A DNA stretch of 64,000 nt. Origin: Mycobacterium sp. ITM-2016-00317. Its GTDB lineage: Bacteria; Actinomycetota; Actinomycetes; Mycobacteriales; Mycobacteriaceae. Under the pieces are notes generated by a model that worked only from the letters and a program-made list of their open reading frames with translations, did not search any database and was not told the DNA's origin. Below are positions 1-64,000 of the stretch, piece after piece. The stretch is from the NCBI RefSeq assembly GCF_002968295.1, contig NZ_CP134399.1, positions 1,550,001 to 1,614,000 on the forward strand. Reading direction: 5' to 3'. Numbering within the stretch: the first letter of the stretch is position 1; every line of letters begins with the position of its first letter. The translations under genes were made by a program, and so were the position numbers.

Positions 1-122
1 AGATGGAACTGGTGGGTCACGACTTCTTCCTGTTCCACGACAAGGAAAGCGACCGGCCCTGTGTGGTCTACCGGCGCCACGCCTTCGACTACGGCTTGAT
101 CAAGCTCGCTCAACCCTCCTGA
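1..122 (+). CDS. hpf: Ribosome hibernation-promoting factor, C-terminal end (partial)
   Basis: Only the last 40 codons are in the window, in frame from base 3 to the TGA at 120-122. They encode a C-terminal segment with the motif GHDFFLFHDKES, then CVVYRRH and DYGLIKL. This is the typical end of the long-form HPF/RafH C-terminal dimerisation domain. The family joins two 70S ribosomes, or stabilises idle ribosomes, in stationary phase or hypoxia. In mycobacteria the gene lies immediately upstream of secA1, as here. The gene is cut by the window edge, not by a mutation. The N-terminal ribosome-binding domain is not visible. Confidence 0.85.
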   Translation, partial: MELVGHDFFLFHDKESDRPCVVYRRHAFDYGLIKLAQPS

Positions 123-129
123 CCAAGCG

Positions 130-159
130 AATCCCCCGGGACTCCGGTCCCGGGGGATT
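130..159 (+). terminator. Rho-independent terminator after hpf
   Basis: A perfect 12-bp stem (130-141 pairs with 148-159) with a 6-nt loop is followed by a short T run. It begins 8 bases after the hpf stop codon. It separates hpf from the secA1 leader, so secA1 probably has its own promoter in 160-270. Confidence 0.85.
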
Positions 160-272
160 TCGTGTTCAAAGGTCACGGCACGGGCACGCCCGACCAGCAT
201 TTTCGCTGCGTCACCTACGATGGTGTCCGTCTATTTGCGAAACGCATCCGGCGAGGAAAAAGGGTATTCAGC

Positions 273-3077
<2,805 letters not shown>

Positions 3078-3605
3078 TCAGCCGATCTGCAGCGCCACCA
3101 GCCGCCAGCCGTCGCGGTGCCGCTCGATGCGTCCCGCGACGGCGTGCACCCGGCCGCTGCGGGTGAACGACGCGAACACCTCCGCGGCCGTCACCTCGGC
3201 GTCGGTGCCTGCCGACCGGACCCGCACCCGCCGCAGCGTGGCACTACCGGTGCGCGGCGCCGCGGCCCGGGCGATCACGCAGTCGATCAGCAGCGGAGTC
3301 ATCAGCGGACGCAGCTGGGCCACCGGTCTGCGCCGGTCGATCACCTCGATGACCTGACGCAGCGCGGTCTCGGCGAACGTCACCGCCGACCGCGGTGGCG
3401 GCTGCTCCTGCGGCAGCGCCGGTGGCCGGTGCGCCCGCAGCGGCCGTAACCCGGTGCGGTGCAACGCCTCTCCGGACGGGACGGGACACGGCTTCGGCGG
3501 CCCGGCCGTCAGCGGCTGGGGGTGAGGTTCGTAGTCGACGACCGGCGAGGTCTTCCACCCCGGGGCTGACGGCGCGAGATCGGGTGCGGTGCGGGATGCG
3601 GGCAT
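3078..3605 (-). CDS. Rv3235-family protein (DUF6459)
   Basis: A 175-residue protein convergent with secA1: the two stop codons are directly adjacent. The first 75 residues are Pro/Arg/Ala-rich and probably disordered. The C-terminal 100 residues (from about AETALRQVIEVIDRRRP) form a compact alpha/beta domain with RVRVRSAG and a final strand GWRLVALQIG. This matches the actinobacterial Rv3235 family, found beside secA1 and the acyltransferase gene. No catalytic motif is visible and the function is unknown. The ATG at 3605 was chosen because GGAGAG lies 6-7 bases before it; the frame extends further upstream to 3680 without a good ribosome site. Confidence 0.75.
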   Translation of the reverse strand: MPASRTAPDLAPSAPGWKTSPVVDYEPHPQPLTAGPPKPCPVPSGEALHRTGLRPLRAHRPPALPQEQPPPRSAVTFAETALRQVIEVIDRRRPVAQLRPLMTPLLIDCVIARAAAPRTGSATLRRVRVRSAGTDAEVTAAEVFASFTRSGRVHAVAGRIERHRDGWRLVALQIG

Positions 3606-3773
3606 GCGGACTCTCCAGGGATCGAGGTGGATCTGCCGGAGAGTTGCAGACCGCTCAATGCTCGCACGGCTGACCGGCACCTCAGAGCAGCTGTTGTGCG
3701 CGACCCCGGACTATGCCGATACCGTGGCAGAGACCGACCGATGACGAGGTGAGCAGAGGGGGCGACGCCGCAC

Positions 3774-5183
3774 ATGGTGACGAGGTTGTCGGCGGCGGAT
3801 GCGTCGTTCTACCGACTGGAGAACACGTCCACACCCATGTATGTCGGCACGCTGCAGATCCTGCGCAAGCCCCGTAACGGGCTGAGTTACGAGACGCTGC
3901 TGGCCACGGTGGAGCAGCGGCTGCCGCAGATCCCGCGGTACCGGCAGAAGGTGCGGGAGGTCGCTTTCGAGCTGGCCAGGCCGGTGTGGATCGACGACCG
4001 CGACTTCGACATCACCTATCACATCCGACGTTCGGCGCTGCCGTCCCCGGGCAGCGACGCCCAGCTGCACGAACTGGTGGCCCGGCTCGGTTCGCGGCCG
4101 CTGGACAAGTCCCGGCCGCTGTGGGAGATGTACCTCGTCGAGGGGCTGGCCAAGAACCGCCTCGCGATCTACACGAAATCCCATCAGGCGCTCGTCAACG
4201 GCATGACCGCGCTGGAGATCGGGCACGTGATCGCCGACCGGACCCAGAAACCGCCCGAATTCGGCGAGGACATCTGGATTCCCGCGCGCGAGCCCAGCGA
4301 TCGGCAACTGCTGCTCGGCGCGCTCGGCGAATGGGTCATGCGGCCCACCGCCCAGGCCGCCGCGGTGCGTTCGACGGTGGTCGAGGCGGTCACCAACACC
4401 AGCCGGCTGGTCGAGCTCGGACGCCGCGGCGCCGAGATCGTCCGCACCGTCGCCCGCGGCGCCGCCCCGAGCAGCCCGCTGAACACCACGGTGTCCCGGA
4501 ACCGGCGCTTCGCGGTGGCCTCGGCCAGCCTCGACGAGTTCCGCGTCGTGCGTGCCCGCTACGACTGCGACGTCAACGACGTGGTGCTCGCGGTGGTGGC
4601 CGGGGCGCTGCGCAACTGGCTGCTCTCGCGCGGGGAACCGGTGCGCGCGACGACGACCGTGCGCGCGATGGCGCCGATGCCGGTGTACCCGGACGCTGAC
4701 ATCGACTCCACCAGTCCCGGCCAGGCGATCGGTGAAGTGGCTCCGTTCCTGGTGGATCTCCCTGTGGGAGAAGCGAATCCGGTGGTCCGGCTGTCCCAGA
4801 TCGCGCATGCCACCGAAACGCATCCGACCGCGCCGAGCCTCGTCGACGCCCGCACCATCATCACGCTGTCGGGTTTCGCGCCGCCCACGTTGCACGCCAT
4901 GGCCATCCGGGTCGCGACGAGCTTCTCGGCGCGGCTGTTCAACCTGCTGATCACCAACGCCCCCGGCGCCCAGAATCAGATGTACATCGCCGGCACCAAA
5001 CTGCTGGAGACCTACGCGGTGCCGCCGCTGCTGCACAACCAGACGCTGGCCATCGGCGTCACCTCCTACAACGGGATGCTGTACTTCGGCATCAACGCCG
5101 ACCGGGACGCGATGAGCGACGTCGACGTGCTGCAAGGCCTGCTCCGCGACAGCCTCGATGAACTGGTAGAAGCCGCACGGTGA
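3774..5183 (+). CDS. tgs3: WS/DGAT-family acyltransferase with altered active-site motif (Tgs3-like)
   Basis: A 469-residue member of the wax ester synthase/diacylglycerol acyltransferase family. The N-terminus (LSAADASFYRLEN, then TPMYVGTLQIL) and the C-terminal NAPGAQ motif are typical. These enzymes transfer acyl-CoA to diacylglycerol or fatty alcohols at the inner membrane to make storage lipid. The catalytic HHxxxDG motif is replaced near residue 139 by HQALVNG: the second histidine is Gln and the aspartate is Asn. Loss of the catalytic base suggests altered or absent acyltransferase activity. Position after secA1 and the Rv3235-like gene matches Rv3234c/tgs3 of M. tuberculosis; I recall that species having the region split into two shorter genes, whereas here it is one full-length ORF. 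An AGAGGGGG ribosome site precedes the ATG. Confidence 0.85.
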   Translation: MVTRLSAADASFYRLENTSTPMYVGTLQILRKPRNGLSYETLLATVEQRLPQIPRYRQKVREVAFELARPVWIDDRDFDITYHIRRSALPSPGSDAQLHELVARLGSRPLDKSRPLWEMYLVEGLAKNRLAIYTKSHQALVNGMTALEIGHVIADRTQKPPEFGEDIWIPAREPSDRQLLLGALGEWVMRPTAQAAAVRSTVVEAVTNTSRLVELGRRGAEIVRTVARGAAPSSPLNTTVSRNRRFAVASASLDEFRVVRARYDCDVNDVVLAVVAGALRNWLLSRGEPVRATTTVRAMAPMPVYPDADIDSTSPGQAIGEVAPFLVDLPVGEANPVVRLSQIAHATETHPTAPSLVDARTIITLSGFAPPTLHAMAIRVATSFSARLFNLLITNAPGAQNQMYIAGTKLLETYAVPPLLHNQTLAIGVTSYNGMLYFGINADRDAMSDVDVLQGLLRDSLDELVEAAR

Positions 5184-5242
5184 CCCGATCGTGGCGCCGT
5201 TGGAATTGACGGAACCACTCCGCCGGGGTCGAATGGGCTGCA

Positions 5243-6985
5243 ATGGCTGACTTCTCCGAGCACCAGGCGACCGTCATTCCGTCCGTCGACAGCGACACCG
5301 GGCCCATCACGCACCCGGTGCTGGAGGTGCCTGTCCCGGAAGAGCGGATCACCCGGCGGCGCAGCATCGACTGGGTGGTCTTCGGCGTCACCGCCGTCAT
5401 CGCGATCAGCTTCCTGATGTGGGGCTTCCTGAGCACCGAGACACTGGCCAGTGCGTCGAGCGCGGCGCTGACCTGGGTGATGGACAACACCGGATGGCTG
5501 TTCGTGCTCACCAGCACCGGCTTCGTCGTCTTCGTGCTCTACCTGGCGCTGGGCCGCTACGGCACCATCCCGCTGGGCCGTGACGACGAACCGCCCGAGT
5601 TCAACGGGATCTCATGGGTGGCGATGATGTTCAGCGCCGGCATGGGCATCGGGCTGATGTTCTTCGGCGTCGCCGAGCCGTTGGCGCACTTCACAACTCC
5701 GCCTCCCGGCACCGGGCCCGAGGGCAACCCCGACGCCGTGCAGACCGCGATGGCCACCACGCTGTTCCACTGGAGCCTGCACCCGTGGGCCATCTACGCC
5801 GTGGTCGGGCTGGCCATCGCCTACGGCGTGTACCGCAAGGGACGTCTGCAGTTGATCAGCGCGGCGTTCGAGCCGCTGTTGGGCCCCCGCGTCAACGGCC
5901 CGTGGGGCAAGGTCATCGACATGCTGGCGATCTTCGCCACGCTGTTCGGGTCGGCGGCCTCGCTGGGCCTGGGCGCGTTGCAGATTCGCAGCGGGTTGCA
6001 GATCGTCGGCGGCATCGGGGAGACGGGTAACACGATCCTCGTCGTCATCATCACCGTGCTGACACTGTGTTTCGTGCTGTCGGCGGTGTCCGGGGTGGCT
6101 CGGGGCATCCAGTGGCTGTCCAACATCAACATGGTCCTGGCCCTCGCGCTGGCGTTGTTCGTGTTCGTGGTCGGCCCGACGGTGTTCATCCTGAACCTGC
6201 TGCCCACCACGCTGGGCAGTTACTTCGCCGACCTGAACATGATGTCGGCGCGCACCGGCGCCGAGGGCCCCGACGTGAACGCGTGGCTGCAGTCCTGGAC
6301 CATCTTCTACTGGGCCTGGTGGGTGTCGTGGACGCCGTTCGTCGGGATGTTCATCGCGCGGATCTCGCGCGGCCGGACCATCCGCCAGTTCGTCGCCGGG
6401 GTGCTGTTGGTGCCGAGCGTGGTGTCGCTGGTCTGGTTCGCGGTGTTCGGCGGCGCGGCGATCAACGTGCAGCAGAGCGGTACCGACCTGGCCGGCGAGG
6501 GCGGGGTGGAGGCGCAGCTGTTCACGCTGCTGGAGCAGTTTCCGATCGCGACGATCGCCAGCGTGGTGGTGATGATCCTGGTCGCGATCTTCTTCGTCTC
6601 CGGCGCGGACGCGGCATCGATCGTGATGGGCTCGCTGTCGCAGCGCGGCACGATCAGACCCAGCCGCGCCACCGTCGTGTTCTGGGGCTTGGCCACCGGC
6701 GCCGTCGCCGCGGTGATGTTGCTCGTCGGCGGCGAGGACGCGCTGACCGGACTACAGACGATCACGATCATCGCGGCGCTGCCGTTCGTGCTCGTGATGG
6801 TCGGCCTGGCGGTGGCACTGGTCAGGGATCTGCGCCACGACCCGAAGATCGTCCGGCGCGAATACGCCGCCGAGGCCGTCAACAGCGCGGTGATCGCCGG
6901 GGTGACCCAGCACGGCGACGACTTCGTGATCTCGGTGGAGAAGGACCCGAACGCCGACGACGACGAGCCGAGCGCCTCGCGCTGA
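5243..6985 (+). CDS. BCCT-family betaine/choline/carnitine transporter
   Basis: A 580-residue secondary transporter with about 12 membrane segments. A hydrophilic N-terminal tail of some 45 residues precedes the first helix. Family hallmarks are the Gly-rich GMGIGLMFFGVAEP segment in TM3 and the Trp-rich WTIFYWAWWVSW stretch in TM8, followed by FIARISRGRTIRQF. BCCT carriers take up compatible solutes such as glycine betaine, driven by Na+ or H+. The C-terminal tail is short (about 50 residues) and rich in Asp/Glu, so the long osmosensing tail of BetP is absent. Substrate cannot be assigned from sequence alone. The gene is not part of the remembered M. tuberculosis order here, so it is probably a lineage-specific insertion between tgs3 and the DUF6912 gene. 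Confidence 0.93.
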   Translation: MADFSEHQATVIPSVDSDTGPITHPVLEVPVPEERITRRRSIDWVVFGVTAVIAISFLMWGFLSTETLASASSAALTWVMDNTGWLFVLTSTGFVVFVLYLALGRYGTIPLGRDDEPPEFNGISWVAMMFSAGMGIGLMFFGVAEPLAHFTTPPPGTGPEGNPDAVQTAMATTLFHWSLHPWAIYAVVGLAIAYGVYRKGRLQLISAAFEPLLGPRVNGPWGKVIDMLAIFATLFGSAASLGLGALQIRSGLQIVGGIGETGNTILVVIITVLTLCFVLSAVSGVARGIQWLSNINMVLALALALFVFVVGPTVFILNLLPTTLGSYFADLNMMSARTGAEGPDVNAWLQSWTIFYWAWWVSWTPFVGMFIARISRGRTIRQFVAGVLLVPSVVSLVWFAVFGGAAINVQQSGTDLAGEGGVEAQLFTLLEQFPIATIASVVVMILVAIFFVSGADAASIVMGSLSQRGTIRPSRATVVFWGLATGAVAAVMLLVGGEDALTGLQTITIIAALPFVLVMVGLAVALVRDLRHDPKIVRREYAAEAVNSAVIAGVTQHGDDFVISVEKDPNADDDEPSASR

Positions 6986-7020
6986 CGGGGGAGCCCGGCC
7001 GGGGCGGCTACCCTCAGTCC

Positions 7021-7524
7021 GTGCGTGTCTATGTCCCTGCAACGTTGGCCATGCTCCAGCGTCTGGTCGCCGACGAGGCCCTGCGCCCGGTCAACGGGAC
7101 CGCGTTCGCGGTGACCCCTGCGCTTCGGGAGGCCTACGCAGAAGGCGACGAGGACGAACTCGCCGACGTCGCGCTGCGGGAGGCCGCGCTGGCGTCGCTG
7201 CGCATTCTCGACGACGAGGGCGGCGAAGGGCTGCCGACGCGGCGGGTGGTCGTGGAGGCCGATCTCGACGACGACGCCGTCACCGTGCGGCCCGATCTGG
7301 ACGACGCCGTGGTGCGCATCTCGGGCACCGTCGCGCTGGGCCGGGTGATCGCCGCCTACGTCGACACGTCCGCGGCGGAGCCCGCCGTACAGGCCGCGAT
7401 GGCGGTGATCGACGATGCCGACCTGGGGGACGAGGACGCCGAGTTGACCGTCGGCGATGCGCAGGACCACGACTTGGCGTGGTACGCGCCGCAGGAGTTC
7501 CCGTTCCTGCTCGAACTGCTCTGA
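7021..7524 (+). CDS. DUF6912 family protein (Rv3231c-like)
   Basis: A 167-residue soluble, strongly acidic protein starting RVYVPATLAMLQRL and ending AWYAPQEFPFLLELL. Both ends are characteristic of the actinobacterial family represented by Rv3231c. No catalytic motif, membrane segment or signal peptide is visible and the function is unknown. The start is the GTG at 7021, giving the expected family length; the frame is open far upstream on the other side of the BCCT stop, which I take as a GC-rich shadow. It lies 35 bases after the transporter gene. Confidence 0.75.
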   Translation: MRVYVPATLAMLQRLVADEALRPVNGTAFAVTPALREAYAEGDEDELADVALREAALASLRILDDEGGEGLPTRRVVVEADLDDDAVTVRPDLDDAVVRISGTVALGRVIAAYVDTSAAEPAVQAAMAVIDDADLGDEDAELTVGDAQDHDLAWYAPQEFPFLLELL

Positions 7525-7540
7525 CCTGGATACGGTGGCG

Positions 7541-7562
7541 TAAGTTACGGTACCGTAGGTTC
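7541..7562. promoter_or_regulatory. Palindromic operator upstream of the reductase gene
   Basis: The 12-bp perfect palindrome TACGGTACCGTA at 7546-7557 is the core of a wider imperfect dyad with AA/TT flanks. It shares the CGTAGGTT half-site with the palindrome in front of desA3 (8771-8794). It lies about 56-77 bases before the reductase start, a position suited to a TetR-type repressor. The regulator is not identified. Confidence 0.6.
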
Positions 7563-7617
7563 ACGCGTCGCGTTGCCGGGTAAGTCACCCGCAGCCACCG
7601 CAAGCCAAGTGGGAGTC

Positions 7618-8757
7618 ATGGCCAAGAACACGATCAAGAACACCGCCCGAGTCGCCGACACCATCCGGCCCACCATCGCCGGAGCCAAAGAAAAGCCGGG
7701 CTGGCACCTGCTGCGCACCATCGCCGGACGCATCACCACGCCGCTGCTGCCCGACGACTACCTTCAGCTGGCCAATCCGCTGTGGTCGGCGCGCGAGCTG
7801 CGCGGCCGCGTGCTTGAGGTGCACCGCGAGACCGTCGACTCAGCCACGCTGGTCATCAAGCCGGGGTGGGGATTCTCCTTCGACTACGAGGCCGGCCAGT
7901 ACATCGGGATCGGACTTCTGGTCGACGGGCGGTGGCGCTGGCGCTCGTACTCGCTGACCAGCAGCCCGATCACCAGCAAGGGCTCACGCACGATCACCAT
8001 CACGGTCAAGGCGATGCCCGAAGGTTTCCTGTCGACGCACCTCGTCGGCGGCGTCGCACCCGGCACGATCGTGCGGCTGGCCGCCCCGCAGGGCAACTTC
8101 GTGATGCCCGACCCGGCGCCGCCCGCGGTGCTGTTCCTGACCGCAGGGTCGGGGATCACCCCGGTGATGTCGATGTTGCGCACGCTGGCGCGCCGCGGCC
8201 AGATCACCGACGTGGAGCACGTGCACTCGTCGCCGACCGCGGACGACGTGATGTTCGGCGCCGAACTGGCCGAGCTGGCGGACCGCCACGAGGGTTACCG
8301 GCTGCGCGTGCGGGCTACCCGCACCGAAGGCCGGCTCGACATGGACCGTCTCGACGAGGTCGTCCCGGACTGGCGGGAACGCCAGACCTGGGCCTGCGGG
8401 CCGGAGGCCATGCTGGAATCCGCGCAGCGGACATGGACGTCGGCCGGGATCGCCGATCACCTGCATCAGGAGCGGTTCGCGGTCACCCGTGCCGCGCACG
8501 CCAGCGGCGGAACCGTCGCGTTCTCCCGGTCGGGCAAGAGCGCCACGATCGACGGTGCGACGTCGTTGATGGACGCCGGCGAGGCCGCCGGAATCCAGAT
8601 GCCGTTCGGCTGCCGGATGGGGATCTGCCAGTCGTGCGTGGTCGGCCTGCTAGACGGGCACGTCCGCGACCTGCGCACCGGCGTCGAACACGAGCCGGGC
8701 ACCCGGGTGCAGACCTGCGTGTCGGCGGCATCCGGCGACTGCGTGCTCGACGTCTAA
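7618..8757 (+). CDS. Ferredoxin reductase-type electron-transfer partner of DesA3 (Rv3230c-like)
   Basis: A 379-residue oxidoreductase. An FAD-binding domain has the RSYSLTSSP motif, an NAD(P)H-binding domain has [15 protein letters not shown], and a C-terminal plant-type [2Fe-2S] domain has CRMGICQSC with the last cysteine in [12 protein letters not shown]. In M. tuberculosis the ortholog Rv3230c passes electrons from NADPH to the stearoyl-CoA desaturase DesA3, encoded next to it as here. Electron flow would be NAD(P)H to FAD to Fe-S to the di-iron desaturase. The ATG at 7618 gives the conserved start ([19 protein letters not shown]) and has GGGAG just upstream; the frame remains open to 7573. 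Confidence 0.93.
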
Positions 8758-8770
8758 GGTTTACTGACCG

Positions 8771-8794
8771 GTAACCTACGGGTACGTAGGTTAC
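8771..8794. promoter_or_regulatory. Perfect palindromic operator upstream of desA3
   Basis: Arms GTAACCTACG (8771-8780) and CGTAGGTTAC (8785-8794) are exact reverse complements around a 4-base spacer. A further half-site CGTAGGT follows at 8800-8806. The dyad lies 32-55 bases before the desA3 start, in the 68-bp gap after the reductase gene. Size and symmetry fit a TetR-family dimer. It shares half-site sequence with the operator at 7541-7562, so the two genes are probably co-regulated by one repressor. Confidence 0.7.
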
Positions 8795-8825
8795 GATAGC
8801 GTAGGTAGCCGAGAGGAGGCGGAGT

Positions 8826-10079
8826 ATGGCAATCACCGACGTACCTGAATTCACGCATTTGACCGAGAAAGACATCGAGAATCTCGGACGCGAACTGGAT
8901 GCGATCCGTCAGGAAATCGAAGACTCCCGCGGCGAGCGCGATGCGCGCTACATCCGCCGCACCATCGCCACCCAGCGTGCGCTGGAGGTGGCCTGGCTGA
9001 TGCTGGCGGGCAGCGCGAAGCGCAAGTTCTGGTGGGCGGGAACCGCGACGCTGGGCGTGGCCAAGATCATCGAGAACATGGAGATCGGCCACAACGTCAT
9101 GCACGGTCAGTGGGATTGGATGAACGATCCCGAGATCCACTCCTCATCGTGGGAGTGGGACATGAGCGGGGCGTCCAAGCACTGGCGGTTCACCCACAAC
9201 TTCATGCACCACAAGTACACGAACATCCTCGGGATGGACGACGACGTGGGCTACGGCGTCATCCGCGTCACGCGTGATCAGCGCTGGACCCCGATGAACC
9301 TGGCCAACCTGTTCTTCAACACCTTGCTGGCCGTCGGCTTCGAGTGGGGCGTCGGGTTGCAGCATCTGGAGCTCGGCAAGATCTTCAAGAACCGCGATGA
9401 CCGCAAGGAAACACTGGGCCGCGTCAAGGAATTCGGCGTCAAGGCCGGCCAGCAGGTGGTCAAGGACTACGTCGCGTACCCCGCGATCACGTCCCTGTCG
9501 CCCGGTGCGACGTTCAAGTCGACGCTGACGGCCAACGCGGTCGCCAACGTCATCCGCAACGTCTGGGCCAACGCGGTGATCTTCTGCGGCCACTTCCCGG
9601 ACGGTGCAGAGAAGTTCACCAAAACCGACATGGTGGGGGAGTCGCGGGGCCAGTGGTACCTGCGTCAGATGCTGGGCAGTGCGAACTTCGAGGGCGGCCC
9701 GCTGCTGCGCTTCATGAGTGGCAATCTGAGCCAGCAGATCGAGCATCACCTGTACCCGGATCTGCCGAGCAACCGTCTCTACGAGATCTCGTTGCGGGTC
9801 CGCGAGATCTGCGATCGGTACGACCTGCCCTACACCACCGGGTCCTTCCTGGCGCAGTACGGCAAGTCGTGGCGCACGATCGCGAAACTGTCGCTGCCGG
9901 ACAAGTTCCTGCGCGACACGGCCGACGACGCTCCGGAGACCCGCAGCGAGCGGATGTTCGCCGAGCTGGATCCGTCGGAGCGGCGCGGGCTGAAGTCGGC
10001 CATCGCCGCGGTGCGGTCTCGCCGGCGCGCCAAGGTCGCTGCGAAGGCCGCGATCGCCCAGCAGGATCTGGCCGCCTGA
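8826..10079 (+). CDS. desA3: Acyl-CoA delta-9 (stearoyl-CoA) desaturase DesA3
   Basis: A 417-residue membrane di-iron desaturase that inserts a double bond into stearoyl-CoA to give oleoyl-CoA for membrane phospholipids and triacylglycerol. The three histidine boxes are visible: HNVMH, HNFMHH and QQIEHH. The hydrophobic segments around them are short, as in the DesA3 group. A strong GAGAGGAGG ribosome site precedes the ATG. It works with the reductase encoded 68 bases upstream. The operator at 8771-8794 suggests its own repressible promoter. A bidirectional terminator follows the gene. Confidence 0.94.
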   Translation: MAITDVPEFTHLTEKDIENLGRELDAIRQEIEDSRGERDARYIRRTIATQRALEVAWLMLAGSAKRKFWWAGTATLGVAKIIENMEIGHNVMHGQWDWMNDPEIHSSSWEWDMSGASKHWRFTHNFMHHKYTNILGMDDDVGYGVIRVTRDQRWTPMNLANLFFNTLLAVGFEWGVGLQHLELGKIFKNRDDRKETLGRVKEFGVKAGQQVVKDYVAYPAITSLSPGATFKSTLTANAVANVIRNVWANAVIFCGHFPDGAEKFTKTDMVGESRGQWYLRQMLGSANFEGGPLLRFMSGNLSQQIEHHLYPDLPSNRLYEISLRVREICDRYDLPYTTGSFLAQYGKSWRTIAKLSLPDKFLRDTADDAPETRSERMFAELDPSERRGLKSAIAAVRSRRRAKVAAKAAIAQQDLAA

Positions 10080-10094
10080 TCTGACGAACGAACG

Positions 10095-10128
10095 GAATCG
10101 CCCGCTATCGGTTGATAGCGGGCGATTC
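10095..10128. terminator. Bidirectional terminator between desA3 and the aldo/keto reductase gene
   Basis: A perfect 15-bp stem (10095-10109 with 10114-10128) closes a GGTT tetraloop. It sits between two convergent genes and has A/T-containing flanks on both sides, so it can end transcription in either direction. Confidence 0.85.
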
Positions 10129-10153
10129 TGTGTCTGTGACCAGCTCGGGACGG

Positions 10154-11002
10154 CTAGCTCGGGATGTAGTCGAAGGTGTCGGGGTTCGGTCCGATACGGC
10201 CGGCCTCGCCCTTGTCCAGGCCCGAGATCGCCGCGAAATCCTCGTCGCCGAGGCCGAAGTCGAACAGCGCGAAGTTGTCCTTGATGCGTTGCAGCGTCAC
10301 CGATTTCGGGAACACGATGTCACCGCGCTGGATGTGCCAGCGCAGCACCACCTGGGCGGGTGTCTTGCCGAGGGTCTCGGCGATGCGGGTGACGACCGGG
10401 TCGCTGAGCACCTGGCCCTGCGCGATCGGGGACCACGCTTCGGTGGCGATGCCGTGCTCGCGGCCGTAGGCGCGCACCTCGTCGTTGGCGAAGTACGGGT
10501 GCACCTCGATCTGGTTGACCGCGGGCACGGTGCCGGTCTCGTCGGCGAGCCGCTGCAGGTGTGCCACCTGGAAGTTGGACACGCCGATACTGCGGGCGCG
10601 GCCGTCCTTCTTGAACTCCTCCAACGTCTTCCACGTCGACACGTAGTCGCCGTCGTACAACGTGGGCAGCGGCCAGTGGATCAGGAACAGGTCGACGTAG
10701 TCGAACTCCAGCGCCTTCAGCGTGGCGTCGAACGCGCGCCGGGCGTCGTCGGGCTCGTGGAATCCGTTGTTGAGCTTGCTGGTGACGAACACCTCGGAGC
10801 GGTCGATGCCGGAGTCGCGGATGCCCTGACCGACGCCCTTCTCGTTCTGGTACATCTCGGCGGTGTCGATGTGGCGGTAGCCGATCTCCAGTGCCGACTT
10901 GACCGCCTCGGCCGTGTCGTCCGGCGGGATCTGGTACACGCCGAAGCCCAGCTGCGGGATGCGGGCACCGTCGTTCAATTCAATCGTGGGTGTGTTGCTC
11001 AA
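10154..11002 (-). CDS. Aldo/keto reductase (AKR5-like)
   Basis: A 282-residue (beta/alpha)8 NADPH-dependent oxidoreductase. The catalytic tetrad is visible as Asp46 and Tyr51 (HIDTAEMY), Lys76 (VTSKLNN) and His109 (LFLIHWP). Such enzymes reduce aldehydes and alpha-keto carbonyls such as methylglyoxal; Rv2971 is a similar-length relative. The start is a TTG at 11002: it has a perfect GAGGAGGAAA ribosome site at the right distance and gives the family N-terminus TPTIELNDG. The gene is not part of the remembered M. tuberculosis order between desA3 and rsgA, so it may be an insertion specific to fast growers. The exact substrate is not deducible. Confidence 0.92.
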   Translation of the reverse strand: MSNTPTIELNDGARIPQLGFGVYQIPPDDTAEAVKSALEIGYRHIDTAEMYQNEKGVGQGIRDSGIDRSEVFVTSKLNNGFHEPDDARRAFDATLKALEFDYVDLFLIHWPLPTLYDGDYVSTWKTLEEFKKDGRARSIGVSNFQVAHLQRLADETGTVPAVNQIEVHPYFANDEVRAYGREHGIATEAWSPIAQGQVLSDPVVTRIAETLGKTPAQVVLRWHIQRGDIVFPKSVTLQRIKDNFALFDFGLGDEDFAAISGLDKGEAGRIGPNPDTFDYIPS

Positions 11003-11082
11003 GATATTTCCTCCTCTTCCGCCGGACAGCGTGCCCGGCCGACGTGCGCTACAAACACCATTCCCCACCCGCGGCGGGGACG

Positions 11083-12063
11083 TCAGCCTTCCCTCAGCGC
11101 GGCCAGCAACCTGCGGGCGGCATGCACCCGACCCTCCGCCGCGCCGGCCAGCGTGTCCAGAGCGCACTCGGGATCGGCGGGCGGCCCCATGTGTCCGCAG
11201 CCGCGCGGGCATTCCTCGATCGCGTCGGCCAGGTCGGAGAACGCCATCACGACGTCGTCGGGTGCGATGTGGGCCAGGCCGAACGACCGGATGCCGGGGG
11301 TGTCGATGACCCAGCCGCCCTGCCGCAGGGGCAGTGCGATCGACTGGGTGGAGGTGTGCCGCCCCCGGCCCACATCGGTGACCGCGCCGGTGGGCCGGAA
11401 CGCCTCCGGCACAAGGCGATTCACCAGCGTGGACTTGCCGACCCCGGAGTGGCCCAGCAGTGCGGTGACCTTGCCGGTCAGCAGCGAACCGACCGACTCG
11501 AGCGGATCGTCGCGACCCGCGGTGGTGATGATCAGGTCCAGGTCGCGGAACTGCTCGGCGAACGGCTCGGCCGGCGCGAGATCGGTCTTGGTCAGGCACA
11601 GGATCGGCACCAGCCCGCCGGCGTAGGCCGCGATCAGCGTGCGCTCGACCAGGCCGGTGCGCGGCGGCGGATCGGCCAGCGCGACCACGATCAGCAGCTG
11701 ATCGGCGTTGGCGACGAACACCCGCTCGGTCGGATCGGTGTCATCGGCGGTGCGGCGCAACACCGTTCGGCGTTCACCGCGACGCACGATGCGGGCCAGC
11801 GTGTCGGTGCGGCCCGACAGGTCGCCGACGACGTCGACCTCGTCGCCGACCACGATCGGGGTGCGACCCAGTTCGCGGGCGCGCATCGCGGTCACCCGGC
11901 GGGCGGGATCACCGCCGAGCACGCACCCCCAGCGGCCCCGGTCGACGGTGACGACCATGGCCTGCTCGGCGTCGGCGTGCTCGGGCCTGGTCTTGGTGCG
12001 CGGCCGCGAGCCGCGTCCGGGGCGGATCCGGACGTCAGACTCGTCGTATTCGCGCTTGCTCAA
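11083..12063 (-). CDS. rsgA: Ribosome small-subunit-dependent GTPase RsgA
   Basis: A 326-residue circularly permuted GTPase that helps late 30S subunit maturation. An N-terminal OB-fold precedes the permuted G motifs: TKTD (G4), GHSGVGKST (G1), then DTPG (G3). A C-terminal zinc knuckle uses CPRGCGH and the later Cys in PADPEC. The start is the TTG at 12063, five bases after the aroA stop, giving the conserved REYDESDVRIRPGRGSRPR N-terminus. The two genes are almost certainly one transcript. The gene matches Rv3228. Confidence 0.93.
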   Translation of the reverse strand: MSKREYDESDVRIRPGRGSRPRTKTRPEHADAEQAMVVTVDRGRWGCVLGGDPARRVTAMRARELGRTPIVVGDEVDVVGDLSGRTDTLARIVRRGERRTVLRRTADDTDPTERVFVANADQLLIVVALADPPPRTGLVERTLIAAYAGGLVPILCLTKTDLAPAEPFAEQFRDLDLIITTAGRDDPLESVGSLLTGKVTALLGHSGVGKSTLVNRLVPEAFRPTGAVTDVGRGRHTSTQSIALPLRQGGWVIDTPGIRSFGLAHIAPDDVVMAFSDLADAIEECPRGCGHMGPPADPECALDTLAGAAEGRVHAARRLLAALREG

Positions 12064-12068
12064 CGCCG

Positions 12069-13400
12069 CTATGTCCTCCCCGCCTGCGGAGCGCCGTCCT
12101 GCAGGTCGGTCTGGCCGGCCAGCATCTCGGCCCACATCTGCGGGAAGTCCGGCAGCGTCTTGGCAGTGGTGCCGATGTCCTCGACCTCGACGCCGGGCAC
12201 CCGCAGGCCGATGATGGCGCCCGCGGTGGCCATCCGGTGGTCGGCGTAGGACTGCCACACACCGCCGTGCATCTGCGTCGCGGTGATCTCCAGACCGTCC
12301 TCGGTCTCCTCGCACCGGCCGCCGATGCGGTTGAGCTCGGCGCTCAGCGCCGCCAGCCGGTCGGTCTCGTGGCCGCGCAGATGCGCGATGCCGCGCAACC
12401 GCGACACCGAGCCCGGAGTGGCCAGCGCGGCCATCGCGGCGACCGACGGGGCAAGTTCGCCGACCTCGCGCAGGTCGATGTCGATGCCGCCGTAGTTCGT
12501 CGCGCCCTGCAGTTCGAGGTAGGAATCCCCTTGCCGCACTTCGGCGCCGAAGCCGGCCAGGATGGTCCGGATGGTGTCGGCGGGCTGGATGCTGACGGCC
12601 GGCCAGCCCATCATGCGCACCGTGCCGCCGCTGATCACCGCGGCAGCCAGGAACGGCACCGCGTTGGACAGGTCGGGTTCGATGACCCAGCGCCTGGCCT
12701 CGACCCGGCCCGGGGCCACCCGCCACCGGCCTGCGGTGGAGTCGTCGACCTCGACACCGGCGTCGCGCAGCATCGACACCGTCATCGCGATGTGCGGCGC
12801 CGACGGCACCGCGCCGCCGGTGTGCACCACGGTCAGACCCTCGGTGAACGCCGCGCCGGACAGCAGCAGACCCGACACGAACTGCGACGACCCGGACGCG
12901 TCGATCTCGACCGTGCCCCCGCGCACCGAACCGGACCCGCGCACCGCGAACGGCAGACCGTCGCCGTCGACCTGCACCCCCAGCCCGCGCAGCGCGTCCA
13001 GCAGTGGCGCGATCGGCCGCGAGCGGGCCTGCTCGTCGCCGTCGAACGTGACGGTCTCGGTGGTCAGCGCCGCCACCGGCGGCAGGAAGCGCAGGACCGT
13101 GCCTGCCAGGCCGCAGTCGATGCGGGCACCGTCCTGCGGGGCGAGCGCGCCGCTGACCGTCAACTTGCAGCGGTCGCTGTCGTCGGATTCCACCGACACC
13201 CCGAGGTCCCGCAGCGCCGCGATCATCAGGTCGGTGTCGCGGCTGCGCAGCGCTCCGCCGATCGTCGAGGCGCCCTGCGGCACCGCGAGCGCGGCCAGGA
13301 CGAGAGCCCTGTTGGTCTGCGATTTCGAGCCGGGCACGGTGACCGTCGCATGGATGGGTGTCGCCGTCGACGGTGCATGCCAGGTACTCATCAGGTTCAT
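12069..13400 (-). CDS. aroA: 3-phosphoshikimate 1-carboxyvinyltransferase (EPSP synthase)
   Basis: A 443-residue enzyme of the shikimate pathway. It joins phosphoenolpyruvate and shikimate 3-phosphate to make EPSP on the way to chorismate. The [17 protein letters not shown] substrate-binding stretch is near the N-terminus; the usual glyphosate-region motif appears as [10 protein letters not shown], and [12 protein letters not shown] is in the second domain. Two in-frame ATGs are close together (13400 and 13391). I chose 13400 because CAGGGA lies just upstream. The biosynthetic aroA is unrelated in regulation to the catabolic shikimate genes at 30-34 kb. It is divergent from the SRAP gene across an 86-bp promoter region. 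Confidence 0.95.
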
Positions 13401-13486
13401 TGTTCCCTGTCGCGGATCCGGCGCGCCCAAGCACCCTGAACGTCGCATCTCGCGCCGGATTCACGGGGTCTGGAACCATGGAGGGC

Positions 13487-14239
13487 ATGTGCGGACGTTT
13501 CGCGGTGACCACCGATCCGGCGCTGCTGGCCGAGAAGATCAAAGCCATCGACGAGGCCACGGCCCAGCTCAAGGACGCGCCCGCGCCGAACTACAACGTC
13601 GCGCCGACGACCAGCGTCGCGACCGTCGTCAAACGGCACAGCGAGCCCGACGACGAGTCGACGCGCCGGGTCCGGCTGATGCGCTGGGGCCTGGTGCCGC
13701 CGTGGGTCAAGGCCACCGACGACGGCGGCCCCGTCACCAGCGGACCGCTGCTGATCAACGCCCGCTCGGACAAGGTCACGTCCTCGCCGGCGTTCCGCAG
13801 CTCGGCCAAGGCTAAACGCTGCCTGGTGCCGATGGACGGCTGGTACGAGTGGCGCGGCACCAAGGGCGACAAGACACCGTTCTTCATGTACGCCGGCGAC
13901 GGCGAGCCGCTGTTCATGGCCGGACTGTGGTCGACGTGGCGGCCCAAGGGCGCGGCCGAGGACAGCAAGCCTCTGCTGAGCTGCACGATCATCACCACCG
14001 ACGCGGCAGGCCCACTCGCCGACATCCACGACCGGATGCCGCTGACCATCAGCAAGCGCGACTGGGACCACTGGCTCGACCCGGACGCCCCGATCGACGA
14101 AGGGCTGCTGCGCGGCCACGGCGACCTCGACCGCATCGAGATTCGCGAGGTGTCGCGGCTGGTCAACAGCGTGCGCAACAACGGCCCGGAGCTCATCGAG
14201 CCCGCCGAGCCGCAAGCCGAGCAGGGCACGCTGCTGTGA
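13487..14239 (+). CDS. SRAP-domain abasic-site-processing protein (HMCES/YedK family)
   Basis: A 250-residue SOS-response-associated-peptidase family protein. It forms a thiazolidine crosslink with abasic sites in single-stranded DNA and shields them. The start MCGRF places the crosslinking cysteine at position 2, exposed after Met removal. The other conserved parts are YNVAPT, MRWGLVPPW, INARSD, RCLVPMDGWYEW with the catalytic Glu, and HDRMPL with the conserved His. The start at 13487 is fixed by the requirement for Cys2; upstream ATGs would bury it. The gene matches Rv3226c. Its stop overlaps the next start (GTGA), implying translational coupling with the methyltransferase. Confidence 0.92.
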   Translation: MCGRFAVTTDPALLAEKIKAIDEATAQLKDAPAPNYNVAPTTSVATVVKRHSEPDDESTRRVRLMRWGLVPPWVKATDDGGPVTSGPLLINARSDKVTSSPAFRSSAKAKRCLVPMDGWYEWRGTKGDKTPFFMYAGDGEPLFMAGLWSTWRPKGAAEDSKPLLSCTIITTDAAGPLADIHDRMPLTISKRDWDHWLDPDAPIDEGLLRGHGDLDRIEIREVSRLVNSVRNNGPELIEPAEPQAEQGTLL

Positions 14240-15753
14240 ACCACCCCCTGCACGCGACCGGCGTCGTCGACGCGCTGGCCGCCGACCTCCGGTCGGCCGG
14301 ATACACCACCGACGGGGTCACCGAACTGCTCGGCGCGGACGCGGGCGCCGCGTTCAGCCGCGGCCTGTGGTGGTCGGCGCTGCGCGCCACCGACCGTGCC
14401 CCCGCGGACCGGCAGCGGCTGGCCACGTTGATCCGGCTGTTCCTGCTCGGCACCGAGGAGTCGCGGGACGCGCTCGGGCGGGCGCTGCCGAGTGCGGGTG
14501 TCGACGCGCTGATCGACAACGGCGTCGTCGAACCCGCCGAGGCCGACACGGTGCGCGCCGCGCTGGACATCAGGCCGCACAGCGACGGCGCGACGGACCT
14601 GCTGGTGGTCTCCGACCAGGACTCCGCGCTGCGCTCCGGCCCGGTGCATCACGACCACGTGCTCGGCATCGGCGGCGCGTCGGTGTCGCTGGCGCACGCG
14701 GTGGTGCGGGCGCCGGTGGGCCGTGCGCTCGATCTCGGCACCGGATGCGGGATCCAGGCGCTGCACCTGAACGCGCACTGCGAGGAGATCGTCGCCACCG
14801 ACACCAACCCGCGCGCACTGGCGCTGGCCGCGGCCACCGCGCGCCTCAACGGCATGTCGTGGGATCTGCGCTGCGGCAGCATGTTCGAGCCGGTGGCCGG
14901 TGAGCGTTTCGACCTCATCGTGTCCAACCCGCCGTTCGTGGTCGGCACCGGCTCGCTGGACTACATCTACCGGGACTCCGGGATGGCCGGGGATGCGTTG
15001 TGCCAGAACCTGGTCGAACAGTCCGCCGACCATCTGCTGCCGGGCGGCACCGCGCAGATCATGGCGAACTGGATCGTGCGCCGCGGAGAGGAACAGGGCG
15101 GCTGGCGCGACCGCGTGCGCGGTTGGCTCGCCGGGACCGGCCTGCACGCCTGGGTGGTGCAACGCGAGTTCGCCGACCCGATCAGCTACGTGTCGCTGTG
15201 GACGTCGGACGCCGGTGAACCGCCCGAGCAGGCCGCGCGCCGCGGCGGCCAGTGGCTGGACTGGTTCGACGCCGAGGGCATCGCCGGGGTCGGCATGGGC
15301 CTGATCACGCTGCGGGCGCCGCGGGTGGGGGAGACCCGCGCCCCCGACCAGGTGCTCGAAGAGATCACCGGCGCCGACGAGGCGCTGACCGGTCCCGAAG
15401 TCGAGGCGTTCTTCGCCCGCCGCGAGTACCTGCACGACACCGGCGACGAGCAACTGCTCGCCGCCCGGTTGTCGACGGCGCCGGTGTTCCTGGAGGAACA
15501 GTCCCTGCCCGGACCCGACGGTTGGCAGGTCGTCGGTGCCGCGGTGCGCCGCCCGGGCGGGCCTGCCGCGGTCATCGGCGTGGACGAGGTCTCCCGGGCA
15601 TTGTTCGCCGGGTGCCGGGGCGAAGTTCCGCTGGGCACCCTGATCGAGTTGCTCGCCCGCTTCCACGGCGTGGGCGCCGACGCGCTCGCCGAGGCGGCGC
15701 TGCCGGTGGTGCGCGAGGCGATCGGCCGCGGCATCCTCTATCAGGCGCGGTGA
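14236..15753 (+). CDS. SAM-dependent methyltransferase with DUF7059 N-terminal domain
   Basis: A 505-residue protein. Residues 1 to about 150 form an alpha-helical domain of the DUF7059 type. A Rossmann methyltransferase domain follows, with RALDLGTGCGIQALHL and the amino-methylation motif SNPPF. NPPY/F is typical of enzymes that methylate a planar nitrogen, such as the Gln of release factors or an exocyclic base nitrogen. Residues from about 370 form a further C-terminal domain. The target is unknown. The GTG start overlaps the SRAP stop codon. No gene of this kind is in the remembered M. tuberculosis order at this place. Confidence 0.82.
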   Translation: MNHPLHATGVVDALAADLRSAGYTTDGVTELLGADAGAAFSRGLWWSALRATDRAPADRQRLATLIRLFLLGTEESRDALGRALPSAGVDALIDNGVVEPAEADTVRAALDIRPHSDGATDLLVVSDQDSALRSGPVHHDHVLGIGGASVSLAHAVVRAPVGRALDLGTGCGIQALHLNAHCEEIVATDTNPRALALAAATARLNGMSWDLRCGSMFEPVAGERFDLIVSNPPFVVGTGSLDYIYRDSGMAGDALCQNLVEQSADHLLPGGTAQIMANWIVRRGEEQGGWRDRVRGWLAGTGLHAWVVQREFADPISYVSLWTSDAGEPPEQAARRGGQWLDWFDAEGIAGVGMGLITLRAPRVGETRAPDQVLEEITGADEALTGPEVEAFFARREYLHDTGDEQLLAARLSTAPVFLEEQSLPGPDGWQVVGAAVRRPGGPAAVIGVDEVSRALFAGCRGEVPLGTLIELLARFHGVGADALAEAALPVVREAIGRGILYQAR

Positions 15754-15757
15754 GAAC

Positions 15758-16537
15758 TCACCCGCACGCCAGTGCGGTGACCACCGCGTAGGGGGCGGTG
15801 AAGGCCACGACGCCCGACGGTTCGACGTAGCCGGCCAGTGTCTTCTCGAACTCCGCGGTCAGCCTGTCCTGCTGTGCGGGGTCGGCGCGTCGGAAAGTCG
15901 CCACGTGCACCGGGGACTCCGCACGCAGGAACCGCAGTGCCGCGGCCACGGACTCGAACTCCCACCTGTGCCGGCCGAAAGTGATGTCGATTTCGCCGAA
16001 ATGCGGTGCCAGCCGGGCCGCCAACGTCTCGGTGTCGCCCCACTGTTCCGGGGAGAAGTCGGTCGCCGGCGGCGGTCCGAGCACCGCGACGACAGGATCG
16101 AAGAACGGATTGCTGCCATTGCGCACCCATGCCGAAAAGACAAGCACTCCAGTCGGTTTGAGTAGCCTGGCAATCTCGTCGACCTGGCGGGCGGGGTCGA
16201 CGAAGATGATCCCCATGTTCGAGACCACGGCATCGAACGTCCGCATGGGCAAGCCGGTGTCGGCCGCGTCGGCGGTGCGCCAGGTGACCGCGTCGGCCCC
16301 GCGGCGCTGCTCGGCGATGGCGATGAGCTCCGGGGTGTAGTCGACGCCGGTGACCTGCGCGCCGCGGGCGGCGGCGGCGAGCGCGGCGCTGCCGGTGCCG
16401 CAGGCCAGGTCGACCACCGCGGCGCCGCGCAGCGGCCGGCGCCGCTCGAGCGCGTCGACCACCTGCCCGGCAATCGGGGCGATGCGGTCCCCGACGGCGT
16501 CGTAGCGTCCGGATGACCAGATTGTCGACGAGGACAT
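15758..16537 (-). CDS. Class I SAM-dependent methyltransferase
   Basis: A 259-residue protein with the SAM-binding motif VVDLACGTGSAAL, motif II DYTPELI, and FDAVVSNMGIIF at the motif IV position. This pattern is common to small-molecule and lipid methyltransferases of the UbiE type, but no substrate can be assigned. The ATG at 16537 gives a compact start; there is no clear ribosome site. It converges with the preceding methyltransferase (4-bp gap) and is divergent, over 25 bp, from the DUF2071 gene. Confidence 0.78.
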   Translation of the reverse strand: MSSSTIWSSGRYDAVGDRIAPIAGQVVDALERRRPLRGAAVVDLACGTGSAALAAAARGAQVTGVDYTPELIAIAEQRRGADAVTWRTADAADTGLPMRTFDAVVSNMGIIFVDPARQVDEIARLLKPTGVLVFSAWVRNGSNPFFDPVVAVLGPPPATDFSPEQWGDTETLAARLAPHFGEIDITFGRHRWEFESVAAALRFLRAESPVHVATFRRADPAQQDRLTAEFEKTLAGYVEPSGVVAFTAPYAVVTALACG

Positions 16538-16562
16538 CGCTCGAGCGTGCCACGATGACACT

Positions 16563-17285
16563 GTGGGCGTCCTGCCAATGCCACCACCGCCTCCGGTGCG
16601 GAGGCCGGTGCTGCTCGCCCAGGCGTGGGCCGACGTCACGTTTGTGCACTGGCCGGTCGACCCCTCCGCCGTTGCGCCTTTGTTCCCGCCCGGCACCCGC
16701 CCGGACGTCATCGACGGGCGAACCTACGTGGGCCTGCTCCCGTTCGCGGTGCGGCACACCGAGCTCGCTGCAGCGCTGCGCCTTCCGTACGTCGGGTCGT
16801 TCGCCGAGACCAATGTGCGGCTGTATTCGGTGGACGACGCCGGTCGCCACGGAGTGCTGTTCCTGGCGCTGGAGACGCAGCGGATCGCTGTGGTGCCGGT
16901 GACGCGCGTCGGGCTCGGGGTGCCCTACAACTGGGCGAAGATGAGCGTGACCCGCTCCGGCCCCGAGATCTGCTACCGCAGTGTCCGCCGGTGGCCAGGG
17001 CCCGCGCTGCGCAACGAGATGACCGTCGAGGCCGGGACGGCCGTCGAGCCCACGCCGCTGGAGGTCTGGCTCACCGCGCGGTGGGGCGCGCACACCCGCA
17101 AGGCCGGCCGCACCTGGTGGGTGCCGATCTCCCACCCCGCGTGGCCGCTGCGCACCGCCGAGATCGCCGATCTGCGCGACGAACTCGTCGCCGGGGCGGG
17201 CGTCGAGTGCGCGGGCCCGCGGCTGCGTGCGCTGTTCTCGCCCGGGGTGCCCGTCCGGTTCGGCAGGCCCAGCCCGCTCCGCTGA
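16563..17285 (+). CDS. DUF2071 (YqjF-like) family protein
   Basis: A 240-residue protein with the family pattern: an early aromatic/HW motif (FVHWPVDP), PPGTRPDVIDGRTYVGLLPF, ETNVRLYSV, and a late TRKAGRTWWVPISH. The function of the family is unknown; its fold resembles acetoacetate decarboxylase-type beta barrels. It starts at a GTG 25 bases from the divergent methyltransferase and ends 59 bases before the IS30 element. No signal peptide or membrane segment is evident. Confidence 0.75.
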   Translation: MGVLPMPPPPPVRRPVLLAQAWADVTFVHWPVDPSAVAPLFPPGTRPDVIDGRTYVGLLPFAVRHTELAAALRLPYVGSFAETNVRLYSVDDAGRHGVLFLALETQRIAVVPVTRVGLGVPYNWAKMSVTRSGPEICYRSVRRWPGPALRNEMTVEAGTAVEPTPLEVWLTARWGAHTRKAGRTWWVPISHPAWPLRTAEIADLRDELVAGAGVECAGPRLRALFSPGVPVRFGRPSPLR

Positions 17286-17298
17286 CCGCCCTGGTTTG

Positions 17299-17317
17299 CG
17301 CGGAATAGCGTTCCCGG
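17299..17317. repeat. Left arm of an intergenic palindrome split by the IS30 element
   Basis: CGCGGAATAGCGTTCCCGG pairs with the sequence at 18617-18635 (reverse complement CGCGGAACAGCATTCCTGG): 16 of 19 positions are Watson-Crick, and two of the other three would be G-U in RNA. Without the IS the arms would be about 53 bases apart. This would be a plausible terminator between the DUF2071 gene and the convergent SDR gene. A close copy of this arm is at 46858-46884. Confidence 0.7.
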
Positions 17318-17344
17318 CTGCGAAATCGAGCCTCAAAGTCAAGT

Positions 17345-18590
17345 GGTTATGGCAACGCTTAGGCTGCTTGGCTAATCAGGGCGGCCATGCGCCGTGCTGG
17401 TGTGTCGAGGTTGAGTGTGGGTCGTGGTCGGGTGTTGAGTTTGTCGGCGACGGCTCGCAGGTCGGCTTTGGTGTAGGCGCTCAGATTGCTGCCCTTTTCA
17501 AACCAGTGGCGTAGCAGCCGGTTGGTGTTCTCGTTGCTGCCGCGCTGCCAGGGCGAGTGAGGATCGCAGAAGTACACCGGGGCTTGGAGCTGCAGCGAGA
17601 TGTCCTGCCAGCGGGCCATTTCGCTGCCGCGGTCCCAGGTGATCGAGCGGCGCAGGTGATCGGGGAGTTCGGCCATCGCCTCAAGCATCGCCGTGGCGAC
17701 CGCTTCGGAGGTGTGGTCCACGGGCAGGTGCAACAAGATGGTGAATCGAGTGCTGCGTTCGACCAGGGTGCCGATCGCGCTGGTGCCGCGGGCGCCGACG
17801 ATCAGGTCGCCCTCCCAGTGCCCGGGTACGGCGCGATCGGCGGCTTCGGCGGGTCGCTGACTGATACGCAGCACGTCGTTGAACGTGCCGCGCCGTTCGC
17901 CATGACCATGAGCCTTTCGCGCCGCTCGTCGAGTGGACAGGCATTTATGCAGATCAGCGCGCAGTTGGCCACGAGTCTGCACATAGAGGCTTTGGTAGAT
18001 GGTTTCGTGGCTCACCCGTGCCAGCTTGTCATCGGGGTGATCTCGGGCCAACACCTCAGCGATGAGTTTGGGGCTCCACCCGTCGTCCATCCACGCTTCC
18101 ACCGCCGCGCACAGGTTCGGATCAGCGAGCTTGAACGTTTTAGGCCGCTTGGCATTGCGCGCCGCGCGGGCATGAGCCAATCGAGCGTGATAATCCCCAT
18201 TAGCGGTGCTGTTGCGCTGAACCTCTCGCCAAATGACCGAGCGACTCCTCCCCAGCTGGGCGCCGATCGCTGCGTAACTCAAAGAGGCGTCGAGGCCGCG
18301 CATGATCACGATGCGTTCATCGAAACTGAGCCGGCGTCCTGGGCCCCCACAGCGCGTAAGGTCGCCCGGCTCAGCCAGGCCGGACCCGCCGTTTCCGTTG
18401 AGTAGTCTCATCGACCCAGCGTTGCGCCACCACATATAGCCGGCCTGATACGACACGCCGACCATCCAGGCGGCATGTTTCACCGGCTCTCCGATGCACA
18501 CCAGCTCGTAGAACTCACGCCGAACCGCCAACCCAAACCGCCGCCCACTAGTCACCGCAAACCCTCACTCCGCCGGATGTTGCAGTGACC
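17345..18590. mobile_element. IS30-family insertion sequence
   Basis: The element is about 1246 bp and carries one transposase gene on the minus strand. Its ends are imperfect inverted repeats: GGTTATGGCAAC at the left and, read inward, GGTCACTGCAAC at the right, sharing GGT.A..GCAAC. The dinucleotide GT directly flanks both ends (17343-17344 and 18591-18592), fitting the short 2-3 bp target duplications of this family. Boundaries are inferred from these two features only. Insertion occurred in the loop of an intergenic palindrome and does not interrupt a gene. Confidence 0.8.
17359..18555 (-). CDS. IS30-family transposase
   Basis: A 398-residue DDE transposase. The N-terminal half carries helix-turn-helix regions (LSYAAIGAQLGRSRSVIWREV) that bind the terminal repeats. 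The catalytic domain shows the first Asp in GHWEGDLIVG, the second in TWDRGSEM, and the Glu in RGSNENTNRLLRHWF. The frame is intact from ATG to stop, so the element may still be active. Base composition is slightly lower in GC than the flanking genes. The start at 18555 has a reasonable distance to the right terminal repeat. Confidence 0.93.
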   Translation of the reverse strand: MTSGRRFGLAVRREFYELVCIGEPVKHAAWMVGVSYQAGYMWWRNAGSMRLLNGNGGSGLAEPGDLTRCGGPGRRLSFDERIVIMRGLDASLSYAAIGAQLGRSRSVIWREVQRNSTANGDYHARLAHARAARNAKRPKTFKLADPNLCAAVEAWMDDGWSPKLIAEVLARDHPDDKLARVSHETIYQSLYVQTRGQLRADLHKCLSTRRAARKAHGHGERRGTFNDVLRISQRPAEAADRAVPGHWEGDLIVGARGTSAIGTLVERSTRFTILLHLPVDHTSEAVATAMLEAMAELPDHLRRSITWDRGSEMARWQDISLQLQAPVYFCDPHSPWQRGSNENTNRLLRHWFEKGSNLSAYTKADLRAVADKLNTRPRPTLNLDTPARRMAALISQAA

Positions 18591-18616
18591 GTATGAATCC
18601 GCCAGCTCGCCCACGA

Positions 18617-18635
18617 CCAGGAATGCTGTTCCGCG
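18617..18635. repeat. Right arm of the palindrome split by the IS30 element
   Basis: CCAGGAATGCTGTTCCGCG is the partner of the arm at 17299-17317. It lies directly before the stop codon of the convergent SDR gene, where a shared bidirectional terminator would be expected. Confidence 0.65.
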
Positions 18636-18640
18636 GGAGG

Positions 18641-19486
18641 TTATGGCCCGGTGTAGCCCGGGGGATTGGCCGACTCCACCCAGAAGTCCACACCGAGGTC
18701 GGAGCCCGGCACGCAGTCGTACGCCGACAGGTCGGTGACGCCGGATTCCAGCAGGACGTCCTCGCACAGCAGCGTGTTGCCGGTGTAGCTGGACGGTTTG
18801 GTTAGGACCGCGTACGCCGCGTCGGAGTAGATCTCCGGCTTGCGGGAACGCGCCATCGACTCGTCGCCGCCCAGCAGGTTCTGCACGGCGGCGGTGGCGA
18901 TCATGGTGCGCGGCCACAGCGTATTGGAGGCGATCCCCGCATCGCGCATCTCTTCGGCAATGCCCAACGCGCACAACGTCATCCCGAACTTCGCCATCAT
19001 GTACGGGGTCGGCCGCAGCCACTTGGACTCCAGCAGGATCGGCGGCGACAGCGTCAGGATGTGCGGGTTGTCGCGGCCCTTCATGTGCGGGATGCAGGCC
19101 TGCGACACCGCGTACGTGCCGCGCACCTGGATGCCGTTCATCAAATCGAAGCGCTTGAGCGGAACCTCTTCGATGGAGCCGAGATTGATCGCCGAGGCGT
19201 TGTTCACGCAGATGTCGATGCCGCCGAACCGCTCGACCGCCGCGGCCACCGCGGCGGCCACCGAATCACCGTCGCGCACGTCGCCGACGATCGGCAGGGC
19301 CTGCCCGCCGGCCTCCTCGATCTCCTGGGCCGCGGTGTACACGGTGCCCGGCAGCTTGGGATGCGGTTCGGCGGTCTTGGCCACCAGCGCGATGTTGGCG
19401 CCGTCGGCCGCGGCGCGCTTGGCGATCGCGAGCCCGATACCGCGGCTGGCCCCGGAGATGAACATGGTCTTTCCCGCAAGCGACAT
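18641..19486 (-). CDS. Short-chain dehydrogenase/reductase (Rv3224-like, HSDL2 type)
   Basis: A 281-residue NAD(P)-binding oxidoreductase. It has the cofactor motif SGASRGIGLAIA, the NNAS motif (CVNNASAINLG), a serine-containing strand LTLSPP, and the catalytic YMMAK (YxxxK). The C-terminal region (VDFWVESANPPG) resembles the HSDL2-like subgroup, which often lacks a known substrate. The gene corresponds to Rv3224. It follows the YbaK gene after 9 bases, suggesting an operon. Confidence 0.85.
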   Translation of the reverse strand: MSLAGKTMFISGASRGIGLAIAKRAAADGANIALVAKTAEPHPKLPGTVYTAAQEIEEAGGQALPIVGDVRDGDSVAAAVAAAVERFGGIDICVNNASAINLGSIEEVPLKRFDLMNGIQVRGTYAVSQACIPHMKGRDNPHILTLSPPILLESKWLRPTPYMMAKFGMTLCALGIAEEMRDAGIASNTLWPRTMIATAAVQNLLGGDESMARSRKPEIYSDAAYAVLTKPSSYTGNTLLCEDVLLESGVTDLSAYDCVPGSDLGVDFWVESANPPGYTGP

Positions 19487-19495
19487 GAGCCCACC

Positions 19496-19993
19496 CTAGG
19501 GGGCGCAGATATCGGCGGTCACCGCATCGGTCAACCGCACCAGGTCCTGCGGTGCGAGCGCGATGTCCCAGCCGCGCTTACCCGCGCTGCACAGCACCCG
19601 GTCCCACTGCAGGGCCGAGGAGTCCACCACGGTGGGCAGCGCCCGGCGCTGGCCCAATGGGGAGATGCCGCCCACCACATAGCCCGACGACCGCTGGGCG
19701 TCGGCCGGATCGGCCATCGTCGCCTTCGTCGCGCCGAGCGCCGCGGCGGCGGCTTTCAGTGACAGTTTGGCCGGCACCGGCAGCACCGCGACGCCCAGGC
19801 CGGTGGGCAGCGCCACTACGAGCGTCTTGAGGATCTGGGCGGGTTCGAGGCCGCCGGCGTGCGCCAGTTCGTGGACGGCTTCCTCGCCGTAGGACCCGCC
19901 GCGGGGGTCGTGCCGGTACTGGAGCACCTCGTGCGGGACGCCGGCAGCCACCAGGGCCGCGATCGCCGGTGTCGCTGCACGTGCCACCGGCAC
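19496..19993 (-). CDS. YbaK/EbsC-type aminoacyl-tRNA deacylase
   Basis: A 165-residue protein of the family that hydrolyses mischarged Cys-tRNA(Pro). Seen are the N-terminal TPAIAALVAAGVPHEVLQY, the conserved catalytic-region lysine in ILKTLVV, PAKLSLKAAAAALG, and the GGISPLGQRR motif. As I recall, this region is annotated in M. tuberculosis as two short genes (Rv3224A/B); here it is a single intact frame. Two GTG codons (19993, 19987) are possible starts. It is divergent from sigH. Confidence 0.85.
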   Translation of the reverse strand: MPVARAATPAIAALVAAGVPHEVLQYRHDPRGGSYGEEAVHELAHAGGLEPAQILKTLVVALPTGLGVAVLPVPAKLSLKAAAAALGATKATMADPADAQRSSGYVVGGISPLGQRRALPTVVDSSALQWDRVLCSAGKRGWDIALAPQDLVRLTDAVTADICAP

Positions 19994-20009
19994 AGCCTAG
20001 GACGGACGG

Positions 20010-20036
20010 GGAACAACCACCCCGGTGGCCGCTGTT
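20010..20036 (+). promoter_or_regulatory. SigH-dependent autoregulatory promoter of sigH
   Basis: A GGAACA -35 element (20010-20015) is separated by 18 bases from a GTT -10 element (20034-20036). This matches the ECF SigH/SigR consensus GGAAY...GTT. Transcription would start near 20043. This leaves room for the in-frame ATG at 20121 with its strong ribosome site, as well as the conserved start at 20217. Confidence 0.7.
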
Positions 20037-20216
20037 GTATGCGACAGCTTCGATCGGCCCCGGTGGGCTGGTCGCCGCGGGTGGTCGGTGTTTGCCTTTA
20101 GGATCTGCAGAAGGGGATTGATGGTGCCAGTGTTGGCCATGGAGGCCCCTTCCGGCCCAGTGAACGTACTGGACGTGATCAGTGGCACCGCTACAGAAGG
20201 GACGGTGTTCCCCAGG

Positions 20217-20879
20217 ATGACAGACATAGGCGGGTCGGCTGTGAAGGCGACCCTGGAAGCAGACACCCCGGCGCGGGAGGAGTCCGACGCCGAGCTGACT
20301 GCCCGGTTCGAGCGGGACGCCATCCCACTGCTCGACCAGCTCTACGGCGGCGCGTTGCGGATGACGCGCAATCCCGCCGACGCCGAGGACCTGTTGCAGG
20401 AGACGATGGTCAAGGCCTACTCCGGATTCCGCTCGTTCCGTGAGGGCACCAACCTCAAGGCGTGGCTGTACCGGATCCTGACCAACACCTACATCAACAG
20501 CTACCGCAAGAAACAGCGCCAGCCTTCGGAGTACCCGACCGAGGAGATCACCGACTGGCAGCTGGCGGCCAACGCCGAGCACTCGTCGACCGGGCTGCGG
20601 TCGGCGGAGGTGGAGGCGCTGGAGGCACTTCCCGACAACGAGATCAAAGAAGCGCTGCAAGCGCTGCCGGAAGACTTCCGGATGGCGGTGTACTACGCCG
20701 ACGTCGAAGGCTTCCCGTACAAGGAGATCGCCGAAATCATGGACACGCCGATCGGAACGGTGATGTCGCGGCTGCACCGCGGCAGACGCCAACTGCGCGA
20801 ACTGCTGGCCGATGTGGCCCGCGACCGCGGCTTCCTCCGGGGTGAGAAGCTCGATGCGCCGGAGGAGGTGACGTCATGA
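20217..20879 (+). CDS. sigH: ECF sigma factor SigH (thiol/heat stress)
   Basis: A 220-residue group 4 sigma factor that directs RNA polymerase to thioredoxin, protease and heat-shock promoters after thiol oxidation or heat. Region 2 includes [19 protein letters not shown] and [17 protein letters not shown]; region 4 includes [19 protein letters not shown] and [17 protein letters not shown]. The ATG at 20217 aligns with the usual family start but has a poorly placed ribosome site. An in-frame ATG at 20121, 7-12 bases after AGAAGGGG, would give a 252-residue form, and the GTG at 20205 is another option. The stop overlaps the rshA start (ATGA), coupling sigma and anti-sigma synthesis. Confidence 0.95.
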
Positions 20880-21220
20880 GTGACACCGAGAAGTCGGCGG
20901 GGGTATCCGCGGGGTCGGGCGGTCCTGGGCACGACGAGCGCTGGACACCGCCGGTCGGTCCGGTCGACCCGGAGCATCCCGAGTGCGCGGCGGTGATCGC
21001 CGAGGTGTGGACCCTGCTGGACGGGGAGTGCACGGTGGAGACCCGGGACAAGCTCCGCCAGCACCTCGAAGAATGCCCCGCGTGCCTGCGGCATTACGGC
21101 ATGGAGGAGCGGGTCAAGCGCCTGATCGCGGCCAAGTGCAGCGGTGAGCGCGCCCCCGAGGGGCTGCGGGAACGGCTGCGCATCCAGATCAGCCAGACCA
21201 CCATCGTTCGCCGGAGCTAG
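20876..21220 (+). CDS. rshA: Zinc-associated anti-sigma factor RshA
   Basis: A 114-residue redox-sensing anti-sigma factor that binds SigH under reducing conditions and releases it on disulfide formation. The zinc motif HLEECPAC (HxxxCxxC) lies near residues 63-70, inside a helix bundle. The N-terminal 30 residues are low-complexity Gly/Pro-rich. It overlaps sigH by four bases. The pair matches Rv3223c and its downstream RshA gene. Confidence 0.94.
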
Positions 21221-21260
21221 CCGCTCCGACAGCAGACACGTTCCGACAGCAGACACAAAG

Positions 21261-21291
21261 CCGCCCGGCCTCCCACAGGAGTGCCGGGCGG
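21261..21291. terminator. Terminator between rshA and the bL37 gene
   Basis: A 9-bp stem (21261-21269 with 21283-21291) closes a 13-nt loop between two convergent genes. It is GC-only in the stem and lacks a long T run, but its location 40 bases after rshA supports a terminator role. Confidence 0.6.
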
Positions 21292-21311
21292 TGTGCTCTT
21301 CCGAGCGAGGG

Positions 21312-21407
21312 TCAGCGGCCGACTGACTTCGAACCCGCGTTGGGACGCTTGCCGTGGTTGGCCTTCGAGTGCTTGCGGTCGCGCTTCTTACGGCCACGCT
21401 TGGCCAT
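21312..21407 (-). CDS. Ribosomal protein bL37, tiny basic large-subunit protein
   Basis: A 31-codon gene encoding a protein that begins MAKRGRKKRDRKHSKANHGK and continues RPNAGSKSVGR. It is almost entirely Lys/Arg/His/Asn, as expected for a peptide buried in 23S rRNA. The first 24 residues match the small mycobacterial 50S protein described from ribosome structures and named bL37, usually 24 residues long. Here seven more residues follow before the stop. CTGGAGGT six bases before the ATG is a good ribosome site. The gene is easily missed because of its size. Confidence 0.85.
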   Translation of the reverse strand: MAKRGRKKRDRKHSKANHGKRPNAGSKSVGR

Positions 21408-21579
21408 GGTGTACCTCCAGGTCGTTGAATGGAACCGACCCGCTCGGCGGGTCACGGTGGTCCCATTGTCGCATGCGCCGGCGACACCGCCGTCCCGGCG
21501 GGGCGCTGACCGGCGACATCCCCAAGGCGGTGTGGTTCGATAGACCGGTCCGGCACCAGTGGAAGTGAGTGGGGTGAAG

Positions 21580-21795
21580 ATGGCCGAGGACGTTCGCGCG
21601 GAAATCGTGGCCAGTGTGCTCGAGGTCGTGGTTCACGAAGGCGATCAGATCGGCGAAGGCGACACCCTGGTGCTGCTGGAGTCGATGAAGATGGAGATCC
21701 CGGTGCTCGCCGAGGTCGCCGGCACGATCAGCAAGGTCAGCGTGTCCGTCGGCGACGTCATTCAGGCCGGCGACCTGATCGCGGTCATCAGCTGA
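21580..21795 (+). CDS. Small biotinylated carrier protein (TB7.3, Rv3221c-like)
   Basis: A 71-residue biotinyl/lipoyl attachment domain. The biotinylated lysine is in the canonical ESMKMEIP motif in the middle of the protein, flanked by two symmetric beta hairpins. It has no carboxylase domains, so it is a free-standing biotin carrier; its partner is unknown, although an acyl-CoA carboxylase is a natural guess. The ATG at 21580 gives MAEDVRAEIVASVLEVVV, the known family start. The 172-bp gap from the divergent bL37 gene contains a 7-bp-stem hairpin at 21437-21453. Confidence 0.93.
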   Translation: MAEDVRAEIVASVLEVVVHEGDQIGEGDTLVLLESMKMEIPVLAEVAGTISKVSVSVGDVIQAGDLIAVIS

Positions 21796-21843
21796 CCCGC
21801 CGACCCGAACGAGTTCCCGCCGATCCGCTGCCGGGCGTAGGCC

Positions 21844-23334
21844 ATGTCGACCCTCGGTGACCTGCTCGCCGAGCACACGGTGCTGCCCGGCACCGCCGTC
21901 GACCATCTGCACGCCGTGGTGGGCGAGTGGCAGCTGCTGGCCGACCTGTCGTTCGCCGACTACCTGATGTGGGTGCAGCGCGACGACGACATGCTGGTGT
22001 GCGTCGCCCAGGTCCGGCCGAACACCGCGCCCACGGTGCTGCTCGCCGACGCGGTCGGCACCCTCGCCGAACCCGAGGACATCCCGATCGTCGCCGCCGC
22101 GTTCCGCTCCGGCGACATCGGACGCGTCACCATCGACGGCCAGTACGGCGCGCCGGGGCTGAACGTCGAGGCCGTGCCCGTGCGGCACGGCAGCGACGTG
22201 GTGGCCGTGCTGACCCACCAGACGTCACTGGCGCCACGTCAGGTCAGCCCGCTGGAAGCGGCGTACGTCGACTGCGCGGGTGATCTGCTGCAGATGCTGT
22301 CGGAGGGCACCTTCCCCAACGTCGGGGACCTGGCGATGTCCCGCTCCAGCCCGCGTGCCGGGGACGGGTTCATCCGCCTCGACGAGGCGGGGGTGGTCAC
22401 CTTCGCCAGCCCGAACGCAATCTCGGCCTATCACCGGATGGGGTTGAACGCGGAGTTGGAGGGCCACGATCTCGTCGGGGTGACCCGGCCGCTGATCTCC
22501 GATCCGTTCGAGGCTCAGGAACTGGCCAACCACGTCCGTGATTCGCTCGCTGGCGGCTCGAGCATGCGGATGGAGGTGGATGCCGGGGGCGCCACCGTTC
22601 TGCTGCGTACGTTGCCGCTGGGGGCTCATGGAGTGGCGATGGGCGCTGCGGTGCTGATCCGTGACGTCACCGAGGTCAAGCGCCGGGACCGGGCGCTGCT
22701 GTCGAAGGACGCGACGATCCGCGAGATCCACCACCGGGTGAAGAACAACCTGCAGACCGTCGCGGCGCTGCTGCGGCTGCAGGCGCGGCGGACCAACAAC
22801 CCCGAGGGGCGCGAGGCGCTGATGGAATCGGTCCGCCGGGTCTCGTCGATCGCGCTGGTACACGACGCGCTGTCGATGTCGGTCGACGAAGAGGTCAACC
22901 TCGACGAGGTGATCGACCGCATCCTGCCGATCATGAACGACGTCGCTGCGGTGGACTCGCCGATCCGGATCAACCGCCTCGGTGACCTCGGCGTCCTCGA
23001 CGCCGATCGCGCCACCGCGATGATCATGGTCATCACGGAACTGGTGCAGAACGCGATCGAGCACGCATTCGACACCACCGCGCCGCAGGGGTGCGTGACG
23101 ATTCGGGCGCAGCGTTCCGCCCGCTGGCTCGACGTAGTGGTCCACGACGACGGGCGCGGGCTACCCGAGGGATTCAGCCTGGAGAAGTCCGACCGGCTCG
23201 GTCTGCAGATCGTGCGGACGCTGGTGTCGGCCGAGTTGGACGGTTCGCTCGGTATGCACAACGCGACGGACGGCGGCACCGATGTCATTCTGCGAGTGCC
23301 GATCGGCAGGCGCGTGCGAGTCAGTCAATACTGA
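21844..23334 (+). CDS. pdtaS: Sensor histidine kinase PdtaS
   Basis: A 496-residue soluble histidine kinase of the PdtaS-PdtaR system. The response regulator PdtaR is an RNA-binding ANTAR protein encoded elsewhere. Domains are an N-terminal GAF (to about 150), a PAS domain (about 180-290), a HisKA_2 dimerisation domain with the phosphoacceptor in REIHHRVKNN (His near 296-297), and a HATPase with ELVQNAIEHAF and DDGRGLP. No membrane segment is seen, so it senses a cytoplasmic signal. It follows the biotin-carrier gene after 48 bases. The gene matches Rv3220c. Confidence 0.94.
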   Translation: MSTLGDLLAEHTVLPGTAVDHLHAVVGEWQLLADLSFADYLMWVQRDDDMLVCVAQVRPNTAPTVLLADAVGTLAEPEDIPIVAAAFRSGDIGRVTIDGQYGAPGLNVEAVPVRHGSDVVAVLTHQTSLAPRQVSPLEAAYVDCAGDLLQMLSEGTFPNVGDLAMSRSSPRAGDGFIRLDEAGVVTFASPNAISAYHRMGLNAELEGHDLVGVTRPLISDPFEAQELANHVRDSLAGGSSMRMEVDAGGATVLLRTLPLGAHGVAMGAAVLIRDVTEVKRRDRALLSKDATIREIHHRVKNNLQTVAALLRLQARRTNNPEGREALMESVRRVSSIALVHDALSMSVDEEVNLDEVIDRILPIMNDVAAVDSPIRINRLGDLGVLDADRATAMIMVITELVQNAIEHAFDTTAPQGCVTIRAQRSARWLDVVVHDDGRGLPEGFSLEKSDRLGLQIVRTLVSAELDGSLGMHNATDGGTDVILRVPIGRRVRVSQY

Positions 23335-23391
23335 CGCTCCGTGCCATTTTCTCGGAATGACCCAATTCAAATGAATTGTTCGCACATAGTT

Positions 23392-23417
23392 ACGGCCCCG
23401 ACATTCGTCGGGGCCGT
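23392..23417. terminator. Bidirectional terminator between pdtaS and whiB1
   Basis: An 11-bp perfect stem (23392-23402 with 23407-23417) closes an ATTC loop, between two convergent genes. An additional AT-rich palindrome, CAATTCA-AA-TGAATTG, lies at 23363-23378 on the pdtaS side. Confidence 0.85.
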
Positions 23418-23439
23418 CGCTTTGTTCGCCGGGAAAGGA

Positions 23440-23694
23440 TCAGACTCCGGTGCGGGCCTTGGTCCTGGCGTTGCGACGCTTGAGCGCGCGGCGCTCGTCC
23501 TCGCTCATGCCGCCCCACACGCCGGCGTCCTGTCCGGACTCCAAAGCCCAGCTCAGGCACTCAGCGGTGACCGGGCAGCGGTTGCAGACGAGCTTCGCAT
23601 CAGCGATTTGGGCAAGCGCCGGGCCGCTGTTTCCCACGGGGAAGAACAGCTCCGGATCCTCGTCCCGACAGACCGCCTTGTGGCGCCAATCCAT
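23440..23694 (-). CDS. whiB1: WhiB1 iron-sulfur transcription factor
   Basis: An 84-residue Wbl protein. It carries a nitric-oxide-reactive [4Fe-4S] cluster and binds sigma A region 4 to act as an essential regulator. The four cluster cysteines are Cys9, Cys37, Cys40 and Cys46; the GVWGG turn follows, and the basic DNA-binding tail is RRALKRRNARTKAR. The ATG at 23694 gives the standard length, and GAGGAG lies upstream at a slightly long distance. The frame is open further upstream but those codons are leader. A CRP-like site lies about 152-167 bases upstream of the start. Confidence 0.97.
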   Translation of the reverse strand: MDWRHKAVCRDEDPELFFPVGNSGPALAQIADAKLVCNRCPVTAECLSWALESGQDAGVWGGMSEDERRALKRRNARTKARTGV

Positions 23695-23845
23695 AAGATC
23701 AAACTCCTCGTCAATGTGTAACTGTGCGCAGCACGGCGCACTAGCTTTTTTACTTCGGCTGTTAACGCAAGCGCACAAATGTTTCCGCGCTGTTGCATCC
23801 GATGCTTTCACAGGCTGAACAGATGTCAATAGAACTCGGTTAACT

Positions 23846-23861
23846 CGTGGGCTATCTCACT
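23846..23861. promoter_or_regulatory. CRP/cAMP-receptor-type binding site upstream of whiB1
   Basis: Read on the minus strand the site is AGTGAGATAGCCCACG, a GTGA-N6-CCAC dyad close to the mycobacterial CRP (Rv3676) consensus. The M. tuberculosis whiB1 promoter is known to be controlled by CRP through such a site. The 279-bp stretch from 23695 to 23973 otherwise holds no gene I can support; it is relatively AT-rich promoter and leader sequence. Confidence 0.65.
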
Positions 23862-23973
23862 ACAAAGGTCCGTTTACGACTAGCTAACTCCGTTGTACTA
23901 CGATCTATCCATCTGCGCTCTAAACCGTCGGCGTGAGCTTCCCCGACGGGCGCATCTCCCCAGTTCAGAGCGG

Positions 23974-24930
23974 TTATCGGCCCATTTTCGGTGACGGCGC
24001 GACCACCCGCAGAGCATTGGGTACGGCGGTGAACCGCATCGTTTTCCGCTCCCCGACGTAATCTCCGTCGATCTGGCACGCGACCGGGGTGTCCGAGGTC
24101 ACCTGCAGCCATGCGAGGTCGTCGTCGCGGACCAGATGCCGGGCCGCCAGCGTCGGTTTACGGGACAGCATCTGCCGCACCAGGCCCAGATTCGCCCAGA
24201 TGTTCATGCTGGTGGTGGCGAACACACCCAGCCCCGTCTCGAAGGTGGTGTCCGGGTTGGTCCACACGGGGCGGGCGTTGGCATACGTCCAGGGGCTGGA
24301 GTTGGACACGAACGCGAAATGGACGTCGGGGACGGGCTCCCGGTCGGGCAGATGCAGCGTCAGCGTCGGCTCACGGCGGGCGCTGGCCAGCATCTCCCGG
24401 ATCGCGACCCGGATGTAGCGCGACGCGGTGACCTTGCGGCCCTTGGCCCGCTGGGCCTCGACCGCGGCGACGACGTCCCCGTCGACGCCCATGCCCGCGG
24501 TGAACACCGCCCAACGCTCCTGGCAGTCCATCAGGCCGATGCGCCGACAGGACCCGCTGCGCCGGTAATCGCCGAGCAGGTCGACGAGCTGGTTGGTCGC
24601 CTCGGTCGGGTCGGGGCTGATGCCCAGCGCGCGGGCGAACACGTTGGCCGACCCGCCGGGCACCACCCCGACCGCCGGTCCGTCCGCACCTGGTCCGCAC
24701 TGCGCGAGAATGCCGTTGACCACCTCGTTCACCGTGCCGTCGCCGCCGTGCACGATCAGCACGTCGACCCCGTCATGCGCGGCCTGCTGCGCGATCTCTA
24801 TGGCGTGGCCGCGGTGATCGGTGTGGGCGACGGTCAACCGGACCCGGCTTTCCAGCGCGTGGGCCAACAGGTCACGGCCGGCCGGTGTCGTCGACGTCGC
24901 ATTGGGGTTCACGATCAGCACGGCACGCAC
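23974..24930 (-). CDS. Diacylglycerol kinase-family lipid kinase (Rv3218-like)
   Basis: A 318-residue protein with the DAGK catalytic motif HGGDGTVNEVVNGI near residue 60 and the second Gly-rich motif PGGSANVFARALGIS. The N-terminal MRAVLIVNPNA strand is typical. Relatives phosphorylate diacylglycerol or other lipid alcohols with ATP at the inner membrane; the true substrate is undetermined. The start is the GTG at 24930. It lies upstream of and in the same direction as whiB1, as Rv3218 does relative to Rv3219. The catabolic block starts 40 bases beyond its start codon. Confidence 0.88.
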   Translation of the reverse strand: MRAVLIVNPNATSTTPAGRDLLAHALESRVRLTVAHTDHRGHAIEIAQQAAHDGVDVLIVHGGDGTVNEVVNGILAQCGPGADGPAVGVVPGGSANVFARALGISPDPTEATNQLVDLLGDYRRSGSCRRIGLMDCQERWAVFTAGMGVDGDVVAAVEAQRAKGRKVTASRYIRVAIREMLASARREPTLTLHLPDREPVPDVHFAFVSNSSPWTYANARPVWTNPDTTFETGLGVFATTSMNIWANLGLVRQMLSRKPTLAARHLVRDDDLAWLQVTSDTPVACQIDGDYVGERKTMRFTAVPNALRVVAPSPKMGR

Positions 24931-24970
24931 GGAGGGTCAGCCTAACGGGGCCAGGCGTCTGCGATGAGCG

Positions 24971-25336
24971 TTACTCGTCGGCGAGCACACCGGCCGCGAT
25001 CCGGAAGGCCGTGTTGGCGTCCGGAACGCCGCAGTAGACCGCGGTCTGCAGCAGCACTTCCTTGATCTCGTCGACGGTCAGGCCGTTGCGGCGGGCGGCG
25101 CGCACATGCATCGCGAGTTCGTCGTGGTGGCCCCGGGCCACCAGCGCGGTGAGCGTGACCATCGAACGCGACCTGCGGTCCAGGCCCGGGCGGGTCCAGA
25201 TCTCGCCCCATGCGTAGCGCGTGATGAAGTCCTGGAACTCGGCGGTGAAGTCGGTGGTGGCCGCGATCGCGCGGTCGACGTGGGCGTCGCCGAGAACCGC
25301 TCTGCGCACGGCCATTCCGTCGTCGTGGGTGCTCAT
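24971..25336 (-). CDS. pcaC: 4-carboxymuconolactone decarboxylase
   Basis: A 121-residue AhpD-like all-helical protein that converts gamma-carboxymuconolactone to beta-ketoadipate enol-lactone. Motifs GEIWTRPGLDRRSRSM, HVRAARRNGLTVDEIKEVLLQTAVYCGVPDAN and the catalytic-region GHHDEL are those of PcaC, not of peroxiredoxin-reducing AhpD (no CxxC). It is the last gene of the pcaHGBC operon; its ATG overlaps the pcaB stop. There is no fused PcaD hydrolase domain and no pcaD nearby, so the next step must be encoded elsewhere. Confidence 0.94.
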   Translation of the reverse strand: MSTHDDGMAVRRAVLGDAHVDRAIAATTDFTAEFQDFITRYAWGEIWTRPGLDRRSRSMVTLTALVARGHHDELAMHVRAARRNGLTVDEIKEVLLQTAVYCGVPDANTAFRIAAGVLADE

Positions 25337-26535
25337 GAGTTCTCCTCGAGGTAGGTCGCGGCGCGGTACAGGGCCGCCTCGACCAGCGGGTAGGTGGCGC
25401 CGAGGTACGCGCCGCCGGGCGCGTGCCCCGCCGTCTCGGCCATGGTCTGCTGTTCGGCCGTGACACCTTGGGCGGCAGCCAGATTGGCCGACGCGCGGGC
25501 GGGGTCGAAGCGAAGGCCGGTGAGAAGGTCGGTGGCGTGATGCGCCGCGACGACCGCGTGACGGACCAGGGTGCGCAGTGGCGCCCACTCGGCATGCCAG
25601 CCGCCGTCGGCGCGTTCGTCGACAGAGGCTGCCGAAGCCGCGTGCAGTGCGGCGGCCAGCGGGGGAGCGGCGAGCGCGGTGCGCCGCAGCAGCACCGCCA
25701 GCACCGGATTGTTCTTGTGCGGCATCGTCGACGAGCCGCCGCCGGAGCCCTCGGCGAACTCGCCGATCTCGCTGCGGCCGCCGAGGGCGATGTCGTTGGC
25801 GAGGTGACCCCAGCAATCGCACGCCGTCACCAGCGCGTCGCCGGCGCGGGTCAGCCGTGAGCGGGACGTGTGCCACGGAAGTGCCGGGGCCAGAGCCAGT
25901 TTCGCGGCCAGCGCGTCGGACAGTGTCAGCGCCTTGTCGACGGACCCGGTGAGCTCGGCGGCCGCCGCCATGGTGCCCGCCGCGCCACCGGCCTGGACCG
26001 CGGGCGCGGGGACGCAGGCGAGCGTGTCGGTGGCGTCGAGGACCGCGCCGAGCCATCCGGCGAACTTCATCCCCGCCGTGCCCGGCAGCGCGGGCTGGGT
26101 GAGCGTGCGGGTGAGCATCGGCGCGCTCCGGTGCGTGCGCACCGTCGCGGCCAGGATGCGCACCTGCGCGGTGAGCTGCCCCCGCACCTCTTTCAGCGCA
26201 TCGCGCAGGCACAGCATCAGCGCGGTGTCCACCACGTCCTGACTCGTCAGGCCGCGGTGCAACCAGTGCGCGGTGTCGTCTCCGGTGCGTGAGCGCAGCA
26301 TCGCGACAAGACCGGTGACCGGGTTCCCGTCCTTGTCTGCGCCTGCCGCCACGGTCTCTCTGTCCCCGTCCCGCACGAGTGGGCCCAGCTCGGCGGCGGC
26401 CGAGGCGGGCGCGACGTGGTGCTCGACAAGCACTGTCAGCCAGGCATTCTCGACGGCGACCAGCGCATCGAAGAACGCGCCGTCGCTCATCAGCGAACCG
26501 GCGCGATGGTCTCCCGGCCAGAACAGGTCGGTCAC
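25333..26535 (-). CDS. pcaB: 3-carboxy-cis,cis-muconate cycloisomerase
   Basis: A 400-residue member of the aspartase/fumarase superfamily. It lactonises beta-carboxymuconate to gamma-carboxymuconolactone. The superfamily signature GSSTMPHKNNPVLAVLLRR is intact, as are the early GLTSQDVVDTA stretch and the helical core. It has no C-terminal extension. The GTG start overlaps the pcaG stop and its stop overlaps pcaC, so all four pca genes are translationally linked. Confidence 0.94.
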   Translation of the reverse strand: MTDLFWPGDHRAGSLMSDGAFFDALVAVENAWLTVLVEHHVAPASAAAELGPLVRDGDRETVAAGADKDGNPVTGLVAMLRSRTGDDTAHWLHRGLTSQDVVDTALMLCLRDALKEVRGQLTAQVRILAATVRTHRSAPMLTRTLTQPALPGTAGMKFAGWLGAVLDATDTLACVPAPAVQAGGAAGTMAAAAELTGSVDKALTLSDALAAKLALAPALPWHTSRSRLTRAGDALVTACDCWGHLANDIALGGRSEIGEFAEGSGGGSSTMPHKNNPVLAVLLRRTALAAPPLAAALHAASAASVDERADGGWHAEWAPLRTLVRHAVVAAHHATDLLTGLRFDPARASANLAAAQGVTAEQQTMAETAGHAPGGAYLGATYPLVEAALYRAATYLEENS

Positions 26536-27092
26536 GGTCGGTGCCCCGGGTACCGCAGGAACACCGTCTCGTCGGGGCCCTGCAGCGACACATCGAAGCG
26601 CAGCCCGGTGCCGTCGCGGCCGGCGATCAGGGTGCGGCGGCGGTCATCGGGCAGCGAGCACAGGAAAGGGTCCGCCGCCAGCGCCGGGCCGGGCACATAG
26701 GCGCGGGTGAACAGGCGGTTGAGCAGCCCGCGGCCGAACACCGTGACGAGGATGAACGCGGCCCTGCCGGGCTCGGCGGGCCCGGGTTCGACCGTCGAGA
26801 AGCTGTAGTGCCCCGCGTCGTCGGTGGCGGCGCGCCCCCAGCCGGTGAACGTCCAGCCGTCGCGGTGCAGGGATCCTGCCGAGCGCGGCACACGGCCTTC
26901 GTCGTCGGCCTGCCAGATCTCCAGCAGCGCGTCGCGCACCGGTTCGCCTGCCCCGTCGGTGACGGTGCCGTGGAAGCGGATCGCGCCGGGAGCCTGTGGC
27001 GGAATCAGTTCGGCGCCAAGGCTGTACGGCAGTGCATAGCCGTAGAACGGGCCGATGGTCTGGCCCGGCGTCGGGGCGAGAAGCGTACTCAC
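26532..27092 (-). CDS. pcaG: Protocatechuate 3,4-dioxygenase alpha subunit
   Basis: A 186-residue intradiol dioxygenase subunit. The N-terminal PTPGQTIGPFYGYAL is typical for the alpha chain, and the beta-sandwich core includes LLEIWQADDEGR. The iron-ligating Tyr and His residues are absent, as expected: the alpha chain supports the beta chain and closes the active site. The GTG start overlaps the pcaH stop. Overlap and 1:1 arrangement fit the hetero-oligomeric enzyme. Confidence 0.94.
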   Translation of the reverse strand: MSTLLAPTPGQTIGPFYGYALPYSLGAELIPPQAPGAIRFHGTVTDGAGEPVRDALLEIWQADDEGRVPRSAGSLHRDGWTFTGWGRAATDDAGHYSFSTVEPGPAEPGRAAFILVTVFGRGLLNRLFTRAYVPGPALAADPFLCSLPDDRRRTLIAGRDGTGLRFDVSLQGPDETVFLRYPGHRP

Positions 27093-27883
27093 TGGTCGTC
27101 CTCCTCGGGGTCGTCGCGCGGGGTGCGTGCCGGGCCGGTCAGCACGATGTCCCAGCGGTATCCGGTGCACCATTCGTGGGTGCTGACGTCGTGGTCGTAG
27201 GTGGCGACCAGTCGTTCGCGCGCCTTCTGGTCGGTGATGGACTGGTAGATCGGGTCGAACCTGAACAGGGGGTCTCCCGGAAAGTACATCTGGGTGATCA
27301 TCCGCTGGGTGAAATCGGTTCCGAACAACGAGAAGTGGATGTGGGCGGGACGCCAGGCGTTGCGGTGGTTCTTCCACGGATACGGGCCGGGCTTGATGGT
27401 GGTGAACGCATAGGTGCCGTCGTCGCCGGTCAGGCAGCGACCCACGCCGGTGAAATTGGGATCCAGCGGCGCGCGGTGCTGATCGCGTTGGTGCACATAG
27501 CGTCCCGCGGCGTTGGCCTGCCAGATCTCGACCAGCTGTCGGCGTACCGGCCGTCCCTCGCCGTCGACGATGCGTCCCGTGACGACCATCCGTTCGCCGA
27601 GCGGGTCACCGTGGTGCTGGATGGTCAGATCGGACTCGAGCGCGTGCACGTCGGAATGACCGAAGGCCGGCGTCCACAACTCGATGCCCTCCGGGTCGGC
27701 CTGCTGCAGGTTCTTCGTCGGGTGCCGCAGCAGGCTGCTGCGGTAGGGCGGGTAATCCAGTCGGGGTTGGGTCTCCTCGGCGCCGGACCGCAGATAGGCG
27801 GACTCGATCGCCGCGATCTCGGTGTTGATCTCCGTCTGGGACGCCGCCGCGCTGTCGGGGTTGCTGTCGACGATCGCTGTCAT
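27089..27883 (-). CDS. pcaH: Protocatechuate 3,4-dioxygenase beta subunit
   Basis: The 264-residue catalytic subunit. It cleaves protocatechuate between its two hydroxyl groups to beta-carboxymuconate with O2 and Fe(III). The ligands are visible as Tyr in AAGRYVHQ, Tyr in PGPYPWKN, and the two histidines in RPAHIHFSLFG. The typical LVEIWQANAAGRY motif precedes them. It is the first gene of the operon. Its promoter faces the divergent IclR gene across 69 bp. Confidence 0.96.
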   Translation of the reverse strand: MTAIVDSNPDSAAASQTEINTEIAAIESAYLRSGAEETQPRLDYPPYRSSLLRHPTKNLQQADPEGIELWTPAFGHSDVHALESDLTIQHHGDPLGERMVVTGRIVDGEGRPVRRQLVEIWQANAAGRYVHQRDQHRAPLDPNFTGVGRCLTGDDGTYAFTTIKPGPYPWKNHRNAWRPAHIHFSLFGTDFTQRMITQMYFPGDPLFRFDPIYQSITDQKARERLVATYDHDVSTHEWCTGYRWDIVLTGPARTPRDDPEEDDQ

Positions 27884-27926
27884 GTCCTGACACTAGGTCG
27901 ACCCGACGGCCCGGCAGAAGACTACG

Positions 27927-27943
27927 CTTTCGCTCAGCGGAAG
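27927..27943. promoter_or_regulatory. Possible IclR-type operator between pcaH and its regulator
   Basis: CTTTCGC and GCGGAAG form an inverted repeat with one mismatch around a TCA centre, in the 69-bp divergent region. The position would let one protein act on both promoters. The sequence match to known PcaR sites is not established. Confidence 0.35.
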
Positions 27944-27952
27944 GATTCTGCG

Positions 27953-28702
27953 ATGGCGGGAAACAGTTCGGCACCCGGCGTCACGGTCAGTCAACGGTTG
28001 CTGGCGGTGATCGGTGCCTTCGACGAGCGGCACCGCGCGCTGACCCTGACCGACCTTGCCCGCCGTGCCGGGCTCGCCGTTCCCACGGCGCACCGGCTGG
28101 TCGGGGACCTGGTGTCCGGCGGTGCGCTGGAACGGCGTGACGACGGCCGGTATGTCGTCGGCCGGATGCTGTGGGAAGCCGGTCTGCTGGCCCCGGTGCA
28201 GGGACGCTTAACGCAGGTCGCGGAGCCTTTTCTCAGTGACGTGTATGCGGCAACACTGGCGACGGTGCACCTCGCGGTCCGGGATGGTGACCAGGTGCTC
28301 TACCTGCAGCGGCTGGCCGGCCGGGCGTCGGTACCGATCGTCTCCACCGTCGGCAGCCGGTTGCCGCTGCACTGCACCGGAGTCGGCAAGATCCTGCTGG
28401 CGCACTCGCCGGCGGATGTCCACGACCGGGTGATGAGGAATTTGCCGAAGGTCACTCCCAAGACGATCACCTCCCCACAGCTGCTCGAAGCACAGCTGCA
28501 GCGCATCAGGAGGGAGGGGATCGCGGTGACCGCCGAGGAGATGTCGCTCGGCGCGTATTCGTTGGCCGTGCCGATCGTGCAGTCCTCGGACCAGGCCGTG
28601 GCGGCTGCGATCGGGGTGGTGGTGCCCACCCTGAAACGCGACCGCCAACGGTTGATCGGTGCGCTGCAGGTCGCCGCCCGCGGCATCGGCCGGCTCCTGT
28701 GA
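27953..28702 (+). CDS. IclR-family regulator of the pca operon
   Basis: A 249-residue transcription factor. The winged HTH is at the N-terminus (LTLTDLARRAGLAVPTAHRLV), and the IclR effector domain follows (LPLHCTGVGKILLAH, YSLAVPI). Such proteins (PcaR, PcaU, PobR) respond to aromatic-pathway intermediates, usually as activators. GGAAGG eight bases before the ATG is a good ribosome site. Divergent orientation from pcaHGBC supports a role in controlling that operon. The inducer is unknown; protocatechuate or beta-ketoadipate are candidates. It converges with the transporter gene with a 7-bp gap. Confidence 0.88.
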   Translation: MAGNSSAPGVTVSQRLLAVIGAFDERHRALTLTDLARRAGLAVPTAHRLVGDLVSGGALERRDDGRYVVGRMLWEAGLLAPVQGRLTQVAEPFLSDVYAATLATVHLAVRDGDQVLYLQRLAGRASVPIVSTVGSRLPLHCTGVGKILLAHSPADVHDRVMRNLPKVTPKTITSPQLLEAQLQRIRREGIAVTAEEMSLGAYSLAVPIVQSSDQAVAAAIGVVVPTLKRDRQRLIGALQVAARGIGRLL

Positions 28703-28709
28703 ACGCCGG

Positions 28710-30047
28710 TCAGTGATCGATGAGGGCGCGCGATGACCGGGTGCCCGGGTGGCCGAGCATCGGGGTCGGGACCGCCTTGGTCTCGCGGGCCGTCAGTGCG
28801 GCGCCGGCGGAGATCAGGCAGACGACCGCGGTGAAGACGCTGATGACCACCCAGCCGCCTTCACGGACACCGCCGAGTGCGGTGACGATCGACGGTGCGA
28901 AGCCCGCCATCAGGAACCCGAGTTGGGTGCCGATCGCCATGCCGGAGAAGCGGACCTGGGTGGAGAACATCTCGCCGTAGAACGACGGCCAGACGGCGTT
29001 GGCCGCGGCGTAGCCGAGCGAGAACGTGGCGACGGCCAGCGCGAAGGTCAGCAGGTGGTTGCCCTGGCTCATCGACAGCATGTAGAAGGGCATCAGCACC
29101 GCAGACGACACTGCGCCGTAGACGAATACCGGCTTGCGCCCGATCCGGTCGGCCAGTGCTCCGAACAGCGGCTGGGTGAACAGGGCGCCGATGTTGGCGA
29201 CGACGACGAGCCACAGCGTGAGATCGGCTTCCAGCCCGACCTCCTTGCCGTAGGCCAGCGCCAGGTTCGCGAAAACTGTTGACACAGCGGCGATGAACGC
29301 ACAGAGGACGACGCGCAACACGTCGCGCCAGTGGTCCCGCAGCAGCGGCACGAGCGGCATCCGGGCCAGAGTGCCCGCGTTCTTGGCCTCGGTGAACTGC
29401 GGGGTCTCGTGCAGCTGGCGGCGGATGAAGTAGGCGACGATGACCACCACGGCCGACAGCCAGAACGGCACCCGCCAGCCCCAGCTGTACTTGGCCTCGT
29501 CGGGCAGGGCCATGAACGGAATCATCACCAGCGACGCGAGGATCAGGCCGCCCTGCGTCCCCGTCAGCGTCCACGACGTGAAGAACGCGCGTCGGTCGTC
29601 GGGGGAGTGCTCCAAGGTCAGCGAGCTGGCTCCGGCCTGCTCACCGGCAGCCGAAAGCCCTTGCAGCAGGCGGCAGAACACCAGCAGCGCGGGTGCGGCC
29701 CAACCGATGGTCTCGAAGCCCGGAAGGCAGCCGATCATGAATGTCGACACGCCCATCAGGACGAGCGTGAACATCAGCACCCGCTGACGTCCGATCCGGT
29801 CGCCGAAGTGGCCGAGGATGACCGCGCCGACCGGGCGGGCGATGTAGGCGACGCCGAAGGTGGCGAACGACATCACCAGTGATGCCTCGTCGTCGGACGG
29901 GAAGAACACGTGCGGGAAGATCAACGCCGCCGCCGACCCGAACAGGAAGAAGTCGTAGTACTCGACGGCGCTGCCCATGAAGCTGGCCAGCGCCGCCTGC
30001 TTCGGTGTCTTCTCCGGGAGGACGCCCGGATCGTGCGTGGTGGTCAT
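28710..30047 (-). CDS. MHS-family MFS transporter (likely shikimate/quinate or aromatic acid)
   Basis: A 445-residue permease with 12 predicted membrane helices. It belongs to the metabolite:H+ symporter group: the family motif GSAVEYYDFFLFGSAAALIF is at the start, GHFGDRIGRQRVL in the first cytoplasmic loop, and GALADRIGRKPVF in the second half. ShiA (shikimate) and related carriers are in this family. It lies 41 bases behind the quinate/shikimate dehydrogenase gene on the same strand, so shikimate, quinate or dehydroshikimate is the likeliest substrate. A clear AAGGAG precedes the ATG. Confidence 0.88.
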   Translation of the reverse strand: MTTTHDPGVLPEKTPKQAALASFMGSAVEYYDFFLFGSAAALIFPHVFFPSDDEASLVMSFATFGVAYIARPVGAVILGHFGDRIGRQRVLMFTLVLMGVSTFMIGCLPGFETIGWAAPALLVFCRLLQGLSAAGEQAGASSLTLEHSPDDRRAFFTSWTLTGTQGGLILASLVMIPFMALPDEAKYSWGWRVPFWLSAVVVIVAYFIRRQLHETPQFTEAKNAGTLARMPLVPLLRDHWRDVLRVVLCAFIAAVSTVFANLALAYGKEVGLEADLTLWLVVVANIGALFTQPLFGALADRIGRKPVFVYGAVSSAVLMPFYMLSMSQGNHLLTFALAVATFSLGYAAANAVWPSFYGEMFSTQVRFSGMAIGTQLGFLMAGFAPSIVTALGGVREGGWVVISVFTAVVCLISAGAALTARETKAVPTPMLGHPGTRSSRALIDH

Positions 30048-30088
30048 CGGAGACTCCTTAGCCGAATTGTGGCGGATGGACGGATGTT

Positions 30089-30967
30089 TCAGGGCTGTTC
30101 GGGCTGATCTGAGACAAGGGAGCGAAAGTGCCTGGACATGCGTTCGGCATCCGGGGTGATCCCGGTGATCAGCGCGAACGCGTCGGTGGCCTGGTACACC
30201 GCCATGTGGCCGCCGTCGAGCGTGCGGCAGCCGAGCGCGCGGGCGGCCCGCAACAGCGCGGTGTCCAGCGGGCGGTAGACGATGTCGGCCACCCACATCC
30301 GCGGGCGCAGCAGGTCGGCGGAGAACGCCATCCCGGGGTGGGCGGCCATGCCGGTGGGCGTGGCGTGCACGACGCCGTCGCTGTCGGGAAGCAGCACCGC
30401 GAGCTTGTCGAACGCGGCGGCTTGGACGCGGCTCAGCGGGTGTCGGGCGGCCAGTTCGTGGGCCAGGTGATCGGCGCGCTCGACGTCGAGGTCGACGACC
30501 GTCAGATGTCCGCAGCCCATACGCAACAGCGCGTCGGCGACCGCGACGCCCGCGCCGCCGGCGCCGACGAGCACCACACTGTCCGTCCGCGCGTCGGGCA
30601 GTCCCTCGGCGAAGCCGTGGGCGAACCCGGTGGTGTCGGTGTTGTAGCCCTGAGCCCGGCCTGCTTCGTCGAAGACCACGGTGTTGACGGCCCCGAGCTG
30701 GGCCGCCGTCGGGTCGATCCCGTCGAGATGCTCGAGCACCAGCTGCTTGCAGGGGTGGGTGATGTTGAGCGCGTCGTAGCCCAGCGCACGGGCCCAGGAG
30801 AGGACCTCGCCGATCCGGGAGGGGGCGATGTGCAGCTCGTCGAGGTCGACGGTGCGGTAGACGTAATCGAGGCCGTGGGCGCGCGCCTCGGCCATGTGCA
30901 GCGCCGGGGTCAGGGACGGGCCGACGCCGGTGCCGACGAGGCCGACGAGATAGGGACGCTGGGGCAT
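30089..30967 (-). CDS. Quinate/shikimate dehydrogenase (catabolic AroE paralog)
   Basis: A 292-residue enzyme of the shikimate dehydrogenase fold. Substrate-domain residues include GPSLTPALHMAEA and NITHPCKQ with the catalytic lysine; the cofactor domain has VGAGGAGVAVADALL followed by Asp in VVDLDVERA, favouring NAD+ over NADP+. NITHPCK and Asp after the nucleotide loop are typical of catabolic QSDH as in Corynebacterium, rather than biosynthetic AroE. It would oxidise quinate/shikimate to 3-dehydroquinate/3-dehydroshikimate. GGAGAAG precedes the ATG. An operator matching the quiC one lies directly upstream. Confidence 0.9.
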   Translation of the reverse strand: MPQRPYLVGLVGTGVGPSLTPALHMAEARAHGLDYVYRTVDLDELHIAPSRIGEVLSWARALGYDALNITHPCKQLVLEHLDGIDPTAAQLGAVNTVVFDEAGRAQGYNTDTTGFAHGFAEGLPDARTDSVVLVGAGGAGVAVADALLRMGCGHLTVVDLDVERADHLAHELAARHPLSRVQAAAFDKLAVLLPDSDGVVHATPTGMAAHPGMAFSADLLRPRMWVADIVYRPLDTALLRAARALGCRTLDGGHMAVYQATDAFALITGITPDAERMSRHFRSLVSDQPEQP

Positions 30968-30983
30968 ACGGGCTTCTCCGTAA

Positions 30984-31001
30984 TGTACTAACTGGTTCGT
31001 T
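30984..31001. promoter_or_regulatory. TetR-type operator upstream of the quinate/shikimate dehydrogenase operon
   Basis: TGTACTAACTGGTTCGTT matches the site in front of the dehydroshikimate dehydratase gene at 14 of 18 positions (TGTACCAATTGGTTAGTT there). It lies 17-34 bases before the start codon, overlapping the likely promoter. This strongly suggests shared control by the TetR protein encoded between the two sites. Confidence 0.7.
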
Positions 31002-31108
31002 CGTTGCTGAAAGTACAGCACTGTGGCGGGGGTCGCGTCAACAGGAAATAGTGATCGGGCACACATCCCAAGCCCGGTGAGGCGCGGCGGCGCTGGTCAG
31101 GGGGTGCG

Positions 31109-31756
31109 TTACCTCATCGGCGAGGTGAGCCACCCGACGACGACGTCGCCGATCATCCGGCGCAGATGGGCGCGCTGGGAGATGTCGGTGAAGTCGACAC
31201 CGAACAGGAAGCCGAACGTGTAGCGGTTGGCGACCTGGAAGACGCAGTAGGAACTGATCACCACGTGCACGTCCAGGGCATCGACGTCGGTGCGGAACAC
31301 CCCGGCCGCGCGCCCGTCGCGCAGGATGTCGTCGAGGAGCGAGGTCGCGGGGGTCGAGAGTTCGCGCAGCGAGGTGAGCCGGCTGATGAACTCGCCGCGG
31401 TGGATGTTCTCGATCGACACCAGTCGGATGAACGCGTCATGGGCGATGTGGTGGTCGAACGTCACCTCGGCCAGCCGCCGGATGGCCTCCACGGGGTTGG
31501 CGTGGTCGACTTTCAGTTTCTGTTCGGCTTCGCGGATACCGCGGTAGGCGCTCTCCAGAACGGCCAGGTAGAGCTGCTCCTTGCCGCCGAAGTAGTAGTA
31601 GATCATCCGTTTGGTGGTGCGGGTGCGCTCGGCGATCTCGTCGACGCGGGCGCCGGAATAGCCCGATTCCGCGAACACCTCGGTGGCCACGGCGAGTAAC
31701 TCTGCCCGGGTGCGTTCAGCGTCCCGCAGGAGTTCGGCTTTCGGCTTGGCGGCCAC
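31109..31756 (-). CDS. TetR-family regulator of the shikimate catabolic genes
   Basis: A 215-residue one-domain-plus-ligand-domain repressor. The N-terminal HTH is GARVDEIAERTRTTKRMIYYYF followed by GGKEQLYLAVL. The helical ligand domain is long and hydrophobic in its last third. It is divergent from the dehydroshikimate dehydratase gene (78-bp gap) and lies upstream of the dehydrogenase operon; both promoters carry the same 18-bp operator. Its effector is probably a pathway compound such as dehydroshikimate or protocatechuate, which is inference. The start is the GTG at 31756. Confidence 0.88.
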   Translation of the reverse strand: MAAKPKAELLRDAERTRAELLAVATEVFAESGYSGARVDEIAERTRTTKRMIYYYFGGKEQLYLAVLESAYRGIREAEQKLKVDHANPVEAIRRLAEVTFDHHIAHDAFIRLVSIENIHRGEFISRLTSLRELSTPATSLLDDILRDGRAAGVFRTDVDALDVHVVISSYCVFQVANRYTFGFLFGVDFTDISQRAHLRRMIGDVVVGWLTSPMR

Positions 31757-31808
31757 GACCGCTCAGCTTACTGTTCGCCGGCCGATGCCGATCGGACCCT
31801 TCCCGATT

Positions 31809-31826
31809 AACTAACCAATTGGTACA
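31809..31826. promoter_or_regulatory. TetR-type operator upstream of the dehydroshikimate dehydratase gene
   Basis: The plus strand reads AACTAACCAATTGGTACA and contains the perfect palindrome ACCAATTGGT at its centre. It is the inverse of the site at 30984-31001. It lies 9-26 bases before the ATG, where repressor binding would block transcription or initiation. Confidence 0.7.
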
Positions 31827-31834
31827 TTGCTGTG

Positions 31835-33628
31835 ATGAAGACCTCGATCGCGACGGTGTCCCTGGCCGGATCACTGGTGGACAAACTGCACGCGTGCGCG
31901 GCCGCCGGCTTCGACGGCGTGGAGATCTTCGAACCCGATCTCATCGCCAGCGACCACTCCCCGGAGGAGATCCGCGCCCTGGCCCGCCGTCTCGGCCTGA
32001 CCCTCGGCCTGTACCAGCCCCTGCGCGACCTGGAGGGCGTCGACGAGCTCACCTTCGCCGACAATCTCCGGCGCGCCGCGGCCACCTTCGCCACCGCACA
32101 GCGGCTCGGCATCGACACCGTCCTGGTCTGCAGCAACGTCGCCACCGCGACCGTCGACTCCGATGAGGTGTCGGCCGACCAGCTGCGCCGCATCGGCGAC
32201 GTCGCGCAGACCTTCGGCGTCCGCATCGCGTTCGAGGCGCTGGCGTGGGGCCGCTTCGTCGATGGCTACCGGCGCGCCTGGCGGATTGTCGAGATCGCCG
32301 ACCACCCGGCCGTCGGGGTCTGCCTGGACAGCTTCCACGTGTTGTCCCGCGGACACGACCCGGCGGCGATCGCCGACATCCCGGCCGAGAAGATCTTCTA
32401 CCTACAGCTCGCCGACGCCCCGGCGCTCTCGATGGACGTGCTGTCCTGGAGCCGCCACCATCGGCTGTTTCCCGGCGAGGGCGCGTTCGACCTCACCCGC
32501 TTCGTCACCTGCGTGCTCGCCGCCGGCTACGACGGCCCGCTGTCGCTCGAGGTTTTCAACGACACGTTCCGGCAGACGGATCCGGGCCACACCGCGGTGC
32601 ACGCGCTGCGCTCGCTGCTGTGGCTGCAGGACAAGGTCGCCGCGGCCAACCCCGAAGGCTGGCGACCGGCGCTGACGACGCTGGTGGCCGCCAAACCGCC
32701 CACGGCCTTCGACTTCGTCGAGCTCAAGGCGGAGGACACCACCGAGGTCGAGGTGTTGCTCGGTCAGCTTGGGTTCGCGATGCGCGGCAGGCACCGCACC
32801 AAGCCGGTGTCGCTGTGGTCGGCCGGCGAGGCCCGCGTCGTGCTCAACGAACAGCAGGCCCGCGACCGGGTCCCGCACGTCGCGGCGATCGGCCTGCAGG
32901 TTCCCGACGCGGGCGCCACCTCCAGCCGCGCCGCCGAGCTGATGGCCCCGCTGGCCTACCGCCGCACCTATGCCGCCGAGCAGCCGTTCGGAGCGGCCGT
33001 GGCGCCCGACGGCACCCAGTTCTTCTGGATCAACGAGGTGCGCGGCGTCCCCGACTGGGTGATCGAGTTCGAGGCCGGGATGCCCGACACCACCACACCG
33101 GTGCGTGCGGTCGACCACGTGAACCTCACGCAACCGTGGCAGACCGCCGAGGACGCGGTGCTGTTCCTCAGCAGTGTGTTCGGGCTGACCGCAGACGCGC
33201 CGGTCGAGGTGCCGGGGCCGACCGGGCTGGTGCGCAGCCAGGTGATGCGCACCGCAGACGGCGCGATCCGGTTGCCGCTCAACGTCGCTCCGCACGTCAT
33301 GGATTCGGCGAGCCTGGCCCAGCATGTGGCGTTCGCCTGCACCGACGTCGTCGCGCTGGCGCGCAGCGCGACCGCCCGCGGGCTGCAGTTCCTGCCCGTC
33401 CCCGACAACTACTACGACTATCTGCACGGCCGGTTCGGCCTCGACGGCGACGAGCTCGCCGAGCTGCGGGAGCTCAACCTGCTCTACGACCGCGGTCCCC
33501 GCGGGCACTTCGTGCACTTCTACACCAGGACCGTCGGGTCGGTGTTCTTCGAGTTCGTACAGCGCTTCGGCGACTACGACGGGTACGGCGTGGACAACGC
33601 CCCGGTCCGGTTGGCCGCGCAGCATTGA
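31835..33628 (+). CDS. quiC: Two-domain 3-dehydroshikimate dehydratase (QuiC1-like fusion)
   Basis: A 597-residue fusion. The N-terminal 280 residues form a xylose-isomerase-like TIM barrel with metal ligands visible as Glu (AFEALAWG), Asp (CLDSFHV), Gln (YLQLADA) and Glu (LSLEVFND). This domain dehydrates 3-dehydroshikimate to protocatechuate. The C-terminal 290 residues are a vicinal-oxygen-chelate domain resembling 4-hydroxyphenylpyruvate dioxygenase, with [22 protein letters not shown] and [15 protein letters not shown]. The same architecture is known from Pseudomonas QuiC1, where the second domain's role is uncertain. The preceding GTG at 31832 is an alternative start. It connects the shikimate part of the cluster to pcaHGBC. 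Confidence 0.9.
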
Positions 33629-33680
33629 GTTTTCCTCACGCGGGCGCTCGTCGGCGGGCGCGCGTCGGTACCGTACAACG

Positions 33681-34124
33681 GTGACCGAACGCCGACTGCT
33701 TCTCGTCAACGGGCCCAACCTGAACCTCCTGGGCACCCGGCAGCCCGAGGTGTACGGGTCGACGACGCTGGCCGAAATCGAGGCGAGGACGGCCGAGGTC
33801 GCCGCGGAGGTCGGGTTGCAGCTGCGCGCGGTGCAGAGCAATCACGAGGGCGTGCTCGTCGACGAGATCCACAGCGCCCGCACCGACTGCGCCGGCATCG
33901 TGATCAATCCGGCGGCCTACAGCCACACCTCGGTGGCCATCGCCGATGCGCTGCGCTCGGTGGAGCTGCCCGTGGCCGAGGTGCATCTGAGCAACATCCA
34001 TGCCCGCGAACCGTTCCGGCACCACTCGTACGTGTCGGCCGTCGCGGACATCGTGATCGCCAGCGCCGGCCCGCTGGGCTACGAGATGGCGGTCCGCTAC
34101 CTGGCCGACAGGCTCGACCGGTGA
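33681..34124 (+). CDS. aroQ: Type II 3-dehydroquinate dehydratase, probably catabolic
   Basis: A 147-residue type II dehydroquinase. Seen are [20 protein letters not shown] with the catalytic Tyr, the flexible-loop arginine, [13 protein letters not shown] with the carboxylate-binding residues, and [14 protein letters not shown] with the catalytic His. It interconverts 3-dehydroquinate and 3-dehydroshikimate. The position after quiC rather than in an aro operon suggests a quinate-degrading paralog (QuiB role); a biosynthetic copy would be elsewhere. The GTG start is 52 bases after quiC, and the stop overlaps the next gene. Confidence 0.93.
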
Positions 34125-34546
34125 CCCCGCGTACGGTGCGCGCCGCGGCCGTGATCGCCGCCCTGGAGGGCGTTCTCGGCATCGTGATGGCCGTCGTGCT
34201 CGTGGTCCGGGAAGCCTCCGGACACCACGAGGTCGCGATAAGCGGATACGGCACCGCCGTCTGGTTCACGATCATGGGCTCGGCGGTCACGGCGGCGGGG
34301 TGGGCGCTGTGGACCGGACGACGCTGGGGCCGGGGGATCGCGGTGTTCGCCAACCTGATCCTGCTCGGCGTCGCGTGGTATGTCTTCAGCTCGGGCCAAC
34401 TGCGCTACGCGGTGTTGGTGGCCGTCGCGGCGGTCGCGGTGCTCGGCCTGCTGTTCAGTCCGACCAGCCTGCACTGGCTGACTCAGTCCGACTCCGGGCC
34501 CAATTCGGAGGCCAACTCCGACAGGCGGGGACCTGAGACCCGGTAG
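34121..34546 (+). CDS. Small integral membrane protein (Rv3217c-like)
   Basis: A 141-residue protein with four predicted hydrophobic segments: [53 protein letters not shown] and [18 protein letters not shown] charged C-terminal tail follows. There is no recognisable catalytic motif. Its GTG overlaps the stop of the dehydroquinase gene (GTGA). Its last 64 bases overlap the 3' end of the convergent GNAT gene. Confidence 0.8.
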
Positions 34547-34980
34547 GTGATCCAGTCGCTCTGCGGCTCACCACCGACGCCGTCGTACAGCGCGATGGCG
34601 TTGACGTTCCAGTCCAGTACCGCCCAGCTCAGCCGCGAGTAGCCGTGCGCGACGCATTCGCGGGCCAGCGTGGAGAGCATCTTGCGCGCCAGCCCGCGCC
34701 TGCGGAACTCCGGGCGCACGAACAGATCCTCCAGGTAGATGCCCGCCACGCCGTCCCACGTCGAGAAGTTGCGGAACCACAGCGCCGCCGCGGCGGCCTT
34801 TCCGTCGACCTCCGCAATGTGCCCGTAGAGCACGGGATTCGGTCCGAAAAGGGCGTCCCGCAACCGGTTCTCGGTGACGGTGCACTCCTCGGCGGCATGC
34901 TCGAACTCGGCGAGTTCGTGGACCATCGCGGTCAGTTCGGTTTCGTCGCCGGGGCGGACGACCCGGATGGTCTCGCTCAT
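34483..34980 (-). CDS. GNAT-family N-acetyltransferase (Rv3216-like)
   Basis: A 165-residue acetyltransferase. The acetyl-CoA loop is RPEFRRRGLARKMLSTLA (R/QxxGxA pattern), preceded by the beta-4 strand AGIYLEDLFV and followed by SWAVLDWNVNAIALYDGVG. This resembles the diamine (spermidine/spermine) acetyltransferase-like subgroup; the real substrate is unknown. The ATG overlaps the entC stop. The last 21 codons overlap the convergent membrane-protein gene, an arrangement that constrains both sequences. Confidence 0.86.
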   Translation of the reverse strand: MSETIRVVRPGDETELTAMVHELAEFEHAAEECTVTENRLRDALFGPNPVLYGHIAEVDGKAAAAALWFRNFSTWDGVAGIYLEDLFVRPEFRRRGLARKMLSTLARECVAHGYSRLSWAVLDWNVNAIALYDGVGGEPQSDWITYRVSGPRLSELASELGPESD

Positions 34981-36074
34981 TGCGTTGCTCCCAGTGCAGC
35001 CAAGATGGTGCGGAATTTCGTTGTGGTCTCGTCGACTTCGTCGTCGGGATCGGATTCGGCGACGATACCGCCCCCGGAATGGGCGACGGCGGTGCGCCGG
35101 TCGGCGGACAGATGCGCGCATCTGATCGAGACCACCCAGCGTCCGTCACCGCGCTGGTCGCACCAACCGACCGCCCCGGCATAGAACCCGCGGTCGCCTT
35201 CGACGTCGTTGATGAATGCCATCGCCAGGTCGGTCGGCGAGCCGCCGACAGCCGGTGTGGGATGCAGGGCGACGGCGAGATCCAATGCTGTCGTTGACTT
35301 TTCGCGCAGCCGCCCGGACATCGGGGTGAACAGGTGCCAGACCGCGGCGGTCTTGCTCAGCTGCGGCCGGTCCGCGATCTGCAGATCGGTGCACAGCGGC
35401 TGCAGCGCGGCCGCCAGCGCGTCGACCACCAGCTGGTGCTCGTGACGGTTCTTCGCAGAGTCGGCCAGCGCGGCGCCGTTGGCGGCGTCGGCGTCCGGAT
35501 CGGCCAGCCGGGGGGCCGACCCCGCGAAGGGGCGGCAGAGCACCTGGTCGCCGTGCCGGGCCACCAGCAGTTCGGGGCTGGCCCCGACCAGTGCGGTGCC
35601 CGAGTAGCCCTCGCCGGCCGCCGACAGGTCGATCAGATACTTGGTGGCCTGTGCGTCGTTGGCGGCCAGCCGGTTGAGCACGGTTCGCGCGTCCAGCCGG
35701 CCGTCGGCCGTCAGGCGCAACGCGCGGGCCAGCACCACTTTCTGCAGCGGATCGGCGGGGTCGCGCAGCCGCGCCAGCGCCAGCCCGATCCTGCGGCGGT
35801 GCTCGTCGGCGTCCGGCGTGGTGGCGGTGACCTGCGCAGAGACCAGGTCGCGGGACGGCCAATTCGGCAGCGCGTCGGTGAAGCGCACCGACTGCGGGCG
35901 GATCAGCGCCGCGGGCTGGGTGAGATCGAAAGGCAAGGCGCCCACGACGATCGGTGTGCTGTGCGAGGCCAGCGCGGCCCGGGCGTCGGCGATGCGCGGA
36001 AACGCGGCCTGCACGCCGTCACCGATCACGGTGCCTTCGGGGCCGGCGAGGACGAACGCGGGTTCGCGGGTCAC
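34977..36074 (-). CDS. entC: Isochorismate synthase
   Basis: A 365-residue chorismate-utilising enzyme that converts chorismate to isochorismate, for siderophore salicylate or menaquinone synthesis. Diagnostic stretches are VVLARALRL, ASPELLVAR, CRPFAGSAPR, SAKNRHEHQLVVDAL, LHPTPAVGGSPTD, EGDRGFYAGAVGW and GGGIVAESDPDDEVDETTTK. The GTG at 36074 overlaps the gpm2 stop (GTGA), and the stop overlaps the GNAT start, giving a three-gene operon. The gene matches Rv3215. Confidence 0.95.
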   Translation of the reverse strand: MTREPAFVLAGPEGTVIGDGVQAAFPRIADARAALASHSTPIVVGALPFDLTQPAALIRPQSVRFTDALPNWPSRDLVSAQVTATTPDADEHRRRIGLALARLRDPADPLQKVVLARALRLTADGRLDARTVLNRLAANDAQATKYLIDLSAAGEGYSGTALVGASPELLVARHGDQVLCRPFAGSAPRLADPDADAANGAALADSAKNRHEHQLVVDALAAALQPLCTDLQIADRPQLSKTAAVWHLFTPMSGRLREKSTTALDLAVALHPTPAVGGSPTDLAMAFINDVEGDRGFYAGAVGWCDQRGDGRWVVSIRCAHLSADRRTAVAHSGGGIVAESDPDDEVDETTTKFRTILAALGATQ

Positions 36075-36682
36075 GTCGACACGGCCGGGTTGGGGTGGCC
36101 GGTCTGGGCCAGCGCGCCGAGCTGGCGCACGCCGTGCTCGAATCCGCACACCGCGATGGAGGCGGCGGGCATCGCGAACCGGATGCCCTCGTAGACCGGC
36201 TGTTCGACCCAGCGGGTGATCACCGCGCGGGAGAAGTGGCCGTGACCGACGAACACCACGTCGCGCGATTCCATATGCCGCAGCGCCATGTCGATCGCGT
36301 TGTCGGCGCGCGCACAGACCTCCGCCGAGGTCTCGCCGCCGGGGCAGCCGTGCGTCCACACCAGCCAGTTCGGCACCGCTTTGCGGATCTCCGCGGTCGT
36401 GGTGCCCTCGTAGTCGCCGTAATCCCATTCGGCGATCAGCGGGTCGACCTCGTCGACGTCGAGGCCGGCGATCTCCGCGGTGGCCCGGGCCCGCAGCCGG
36501 GGGCTGGTCACCACGAACGGGTCATCCAGTTGCAGCTGCTTGAGCGTGTCTGCGGCCGCCAGCGCCTGAGCCCGGCCATGCTCGGTGAGCTCGAGTTCGG
36601 TCCGGCTCGTATGCTTGCCGGATTTCGACCATTCGGTTTCGCCGTGGCGAAGCAGGATCAGCCGGTGCTGCAGGAGGCCCAC
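36071..36682 (-). CDS. gpm2: Histidine-phosphatase superfamily acid phosphatase (Gpm2)
   Basis: A 203-residue branch-1 histidine phosphatase. The catalytic LILLRHGETEWS motif is at the N-terminus, followed by SPRLRARATAE with the phosphate-pocket arginine, the acid EWDYGDYEG, and the second histidine in FVGHGHFSRA. The M. tuberculosis counterpart Rv3214, annotated as a phosphoglycerate mutase, was shown to be an acid phosphatase. The GTG at 36682 gives exactly the family length; the frame remains open upstream. It overlaps entC. Confidence 0.92.
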   Translation of the reverse strand: MGLLQHRLILLRHGETEWSKSGKHTSRTELELTEHGRAQALAAADTLKQLQLDDPFVVTSPRLRARATAEIAGLDVDEVDPLIAEWDYGDYEGTTTAEIRKAVPNWLVWTHGCPGGETSAEVCARADNAIDMALRHMESRDVVFVGHGHFSRAVITRWVEQPVYEGIRFAMPAASIAVCGFEHGVRQLGALAQTGHPNPAVST

Positions 36683-36763
36683 AGCGTCCGATTCTGCCGT
36701 ACGACGCCGGTACGCCGGTACGTGCGGGTTGAAGATGAGCGGGGGAGGATCAACGATGTCAGG

Positions 36764-37567
36764 ATGGGCTCTGTGACGCGGGTACTTGCGGTCGCCAATC
36801 AAAAGGGTGGGGTCGCCAAGACGACGACGGTCGCATCAGTCGGCGCGGCGATGGTGGAGATGGGCAAGAAGGTGTTGCTCGTCGACCTCGACCCGCAGGG
36901 GTCGCTGACCTTCTCGCTCGGCCATGATCCGGACAAACTACCGGTCTCGGTGCACGAAGTGCTGCTCGGCGACGTCGAACCGGATGCCGCGCTGGTGCAG
37001 ACCCCAGAAGGCATGACGTTGCTGCCCGCCAACATCGACCTCGCAGGCGCGGAAGCCATGCTGCTGATGCGGGCGGGCCGGGAACACGCGCTCAAGCGCG
37101 CGCTGGACAAGATCATCGGCGAGTTCGACGTCGTGCTCATCGACTGCCCGCCGTCGCTGGGCGTGCTGACCCTCAACGGGCTGACCGCGGCGAACGAGGT
37201 CGTGGTGCCGCTGCAGTGCGAGACGCTGGCGCACCGCGGCGTGGGTCAGTTCCTCCGCACCGTCGCCGACGTGCAGGCGATCACCAACCCCGGCCTGACG
37301 ATGCTCGGGGCGCTGCCCACCCTCTACGACGCGCGCACCACCCACAGCCGCGACGTGCTGTTCGACGTCGTCGACCGGTACAACCTGCCGGTGCTGGCCC
37401 CGCCGATCCCGCGCACCGTGCGCTTCGCCGAAGCCAGCGCGTCGGGGTCCTCGGTGCTCAGCGGCCGCAAGAACAAGGGCTCCACGGCCTACCGCGAGTT
37501 CGCGGCGGCGCTGCTCAAGCACTGGAAGACGGGCAAGGAACTGTCCACCTTCACGCCGGAGGTCTGA
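36764..37567 (+). CDS. ParA/Soj-family ATPase (Rv3213c-like)
   Basis: A 267-residue P-loop ATPase with the deviant Walker A NQKGGVAKTTT, Walker A' LLVDLDPQGS and Walker B VVLIDCPPSLGVLTLN. It is a chromosomal ParA-like protein distinct from the parAB near the origin: no parB is adjacent. Its role is unknown; candidates are positioning of polar complexes or interaction with cell-wall machinery. The ATG at 36764 is used; a GTG at 36773 is an alternative. It is divergent from gpm2 and convergent with the membrane-anchored protein gene (8-bp gap). Confidence 0.88.
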   Translation: MGSVTRVLAVANQKGGVAKTTTVASVGAAMVEMGKKVLLVDLDPQGSLTFSLGHDPDKLPVSVHEVLLGDVEPDAALVQTPEGMTLLPANIDLAGAEAMLLMRAGREHALKRALDKIIGEFDVVLIDCPPSLGVLTLNGLTAANEVVVPLQCETLAHRGVGQFLRTVADVQAITNPGLTMLGALPTLYDARTTHSRDVLFDVVDRYNLPVLAPPIPRTVRFAEASASGSSVLSGRKNKGSTAYREFAAALLKHWKTGKELSTFTPEV

Positions 37568-37575
37568 CCGGGCCC

Positions 37576-38787
37576 TCAGCCCAGCGCGACCAGTTGGTCG
37601 CCGCGCTGCTCCAGCAGCGTCGACCCGGCCACCGCGGGCACCACCGGTCCGGCGACATCAGGCCGCTGCAGCGGGACGTGTCGGTCGCCGGTGCCCGTCA
37701 TCGGATCGAACACGTCGTAGCCGGAGCTGACCGGCACGAGCAACTGCCCGGCCATCACCGTCGCGGGCCCGACCGGCGCGTCCGGGCCGGACGCGGCGAT
37801 CGTGTACTTGTACCGAAGATCGTTGGCGGAGAACACCATCAGTGCGTCCCCGGTCCACCAGGTGATCACGTCGCCGGCCCGCGACGACGTCGCGCCCGGG
37901 ACCGGCTCACCGTCGACCACGGTGCTGTCGATCACCACGCCGGTGTCGTCGATGATGTCCACCCGGGGCTTCGGGGTCGGCACGTACAGCGCGGTGGCCG
38001 TGTCCGTCACCGCCACCACGCGGGCGCCGGTGCCGTCGGCCACACCCTTCTGCTGGACGTACTTGAGCTCCGGGGCGGCTTCGTCGTCGGACGGCCGCAG
38101 CATCGTCAGCCGCAGATCATCCTGGCCTTCGCAGGACTCCAGCACCGACACCGAACTGGAACTGGCCGCCGCGTCGACGAACCGGCACACCGGGGCGGCA
38201 GGCACGCCGGGATTGATCGGGGCATCCAGAGCGCCGTAGCTCAGCATCCGCACCATGTCCGAGCGCCACATCTCCAACCGGGTCTCCCCGGCGGACAGCA
38301 CCGTGGTGCCGTCACCGGACAGCGTCACGTGCCGGTCGGCGTAGCTGGTGCGGGCCGGACCCCGCCTGCCGGTCTTGGCGTCGACGGTGCTGACCTGTCC
38401 GCACCCGCGGACGTCGGGGTAGACCGCGACCGCGTAGTTGTAGACCCAGGTGACGCCGCACAGCTCGCGATCGCGGGCATAGCTCCACAGCGAGGCCCCG
38501 GTGATCGGGTCGCGGCCCTCCATCGCACGGCCGTCGCCGGTGACGACAGTGCCGCCGACGACCACCGGTGCGGAGGTCTTCGCGCTGGGCGCTGCCCACT
38601 GCTCTTCGAGCGAATCAGGTACGGCCGCAGCCGGTTTCAGGCTGGGAACGGGTTCCGCGGCGGGACGGCTGACGGTGGCCCTGGCGTCGCTGGTCCACCA
38701 CACGACGACGGCAACCAGGACGACGACCGCAGCGATGGCCGCGGCCGCCACCAGGTCCGCCCGAGTACGGCGTTCGGGTCTGACCAA
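37576..38787 (-). CDS. Membrane-anchored beta-propeller-like protein (Rv3212-like)
   Basis: A 403-residue protein. After about 12 charged residues (RPERRTRAD) there is one hydrophobic segment, LVAAAAIAAVVVLVAVVVWW. A long extracytoplasmic region follows, made of repeated strand-rich units (GGTVVTGDGRAMEGRDP, TLSGDGTTVL, RVVAVTDTATALYV, VPVSSGYDVFDPMTG) that resemble a PQQ-type beta propeller. Four or more cysteines (ELCGV, GCGQV, VCRFV, ESCEG) could form disulfides outside the membrane. The start is inferred as the TTG at 38787, 10 bases after the rhlE stop, since it gives the expected length; no ribosome site is obvious. Function unknown. Confidence 0.75.
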   Translation of the reverse strand: MVRPERRTRADLVAAAAIAAVVVLVAVVVWWTSDARATVSRPAAEPVPSLKPAAAVPDSLEEQWAAPSAKTSAPVVVGGTVVTGDGRAMEGRDPITGASLWSYARDRELCGVTWVYNYAVAVYPDVRGCGQVSTVDAKTGRRGPARTSYADRHVTLSGDGTTVLSAGETRLEMWRSDMVRMLSYGALDAPINPGVPAAPVCRFVDAAASSSSVSVLESCEGQDDLRLTMLRPSDDEAAPELKYVQQKGVADGTGARVVAVTDTATALYVPTPKPRVDIIDDTGVVIDSTVVDGEPVPGATSSRAGDVITWWTGDALMVFSANDLRYKYTIAASGPDAPVGPATVMAGQLLVPVSSGYDVFDPMTGTGDRHVPLQRPDVAGPVVPAVAGSTLLEQRGDQLVALG

Positions 38788-38797
38788 CGGAGTCGGG

Positions 38798-40312
38798 TCA
38801 GTTGGTGCCGGTGCCCGCGGCGGCAGCCTTGCCGGGCCTGCGGCGCCGACGACGACGGCCGGACCGCGCACCGGCCTCACCTGACTCGGTGCTCGCGTTC
38901 TCGGTCTCCGGCGCTGCCTGCTCGGTCGTGCCCTCGGGGTGGCCGCTGACCGCCTTGCCCCCGCGCGTCCGGCGCCGGGTGCGGTTGCGCGCCGGCCGCT
39001 CGCCCGTCTCACGGGGCTCGCGGGATTCACGGGATTCACGGGATTCACGCTTGGGCTTGTCCGACGAGCGTGCCTTGCCGACCGTGCCGCCCGCATCTGC
39101 CGGGATGTTGAGTTCCTCGTAGAGGTGCGGCGAGTTCGAATACGTCTCGGCGGGGTCAGGGGTGTCGAGGCCCAGCGCCTTGTCGATCATCGTCCAGCGC
39201 GGCAGCTCGTCCCAGTCGACCAGGGTGACCGCGATGCCGGTCTTGCCCGCGCGGCCGGTGCGGCCGATGCGGTGCACGTAGGCCTGCTCGTCCTCGGGGA
39301 TCTGGAAGTTGATGACGTGCGTGATGTCGTCGATGTCGATACCCCGAGCGGCCACGTCGGTGGCGACCAGCACGTCGACCTCACCGGTGCGGAACGACTT
39401 CAGCGCCTTCTCCCGCGCGCCCTGTCCCAGGTCGCCGTGCACGGCGCCGACCTTGAAGCCGCGCTCGGCCAGCTCGTCGGCGACCTTCTGCGCGGTGCGC
39501 TTGGTGCGGGTGAAGATCATCGTCGCGCCGCGGCCCTCGGCCTGCAGGATACGGGCGACCATCTCGACCTTGTCGAGCGCGTGCGCACGGTAGGCGAACT
39601 GCTCGGTGCTGTCGTGCGTGGCCGACGAATGCGGCGCCTCGGCGCGGATGTGCGTCGGCTGGGTCATGAACGTGCGGGCCAGCGTGATGATCGGATCCGG
39701 CATGGTGGCCGAGAACAGCATGGCCTGGCGCTTGGCCGGGATCTGCTTGAGGATCCGCTCGATGTCGGGCAGGAAGCCCAGGTCGAGCATCTCGTCGGCC
39801 TCGTCGAGGACGAGCACGCTGAGTCCGCCGAGCTGCAGGTGGCCCTGCTGGGCCAGGTCGAGCAGCCGGCCCGGGGTGCCGACGACGACGTCGACGCCCT
39901 TCTGCAGCGCCTCGATCTGCGGCTCGTAGGGGCGTCCGCCGTAGATTGCGGTCACCGTCAGCTTGCGGGTGTCGTCGGCCATCAGGTGCTTCGACGCGCC
40001 GACGAGGTCCTCGTAGACCTGGATGCAGAGCTCACGGGTCGGGACGACGATCAGGGCGCGCGGGATGCCGGTCAGTGGCCGTTCGGTGTCGGTGGTGATC
40101 CGATGCAGCAACGGCACGCCGAAGGCGAAGGTCTTGCCCATGCCGGTGCGGGCCTGGCCGATCAGATCGTCGCCGGCCAGTGCCAGCGGCAGGGTCAGCT
40201 CCTGGATCGCGAAGGCGTGTTCGATACCTTGCTCAGCGAGTGCGCGGACGATCTCGTCACGTACTCCGAGCTGGGCGAATGTGGGGTTTGGATGTGTAGT
40301 TACGGGTGTCAT
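38798..40312 (-). CDS. rhlE: DEAD-box ATP-dependent RNA helicase RhlE
   Basis: A 504-residue helicase. Core motifs are the Q motif (FAIQELTLPLALAG), motif I ARTGMGKT, motif II LDEADEML, motif III SATMP and motif VI HRIGRTGRAGKTG. The C-terminal 120 residues are basic, Arg/Gly/Glu-rich and probably disordered, with SRESRESREPRE from a 9-bp tandem repeat. It unwinds structured RNA and is associated with RNA degradation and ribosome assembly. The gene matches Rv3211. The 248-bp stretch between its ATG and the divergent gene at 40561 shows no gene; it probably holds a long regulated 5' leader. Confidence 0.94.
   Translation of the reverse strand: MTPVTTHPNPTFAQLGVRDEIVRALAEQGIEHAFAIQELTLPLALAGDDLIGQARTGMGKTFAFGVPLLHRITTDTERPLTGIPRALIVVPTRELCIQVYEDLVGASKHLMADDTRKLTVTAIYGGRPYEPQIEALQKGVDVVVGTPGRLLDLAQQGHLQLGGLSVLVLDEADEMLDLGFLPDIERILKQIPAKRQAMLFSATMPDPIITLARTFMTQPTHIRAEAPHSSATHDSTEQFAYRAHALDKVEMVARILQAEGRGATMIFTRTKRTAQKVADELAERGFKVGAVHGDLGQGAREKALKSFRTGEVDVLVATDVAARGIDIDDITHVINFQIPEDEQAYVHRIGRTGRAGKTGIAVTLVDWDELPRWTMIDKALGLDTPDPAETYSNSPHLYEELNIPADAGGTVGKARSSDKPKRESRESRESREPRETGERPARNRTRRRTRGGKAVSGHPEGTTEQAAPETENASTESGEAGARSGRRRRRRRPGKAAAAGTGTN
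39022..39048. repeat. Three perfect copies of a 9-bp repeat inside rhlE
   Basis: The unit GGGATTCAC occurs three times without gaps and encodes SRE repeats in the disordered RhlE tail. The length is a multiple of three, so copy-number change would not break the frame. Confidence 0.85.
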
Positions 40313-40560
40313 GCTCGGGAAACGAAGCCTTTCACTTATTCCTCATGCGTTCCACGCGCGCACGAGTTGTGAAGAGAACTTCGCCGGGCCCTGCGCTGAG
40401 GAGGCGGGCCGCCGCGTGCACGCACATTTCTTAGGTGTCTGCGGCCAGAGCGGTCGGCGAATGGTTCGATCCGTCGGCACCTGCGCCGACACCGGGTCCC
40501 ATGGTAGCCGGTCGAGCCCGCTGGAGCCGCATCGCCGGGCCCGGAGTCTAGAGTTGGTCC

Positions 40561-41274
40561 ATGTCTTCGACGTCCTCAGCGGCCGCTGAATCCGCCCGCG
40601 CGAGCGAGCCGGAGGAACCGGCGGGGTCGCGCGTCTCGTCCGGGCATCCCGGCATCAACGAGCTGTTCGCGCTGCTCGCCTACGGTGAGGTCGCGGCGTT
40701 CTACCGCCTCACCGAGGAGGCGCGGATGGCGCCGAACCTCAACGGCCGGATCAACATGGCCAGCATGGCGGCCGCCGAGATGAACCACTACGAGGTGCTG
40801 CGCGACGCGCTGGCGCGCCGCGGCGTGGACATCGTCCCCGCGATGACGAAGTACGCGTCCGCGCTGGAGAACTACCACCGCCTGACCACGCCGAGCACGT
40901 GGCTGGAGGCGCTGGTCAAGACCTATATCGGTGATGCGCTGGCCGCCGACTTCTACCTGGAGATCGCCGACGTGATGCCCGCCGACGTGGCCCACGTCGT
41001 GCGTTCGGTGCTGTCGGAGACCGCGCACTCGCAGTTCGTGGTGGCCGAGGTGCGGGCCGCGGTGACGGCCAGCGACCGGCAGCGGCACCGGTTGGCGCTG
41101 TGGTCGCGGCGGCTGCTGGGCGAAGCGATCACCCAGGCCCAGTACGTGCTGGCCGAACACGACGAGCTGGTTGAGCTGGTGATGTCGGGCGGCGGACTGT
41201 CGCACATGACCGACTTCTTCGACCGGCTGCAGCAGACCCACGCCAACCGCATGCAGGAGCTCGGCCTCGCCTGA
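40561..41274 (+). CDS. Ferritin-like/MiaE_2-fold protein (Rv3210c-like)
   Basis: A 237-residue helical protein. After a 30-residue low-complexity tail comes a four-helix bundle with the di-iron-like residues: Glu in AYGEVAAFYRLTEEA, Glu/His in AAEMNHYEVLRDAL, and Glu/His in LSETAHSQFVVAEV. This places it with the ferritin-like superfamily related to MiaE-type tRNA hydroxylases. No substrate is established. It is divergent from rhlE and is followed by a strong inverted repeat shared with the convergent gene. Confidence 0.82.
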   Translation: MSSTSSAAAESARASEPEEPAGSRVSSGHPGINELFALLAYGEVAAFYRLTEEARMAPNLNGRINMASMAAAEMNHYEVLRDALARRGVDIVPAMTKYASALENYHRLTTPSTWLEALVKTYIGDALAADFYLEIADVMPADVAHVVRSVLSETAHSQFVVAEVRAAVTASDRQRHRLALWSRRLLGEAITQAQYVLAEHDELVELVMSGGGLSHMTDFFDRLQQTHANRMQELGLA

Positions 41275-41289
41275 CCGAGCGTGTCTTCG

Positions 41290-41352
41290 CGCCGAAATCG
41301 CATTCCGTGCGGTCCTGAGTCGAAGAACGCCGCGCGGAATGCGATTTCGGCG
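41290..41352. terminator. Large inverted repeat between two convergent genes
   Basis: Perfect 18-bp arms (41290-41307 CGCCGAAATCGCATTCCG and 41335-41352) enclose a 27-base loop. It starts 15 bases after the ferritin-like gene and ends 7 bases before the stop codon of the convergent gene, so it can terminate both. A sequence-related element lies at 42689-42753. Confidence 0.75.
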
Positions 41353-41359
41353 GTGAGGG

Positions 41360-42172
41360 TCAGCGGGTGCAGTTCGTGATGATCGAGTTGTTGTTCTGCG
41401 CCGCGATCAGCGAGCCGTTGGCGTCCAGGATCGCGCAGTTGAGCTGACCGGACACGCTGGTCGCGGTCACCGAGCTCAGCGCCACCCCCGGATTGAGCAC
41501 CAGCGTCTTCGACCACGGCAGCGCAACGTTCACGTCGGTCTTCAGCGCGCCCTGCTCGTCGGTGTAGATCACGGTCACCAGGTCGAGCAGCTGGCGGTTG
41601 CCCGTGATGCGGTAGGTGACCGTCCCGGCGGCGGCCGCGGGCGGCGGCGGCGCGGCCTGCGGTGCGGGCAGCACCGGAGCGGGCACGGTCGGGGCCGGTG
41701 TGGGGATCTCGGCGGTCGGGGTCACGGTGGTGACGGTCTCGGCCGGCAGCGAAGGCGCCGCCGCGGCGGGCGCGCGGGGCACCGGTGCGGCGGACGGTTC
41801 CGGGGCCGAACTCGACGGCACCGGGGCGGCCACGGTCGCCGACACCGATCCGCTGTCGCCGCCGCCCAGGATCATGCTCACGCCGATCACCGCGACGAAC
41901 AGAACGGCGCCGGCCACGCCCGCGATCCACATCCAGCGGCGGTCCAGCTTCTCCTCGTCGAGGTAGTCGTCGTAGTCCTCGACGCCGTCGTCGGCGCCGC
42001 GGTAGTCCCCGGGGAACGGGGGTAGCGCGTCGGTGTCCAGATCGCCGTAGTGATCCGGGTCGTCATCTCGGTAGCTCCCGTAGGAGCCGTATCCACGGTC
42101 GCCCCGAGGGCTTCGGATCCGCTCGGTCGGCGTCAGGGAATACGGTGAATTCGCGGTGTATGGCCTGTTCAT
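41360..42172 (-). CDS. Membrane protein with MmpS-like C-terminal domain (Rv3209-like)
   Basis: A 270-residue protein. Residues 1-78 are acidic, Tyr/Asp-rich and cytoplasmic. One transmembrane helix follows (WMWIAGVAGAVLFVAVIGVSMIL). Next comes a Pro/Ala/Thr-rich linker of about 80 residues. The C-terminal domain (TVTYRITGNRQLLDLVTVIYTDEQG, then LPWSKTLVLNPGVALSSVTATS and CAILDANGSLI with two cysteines) is the beta-sandwich seen in MmpS accessory proteins. No mmpL gene is adjacent. Its role may be in cell-envelope transport or stability; this is inference. Confidence 0.8.
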   Translation of the reverse strand: MNRPYTANSPYSLTPTERIRSPRGDRGYGSYGSYRDDDPDHYGDLDTDALPPFPGDYRGADDGVEDYDDYLDEEKLDRRWMWIAGVAGAVLFVAVIGVSMILGGGDSGSVSATVAAPVPSSSAPEPSAAPVPRAPAAAAPSLPAETVTTVTPTAEIPTPAPTVPAPVLPAPQAAPPPPAAAAGTVTYRITGNRQLLDLVTVIYTDEQGALKTDVNVALPWSKTLVLNPGVALSSVTATSVSGQLNCAILDANGSLIAAQNNNSIITNCTR

Positions 42173-42418
42173 GCAGCTGTCCCAGTCGTCTTTTCCGATT
42201 TCCCGGCCGATGCTACTGAGGCAGAAGTGACGGATGGGACGGACGCGCCTGCCCCGCGGTCACGGTCGGGACTCGGTTCGGTCGCTGCGGCGTTATTGCC
42301 CCCGCGCGGCCTGCGCGCGATTTCGCCCATCGCGTACGCGGGTCCCGACACCGCCTCAGCGGGCCGACGTCCACTAGCCTCCTTGGAGTACGAGCACACG
42401 AACAGAAGGGTTCCCACC

Positions 42419-42667
42419 GTGGAGGTCAAGATCGGTGTCACCGACAGCCCGCGCGAGTTGATTCTGGCCAGCGCGCAGACGCCGGCCGAGGTGGAGAAGT
42501 TGGTCACCGACGCGCTGAGCGGAGATCCCAGCGTGCTGGCTCTCACCGACGAGAAGGGTCGCCGGTTCCTGGTGCAGTCCACCCGGATCGCTTACGTCGA
42601 GATCGGCGCCGCCGACTCGCGTCGGGTCGGATTCGGCGTCGTCGGCGCAGAGGTCGCCAAGGGCTAG
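42419..42667 (+). CDS. DUF3107 protein (TB9.4, Rv3208A-like)
   Basis: An 82-residue small acidic protein starting EVKIGVTDSPRELILAS and ending SRRVGFGVVGAEVAKG. It is a conserved actinobacterial family of unknown function. The GTG at 42419 was chosen because AGAAGGG precedes it and the start matches the family; the frame is open to 42227. The 246-bp region separating it from the divergent MmpS-like gene contains its promoter and no gene I can support. Confidence 0.88.
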   Translation: MEVKIGVTDSPRELILASAQTPAEVEKLVTDALSGDPSVLALTDEKGRRFLVQSTRIAYVEIGAADSRRVGFGVVGAEVAKG

Positions 42668-42688
42668 CTGGGCGTCACAGACGACGTG

Positions 42689-42753
42689 GCGCCGAAACTG
42701 CATTCCAGTAGCGAACGTTCGCGAGAACGCCTACGCAGGTGCAGTTTCGGCGC
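42689..42753. terminator. Inverted repeat between the DUF3107 gene and fasR
   Basis: Perfect 14-bp arms (GCGCCGAAACTGCA at 42689-42702 and its complement at 42740-42753) enclose a 37-base loop that itself holds the perfect 12-bp palindrome GCGAACGTTCGC (42711-42722). The arm resembles the one at 41290. It lies between convergent genes, so a bidirectional terminator is likely. Confidence 0.7.
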
Positions 42754-42762
42754 GCGCTCGGT

Positions 42763-43533
<771 letters not shown>

Positions 43534-43658
43534 TCACATCGCTGCACACGCGGGACCCCGGTGTTTGCGGACCTCAGGTGGCGCGCCAGAGCGGCTTGTC
43601 CTTCGCGCTGTGACATCCTGTTCCGGTGGCCTACGACTCCCGCACGCGAGGAGGACCA

Positions 43659-44684
43659 ATGGGTCCTGAGCGGCGCGGAGACGGCCGCGTCCCGGTGCTA
43701 CGCGACGATCGGCGCGAGCCGCTGCGCGCCCAGCGGGACCCGCTGGCCGAGCAGCCGGGCCGGATCCGGTCGAACCGCGACGAGCACAAGCGCTGGCGCA
43801 AGCAGACCTGGATCGGCCGGTTCGTCTCGACATACGGGTGGCGGGCCTACGCCCTACCGCTGCTCGTCGTGCTGACCGGCGTCGTCCTCTACCAGACGAT
43901 CGCCGGCACGAGCGCCCCCCAGGCGGTCGAGGACGAGGGGCCCGTGCAGGGACCCCCGACGATCGGCGTCCCGAGCACATCCATCGTCGGCGCCCCGCCC
44001 AAGGGTCTGACCCAGTTCGACGCCAACCTGCCGACCGGGATCCTGCCCGACGGCGGTCCGTTCACCGAGGCCGGCGCGCGCACCTGGCACGTCGTGCCCG
44101 GTGCCACCCCGCAGGTCGGGCAGGGCACCACCAAGGTGTTCACCTACACCGTCGAGGTCGAGGACGGCCTCGACACCACCACGTTCGGCGGCGACGACGG
44201 GTTCGCCCGGATGGTCAGCGAGACCCTGGCCAACCCGAAGAGTTGGACCCACAACCCTCAGTTCGCGTTCACCCGGGTCGACGCGGCCTCCGGCATCGTC
44301 CCCGACTTCCGGGTGTCGCTGACCTCCCCGATGACGATCCGTGACGGCTGCGGCTACGACATCCAGCTCGAGGCCTCCTGCTACAACCCGGCGTTCGACG
44401 GCCAGCCGCGGGTGTTCATCAACGAGGCCAGGTGGGTGCGCGGCGCGGTGCCGTTCCAGGGCGACATCGGTTCCTACCGGCAGTACGTGATCAACCACGA
44501 GGTCGGCCACGCCATCGGCTACCAGCGTCACGAGCAGTGCCCCGCCAACGGCGAGCTGGCGCCGATCATGATGCAGCAGACGTTCTCGACCAACAACACC
44601 GACGCAGCCAAGTTCGACCCCGGGACCGTCACCCCGGACGGGCACACGTGCCGCTTCAACCCGTGGCCGTACCCGATCGCCTAG
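43659..44684 (+). CDS. DUF3152 membrane-anchored metalloprotease-like protein (Rv3207c-like)
   Basis: A 341-residue protein. About 60 basic residues precede a single hydrophobic segment (YALPLLVVLTGVVLYQTIAG), so the bulk is extracytoplasmic. The C-terminal DUF3152 domain contains a zincin-type HEVGHAIGYQRH motif (HExxHxxGxxxH) and paired cysteines (DGCGYD, ASCYNP, EQCPANG, HTCRF). This predicts a zinc metalloprotease, though activity of the family is not established. The ATG at 43659 has AGGAGG at good distance; a GTG at 43626 is an in-frame alternative. Confidence 0.83.
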   Translation: MGPERRGDGRVPVLRDDRREPLRAQRDPLAEQPGRIRSNRDEHKRWRKQTWIGRFVSTYGWRAYALPLLVVLTGVVLYQTIAGTSAPQAVEDEGPVQGPPTIGVPSTSIVGAPPKGLTQFDANLPTGILPDGGPFTEAGARTWHVVPGATPQVGQGTTKVFTYTVEVEDGLDTTTFGGDDGFARMVSETLANPKSWTHNPQFAFTRVDAASGIVPDFRVSLTSPMTIRDGCGYDIQLEASCYNPAFDGQPRVFINEARWVRGAVPFQGDIGSYRQYVINHEVGHAIGYQRHEQCPANGELAPIMMQQTFSTNNTDAAKFDPGTVTPDGHTCRFNPWPYPIA

Positions 44685-44779
44685 CAGCCCCACGACCGGC
44701 CGGGAAGCGACGGGCCCTCGTTGCTGTTGGAAGCCGTACCTGCTGAGATGGTCTGACAGCCAAACCAAGGAGAATTTCG

Positions 44780-45958
44780 GTGTCGACACCGTTGCCGCCG
44801 CTGGTCGAGCCAGCGGCTGAACTCACCCGCGAAGAGGTGGCGCGCTACAGCCGCCACCTGATCATTCCCGACCTCGGCCTGGACGGGCAGAAGCGGCTGA
44901 AGAACGCCCGCGTGCTGGTCATCGGCGCCGGCGGGCTGGGTTCACCCACCCTGCTCTACCTGGCCGCGGCCGGTGTCGGCACCATCGGCATCGTCGAGTT
45001 CGACGTCGTCGACGAGTCCAACCTGCAGCGTCAGATCATCCACGGCGTGTCCGACATCGGCCGGTCCAAGGCGCAGAGCGCCAAGGACTCGATCGCCGAG
45101 ATCAACCCGCTCGTCGACGTGGTGCTGCACGAGTTCCGGCTGGAACCCGACAACGCGGTGCAGCTGTTCGAGCAGTACGACCTGATCCTGGACGGCACCG
45201 ACAACTTCGCCACCCGGTACCTGGTCAACGACGCCGCCGTGCTGGCAGGCAAGCCCTACGTATGGGGGTCGATCTACCGGTTCGAGGGCCAGGTGTCGAT
45301 CTTCTGGGAGGACGCCCCGGACGGTCTGGGCCTGAACTACCGCGACCTGTACCCCGAGCCGCCGCCGCCGGGGATGGTGCCGTCGTGCGCCGAGGGTGGC
45401 GTGCTGGGCATCCTGTGCTCGTCGATCGCGTCGGTGATGGGCACCGAGGCGATCAAGCTGATCACCGGTATCGGCGAGCCGCTGCTGGGCCGGCTGATGG
45501 TCTACGACGCGCTGGACATGACCTATCGCACGATCAAGATCCGCAAGGATCCGTCGACGCCCAAGATCACCGAGCTCATCGACTACGAGGCGTTCTGCGG
45601 GGTGGTCTCCGACGAGGCCGCCGAGGCCGCCGCCGAGTCGACGATCACCCCGCGCGAGCTTCGGGAGCTGCTGGACTCGGGCAAGCCGCTGTCGCTGATC
45701 GACGTCCGGGAACCCGTCGAATGGGATATCAATCACATCGAGGGCGCGGAGCTGATTCCCAAGGGCGCGTTCGAATCCGGTGAAGCGCTGGCCAAGCTGA
45801 AGGTCGACCGGACGCCGGTGTTCTACTGCAAGACCGGGATCCGCTCGGCCGAGGTGCTCGCCATCGTCAAGAAGGCCGGGTTCTCCGACGCGCTGCACGT
45901 GCAGGGCGGGATCGTGGCCTGGGGCAAGCAACTCGAACCCGACATGGTGATGTACTAA
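44780..45958 (+). CDS. moeZ: Adenylyltransferase/sulfurtransferase MoeZ
   Basis: A 392-residue fusion. The E1-like domain (nucleotide loop IGAGGLGSP near 49-56, SNLQRQ with the catalytic Arg, TDNFATR) activates the C-terminus of ubiquitin-like sulfur carriers. The rhodanese domain carries the active-site loop CKTGIR with Cys near 350. In mycobacteria MoeZ supplies sulfur for molybdopterin (MoaD2) and for cysteine synthesis through CysO. The AAGGAG ribosome site is strong and the start is a GTG. It matches Rv3206c/moeB1. Confidence 0.95.
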   Translation: MSTPLPPLVEPAAELTREEVARYSRHLIIPDLGLDGQKRLKNARVLVIGAGGLGSPTLLYLAAAGVGTIGIVEFDVVDESNLQRQIIHGVSDIGRSKAQSAKDSIAEINPLVDVVLHEFRLEPDNAVQLFEQYDLILDGTDNFATRYLVNDAAVLAGKPYVWGSIYRFEGQVSIFWEDAPDGLGLNYRDLYPEPPPPGMVPSCAEGGVLGILCSSIASVMGTEAIKLITGIGEPLLGRLMVYDALDMTYRTIKIRKDPSTPKITELIDYEAFCGVVSDEAAEAAAESTITPRELRELLDSGKPLSLIDVREPVEWDINHIEGAELIPKGAFESGEALAKLKVDRTPVFYCKTGIRSAEVLAIVKKAGFSDALHVQGGIVAWGKQLEPDMVMY

Positions 45959-45994
45959 CGCCGGGTTTGCCGTCGCGGCAATTAGGCTGTGCCG

Positions 45995-46849
45995 GTGACC
46001 GCCGAGCGACCGCCAGAGCACGTCCTCACAGCCTTCGGGCTGTCCGGAGTGCAGCCTGCGCCGCTGGGATCCAGCTGGGAAGGCGGATGGCGCTGCGGCG
46101 AAGTGGTGCTGTCGATGGTCGCCGACCACGCGCGCGCCGCGTGGTCGGCAAAGGTGCGCGAGACGCTGTTCGTCGACGGGGTGCGGCTGGCCCGGCCGGT
46201 GCGCTCGACCGACGGCCGGTACGTGGTCGCGGGCTGGCGCGCCGACACCTATGTGGCGGGGACGCCTGAACCGCGCCACGACGAGGTCGTCTCCGCCGCG
46301 GTGCGGCTGCACGAGGCCACCGCGAAACTGGAACGGCCCCGGTTCCTGACCCAGCCGCCGGTCGCTCCGTGGGGCGACGTCGACGTGTTCATCGCCGCCG
46401 ACCGGGCGGCGTGGGAGGAACGGCCGCTGCACTCGCTGCCACCGGGAGCGCGGGTGGGGCCGGGCACGTCCGACGGGCAGAAGTCCATCGAGCTGATCAA
46501 CCAGCTCGCGACGCTGCGCCGCCCGACCAAGAGCGCCAGTCAGCTCGTGCACGGCGACCTCTACGGCACAGTCCTTTTCGCGGGCACCGCAGCTCCCGGT
46601 ATCACCGACATCACGCCGTACTGGCGACCGCCGGCCTGGGCCGCCGGGGTGGTCGTGGTGGACGCCCTGGCGTGGGGCGAAGCCGACGACGCGCTGATCG
46701 AGAGGTGGTCGGCGCTGCCTGAGTGGTCGCAGATGCTGTTGCGCGCGTTGATGTTCCGGCTGGCGGTACATGCGCTGCACCCGCGGTCGACGGCCGCGGC
46801 GTTCCCCGGTCTGGCCCGCACCGCGGCACTGGTGCGGCTGGCGGTCTAG
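45995..46849 (+). CDS. Actinobacterial TIGR02569-type protein (Rv3205c-like)
   Basis: A 284-residue protein beginning with ERPPEHVLTAFGLSG and containing LGSSWEGGWRCG, LVHGDLYGTVLF and a C-terminal helical part with FRLAVHALHPR. LVHGDL recalls the catalytic loop of aminoglycoside/choline-kinase-like phosphotransferases (HGDLxxxN), but the Asn is missing and no other kinase motif is intact, so activity is doubtful. Two GTG starts (45989, 45995) are possible. It is probably co-transcribed with moeZ (36-bp gap). Confidence 0.75.
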   Translation: MTAERPPEHVLTAFGLSGVQPAPLGSSWEGGWRCGEVVLSMVADHARAAWSAKVRETLFVDGVRLARPVRSTDGRYVVAGWRADTYVAGTPEPRHDEVVSAAVRLHEATAKLERPRFLTQPPVAPWGDVDVFIAADRAAWEERPLHSLPPGARVGPGTSDGQKSIELINQLATLRRPTKSASQLVHGDLYGTVLFAGTAAPGITDITPYWRPPAWAAGVVVVDALAWGEADDALIERWSALPEWSQMLLRALMFRLAVHALHPRSTAAAFPGLARTAALVRLAV

Positions 46850-46857
46850 GCTCCGCC

Positions 46858-46884
46858 GCCGCGGAATAGCATTCCCGGCTGCGA
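46858..46884. repeat. Dispersed intergenic repeat copy
   Basis: CGCGGAATAGCATTCCCGG at 46860-46878 followed by CTGCGA differs at one base from the element at 17299-17323. Both lie directly after a plus-strand gene and before a convergent gene. No right arm comparable with 18617-18635 is seen here; the internal GGAAT-AGC-ATTCC forms only a 5-bp stem. Confidence 0.7.
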
Positions 46885-46922
46885 TCCGGCTCCGGTCACG
46901 ACCCTGGTTTCACGCTCGCGAC

Positions 46923-47219
46923 TCAGAACGCGTGCCGGTACTCCCGCAACGGCACCCGGCCGTCGACGGCCAGCACACCTTCGGCGCGCAGCCGCTCCAG
47001 CTGGCGGGTGGCCAGGTGCGCGGCCGGTCGGCCCGACGCCGAGATCACCCGGTGCCACGGCAGATCCGAGGAATCGGTACGCATGATCCACCCGACGATG
47101 CGCGCGCTGGAAAGACCCGCGGCCTCGGCGATGTCACCGTAGGTCGCCACCGAGCCCGACGGAATGCCCGCGACGAGCCCGCGCACCGCCTCGACCTGTT
47201 CGTCGGTGATCGCGGCCAT
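46923..47219 (-). CDS. Alkyltransferase-like protein (Atl, MGMT fold without catalytic Cys)
   Basis: A 98-residue protein equal to the DNA-binding domain of O6-methylguanine methyltransferase. The HTH region is ATYGDIAEAAGLSSARIVGWIMR. Where MGMT has PCHRV, this protein has PWHRV (Trp55), so it cannot accept an alkyl group. Atl proteins bind bulky O6-alkylguanine and channel it to nucleotide excision repair. It follows lipV with a 2-bp gap. The gene corresponds to Rv3204. Confidence 0.9.
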   Translation of the reverse strand: MAAITDEQVEAVRGLVAGIPSGSVATYGDIAEAAGLSSARIVGWIMRTDSSDLPWHRVISASGRPAAHLATRQLERLRAEGVLAVDGRVPLREYRHAF

Positions 47220-47221
47220 GC

Positions 47222-48004
47222 TCAGCTCAGGTGGTCGCGAATCACCGCAGCGGTCTCGGCCGGCATTGCCAGCGGCACCATGTGGTCGCAGTCCCATTTC
47301 AGCAGAGTGAAATTCGGTCCGAGCCCGGCGTCGAGCGCGGCGATCAGCCCGTCGCCGGCGTACGGCGGGTCGGTGCGCTGTGCGCGCACCAGCGTCGTCG
47401 GGGTGCCGTCGCGCGGCACCGGGGCCGCGCGCGTCAGCTCGCTCCAATAGCACAGCATCGCCGGGATGCTGATGCGCCAGCCGACCCGGCCGTCGGCCTG
47501 ATCGACGAGGTGCTCGTCGAGTTCCCGGTCCAGCTCGTCCTCGGCGACCTCGCCCCAGGAGCCGCCGACCTTCTCCGCACGCGCCTCGGCCCGGTCGGTG
47601 TAGTCGGGGGAGCGGTACATGTCCTCGGCGACCTCCCGCATCCACCGGCCGTCCAGGCCCACCGCGGGATCCAACAGCACGAGGCCGGTGATCAGGTCGG
47701 GCCGCAGCGCGGCGAGATTCAGCGCGATCGCGCCGCCGAAGGAGTGGCCGACCACCACCACCGGGTCCCCGCCCTCGGCGTCCAGCAGGGCGGCCAGCGC
47801 CGCCACATTGGCGTCGATCGTCCACGGCGCGTCCCACGACGAGCGGCCGTGCCCCAGCAGATCCGGGGCGATCGCCGGCACGTCGGCCAGGTGCCGGGTG
47901 AACAGGCTCTCCCAGCGCTTGCCGTGTCCGGTCAACCCGTGGATGGCCAGCACCCGGGCAGGTCCGGGCGGTCCGAAACGGTAGGTGCACAACACATCGG
48001 TCAC
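47222..48004 (-). CDS. lipV: Alpha/beta-hydrolase LipV
   Basis: A 260-residue serine hydrolase. The oxyanion motif is IHGLTGHGKRW, the nucleophile elbow GHSFGGA, the acid most likely in the later strand, and the catalytic His in DCDHMVPLA near the C-terminus. A cap-like helical insertion lies between about 120 and 190. Family members hydrolyse short-chain esters; the physiological substrate is unknown. The start is taken as the GTG at 48004, with an ATG at 48043 as an alternative. It is divergent from adnA. Confidence 0.85.
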   Translation of the reverse strand: MTDVLCTYRFGPPGPARVLAIHGLTGHGKRWESLFTRHLADVPAIAPDLLGHGRSSWDAPWTIDANVAALAALLDAEGGDPVVVVGHSFGGAIALNLAALRPDLITGLVLLDPAVGLDGRWMREVAEDMYRSPDYTDRAEARAEKVGGSWGEVAEDELDRELDEHLVDQADGRVGWRISIPAMLCYWSELTRAAPVPRDGTPTTLVRAQRTDPPYAGDGLIAALDAGLGPNFTLLKWDCDHMVPLAMPAETAAVIRDHLS

Positions 48005-48082
48005 AGGTGCAGATGCTGCCAGGTGGACGGGGCCGGGGTCCATCGAAGCGGGGTTGTCGGACCCCCGTGATCTGATTCGTGC

Positions 48083-51000
48083 ATGTCCGCGCCGCACACC
48101 GAACTGACGCCCGAGGCCCTGACCCGACGCGACGTGCGGGGCACGGTCCGGGTGCTGGGCGGGCCGGGCACCGGCAAGAGTGCGCTGCTGGTGGGCACCG
48201 CCGCGGCCCATATCGAAGCCGGCCGCGACCCGGAATCGGTTCTGCTGCTCACGGGTTCGGCGCGGTTGAGCGCCAGGGCCCGGGCCGCGGTCACCACGGC
48301 GCTGCTGGGCGCCGGAGGTCGCAGTGCCGTGCGCGAGCCGCTGGTGCGCACCATCCACTCCTATGCGTTCGCGGTGTTGCGGCTGGCCGCGCAGCGCAAC
48401 GGCAGCCCGCCGCCGCGGCTGATCACCAGCGCCGAGCAGGACGGCATCATCCGCGAGCTGCTGGCCGGAGACCTCGAGGACGGCGACGCGTCACCGGTGC
48501 GCTGGCCGGTCCGTCTGCGGCCCTCGGCACCGTCGGGTTCGCCACCGAACTGCGCGACCTGATGGCCCGCTGCAGCGAGCGCGGCGTCGATCCGCTTGCG
48601 CTGCAACGCCTCGGCCGCGCCGCAGGCCGGAATGGCAGGCCGCGGGCCGGTTCGCCCAGGCCTACGAGCAGGTCATGCTGCTGCGCGCGGCGGTCGGCAT
48701 GGCCGCCCCGCAGGCCACGGTGCCCGCGTTGGGGGCCGCCGAACTCGTCGGCGCGGCGTTGGAGGCCTTCGCCACCGACGCCGACCTGCTGGCCGCCGAA
48801 CGCGCGCGGGTGCAACTGCTGCTCGTCGACGACGCCCAGCACCTCGACCCGCAGGCCGCACGCCTGGTCCAGGTGCTGGCCGCCGGCGCCGAGACGACGG
48901 TGATCGCCGGTGATCCCCATCAGACCGTGTTCGGCTACCGCGGCGCCGACCCCGCACTGCTGCGCGGCGACGGGCCGGCGCTGACGTTGACGGCGTCGCG
49001 CCGGTGCGCGGCCCCGATCGCGGACGTGATCGAGGCGGTGGCGCGGCGGCTGCCCGGCGCGGGAACCGGGCGGGAGTTCGTCGGCACCGATTCGCCGGGC
49101 TCGGTCGCGGTCCGCATCGCGGCCTCGCAGCACGCCGAGTCCGCGTTGATCGCCGATGCGCTGCGGCGGGCGCACCTGGTCGACGGCGTGCCGTGGTCAC
49201 AGATGGCGGTGATCGTGCGCTCGGTGCCGAGGACCGGCGCCGCGCTGGGCCGCGCGCTGACGGCGGCCGGCGTGCCGGTGGACCTGCCGCACAACGATTC
49301 CGCGCTGGCCGACCAGCCGGCGGTGCGGGCGCTGCTGACGGTGCTGGAGGCGACGGCCGACGGGCTCGACGGTGACCGCGCGCTGGCACTGGTCACCGGA
49401 CCGATCGGACGCGTCGACCCGGTGTCGCTGCGCCAGCTGCGGCGGGCGCTGCGGCGCGCGGCACCGGAGAACGCCGGCGGTTTCGGCGAGCTGCTGGTCG
49501 ACGCGCTGCGGCGCGACCGCCACACTCTCGCCGACGAGCAGGCCCGTGCGCTGCGCCGGGTGTCCGCTGTGCTGACCGCTGCCCGGCGCAGCGCCGAACA
49601 GGGCAGCGACCCGCGGCACACGCTCTGGCAGGCCTGGCACCGGTCCGGTCTGCAGAAGCGCTGGCTGGCCGCGGTCGAGCGCGGCGGACCCGCAGGCGCG
49701 CAGGCCGACCGCGACCTCGACGCCGTCACCGCGATGTTCGACGTCGCCGAGCAATACGTGACCCGCACCGCCGGGGCGTCGCTGCGTGGCCTGATCGACC
49801 ACATCGGCGCGTTGTCGCTGCCGCCGGCCCGCTCCGCCGAGCATGCGCCGGAGGCGGTCGCGCTGCTCAGCGCGCACTCCGCGCTGGACCGGGAGTGGGA
49901 GTTCGTGGTGCTGGCCGGGCTGCAGGAAGGGTTGTGGCCCAACGTCGCCCCGCGCGGCGGGGTGCTGGGCACTCAGCAACTGGTGGATGTGCTCGACGGG
50001 GTCGTCGACATCGGCCAACGCGCGCTGTCGAGCAGGGCGCCGCTGCTGGCCGAGGAGCGCAGGCTGCTCATCGCCGCCATCGGCCGGGCCCGCAGCAGGC
50101 TGCTGGTGACGGCGGTCGACAGCGATTGCGGCGACGACGCGATGCTGCCGTCGTCGTTCTGCCAGGAGATCGCCGCGCTGGCCACCGAGTCGGATCCGCC
50201 GCCCGCGGCGCCGATCCGCGCTCCGCGGGTGCTGGCGCCGTCGGCTGTCGTCGGGCGGCTGCGCGCGGTCGTGTGTGCGCCGCCGGACACCGCCGATGAC
50301 ACCGAACGGGCCTGCGCGGCAGCGCAGTTGGCGCGGATGGCCGAGGCCGGAGTGCACGGCGCGGACCCGGCGTCCTGGTACGGCGCGCGGGGACTGTCCA
50401 GCGACGAACCGCTGTGGCAGGACGGCGACCACGTGGTGACGCTGTCGCCGTCGACGCTGCAGATGCTCTCGGACTGCCCGCTGCGCTGGCTGCTGGAGCG
50501 CCACGGAGGGTCCCGCGGCCGTGATGTGCGTTCCAGCCTGGGCTCGCTGGTGCACGCGCTGATCTCCGAGTCCGGGCGCACCGAGTCACAGTTGCTCACC
50601 GGGCTGGAGAAGGTCTGGGAGGAACTGCCTTTCGACGCGCAGTGGCACGCCGACAACGAACGGGCCCGGCACCTGGAGATGCTGAGCACCTTCCTGCGGT
50701 GGCGGGAGGACACCCGCGGCGAACTCACCGAGGTGGGCACCGAGGTGGAGGTCGACGGTGAGGTCGGTGCCGCCGATGGTGAGCTGCCGGCCGTGCGGGT
50801 TCGCGGGCGGTTGGACCGGCTCGAACGCGACAGCGAGGGCCGACTGGTCGTGATCGACGTCAAGACCGGAAAGAGCCCGGTGAGCAAGGACGACGCCCAG
50901 AGCCACGCACAGTTGGCGCTCTACCAGCTGGCGGTCGCGGCGGGCCTGCTCACCGAAGGTGACCAGCCCGGGGGCGGGCGGCTGGTCTACCTCGGCAAGA

Positions 51001-51194
51001 CCACCGGTGGGGGCGCCACCGAACGGCATCAGGATCCGATGACCCCCGACGGTCGCGCCGAGTGGGAACAGCAGGTCCACCGCGCCGCCGCGGCGACGCA
51101 GGGTCCGCAGTTCGTGGCCAGGGTCAACGACGGCTGCGCGCACTGCCCGGTCCGTACCATGTGCCCGACCCAGAACACCAGGAGCGACGCATGA
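48083..51194 (+). pseudogene. adnA: adnA, helicase-nuclease subunit A, with two frameshifts
   Basis: AdnA pairs with AdnB in the ATP-dependent motor-nuclease that resects double-strand breaks in mycobacteria. The first frame (48083-48562) carries the Walker A GGPGTGKSALL. Near 48520 the protein continues in another frame (ALGTVGFATELRDLMARC), and near 48628 in a third (EWQAAGRFAQAYEQV) that runs to 51194. The last frame has the RecB-type nuclease motif VIDVKTGKSP, QLALYQLA and the Cys cluster CAHCPVRTMC. The second break is exactly explained, and the first compatibly explained, by loss of one GGCC from a GGCCGGCC tandem; restoring both gives 1039 residues, the usual size. As written, translation stops after 159 residues. 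Confidence 0.88.
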
Positions 51195-54100
51195 CCGGTC
51201 CCCGCTACAGCCCTGCCGAACTCTCCAGGGCCTTGGGTCTTTTCGAGCCCACCGACGAGCAGGCGGCGGTGATCTCGGCCGAACCGGGGCCGCTGGTGGT
51301 GATCGCTGGTGCCGGCGCGGGCAAGACCGAGACGATGGCGGCGCGGGTGGTGTGGCTGGTCGCGAACGGCTACGCACGTCCGGGCGAGGTGCTCGGGCTG
51401 ACGTTCACCCGAAAGGCGGCGGGACAGCTGCTGCGCCGGGTGCGCGCCCGGCTCGCGCGGCTGGCCGGGGCGGGGCTGATGCTTCCCCCGGGCAGCGGCG
51501 ACCTCGCCGACGATCCCGTCACCATCAGCACCTACCACGCGTTCGCGGGAAACCTGTTGCGCGAGTTCGGGCTGCTGCTGCCGGTGGAGCCCGACACCAG
51601 GCTGCTCGGGGCAACCGAGTTGTGGCAGTTGGCTTTCCGCGTGGTGTGCGAGCATCCCACGGCGCTGGACACCGAGAAGTCGCCGGCCTCGATCACCGAC
51701 ATGGTGCTGCGGCTGGCCGGGCAGCTCTCCGAGCATCTGGTCGACACGGCGCAGCTGCGCGACACCCACCTCGAACTGGAGCGGCTGGTGCTCACGCTGC
51801 CTGCCGGCCGGTATCAGCGCGACCGCGGCCCCAGCCAGTGGCTGCTGCGGATGCTGGCGACCCAGACCGAGCGCACCATGCTGGTTCCGCTGATCGACGC
51901 GCTGCACCACCGGATGCGTGACGAGCGGGTGATGGATTTCGGCATGCAGATGGCCTCGGCGGCGCGACTGGCCGAGCAGTGCCCGCAGGTCGGTCAACAG
52001 CTGCGGCAGCGGTACCGGGTGGTGCTGCTCGACGAGTACCAGGACACCGGGCATGCGCAGCGGGTCGCGTTGTCCTCGTTGTTCGGCGGCGGCGCCGACG
52101 ACGGGCTGGCGTTGACCGCCGTCGGGGATCCGATCCAGTCGATCTACGGCTGGCGCGGAGCCTCGGCGACCAACCTGCCGCGCTTCACCACCGATTTCCC
52201 GTTCTCCGACGGCACCCCGGCGCCGACCCTGGAACTGCGCACCAGCTGGCGCAACCCGCCGGAGGTGCTGCACCTGGCCAACGAGGTGTCGGGCGAGGCC
52301 AGGCACCGCTCGGTGGCGGTGCGCGCACTGCAGCCACGTCCCGGCGCCGAACCCGGCAGTGTGCGGTGTGCGCTGCTGGGTGACGTCGAGACCGAACGGG
52401 AATGGGTCGCCGACCAGATCGCGTCCCGTTGGCACGGCGGGATCGAGGCCGACGGGGCCGCGCCGACAGCCGCGGTTCTGGTGCGCCGCAACGCCGATGC
52501 CGGACCGATGGCCGAGGCGCTGGGCCGGCGCGGGGTCCCGGTCGAGGTGGTGGGCCTGGCCGGGCTGTTGGCCGTGCCGGAGGTCGCCGACGTGGTCGCG
52601 ATGCTGCGGCTGGCCGCCGATCCGACCGCGGGCGCGGCAGCGGTGCGGGTGCTGACCGGGCCGCGGTGGCGGCTGGGTGCGCGCGACGTGGCGGCGCTGT
52701 GGCGGCGTGCGGTCAGCCTGGTCGACGGCGGAGGCTCCGCACCGGATACGGACGCGGCGACCGCGCAGATCATCGCCGCGCTCGGGCCCGACGCGGACGC
52801 GGCCTGCCTGGCCGACGCCATCTGCGATCCCGGCCCGGCCACGGCCTACTCGGAGGCGGGGCACGCCAGGATCGTCGCGCTGGGCCGTGAGTTGACCGCG
52901 CTGCGGGCGCACCTGGACAGCCCGCTGCCGGAGCTGCTGGCGGAGGTGCGGCGGCTGCTGGGCATCGACGCCGAAGTGCGGGCCGCCCAGCCCGTCTCGG
53001 CGGGATGGTCGGGCACCGAACACCTCGACGCCTTCGCCGACGTCGTGGCCGACTTCGCGTCGCGGGGCGCGACCACGGTGTCGGCACTGCTGGCCTACCT
53101 CGACATCGCCGAGCAGGTGGAGAACGGGCTGGCGCCGGCCGAGGTCACCGTGTCCGCCGAGCGCGTGCAGATCCTGACGGTGCACGCGGCCAAGGGGCTG
53201 GAATGGCAGATCGTGGCCGTACCGCACCTGTCCGGGCGGATCTTCCCGTCCACCGCGTCGCCGCGCACCTGGCTCACCGATGCCGCCGATCTGCCGCCGC
53301 TGCTGCGCGGTGACTGCGCGGCGGTGTCCGAGCACGGCGTGCCGGTGCTCGACACCTCCGATGTCAGCGATCGGAAAGGGTTGTCGGACAAGATCTACGA
53401 CCACAAGCGCAGCCTGGATCAGCGGCGCACCGACGAGGAACGCCGCCTACTGTACGTGGCGATCACCCGCGCCGAGGACACGCTGCTGGTGTCCGGCCAC
53501 CACTGGGGCGCCACCGAGTCCAAGCCGCGCGGCCCGTCGCAGTTCCTGGTCGAACTCAAGGACGTCATCGACACGTCCGACGCGGCGGGCACGCCGTGCG
53601 GCATCGTCGACGTGTGGGCCGAGGCCCCCGCCGAAGGGGAGTCCAACCCGATCCGGGACCGGGTCGTGGAGGCCGTGTGGCCGGCCGATCCGCTGGCCGG
53701 CGCCCGCACACCGACCGTGGGGCCGAGCTGGTCGCCACGGCCATGGCCGCAGCGCCGCAACCCGACCAGATTCCCGACGTCCACGGCTGGGCCGCCGACG
53801 TCGACGCGCTGCTGGCGGAGCGGGAGCTGGCCGCCCGCCGGCCGCTGCCGCGTCTACCGCAGCAGCTGTCGGTCAGCGCGATGGTCGAACTCGGGCGTGA
53901 CCCCGAAGCGGTCGCCGCGCGGTTGCAGCGTCGGCTGCCTCGCCGGCCCGATTCGCAGGCGTTGCTGGGCACCGCGTTCCACGAATGGGTGCAACGCTAC
54001 TTCCAGGCCGAGAAGCTGTTCGACCTCGACGACCTGCCCGGGGCGGCGGACGCCGACCGGGACGACCGCGGCGAGCTCGAGGAGCTACAGAACGCGTTCG

Positions 54101-54477
54101 CGGTGTCGCCGTGGGCGGCCCGCACGCCGGTCGACGTCGAGGTGCCCTTCGACATGATGCTTGCCGGGCGGGTGGTGCGGGGCCGCATCGACGCGGTCTT
54201 CGCCGACGACGACGGCGGGGTCACGGTGCTGGACTGGAAGACCGGCGAGCCGCCGGCGACCGACGAAGAACTGCGGCACAACGCCATTCAGCTCGCCGTG
54301 TACCGGCTCGCATGGGCCCGACTGCACGGGTGCCCGGTGGGTTCGGTGCGCGCGGCGTTCCACTACGTGCGGTCCGGGCGCACGGTCATGCCGGCCGACC
54401 TGCCCGACGAGGACGCGCTGACCGCGCTGCTGACCGAGGCGGCCGACGAGCAGGAGGTCGCTCAGCTGTCGCGGTAG
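51191..54477 (+). pseudogene. adnB: adnB, helicase-nuclease subunit B, with one frameshift
   Basis: AdnB provides the main translocase and a second nuclease domain. The ATG overlaps the adnA stop. The frame has GAGAGKTET (Walker A), LLDEYQDTGHAQ (motif II), TAVGDPIQSIYGWRGA (motif III), and [11 protein letters not shown] and YVAITRAED in the C-terminal helicase half. At about 53697 the reading frame changes: RRPHTDRGAELVATAMA continues one frame over to 54477 and contains the nuclease motif VTVLDWKTGEPP with AIQLAVYRL. Adding one GGCC at the tandem there restores 1096 residues, the usual size. As written, the nuclease domain is lost and about 150 unrelated residues are added before a stop at 54157. 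Confidence 0.88.
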
Positions 54478-54866
54478 ACCTTCCACGCCTGCCTGATCAT
54501 CGGGACCTGCAGCGGCAGGCGGGCAATCGCACCGACCCGCATCGGGAGCGTCTTGGCCGGGTCGTTGAACCAGAGCCGGACCATGTTCACGTTGCCGGGG
54601 AACACCCCGACGAACAGCGCGATCGCCGACAGCGCGCCGGCCCTGCGGGTCTTGGGGGCCAGCAGCAGAGCGCCGACACCGATCTCGGCGACGCCGGAGG
54701 CGTAGGTGTAGAAGCGCTGGGTGCCCGGAAGTTCCTCGGGCACGATCGAGTCGAACGGTTTCGGAGCGGCGAAGTGCAGGATGCCCATACCTATCAGCCA
54801 GGCACCCATCCGGGCGCCGCGTGATGACTTGGTGATCTGCTGCAGTGCCGTGGAGGGCGTGGCCAT
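54462..54866 (-). CDS. DoxX-like small membrane protein
   Basis: A 134-residue protein with about four hydrophobic segments (AWLIGMGILHFAAP, YTYASGVAEIGVGALLL, AGALSAIALFVGVFPGNVNMV). The pattern GxxHF..P followed by a VAEIGVGALLL helix is typical of DoxX/DUF4260-like membrane proteins of unknown function. The ATG at 54866 is used. Its 3' end overlaps the adnB 3' end by 16 bases, in convergent orientation. Confidence 0.75.
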   Translation of the reverse strand: MATPSTALQQITKSSRGARMGAWLIGMGILHFAAPKPFDSIVPEELPGTQRFYTYASGVAEIGVGALLLAPKTRRAGALSAIALFVGVFPGNVNMVRLWFNDPAKTLPMRVGAIARLPLQVPMIRQAWKVYRDS

Positions 54867-54912
54867 GATTACATTGTGCTGGTGCGGCTGCCTCACCCCC
54901 TGACCGGCCCTC

Positions 54913-55992
54913 GTGGCTGAAGGACGTTTGCGCCGGCGGGTGCGCCGGTTTGATCAGTCGCTGGCCGACATGCCGGTCCATGCGCTCACCGATCGCGTCC
55001 AGATCCCGACCGAGACGGTCAGCCCGGCGCGCCGGATCACCGTCCGCGTCATCTACGCGACGGCGGCGTTGTTCGCCGCGGTGTTGATCGTCTACATCGA
55101 CCGCGACGGATACCGCGACGTCCAGGACGACCAGCTGTCGTTCCTGGACTGCTTCTATTACGCGACGGTGTCACTGTCGACGACGGGCTACGGCGACATC
55201 ACGCCGGTCACCCCGGGGGCGCGCCTGGTCAACGTCTTGATCATCACGCCGCTTCGGGTGGCGTTCCTGATCGTGCTGATCGGCACCACCGTCGAGACCC
55301 TCACCACGCAATCGCGTCAGGTCTACCAAATCCAGCGTTGGAGGAGCAGATTGCGTAACCACATCATCATCGTCGGCTACGGCACCAAGGGCCGCACCGC
55401 TGCCGCGGCGATGGTCGGCGACGAGATCGCTCCCGGCGACATCGTGGTCGTCGACGAGGACGCCGCGGCACTGGAGCGCGCCAAGAGTGCGGGGCTGGTC
55501 ACGATCCGCGGCAGCGCGACCGACTCCGAGGTGCTGCGCCTGGCCGGCGCCCAGCACGCCAAGACCATCATCGTCGCCGCCAATCGCGACGACACCGCGG
55601 TGCTGGTCACGCTCACCGCCCGCGAGCTCGCCCCGAAGGCCAAGATCATCGCTGCGGTCCGCGAGACCGACAACGAACATCTGCTCAAGCAGTCCGGCGC
55701 GGACTCGACCGTGGTGACCTCGGAGACCGCGGGCCGTCTGCTCGGCATCGCCGTGCAGACCCCCAGCGTGGTCGAGATGATGGAGGACCTGCTGACCCCG
55801 GACCGTGGGTTCGCCATCGCCGAACGCGAGGTGAGCCCGAAGGAGGCCGGCGGCTCACCGCGCCACGGCACGGACATCGTGCTCGGCGTGGTCCGCGGCA
55901 ACAAGCTGATCCGCGTCGACGATCCGAAGGTCGACGCACTGGAGTTGGGGGACCGGTTGTTGTATATCCGCCCAGCAGACGAGGACCGATGA
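54913..55992 (+). CDS. Two-TM potassium channel with RCK (TrkA-N) domain (Rv3200c-like)
   Basis: A 359-residue ion channel. Two transmembrane helices (VIYATAALFAAVLIVYI and VLIITPLRVAFLIVLIGTT) flank a pore loop with the selectivity filter TTGYGD at residues 90-95. A cytoplasmic RCK domain follows, with NHIIIVGYGTKGRTAA as the nucleotide-binding loop and DEDAAAL after it, then a TrkA-C-like tail. It should form a tetrameric, ligand-gated K+ channel. The GTG start is 46 bases from the divergent DoxX-like gene. Its stop codon overlaps the first of three tiny ORFs leading to nudC. Confidence 0.92.
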   Translation: MAEGRLRRRVRRFDQSLADMPVHALTDRVQIPTETVSPARRITVRVIYATAALFAAVLIVYIDRDGYRDVQDDQLSFLDCFYYATVSLSTTGYGDITPVTPGARLVNVLIITPLRVAFLIVLIGTTVETLTTQSRQVYQIQRWRSRLRNHIIIVGYGTKGRTAAAAMVGDEIAPGDIVVVDEDAAALERAKSAGLVTIRGSATDSEVLRLAGAQHAKTIIVAANRDDTAVLVTLTARELAPKAKIIAAVRETDNEHLLKQSGADSTVVTSETAGRLLGIAVQTPSVVEMMEDLLTPDRGFAIAEREVSPKEAGGSPRHGTDIVLGVVRGNKLIRVDDPKVDALELGDRLLYIRPADEDR

Positions 55993-56088
55993 GCGCTTGC
56001 GCGAAGAGCAGAAGGAACCGATGAGCGCTTGCGCCGCGACGAGCCCTTGGGCGAGGAGCCGTGGATGAAGAGCAGAAGGAACCGATGA
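55989..56088 (+). other. Chain of three tiny ATGA-overlapping ORFs between channel gene and nudC
   Basis: Between the channel stop and the nudC start are three consecutive minimal ORFs: 55989-56024 (MSACAKSRRNR), 56021-56068 (MSACAATSPWARSRG) and 56065-56088 (MKSRRNR). Each starts inside the stop of the previous one through ATGA, and the last TGA overlaps the nudC ATG. The segment contains a 23-bp direct repeat (56003-56025 and 56067-56089) that includes an AGAAGGA ribosome site and ATGAG. A second repeat, CCGATGAGCGCTTGCGC, occurs at 55987 and 56018. It looks like a duplicated intercistronic junction that keeps translational coupling. Confidence 0.75.
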
Positions 56089-57014
56089 GTCCCGGCTTCC
56101 GGCTGCGTCAGGTGCCGCTGCTGTCCAGGGTGGGCGCCGACCGTGCCGACACGTTGCGCACCGACATCGACGCCGCGGTCGCCGGCTGGGCCGATGCGCT
56201 ACTGCTGCGCGTCGACCGCCGCAACCAGGTGCTGATCTCCGGCGGCCGGGCGGTGCTGAACCCGGCCGTGTCCGCCGGTGCCCACCCGCCCGAGAACGCC
56301 GTGTTCCTCGGCAAGCTCGCCGACGGCAGGCACGTGTGGGCGTTGCGCTCCGAGCTTGAGCCGCCGGAGGACTCCGACGCGCCGCTGGAGGTGCTCGACC
56401 TGCGCCGGACCGGCGACGTGTTCGACGACGTCAGCGCCCAGCTGGTGGCCACCGCGACCGCGCTGCTGAACTGGCACGACAACGCCGGCTTCAGCCCGGT
56501 CGACGGCGCACCGACCACGCCGATCAAGAGCGGCTGGGCGCGCGTCAACCCGGTGACCGGGCACGAGGAGTTCCCGCGCATCGACCCGGCGGTGATCTGC
56601 CTGGTGCACGACGGTCACGACCGTGCGGTGCTGGCACGCCAGGCGGTGTGGCCGCCGCGGCTGTTCTCGATCCTGGCCGGGTTCGTCGAGGCGGGGGAGT
56701 CCTTCGAATCGTGTGTCGTCCGCGAGATCGCCGAGGAGATCGGGCTGGCCGTCACCGACGTCGAATACCTCGGCTCTCAGCCGTGGCCGTTCCCGCGGTC
56801 ACTGATGGTCGGTTTCCACGCGGTCGGCGACCCCGAGCAACCGTTCTCGTTCAACGACGGTGAGATCGCCGAGGCCGGATGGTTCACCCGCGCCGAGATC
56901 CGCGAAGCGCTGGCACAGGGCGACTGGGGTTCCGGCGGTGCGTCACGGCTGCTGCTGCCCGGGTCGATCTCGATCGCCAGGGAGATCATCGAGTCCTGGG
57001 CAGCGCTGGATTGA
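56085..57014 (+). CDS. nudC: NAD(H) pyrophosphatase / RNA deNADding enzyme NudC
   Basis: A 309-residue Nudix hydrolase that cleaves NADH and related dinucleotides and can remove NAD caps from RNA. The Nudix box is GFVEAGESFESCVVREIAEE followed by IGL, and the NudC-specific SQPWPFPRSLM motif follows. The four zinc cysteines present in the E. coli enzyme are missing: no CxxC occurs in the interdomain region, which is usual for actinobacterial NudC. The ATG at 56085 has AGAAGGA upstream and overlaps the last tiny ORF. It converges with the mycoredoxin gene with a 1-bp gap. Confidence 0.93.
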   Translation: MSPGFRLRQVPLLSRVGADRADTLRTDIDAAVAGWADALLLRVDRRNQVLISGGRAVLNPAVSAGAHPPENAVFLGKLADGRHVWALRSELEPPEDSDAPLEVLDLRRTGDVFDDVSAQLVATATALLNWHDNAGFSPVDGAPTTPIKSGWARVNPVTGHEEFPRIDPAVICLVHDGHDRAVLARQAVWPPRLFSILAGFVEAGESFESCVVREIAEEIGLAVTDVEYLGSQPWPFPRSLMVGFHAVGDPEQPFSFNDGEIAEAGWFTRAEIREALAQGDWGSGGASRLLLPGSISIAREIIESWAALD

Positions 57015-57015
57015 C

Positions 57016-57267
57016 CTAACCGGCCAGCTTGGCCTTAACCTGCTTGATGCTCGGATTGGTCAGCGTGGAGCCGTCGGGGAACTTCACGGTGGGCACGACG
57101 TGGTTGCCACCGTTGACCGACCCGACGAACTCTGCGGCGGCCGGATCCGTCTCGATGTCGACCTCGGTCCACCGGATGCCTTCGGACTTCAGCGCGGTCT
57201 TCAGGCGCGAGCAGTAGCCGCACCACGTGGTCGTGTACATGGTCAAAGTGGCATCGTCGGAGCTCAT
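57016..57267 (-). CDS. mrx1: Mycoredoxin-1 (glutaredoxin-like)
   Basis: An 83-residue thioredoxin-fold protein with the active site WCGYC at residues 15-19, the cis-Pro in VVPTVKFPDG, and the NPSIKQVKAKL helix. Mycoredoxin uses mycothiol to reduce mixed disulfides on proteins. It is divergent from uvrD2 across an 82-bp gap. The gene matches Rv3198A. The ribosome site is weak. Confidence 0.93.
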   Translation of the reverse strand: MSSDDATLTMYTTTWCGYCSRLKTALKSEGIRWTEVDIETDPAAAEFVGSVNGGNHVVPTVKFPDGSTLTNPSIKQVKAKLAG

Positions 57268-57349
57268 AAGCCATTCAACGTAGCCGACGCGCCAGACATG
57301 CCCGTCCCGAGGTCCGCGGTTGTCGGGGCACGCTGACATGATGGTCGCC

Positions 57350-59464
57350 ATGTCCCTGACGGCCTCCCGCGACCGGCTGCTGGGCGACCTCGACGAGGAA
57401 CAGCGCGAAGCGGTCCTCGCGCCCCGAGGTCCGGTCTGCGTACTCGCAGGCGCCGGCACCGGCAAGACCCGCACCATCACCAGGCGCATCGCCCATCTGG
57501 TGACCGCCGGACATGTGGCGCCCGGCCAGGTTCTGGCGGTCACGTTCACCCAGCGCGCGGCGGGGGAGATGCGGGGACGGCTGCGCGCGCTCGCCAGCGA
57601 CGAAGGGGGCCCCTCCACCGAGTCGGTGCAGGCGCAGACCTTCCACGCCGCCGCGCGGCGCCAGCTGGCCTACTTCTGGCCGCGCGTGGTCGGCAGCACC
57701 GACTGGCAACTGATGGACAGCAAGTTTGCTGTCGTCGCGCAGGCCGCCAACCGCGCCGGTCTGCCGACCGGGACCGACAACGTGCGCGACCTCGCCGGTG
57801 AGATCGAGTGGGCCAAGGCGTCGCTGATCACGCCGGAGGTCTACCCGCAGACCGTCGCCGAGGTCAGCCGCGACATCCCGTTCGACGCCGAGAAGATCGC
57901 CGCGGTCTACGCCCACTACGAGAGCCTCAAGGCCCGCCGCGACGATCTGGTGCTGCTCGACTTCGACGACCTGCTGCTGCACACCGCGGCCGCCATCGAG
58001 AACGACGTCGCGGTGGCCCAGGAGTTCCGCGACCGGTACCGCTGCTTCGTCGTCGACGAGTACCAGGACGTCACCCCGCTGCAGCAGCGCGTCCTCGACG
58101 CCTGGCTGGGCGGTCGCGACGACCTGACCGTGGTGGGTGACGCCAACCAAACCATCTACTCGTTCACCGGCGCGTCGCCGCGCTACCTGCTCGACTTCTC
58201 GCGGCGGTTCCCCGACGCCGCGGTGGTGCGGCTGGAACGCGACTATCGATCCACCCCGCAGGTGGTGTCGCTGGCCAACCGCGTCATCTCCGCGGCGCGC
58301 GGCCGGATGGCGGGCAGCAGGCTGCACCTGATCGGGCAGCGTCCCCCCGGACCGGAACCGATGTTCCAGGAGTATCCCGACGAGGTCGCCGAGGCCACCG
58401 CCGTCGCGCGCAGTATCGGCAAGCTCATCGAATCCGGCACTCCCGCAGCCGAGATCGCGGTGCTCTACCGCATCAACGCGCAATCGGAGGTCTACGAGGA
58501 GGCGCTGACGGAGGCCGGCATCGCCTTTCAGGTGCGTGGCGGTGAAGGTTTCTTCAGCCGCCAGGAGATCCGGCAGGCACTGCTGGCGCTGCAGCGCGTC
58601 GCCGAGCGCGGCCAGGGCGAGGCCGCGCTGCCCGAGCTGGTGCGGGCCGCGCTGGAGCCGCTCGGCCTGACGGCGGAGCCCCCGGCCGGCGTCAAGGCCC
58701 GGGACCGTTGGGACGCGCTGACGGCGCTGGCCGAACTCGTCGACGACGAGGTCGCCCAGCGTCCGCACCTGGACCTGCGGGGGCTGTTGGCCGAGCTGCG
58801 GCAGCGCGCCGACTCCCGCCACCCACCCGTCGTGCAGGGTGTCACGCTGGCCTCGCTGCACGCCGCGAAGGGCCTGGAGTGGGACGCGGTGTTCCTGGTC
58901 GGGCTGGCCGACGGCACCCTGCCGATCAGCCATGCGCTCTCGCACGGTCCCGACAGCGAGCCCGTCGAAGAGGAGCGACGGCTGCTCTACGTCGGAATCA
59001 CCAGGGCGCGAGCGCATCTGACGCTGAGCTGGGCGCTGGCCCGCAACCCCGGCGGCAGGCAGGGGCGCCGCCCGTCACGGTTCCTCAACGGCATCGCGCC
59101 GCAGTCCCAGCGCGACGACGGTCCGAGCAAGCCGCGCAGGCAGCGCGGGCCCGCTCCGCGGTGCCGGGTCTGCAACGCGGCGCTGTCCTCGCCGCCGGCG
59201 ATCATGTTGCGCCGCTGCGAGACCTGCCCGTCCGACATCGACGAGGAACTGCTCTCCGCGCTCAAGGACTGGCGGCTGCGGATCTCCAAGGAGATGAGCG
59301 TGCCCGCCTATGTGGTGTTCACCGACAACACGCTGATCGCGATCGCCGAGACCCTGCCCACCGACGACGCCGCGCTGGTCGCCATCCCGGGGATCGGCGC
59401 ACGCAAGCTGGAGCAGTTCGGCCCCGACGTCCTGAGTCTGGTCAAAGGCCGCCAAAAATCGTAA
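57350..59464 (+). CDS. uvrD2: SF1 DNA helicase UvrD2
   Basis: A 704-residue UvrD-like helicase. Motifs: Walker [10 protein letters not shown] near residue 34, [11 protein letters not shown] (Ia), [14 protein letters not shown] (II), [15 protein letters not shown] (III), [12 protein letters not shown] (V) and [11 protein letters not shown] (VI). The C-terminus has the UvrD2-specific tetracysteine zinc motif (CRVCNAAL and RRCETC) followed by an HRDC domain ([20 protein letters not shown]). It is essential in M. tuberculosis. Three ATGs are possible (57338, 57341, 57350); 57350 gives the best family alignment. Confidence 0.94.
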
Positions 59465-59486
59465 AGATCGCGCCAAAAGCGCTGGT

Positions 59487-59526
59487 CAAAATTCCGTTGC
59501 ACGATTTGGCTGCTAGCCTTTAGCCT
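59487..59526 (+). promoter_or_regulatory. whiB7 promoter with AT-rich activator-binding motif
   Basis: A TTGCAC -35 box (59497-59502) is separated by 18 bases from a TAGCCT -10 box (59521-59526). Directly upstream is the AT-rich stretch CAAAATTCC. WhiB7 is known to bind AT-rich DNA next to the -35 box with its AT-hook and to activate its own gene. The wider 59450-59500 region is also A-rich, unlike the flanking sequence. Confidence 0.65.
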
Positions 59527-59570
59527 CAGAACACGCAGACCACGGCTTGTGCGAGAGGGGGGTGTCCAAC

Positions 59571-59744
59571 ATGATCAGCAACGGTTTCTCTGTCTCCGAC
59601 GTAGTTGCAGCCGGCATGTCGCGGACCCTTCCCGCCCAGTTCTGGGCTCGTCCCGCTCATCCCATTGCCGCCAAGGCCGTCGCCGCGCCGCGTAAGCGCC
59701 GCGCCGCCGCCCACGCGGTTGCGTCCGTGAGGGGCCACCTCTAG
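59571..59744 (+). CDS. whiB7 leader uORF
   Basis: A 57-codon upstream ORF in the whiB7 leader. It starts MISNGFSVSDVVAAGM and ends with a basic stretch (APRKRRAAAHAVASVRGHL). GAGAGGGGGG precedes the ATG. In mycobacteria, ribosome stalling on this uORF under translation-targeting antibiotics changes leader RNA folding and lets RNA polymerase read into whiB7. The peptide itself is not known to have a function. The stop lies 24 bases before the attenuator stem. Confidence 0.85.
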   Translation: MISNGFSVSDVVAAGMSRTLPAQFWARPAHPIAAKAVAAPRKRRAAAHAVASVRGHL

Positions 59745-59767
59745 GTAGAGCCCCGAATCGCCCTCCA

Positions 59768-59798
59768 GGCCACGGACCCGCAACACGGATCCGTGGCC
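59768..59798 (+). terminator. whiB7 attenuator terminator
   Basis: A 9-bp stem (GGCCACGGA at 59768-59776 with TCCGTGGCC at 59790-59798) is followed by a TTTGT run. The overlapping palindrome CACGGATCCGTG (59784-59795) could form a competing hairpin that frees the left arm. This is the expected layout of the conditional terminator between the uORF and whiB7. Confidence 0.8.
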
Positions 59799-59872
59799 TT
59801 TGTCATTCCTGGTCACCGATCCCGCAACAACTCCACATTCGAGCATCAACGACCAGGAAGCAGAGGACCGAC

Positions 59873-60148
59873 ATGTCTTCGCCGACATGTGAGAAGACGA
59901 CGACCGCGGTGCCGTGTCACGTCGAGGACCCGGATCTGTGGTTCGCCGAGGATCCGCGGGATCTGGAGCGCGCCAAGGCATTGTGCGCCGATTGCCCGCT
60001 CCGGCGGGAATGCCTCAACGCCGCGCTGCAGCGTCAGGAGCCGTGGGGCGTCTGGGGCGGCGAGATCCTCGACCGGGGTACGGTCGTGGCCCGTAAACGC
60101 CCCAGGGGCAGGCCCCGTAAGGACACGAAAGAGACTGTGGCCGCGTGA
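59873..60148 (+). CDS. whiB7: WhiB7 antibiotic-resistance regulator
   Basis: A 91-residue Wbl protein. The Fe-S cysteines are Cys15, Cys38, Cys41 and Cys47, followed by the GVWGG turn and the C-terminal AT-hook RPRGRPRK that distinguishes WhiB7 from other Wbl proteins. With sigma A it activates intrinsic-resistance genes (eis, tap, erm-type and others) after exposure to ribosome inhibitors. Its gene follows uvrD2, as in other mycobacteria, and is controlled by the leader described at 59571-59798. Confidence 0.97.
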   Translation: MSSPTCEKTTTAVPCHVEDPDLWFAEDPRDLERAKALCADCPLRRECLNAALQRQEPWGVWGGEILDRGTVVARKRPRGRPRKDTKETVAA

Positions 60149-60168
60149 GATTCAGCCGGCCTCGACGC

Positions 60169-61491
60169 TCACACAGCGTCGGGGTCGGCGAATCCGGGCA
60201 CCTTCTCCATCGCGATGCGCCGCGTGTCGACGTGCGCGTCGAGCTGGCAGGAGATCGCCACGATCGATGCGATCACCCGCATCGGGATCGCCAGCTTCGG
60301 CGGGATGTCCATCTGGCGGGCCGTCTTGATCTGCCCGGCGGCCTTGTCCAGTTCCACCGTGGTCATCCGCTGCAGCCACCGACGGGAGTAGTGGAACATC
60401 GGCACTTCCAGCGGTTCGACGTACTGCTTGAGCATGTCGTCGATCTCGCGGGTGGAGACCTGCCGGCCTTTCTGGATGAAGCCGACCTTCTCCATGGTGG
60501 GCAGCAGCTTCTCGTAGTTCTTGTCCACCGCGTAGCGCAGGATCTGGCCGAGCTCGATGGGCCAGCCGCCCGGCATCGGGGCGACGGCGCCGAAGTCGAT
60601 GACGCCCATCTTGTCTCCGGGCATCAGCATGAAGTTGCCGGGGTGGGCGTCGCCGTGCACCATTTCCAGCCGGGTCGGCGCGTCGTCACAGAACTCGAAC
60701 AGCCGGGTGGCCATCAGGTCGCGCTGTTCCTGGGTGCCCTCGCGGATGATCTGCGACAGCGGGATGCCCTCGATCCATTCCTGGATGACGACCTTCGGTG
60801 CGCTGGCCACCACGCGCGGCACCACGAAGTGGGGATCGCCGTCGTAGGCCTTGGCGAACGCGCGCTGGTTGTCGGCCTCCAGGCGGTAGTCCAGTTCCAT
60901 CTCGGTGCGCTGGATCAACTCGTCGACCACGCCCTGCACATCGGCGCCGGGGGAGAGCTGCTTGAGCACGCCGACCATGCGCTGCATGGTTTTCAGATCG
61001 GCGCGCAGCGCCTCGTCGGCGCCGGGGTACTGGATCTTGACCGCGACCTCGCGGCCGTCGGACCAGACCGCCTTGTGCACCTGGCCGATGCTGGCCGAGG
61101 CCACCGACTTGTCGTCGAAGGACTGGAACCGGTCCCGCCATTTGGTGCCCAGCTGCTGGTCCAGTACGCGGTGCACCTTGGCGGCGGGCAACGGCGGGGC
61201 TTCGCGCTGCAGCTTGGTCAGCGCCTCGCGGTAGGGCTTGCCGTACTGCTCGGGAATGGCGGCTTCCATCACCGACAGGGCCTGGCCGACCTTCATCGCC
61301 CCGCCCTTGAGCTCGCCGAGCACGGTGAACAGCTGCTGGGCAGCCTTGTCCATCAGCTCCGCGTTGACCTCGTCTTTCGACCTGCCGGTCAGCCGCTTTC
61401 CGAAGCCCAGCGCCGCGCGTCCCGCCATCCCCACGGGCAACGACGCGAGCTTGGCATTGCGCGAGACGCTTCCCCGCTTGATCTCACTCAC
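60169..61491 (-). CDS. ABC1/UbiB-family atypical kinase (Rv3197-like)
   Basis: A 440-residue ABC1 protein. The family-specific motif ELKGGAMKVGQALS is near the N-terminus, the Ala-rich loop is SVASASIGQVHKA, the catalytic region is HGDAHPGNFML and the metal motif is IDFGAV. Such proteins act as atypical ATPases/kinases linked to quinone or lipid metabolism. In mycobacteria this gene neighbours whiB7 and I recall it being linked to macrolide tolerance. The GTG at 61491 was chosen from the conserved EIKRG start. It converges with whiB7, 20 bases apart. Confidence 0.9.
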   Translation of the reverse strand: MSEIKRGSVSRNAKLASLPVGMAGRAALGFGKRLTGRSKDEVNAELMDKAAQQLFTVLGELKGGAMKVGQALSVMEAAIPEQYGKPYREALTKLQREAPPLPAAKVHRVLDQQLGTKWRDRFQSFDDKSVASASIGQVHKAVWSDGREVAVKIQYPGADEALRADLKTMQRMVGVLKQLSPGADVQGVVDELIQRTEMELDYRLEADNQRAFAKAYDGDPHFVVPRVVASAPKVVIQEWIEGIPLSQIIREGTQEQRDLMATRLFEFCDDAPTRLEMVHGDAHPGNFMLMPGDKMGVIDFGAVAPMPGGWPIELGQILRYAVDKNYEKLLPTMEKVGFIQKGRQVSTREIDDMLKQYVEPLEVPMFHYSRRWLQRMTTVELDKAAGQIKTARQMDIPPKLAIPMRVIASIVAISCQLDAHVDTRRIAMEKVPGFADPDAV

Positions 61492-61548
61492 CAGTCCATC
61501 ATCCACGAACCGGCGAGACTTCGACCAACTAGTTGGCAACGTCTCGTG

Positions 61549-62367
61549 TCAGCAACGGCACTCCGGGTGCCTGGACCACCGGCGTGCGGTGACCTCACCC
61601 CGGGTAACCTCGAATTCCAGTGTGGTGTCCAGCGTCGCGGGGCTGTCGCTGCGGTCGCCGCGAACTGCGCGCACCACGTGGTCGATCTCGTGCAAGGCCA
61701 GCGCGGCGGTGGCGAGCAGCGTGGCCCGGTCCGCGCTGCCCACGGTGCGGCACAGCTGCGCGGCGACGGCCGGCCAGGCGGCGTCGCGGTCGCTGCGGTG
61801 CAGGTCGGCGCAACGCAGGCAGCTCGTCGCGCCCGGGATCACCAGCGGGCCGATCAGTCCGGTGCCGTCGCGCACGCGCACGGGTAGGTGCGCGACGTCG
61901 GCCTCGTGCAGCAAACGCACTACTCGCGGGTCGGCGACCAGGTAGTCGGCCAGCACGACGAGGTCGACGCGTCCGGTCGACGCGTGGGTTCGGCTGCTCT
62001 GGCTGACCCGCACGTTCGAGCACCGCAGCGATGCGGTGAGAAGATCGGTCAGCGGTCCGTCCCCGTGCACCCGCACCGACACCGCACGGGCGCCGGACGG
62101 GGTGCTGGTGACGACGCCTGCGTCGACGAGGTGAGCGAGCAGACCTGCGACGACGGGCTCGGGGACGCCCTTGCCGGCGGCGAGCCGCTGCAGTTGGCGG
62201 GCGGTCACCGCGCCCTGCAGTGCACGCAGCAGGTCAGCCAGGACCGCGGCGGACAAGCCGGCGGGCGGGTGCACGACGACTGCGCGGCGCGGATCCCACC
62301 CGACCTGCACGGTGCCGTCGGGCCGGGACAGTACCGGGGTGGCGGTGCTCAGCGCGTAGCGCGTCAT
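61549..62367 (-). CDS. TOMM cyclodehydratase-like protein (TIGR03882 type, Rv3196-like)
   Basis: A 272-residue protein. The middle region resembles a degenerate E1/ThiF fold (VDLVVLADYLVADPRVVRLL). It contains the stretch GPLVIPGATSCLRCADLH followed by RSDRDAAWP, the hallmark of bacteriocin-type cyclodehydratase (precursor-recognition) domains. CxxC here and CRC at the extreme C-terminus could bind one zinc ion. The first 90 residues look like a winged-helix or RRE-like peptide-binding domain. In azole-forming pathways such proteins present a precursor peptide to a YcaO enzyme. No YcaO gene or precursor is visible nearby, so its role here is unknown. The ATG at 62367 is clear. It lies 58 bases upstream of the ABC1 gene on the same strand. 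Confidence 0.78.
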   Translation of the reverse strand: MTRYALSTATPVLSRPDGTVQVGWDPRRAVVVHPPAGLSAAVLADLLRALQGAVTARQLQRLAAGKGVPEPVVAGLLAHLVDAGVVTSTPSGARAVSVRVHGDGPLTDLLTASLRCSNVRVSQSSRTHASTGRVDLVVLADYLVADPRVVRLLHEADVAHLPVRVRDGTGLIGPLVIPGATSCLRCADLHRSDRDAAWPAVAAQLCRTVGSADRATLLATAALALHEIDHVVRAVRGDRSDSPATLDTTLEFEVTRGEVTARRWSRHPECRC

Positions 62368-62552
62368 GGATCGACGGTGCCATGCCGCGGCGGCGCCGAG
62401 CCGAGTTATCCACAGGCATGGGCCGACGGCCTGTCACGCCTGCCTCACGTGCCTCAGGTATCCGCGGTTTGCAGCGGTTTACTCGCACGTTGTCTGCAGA
62501 ACGCCGATCACTGTGACCCCCGTGGCCCCTGAACACGACGCCCGACCGGACG

Positions 62553-63935
62553 TCAGGCCTTGGGCTCGTCGCCCCCGTCGTCGGGACGATCCTCACCCTC
62601 TTGGCTGCCTTCGTGACCCAGCGCTTCACCGAACGCCCGCTCTATCGCGCTGTCGATGTCGCTGGTCTCGCCGCCGATCATCCGGTCGATGAATGCGGCG
62701 GGCTCGTCGAGGTCCGCAGCGCTGGGCAACAGGTCGGGGTGCTGCCACACGCTGTCGCGGGTGTCGGCGCCGACGGCCTGGGTGAGCTTCTGCCAGAGGT
62801 CGGCGGCCTCGCGCATCTTGCGGGGCCGCAGTTCGAGGCCCACCAGGGTCGCGAACGTCTGCTCGGCCGGGCCGCCGGTCGCCCGCCTGCGGCGCAGCAT
62901 CTCCGACAGCGCGGACGTGCCGGGGATCCGGTCGCCGAGCGCGTCGGACACCACGGTCTGCACCCAGCCCTCGATCAACGCCAGCGTCGTCTCCAACCGC
63001 TCCAGCGCGGCGGTCTGCTCCGGGGTGGCCTTCGGCTCGAAGATCCCCTGATTGAGCAGTTGCTCCATCTCCGCCGGGTCGGTCAGCGATGCAGGGTTGA
63101 AGCCGCGGGCGAACTCCTCGATGCCGGTCATGTCGATCTTGGTGCCCCGCGCGAACGCCTCGACCGCGTTGAGCAACTGGCCCGACAGCCACGGCACGTG
63201 GCTGAACAGCCGGTGGTGGGCGGCCTCGCGGGCGGCCAGGAACGTGACGATCTCGCTGCGCGGCTGCTCCAGCCCCTCGGCCAGCGCCTCCACCGCCTCG
63301 GGCATCAGCGCGGCGACTCCCTTGGGGCCCAACGGGAGTCCGATGTCGGTGGAGGTCAGCACCTCTTTGGACAGGGTGCCCAGGGCCTGGCCCAGCTGCG
63401 ACCCGAACGCCATCCCGCCCATCTGCGACATCATCGCCAGCAGCGGCCCGGCCATCGCCTTGGCCTCCTCGGGCAGCGCCTGCGCCCACACGGTCGAGAT
63501 CTGCTCGGCCACCGGATCGCACAGCCGCTTCCAGGTGTCCATGGTGTTGTCGAGCCAGTCCGTCGGCGTCCACGCCGCGGACCTGGTGGTGCCCGCGGGC
63601 AGCGGGGTGACACCGTCGAGCCAGGTCTCGGCCAGCCGCACCGCGTCGGCGATCGCGGTAGCCGTCTGTTCGGGCACCGGAGCGACGAAACCGATCGAGC
63701 TGGACGCAAGTTGACGCGCCAGGTCGTAGTTCACCGGACCGGCGGACTTCCCGCCGGCCATCGACGTGCCTGCGCCGCTGAACATCTCGCCGAGCTTGGA
63801 GAAGATCTGGCCAAGCTGCGACATGTCGAACTCACCGCCGGGAAGCGCGCCCCCGAACGGGTCGTCGGGGTTGTTCTTACGTTTGTCGCGGTCGGGGTCG
63901 TCTCCGCCGGAGAAGCCGAAAGGCAGGTCAGCCAT
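62553..63935 (-). CDS. DUF2342 zincin-like protein (Rv3195-like)
   Basis: A 460-residue protein of the TIGR03624/DUF2342 family. The N-terminal 50 residues are Gly/Asp-rich. The helical core includes QMGGMAFGSQLGQALG and the zincin-like helix FLAAREAAHHRLFSHVPWL, with the distal part EGWVQTVVSDAL. The family has been described as zinc-metalloprotease-like, but no activity is established. The ATG at 63935 gives MADLPFGFSGGDD, the usual start; the frame is open slightly upstream. The 185 bases between its stop and the next gene (62368-62552) show nothing I can support. Confidence 0.85.
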   Translation of the reverse strand: MADLPFGFSGGDDPDRDKRKNNPDDPFGGALPGGEFDMSQLGQIFSKLGEMFSGAGTSMAGGKSAGPVNYDLARQLASSSIGFVAPVPEQTATAIADAVRLAETWLDGVTPLPAGTTRSAAWTPTDWLDNTMDTWKRLCDPVAEQISTVWAQALPEEAKAMAGPLLAMMSQMGGMAFGSQLGQALGTLSKEVLTSTDIGLPLGPKGVAALMPEAVEALAEGLEQPRSEIVTFLAAREAAHHRLFSHVPWLSGQLLNAVEAFARGTKIDMTGIEEFARGFNPASLTDPAEMEQLLNQGIFEPKATPEQTAALERLETTLALIEGWVQTVVSDALGDRIPGTSALSEMLRRRRATGGPAEQTFATLVGLELRPRKMREAADLWQKLTQAVGADTRDSVWQHPDLLPSAADLDEPAAFIDRMIGGETSDIDSAIERAFGEALGHEGSQEGEDRPDDGGDEPKA

Positions 63936-63991
63936 GCCCCCAACGGTACTCACCCCTGCCGCAGCGTGCGGGTGCCCGGGTCACGCTGAGA

Positions 63992-64000
63992 GTGAACCGC
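63992..64000 (+). CDS. First codons of a Lon-like PDZ protease gene (partial)
   Basis: GTG AAC CGC at the very end of the window would encode MNR, which is how the Rv3194c-type PDZ/Lon-like protein begins in M. tuberculosis as I remember it. The position, divergent from the DUF2342 gene, fits. Only three codons are visible, so this is a placement by context. Confidence 0.4.

Follow-up and report, generated by a model that had tools for sequence, protein, structure and literature searches.

The frame-broken adnAB locus

The window, a stretch of 64,000 nucleotides covering bases 1,550,001 to 1,614,000 of a genome assembled as a single contig of 6,060,110 bases, carries two neighboring genes for the subunits of AdnAB, adnA and adnB. 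A tblastn search with intact homologues of both subunits, five AdnA and five AdnB out of 240 proteins, disclosed three reading frames for adnA, at window positions 48083–48526, 48520–48630, and 48624–51191, and two for adnB, from 51191 to approximately 53716 and then 53692–54474. This result confirmed the sequence-only reading of the locus, in which adnA shifted frame twice and adnB once. The pieces, compared with the intact homologues P0001 (AdnA) and P0121 (AdnB), are as follows.

48083..48526, + strand: adnA piece 1, start of the UvrD-like motor domain (P0001 residues 1–148, 96% identity; PF00580, E 1.4e-13)
48520..48630, + strand: adnA piece 2, 37 residues between both breaks (P0001 residues 148–184, 100%, in another frame)
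48624..51194, + strand: adnA piece 3, remaining motor and PD-(D/E)XK nuclease domain, ending at the stop codon (P0001 residues 184–1039, 97%; PF00580, E 1.9e-16; PF12705, E 4.7e-47)
51191..53716, + strand: adnB piece 1, UvrD-like motor (P0121 residues 1–841, 96%; PF00580, E 1.3e-45; PF13361, E 1e-31)
53692..54477, + strand: adnB piece 2, nuclease domain, in another frame (P0121 residues 835–1095, 95%; PF12705, E 3.3e-17)

Both subunits contain a UvrD-like motor domain (PF00580) and a C-terminal PD-(D/E)XK nuclease (PF12705), in agreement with the architecture of one motor and one nuclease per subunit given in passages of PMC13309787. The locus thus resembles AdnAB of mycobacteria in its two neighboring genes and their domains, but differs from it in that neither gene, as assembled, forms the one open frame of approximately 1040 (adnA) or 1095 (adnB) codons. 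Judged by their sequence, the underlying genes look ordinary, and we consider the split frames to be an assembly error. The adnA stop overlaps the adnB start in an ATGA at window positions 51191–51194, which may couple the translation of the two genes. A literature search on AdnAB frameshifts returned no title or abstract treating the present case.

Residue numbering against P0001 (1039 aa, 97% identical) placed both adnA steps at a net 4 nt short, and against P0122 (1096 aa, 92%) it placed the adnB step likewise at a net 4 nt short; one further gap appeared in the adnB alignment when P0121 (96%, 1095 aa) served as the reference. The 4-bp loss proposed for each site was therefore recovered by this count at all three, among them the first adnA site, for which the sequence-only reading had also allowed a single-base loss. 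The subunit sizes of 1039 and 1096 residues predicted in the sequence-only reading, and described there as usual, match intact homologues of 1039 and 1095–1096 residues. Outside the steps, the pieces are 95–100% identical to P0001 and P0121, the nearest intact sisters, and the protein search found intact AdnA and AdnB with 96–97% identity in other data sets. Such close agreement with intact proteins speaks against real decay, that is, a loss of AdnAB end resection by successive frameshifts in both subunits. Decay draws some support from the finding of three breaks in one operon with the same net direction, and also from the rest of the window: a strict scan of all 64 kb returned these three breaks only, as the sequence-only reading had held, and by eye no further window row of a homology scan against M. 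aurum was judged real, both scans being able to miss breaks.

Frame breaks across the sampled chromosome

An ab initio frame-aware coding model revealed 54 strict frame breaks in 1,624,000 bases, or 33.3 per Mb. The sample, 27% of the genome, consisted of a 464-kb block containing the window and 58 scattered 20-kb stretches, with two further stretches left out because they overlapped the contiguous block. The strict filter required an open stretch of at least 60 nt beyond the switch, runs of at least 90 nt on both sides, and scores of at least 12 for both, and it misses breaks; a simpler frame scanner passed over the short middle piece of adnA. In samples of 400 kb each from two close complete genomes, whose sequencing platforms may differ from the one used here, the same scanner found 2 breaks for M. 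aurum (5.0 per Mb) and 1 for M. parafortuitum (2.5 per Mb). By extrapolation, approximately 200 false frame breaks are expected genome-wide.

Comparison with M. aurum over the collinear part gave 17 raw frame changes, from which 8 sites, adnAB included, were kept by eye. Homology added three breaks beyond the strict filter in this part, while a strict break near 1,541,815 was absent from the 8 kept sites. The reverse scan listed 7 raw frame changes, and inspection by eye kept none of them as an M. aurum break.

The breaks are Poisson-like along the sample, with a mean of 0.67 and a variance of 0.58 when counted in 81 bins of 20 kb. When 54 breaks were placed at random, at least three fell in some 6.4-kb window in 55% of simulations. 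Because three breaks per 6.4 kb arise by chance this readily (P 0.55), no weight attaches to the argument, made from the sequence, that clustering in one enzyme speaks for real decay. Decay argued from clustering was rejected on the break rate of the sample together with the chance simulation. The adnAB genes also exceed the window as a whole in GCCGGC density (2.97 vs 1.81 per kb) and in GC content (0.738 vs 0.695), which further counts against decay.

Of the 54 breaks, 44 had pieces compared with family libraries, in many cases the longer piece only. Matches among the broken genes included FtsH, PriA, ParA, ParB, ProA, SucT, HemE, LysA, Fmt, GlpX, PhoH2, UvrA, SelB, an aldehyde dehydrogenase, and an allophanate hydrolase. 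Both pieces matched the family for FtsH, UvrA, ParA, SelB, aldehyde dehydrogenase, and allophanate hydrolase, while for HemE, LysA, Fmt, GlpX, PriA, ProA, ParB, and PhoH2 one piece only was searched. Eight broken genes were checked in four relatives, and seven (ProA, Fmt, SucT, FtsH, LysA, HemE, and UvrA) are full-length open frames in all four; the eighth, PriA, gave a whole-query match in three. In M. parafortuitum (G111:C1:4773804-4774460), the PriA match is limited to residues 1–211 of 434, and this copy may be divergent or broken.

Several of the broken genes are essential in mycobacteria, and would presumably be so in this species. Since a cell with all these genes broken would hardly grow, the breaks are best read as consensus errors. 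With similar breaks at 33 per Mb throughout the 1.624 Mb sample, presumably essential genes included, we regard real decay of AdnAB as highly improbable. Of the two answers that the sequence-only reading had left standing, the data partly support its interpretation: a systematic error, yes; a decay of end resection, no.

Sequence context of the breaks and a NaeI-type locus

The 54 breaks fall into two frame senses, with 38 in one and 16 in the other. An open k-mer search returned GCCGGC as the top 6-mer of the larger class (14 of 38 vs 4.9 expected) and GCCTGGCC/GGCCAGGC as the top 8-mer of the smaller one (9 of 16 vs 0.2 expected); GCC(A/T)GGC likewise lies near 9 of the 16 opposite-sense breaks. 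Taken together, GCCGGC or GCC(A/T)GGC, the expanded motif being counted in its A and T forms only, occurs within 40 nt of 26 breaks (8.2 expected), and 28 of the 54 have neither. The motif forms were chosen from these same 54 breaks, which makes their p-values post hoc; the NaeI locus described below was found afterwards.

Alignments with relatives located the length differences. At the eight collinear sites compared with M. aurum, the net local difference is 1 nt (3 sites) or 4 nt (5 sites). For genes of the smaller class (n = 3), the aligned relatives are 1 nt shorter at or near the motif, while for FtsH they are 4 nt longer. Among 12 aligned sites inspected by eye, 5 have GCCGGC at the break in one or more relatives, and 2 more have it in the genome under study; the remaining 5, both adnA sites among them, have GCCGGC there in neither this genome nor an aligned relative, and one of these has GCC(A/T)GGC.

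The sequence-only reading had attributed each lesion to the contraction of a GGCC tandem. All five copies of GGCCGGCC that it listed exist, although the window holds 13 in total (shuffle mean 7.5). A count over the 1.624 Mb showed that GGCCGGCC is not depleted, with 145 per Mb compared with 120 and 155 in two relatives. This result, and the opposite frame sense of 16 of the 54 breaks, led us to reject GGCC-tandem contraction as a general rule. The suspicion of a systematic error, drawn from the identity of the lesions, is supported, while the lesion itself is not always a 4-base GGCC contraction. GCCGGC is not depleted here either (1839 per Mb vs 1530 and 1815 in two relatives), and therefore a few per cent of its sites at most are affected. 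An alignment-free search for motifs depleted relative to the relatives gave top lists without a clear signal.

Elsewhere on the contig, at G000:C1:905400-907357, lies a putative restriction-modification locus with an endonuclease, a C5-methyltransferase, and a Vsr-like ORF, all on one strand. The endonuclease matches the NaeI family over residues 29–304 of 325 (PF09126, E 4.9e-104) and the NaeI entries PDB 1ev7/1iaw by phmmer (E 3e-79). The C5-cytosine methyltransferase (PF00145, E 1.8e-50; 431 aa) is located 92 nt from it on the same strand. It is the one PF00145 methyltransferase in this genome, the only one of five genomes searched to carry a match; M. austroafricanum, M. aurum, M. parafortuitum, and a fourth genome (G039) gave no match to this family.

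A passage of PMC7653180 gives GCCGGC as the recognition site of NaeI, and one of PMC4081073 prints the site differently. The locus here resembles the NaeI system in its nearly whole-profile PF09126 match, its match to 1ev7/1iaw, the adjoining C5-methyltransferase, and the Vsr-like neighbor; it is unlike that system in being known from sequence, with a recognition site assigned through kinship to the NaeI family only. On this basis, the methyltransferase would be expected to modify GCCGGC.

NaeI endonuclease matches occur in 18 of 396 genomes of the genus, this one included, in a scattered distribution, and 17 lie above the cut-off. The genus as searched takes in Mycolicibacterium as well as Mycobacterium species. 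Two matches occur in the carrier G393, and in another (G314) the match consists of fragments with stops.

Origin of the frame breaks

We put at roughly 0.9 the probability that the breaks overall are consensus errors, likeliest through NaeI-type methylation misread in long-read data. For the adnA and adnB frameshifts themselves, a sequencing artefact is almost certain, and AdnAB is most likely intact in the living strain. That the artefact was caused by NaeI-type methylation is probable, although clearly less secure. According to this explanation, the C5-methyltransferase would lay 5-methylcytosine at GCCGGC, base-calling of nanopore-type long reads would misread the modified base, and the outcome would be a systematic insertion/deletion error across the whole sampled chromosome, much of it at GCCGGC-like sites. 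Two features of such an error are present, namely a concentration at one short motif and a spread irrespective of gene importance. From this pattern we infer both a nanopore platform and base modification as the cause of the miscalls; motif, enzyme, and error appear to fit well. Against this explanation stand the undepleted GCCGGC, the 28 breaks with neither motif form within 40 nt, and the 5 of 12 aligned sites without GCCGGC at the break.

Comparable cases have been published. The abstract of PMC11610573 relates nanopore assembly errors to nearby methylation sites, and passages of PMC10687267 connect Listeria genomes of low quality with a strain-specific system that bears a methyltransferase and has a motif of its own. 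The breaks described here are similar to these, as far as excerpts of the two papers go, in affecting particular motifs and some strains only. They differ in that the errors in those excerpts are mismatches or base errors, whereas ours are insertions/deletions and our platform is deduced.

A generic consensus error at GC-rich inverted repeats such as GGCC and CCGG in a high-GC genome would need no methylation. The motif is indeed a short GC palindrome, and the breaks also lie near GGCC (39 of 54; background 0.51) and CCGG (44 of 54; background 0.57). Yet M. aurum and M. parafortuitum have similar or somewhat lower motif densities and few breaks, a comparison in which platforms may differ, and homopolymers are only mildly enriched at the breaks (22 of 54, 0.41 vs 0.32 background). 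The core of the motif matches, moreover, the predicted recognition site of a restriction-modification system found in this genome. We consider a methylation-free artefact a possible but rather doubtful account.

NaeI makes a blunt cut at the center of GCC|GGC, and mycobacterial end joining is mutagenic. The breaks might then be real scars of self-cutting at this site, repaired by end joining that leaves small insertions or deletions, an outcome favored if AdnAB resection was lost. A gene for a NaeI-type endonuclease is present, and in three aligned genes of one class the length difference lies within a few nucleotides of the GCCGGC-like center. Some 200 breaks by extrapolation, with ftsH, hemE, lysA, and fmt, genes held to be essential, among those hit, would nevertheless be hardly survivable.

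Five other single-contig NaeI carriers, sampled at 80 kb each, bear on the same question. With the pooled coding model they showed 2, 0, 0, 1, and 0 strict breaks, or 3 in 400 kb, two of which fall in one 80-kb sample; with their own models they showed 1, 0, 0, 0, and 0. These counts are near the control level, and by eye the pooled-model break row of one carrier (G034) resembles the ordinary adnA/adnB junction. A NaeI system alone is not accompanied by heavy frame breaking in this small sample. The low counts speak against scars at NaeI sites, which we regard as very unlikely, and fit an origin in how the present genome was read. Toward the methylation link they are neutral, because a different sequencing method may have been used for the carriers.

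With methylation-linked consensus error as the preferred reading, the biology of AdnAB in this strain is ordinary, and the value of the finding is a caution on a reference genome. The extrapolated 200 or so false breaks of a single-contig reference could enter records as pseudogenes. A cytosine methyltransferase combined with breaks at its likely motif offers a cheap screen for other complete genomes. Should the breaks instead be real, a restriction system would be altering the genome of its host at the motif that it recognizes. Completeness scores are blind to this kind of error; the listed completeness is 99.62%, despite approximately 33 strict breaks per Mb in the sampled part.
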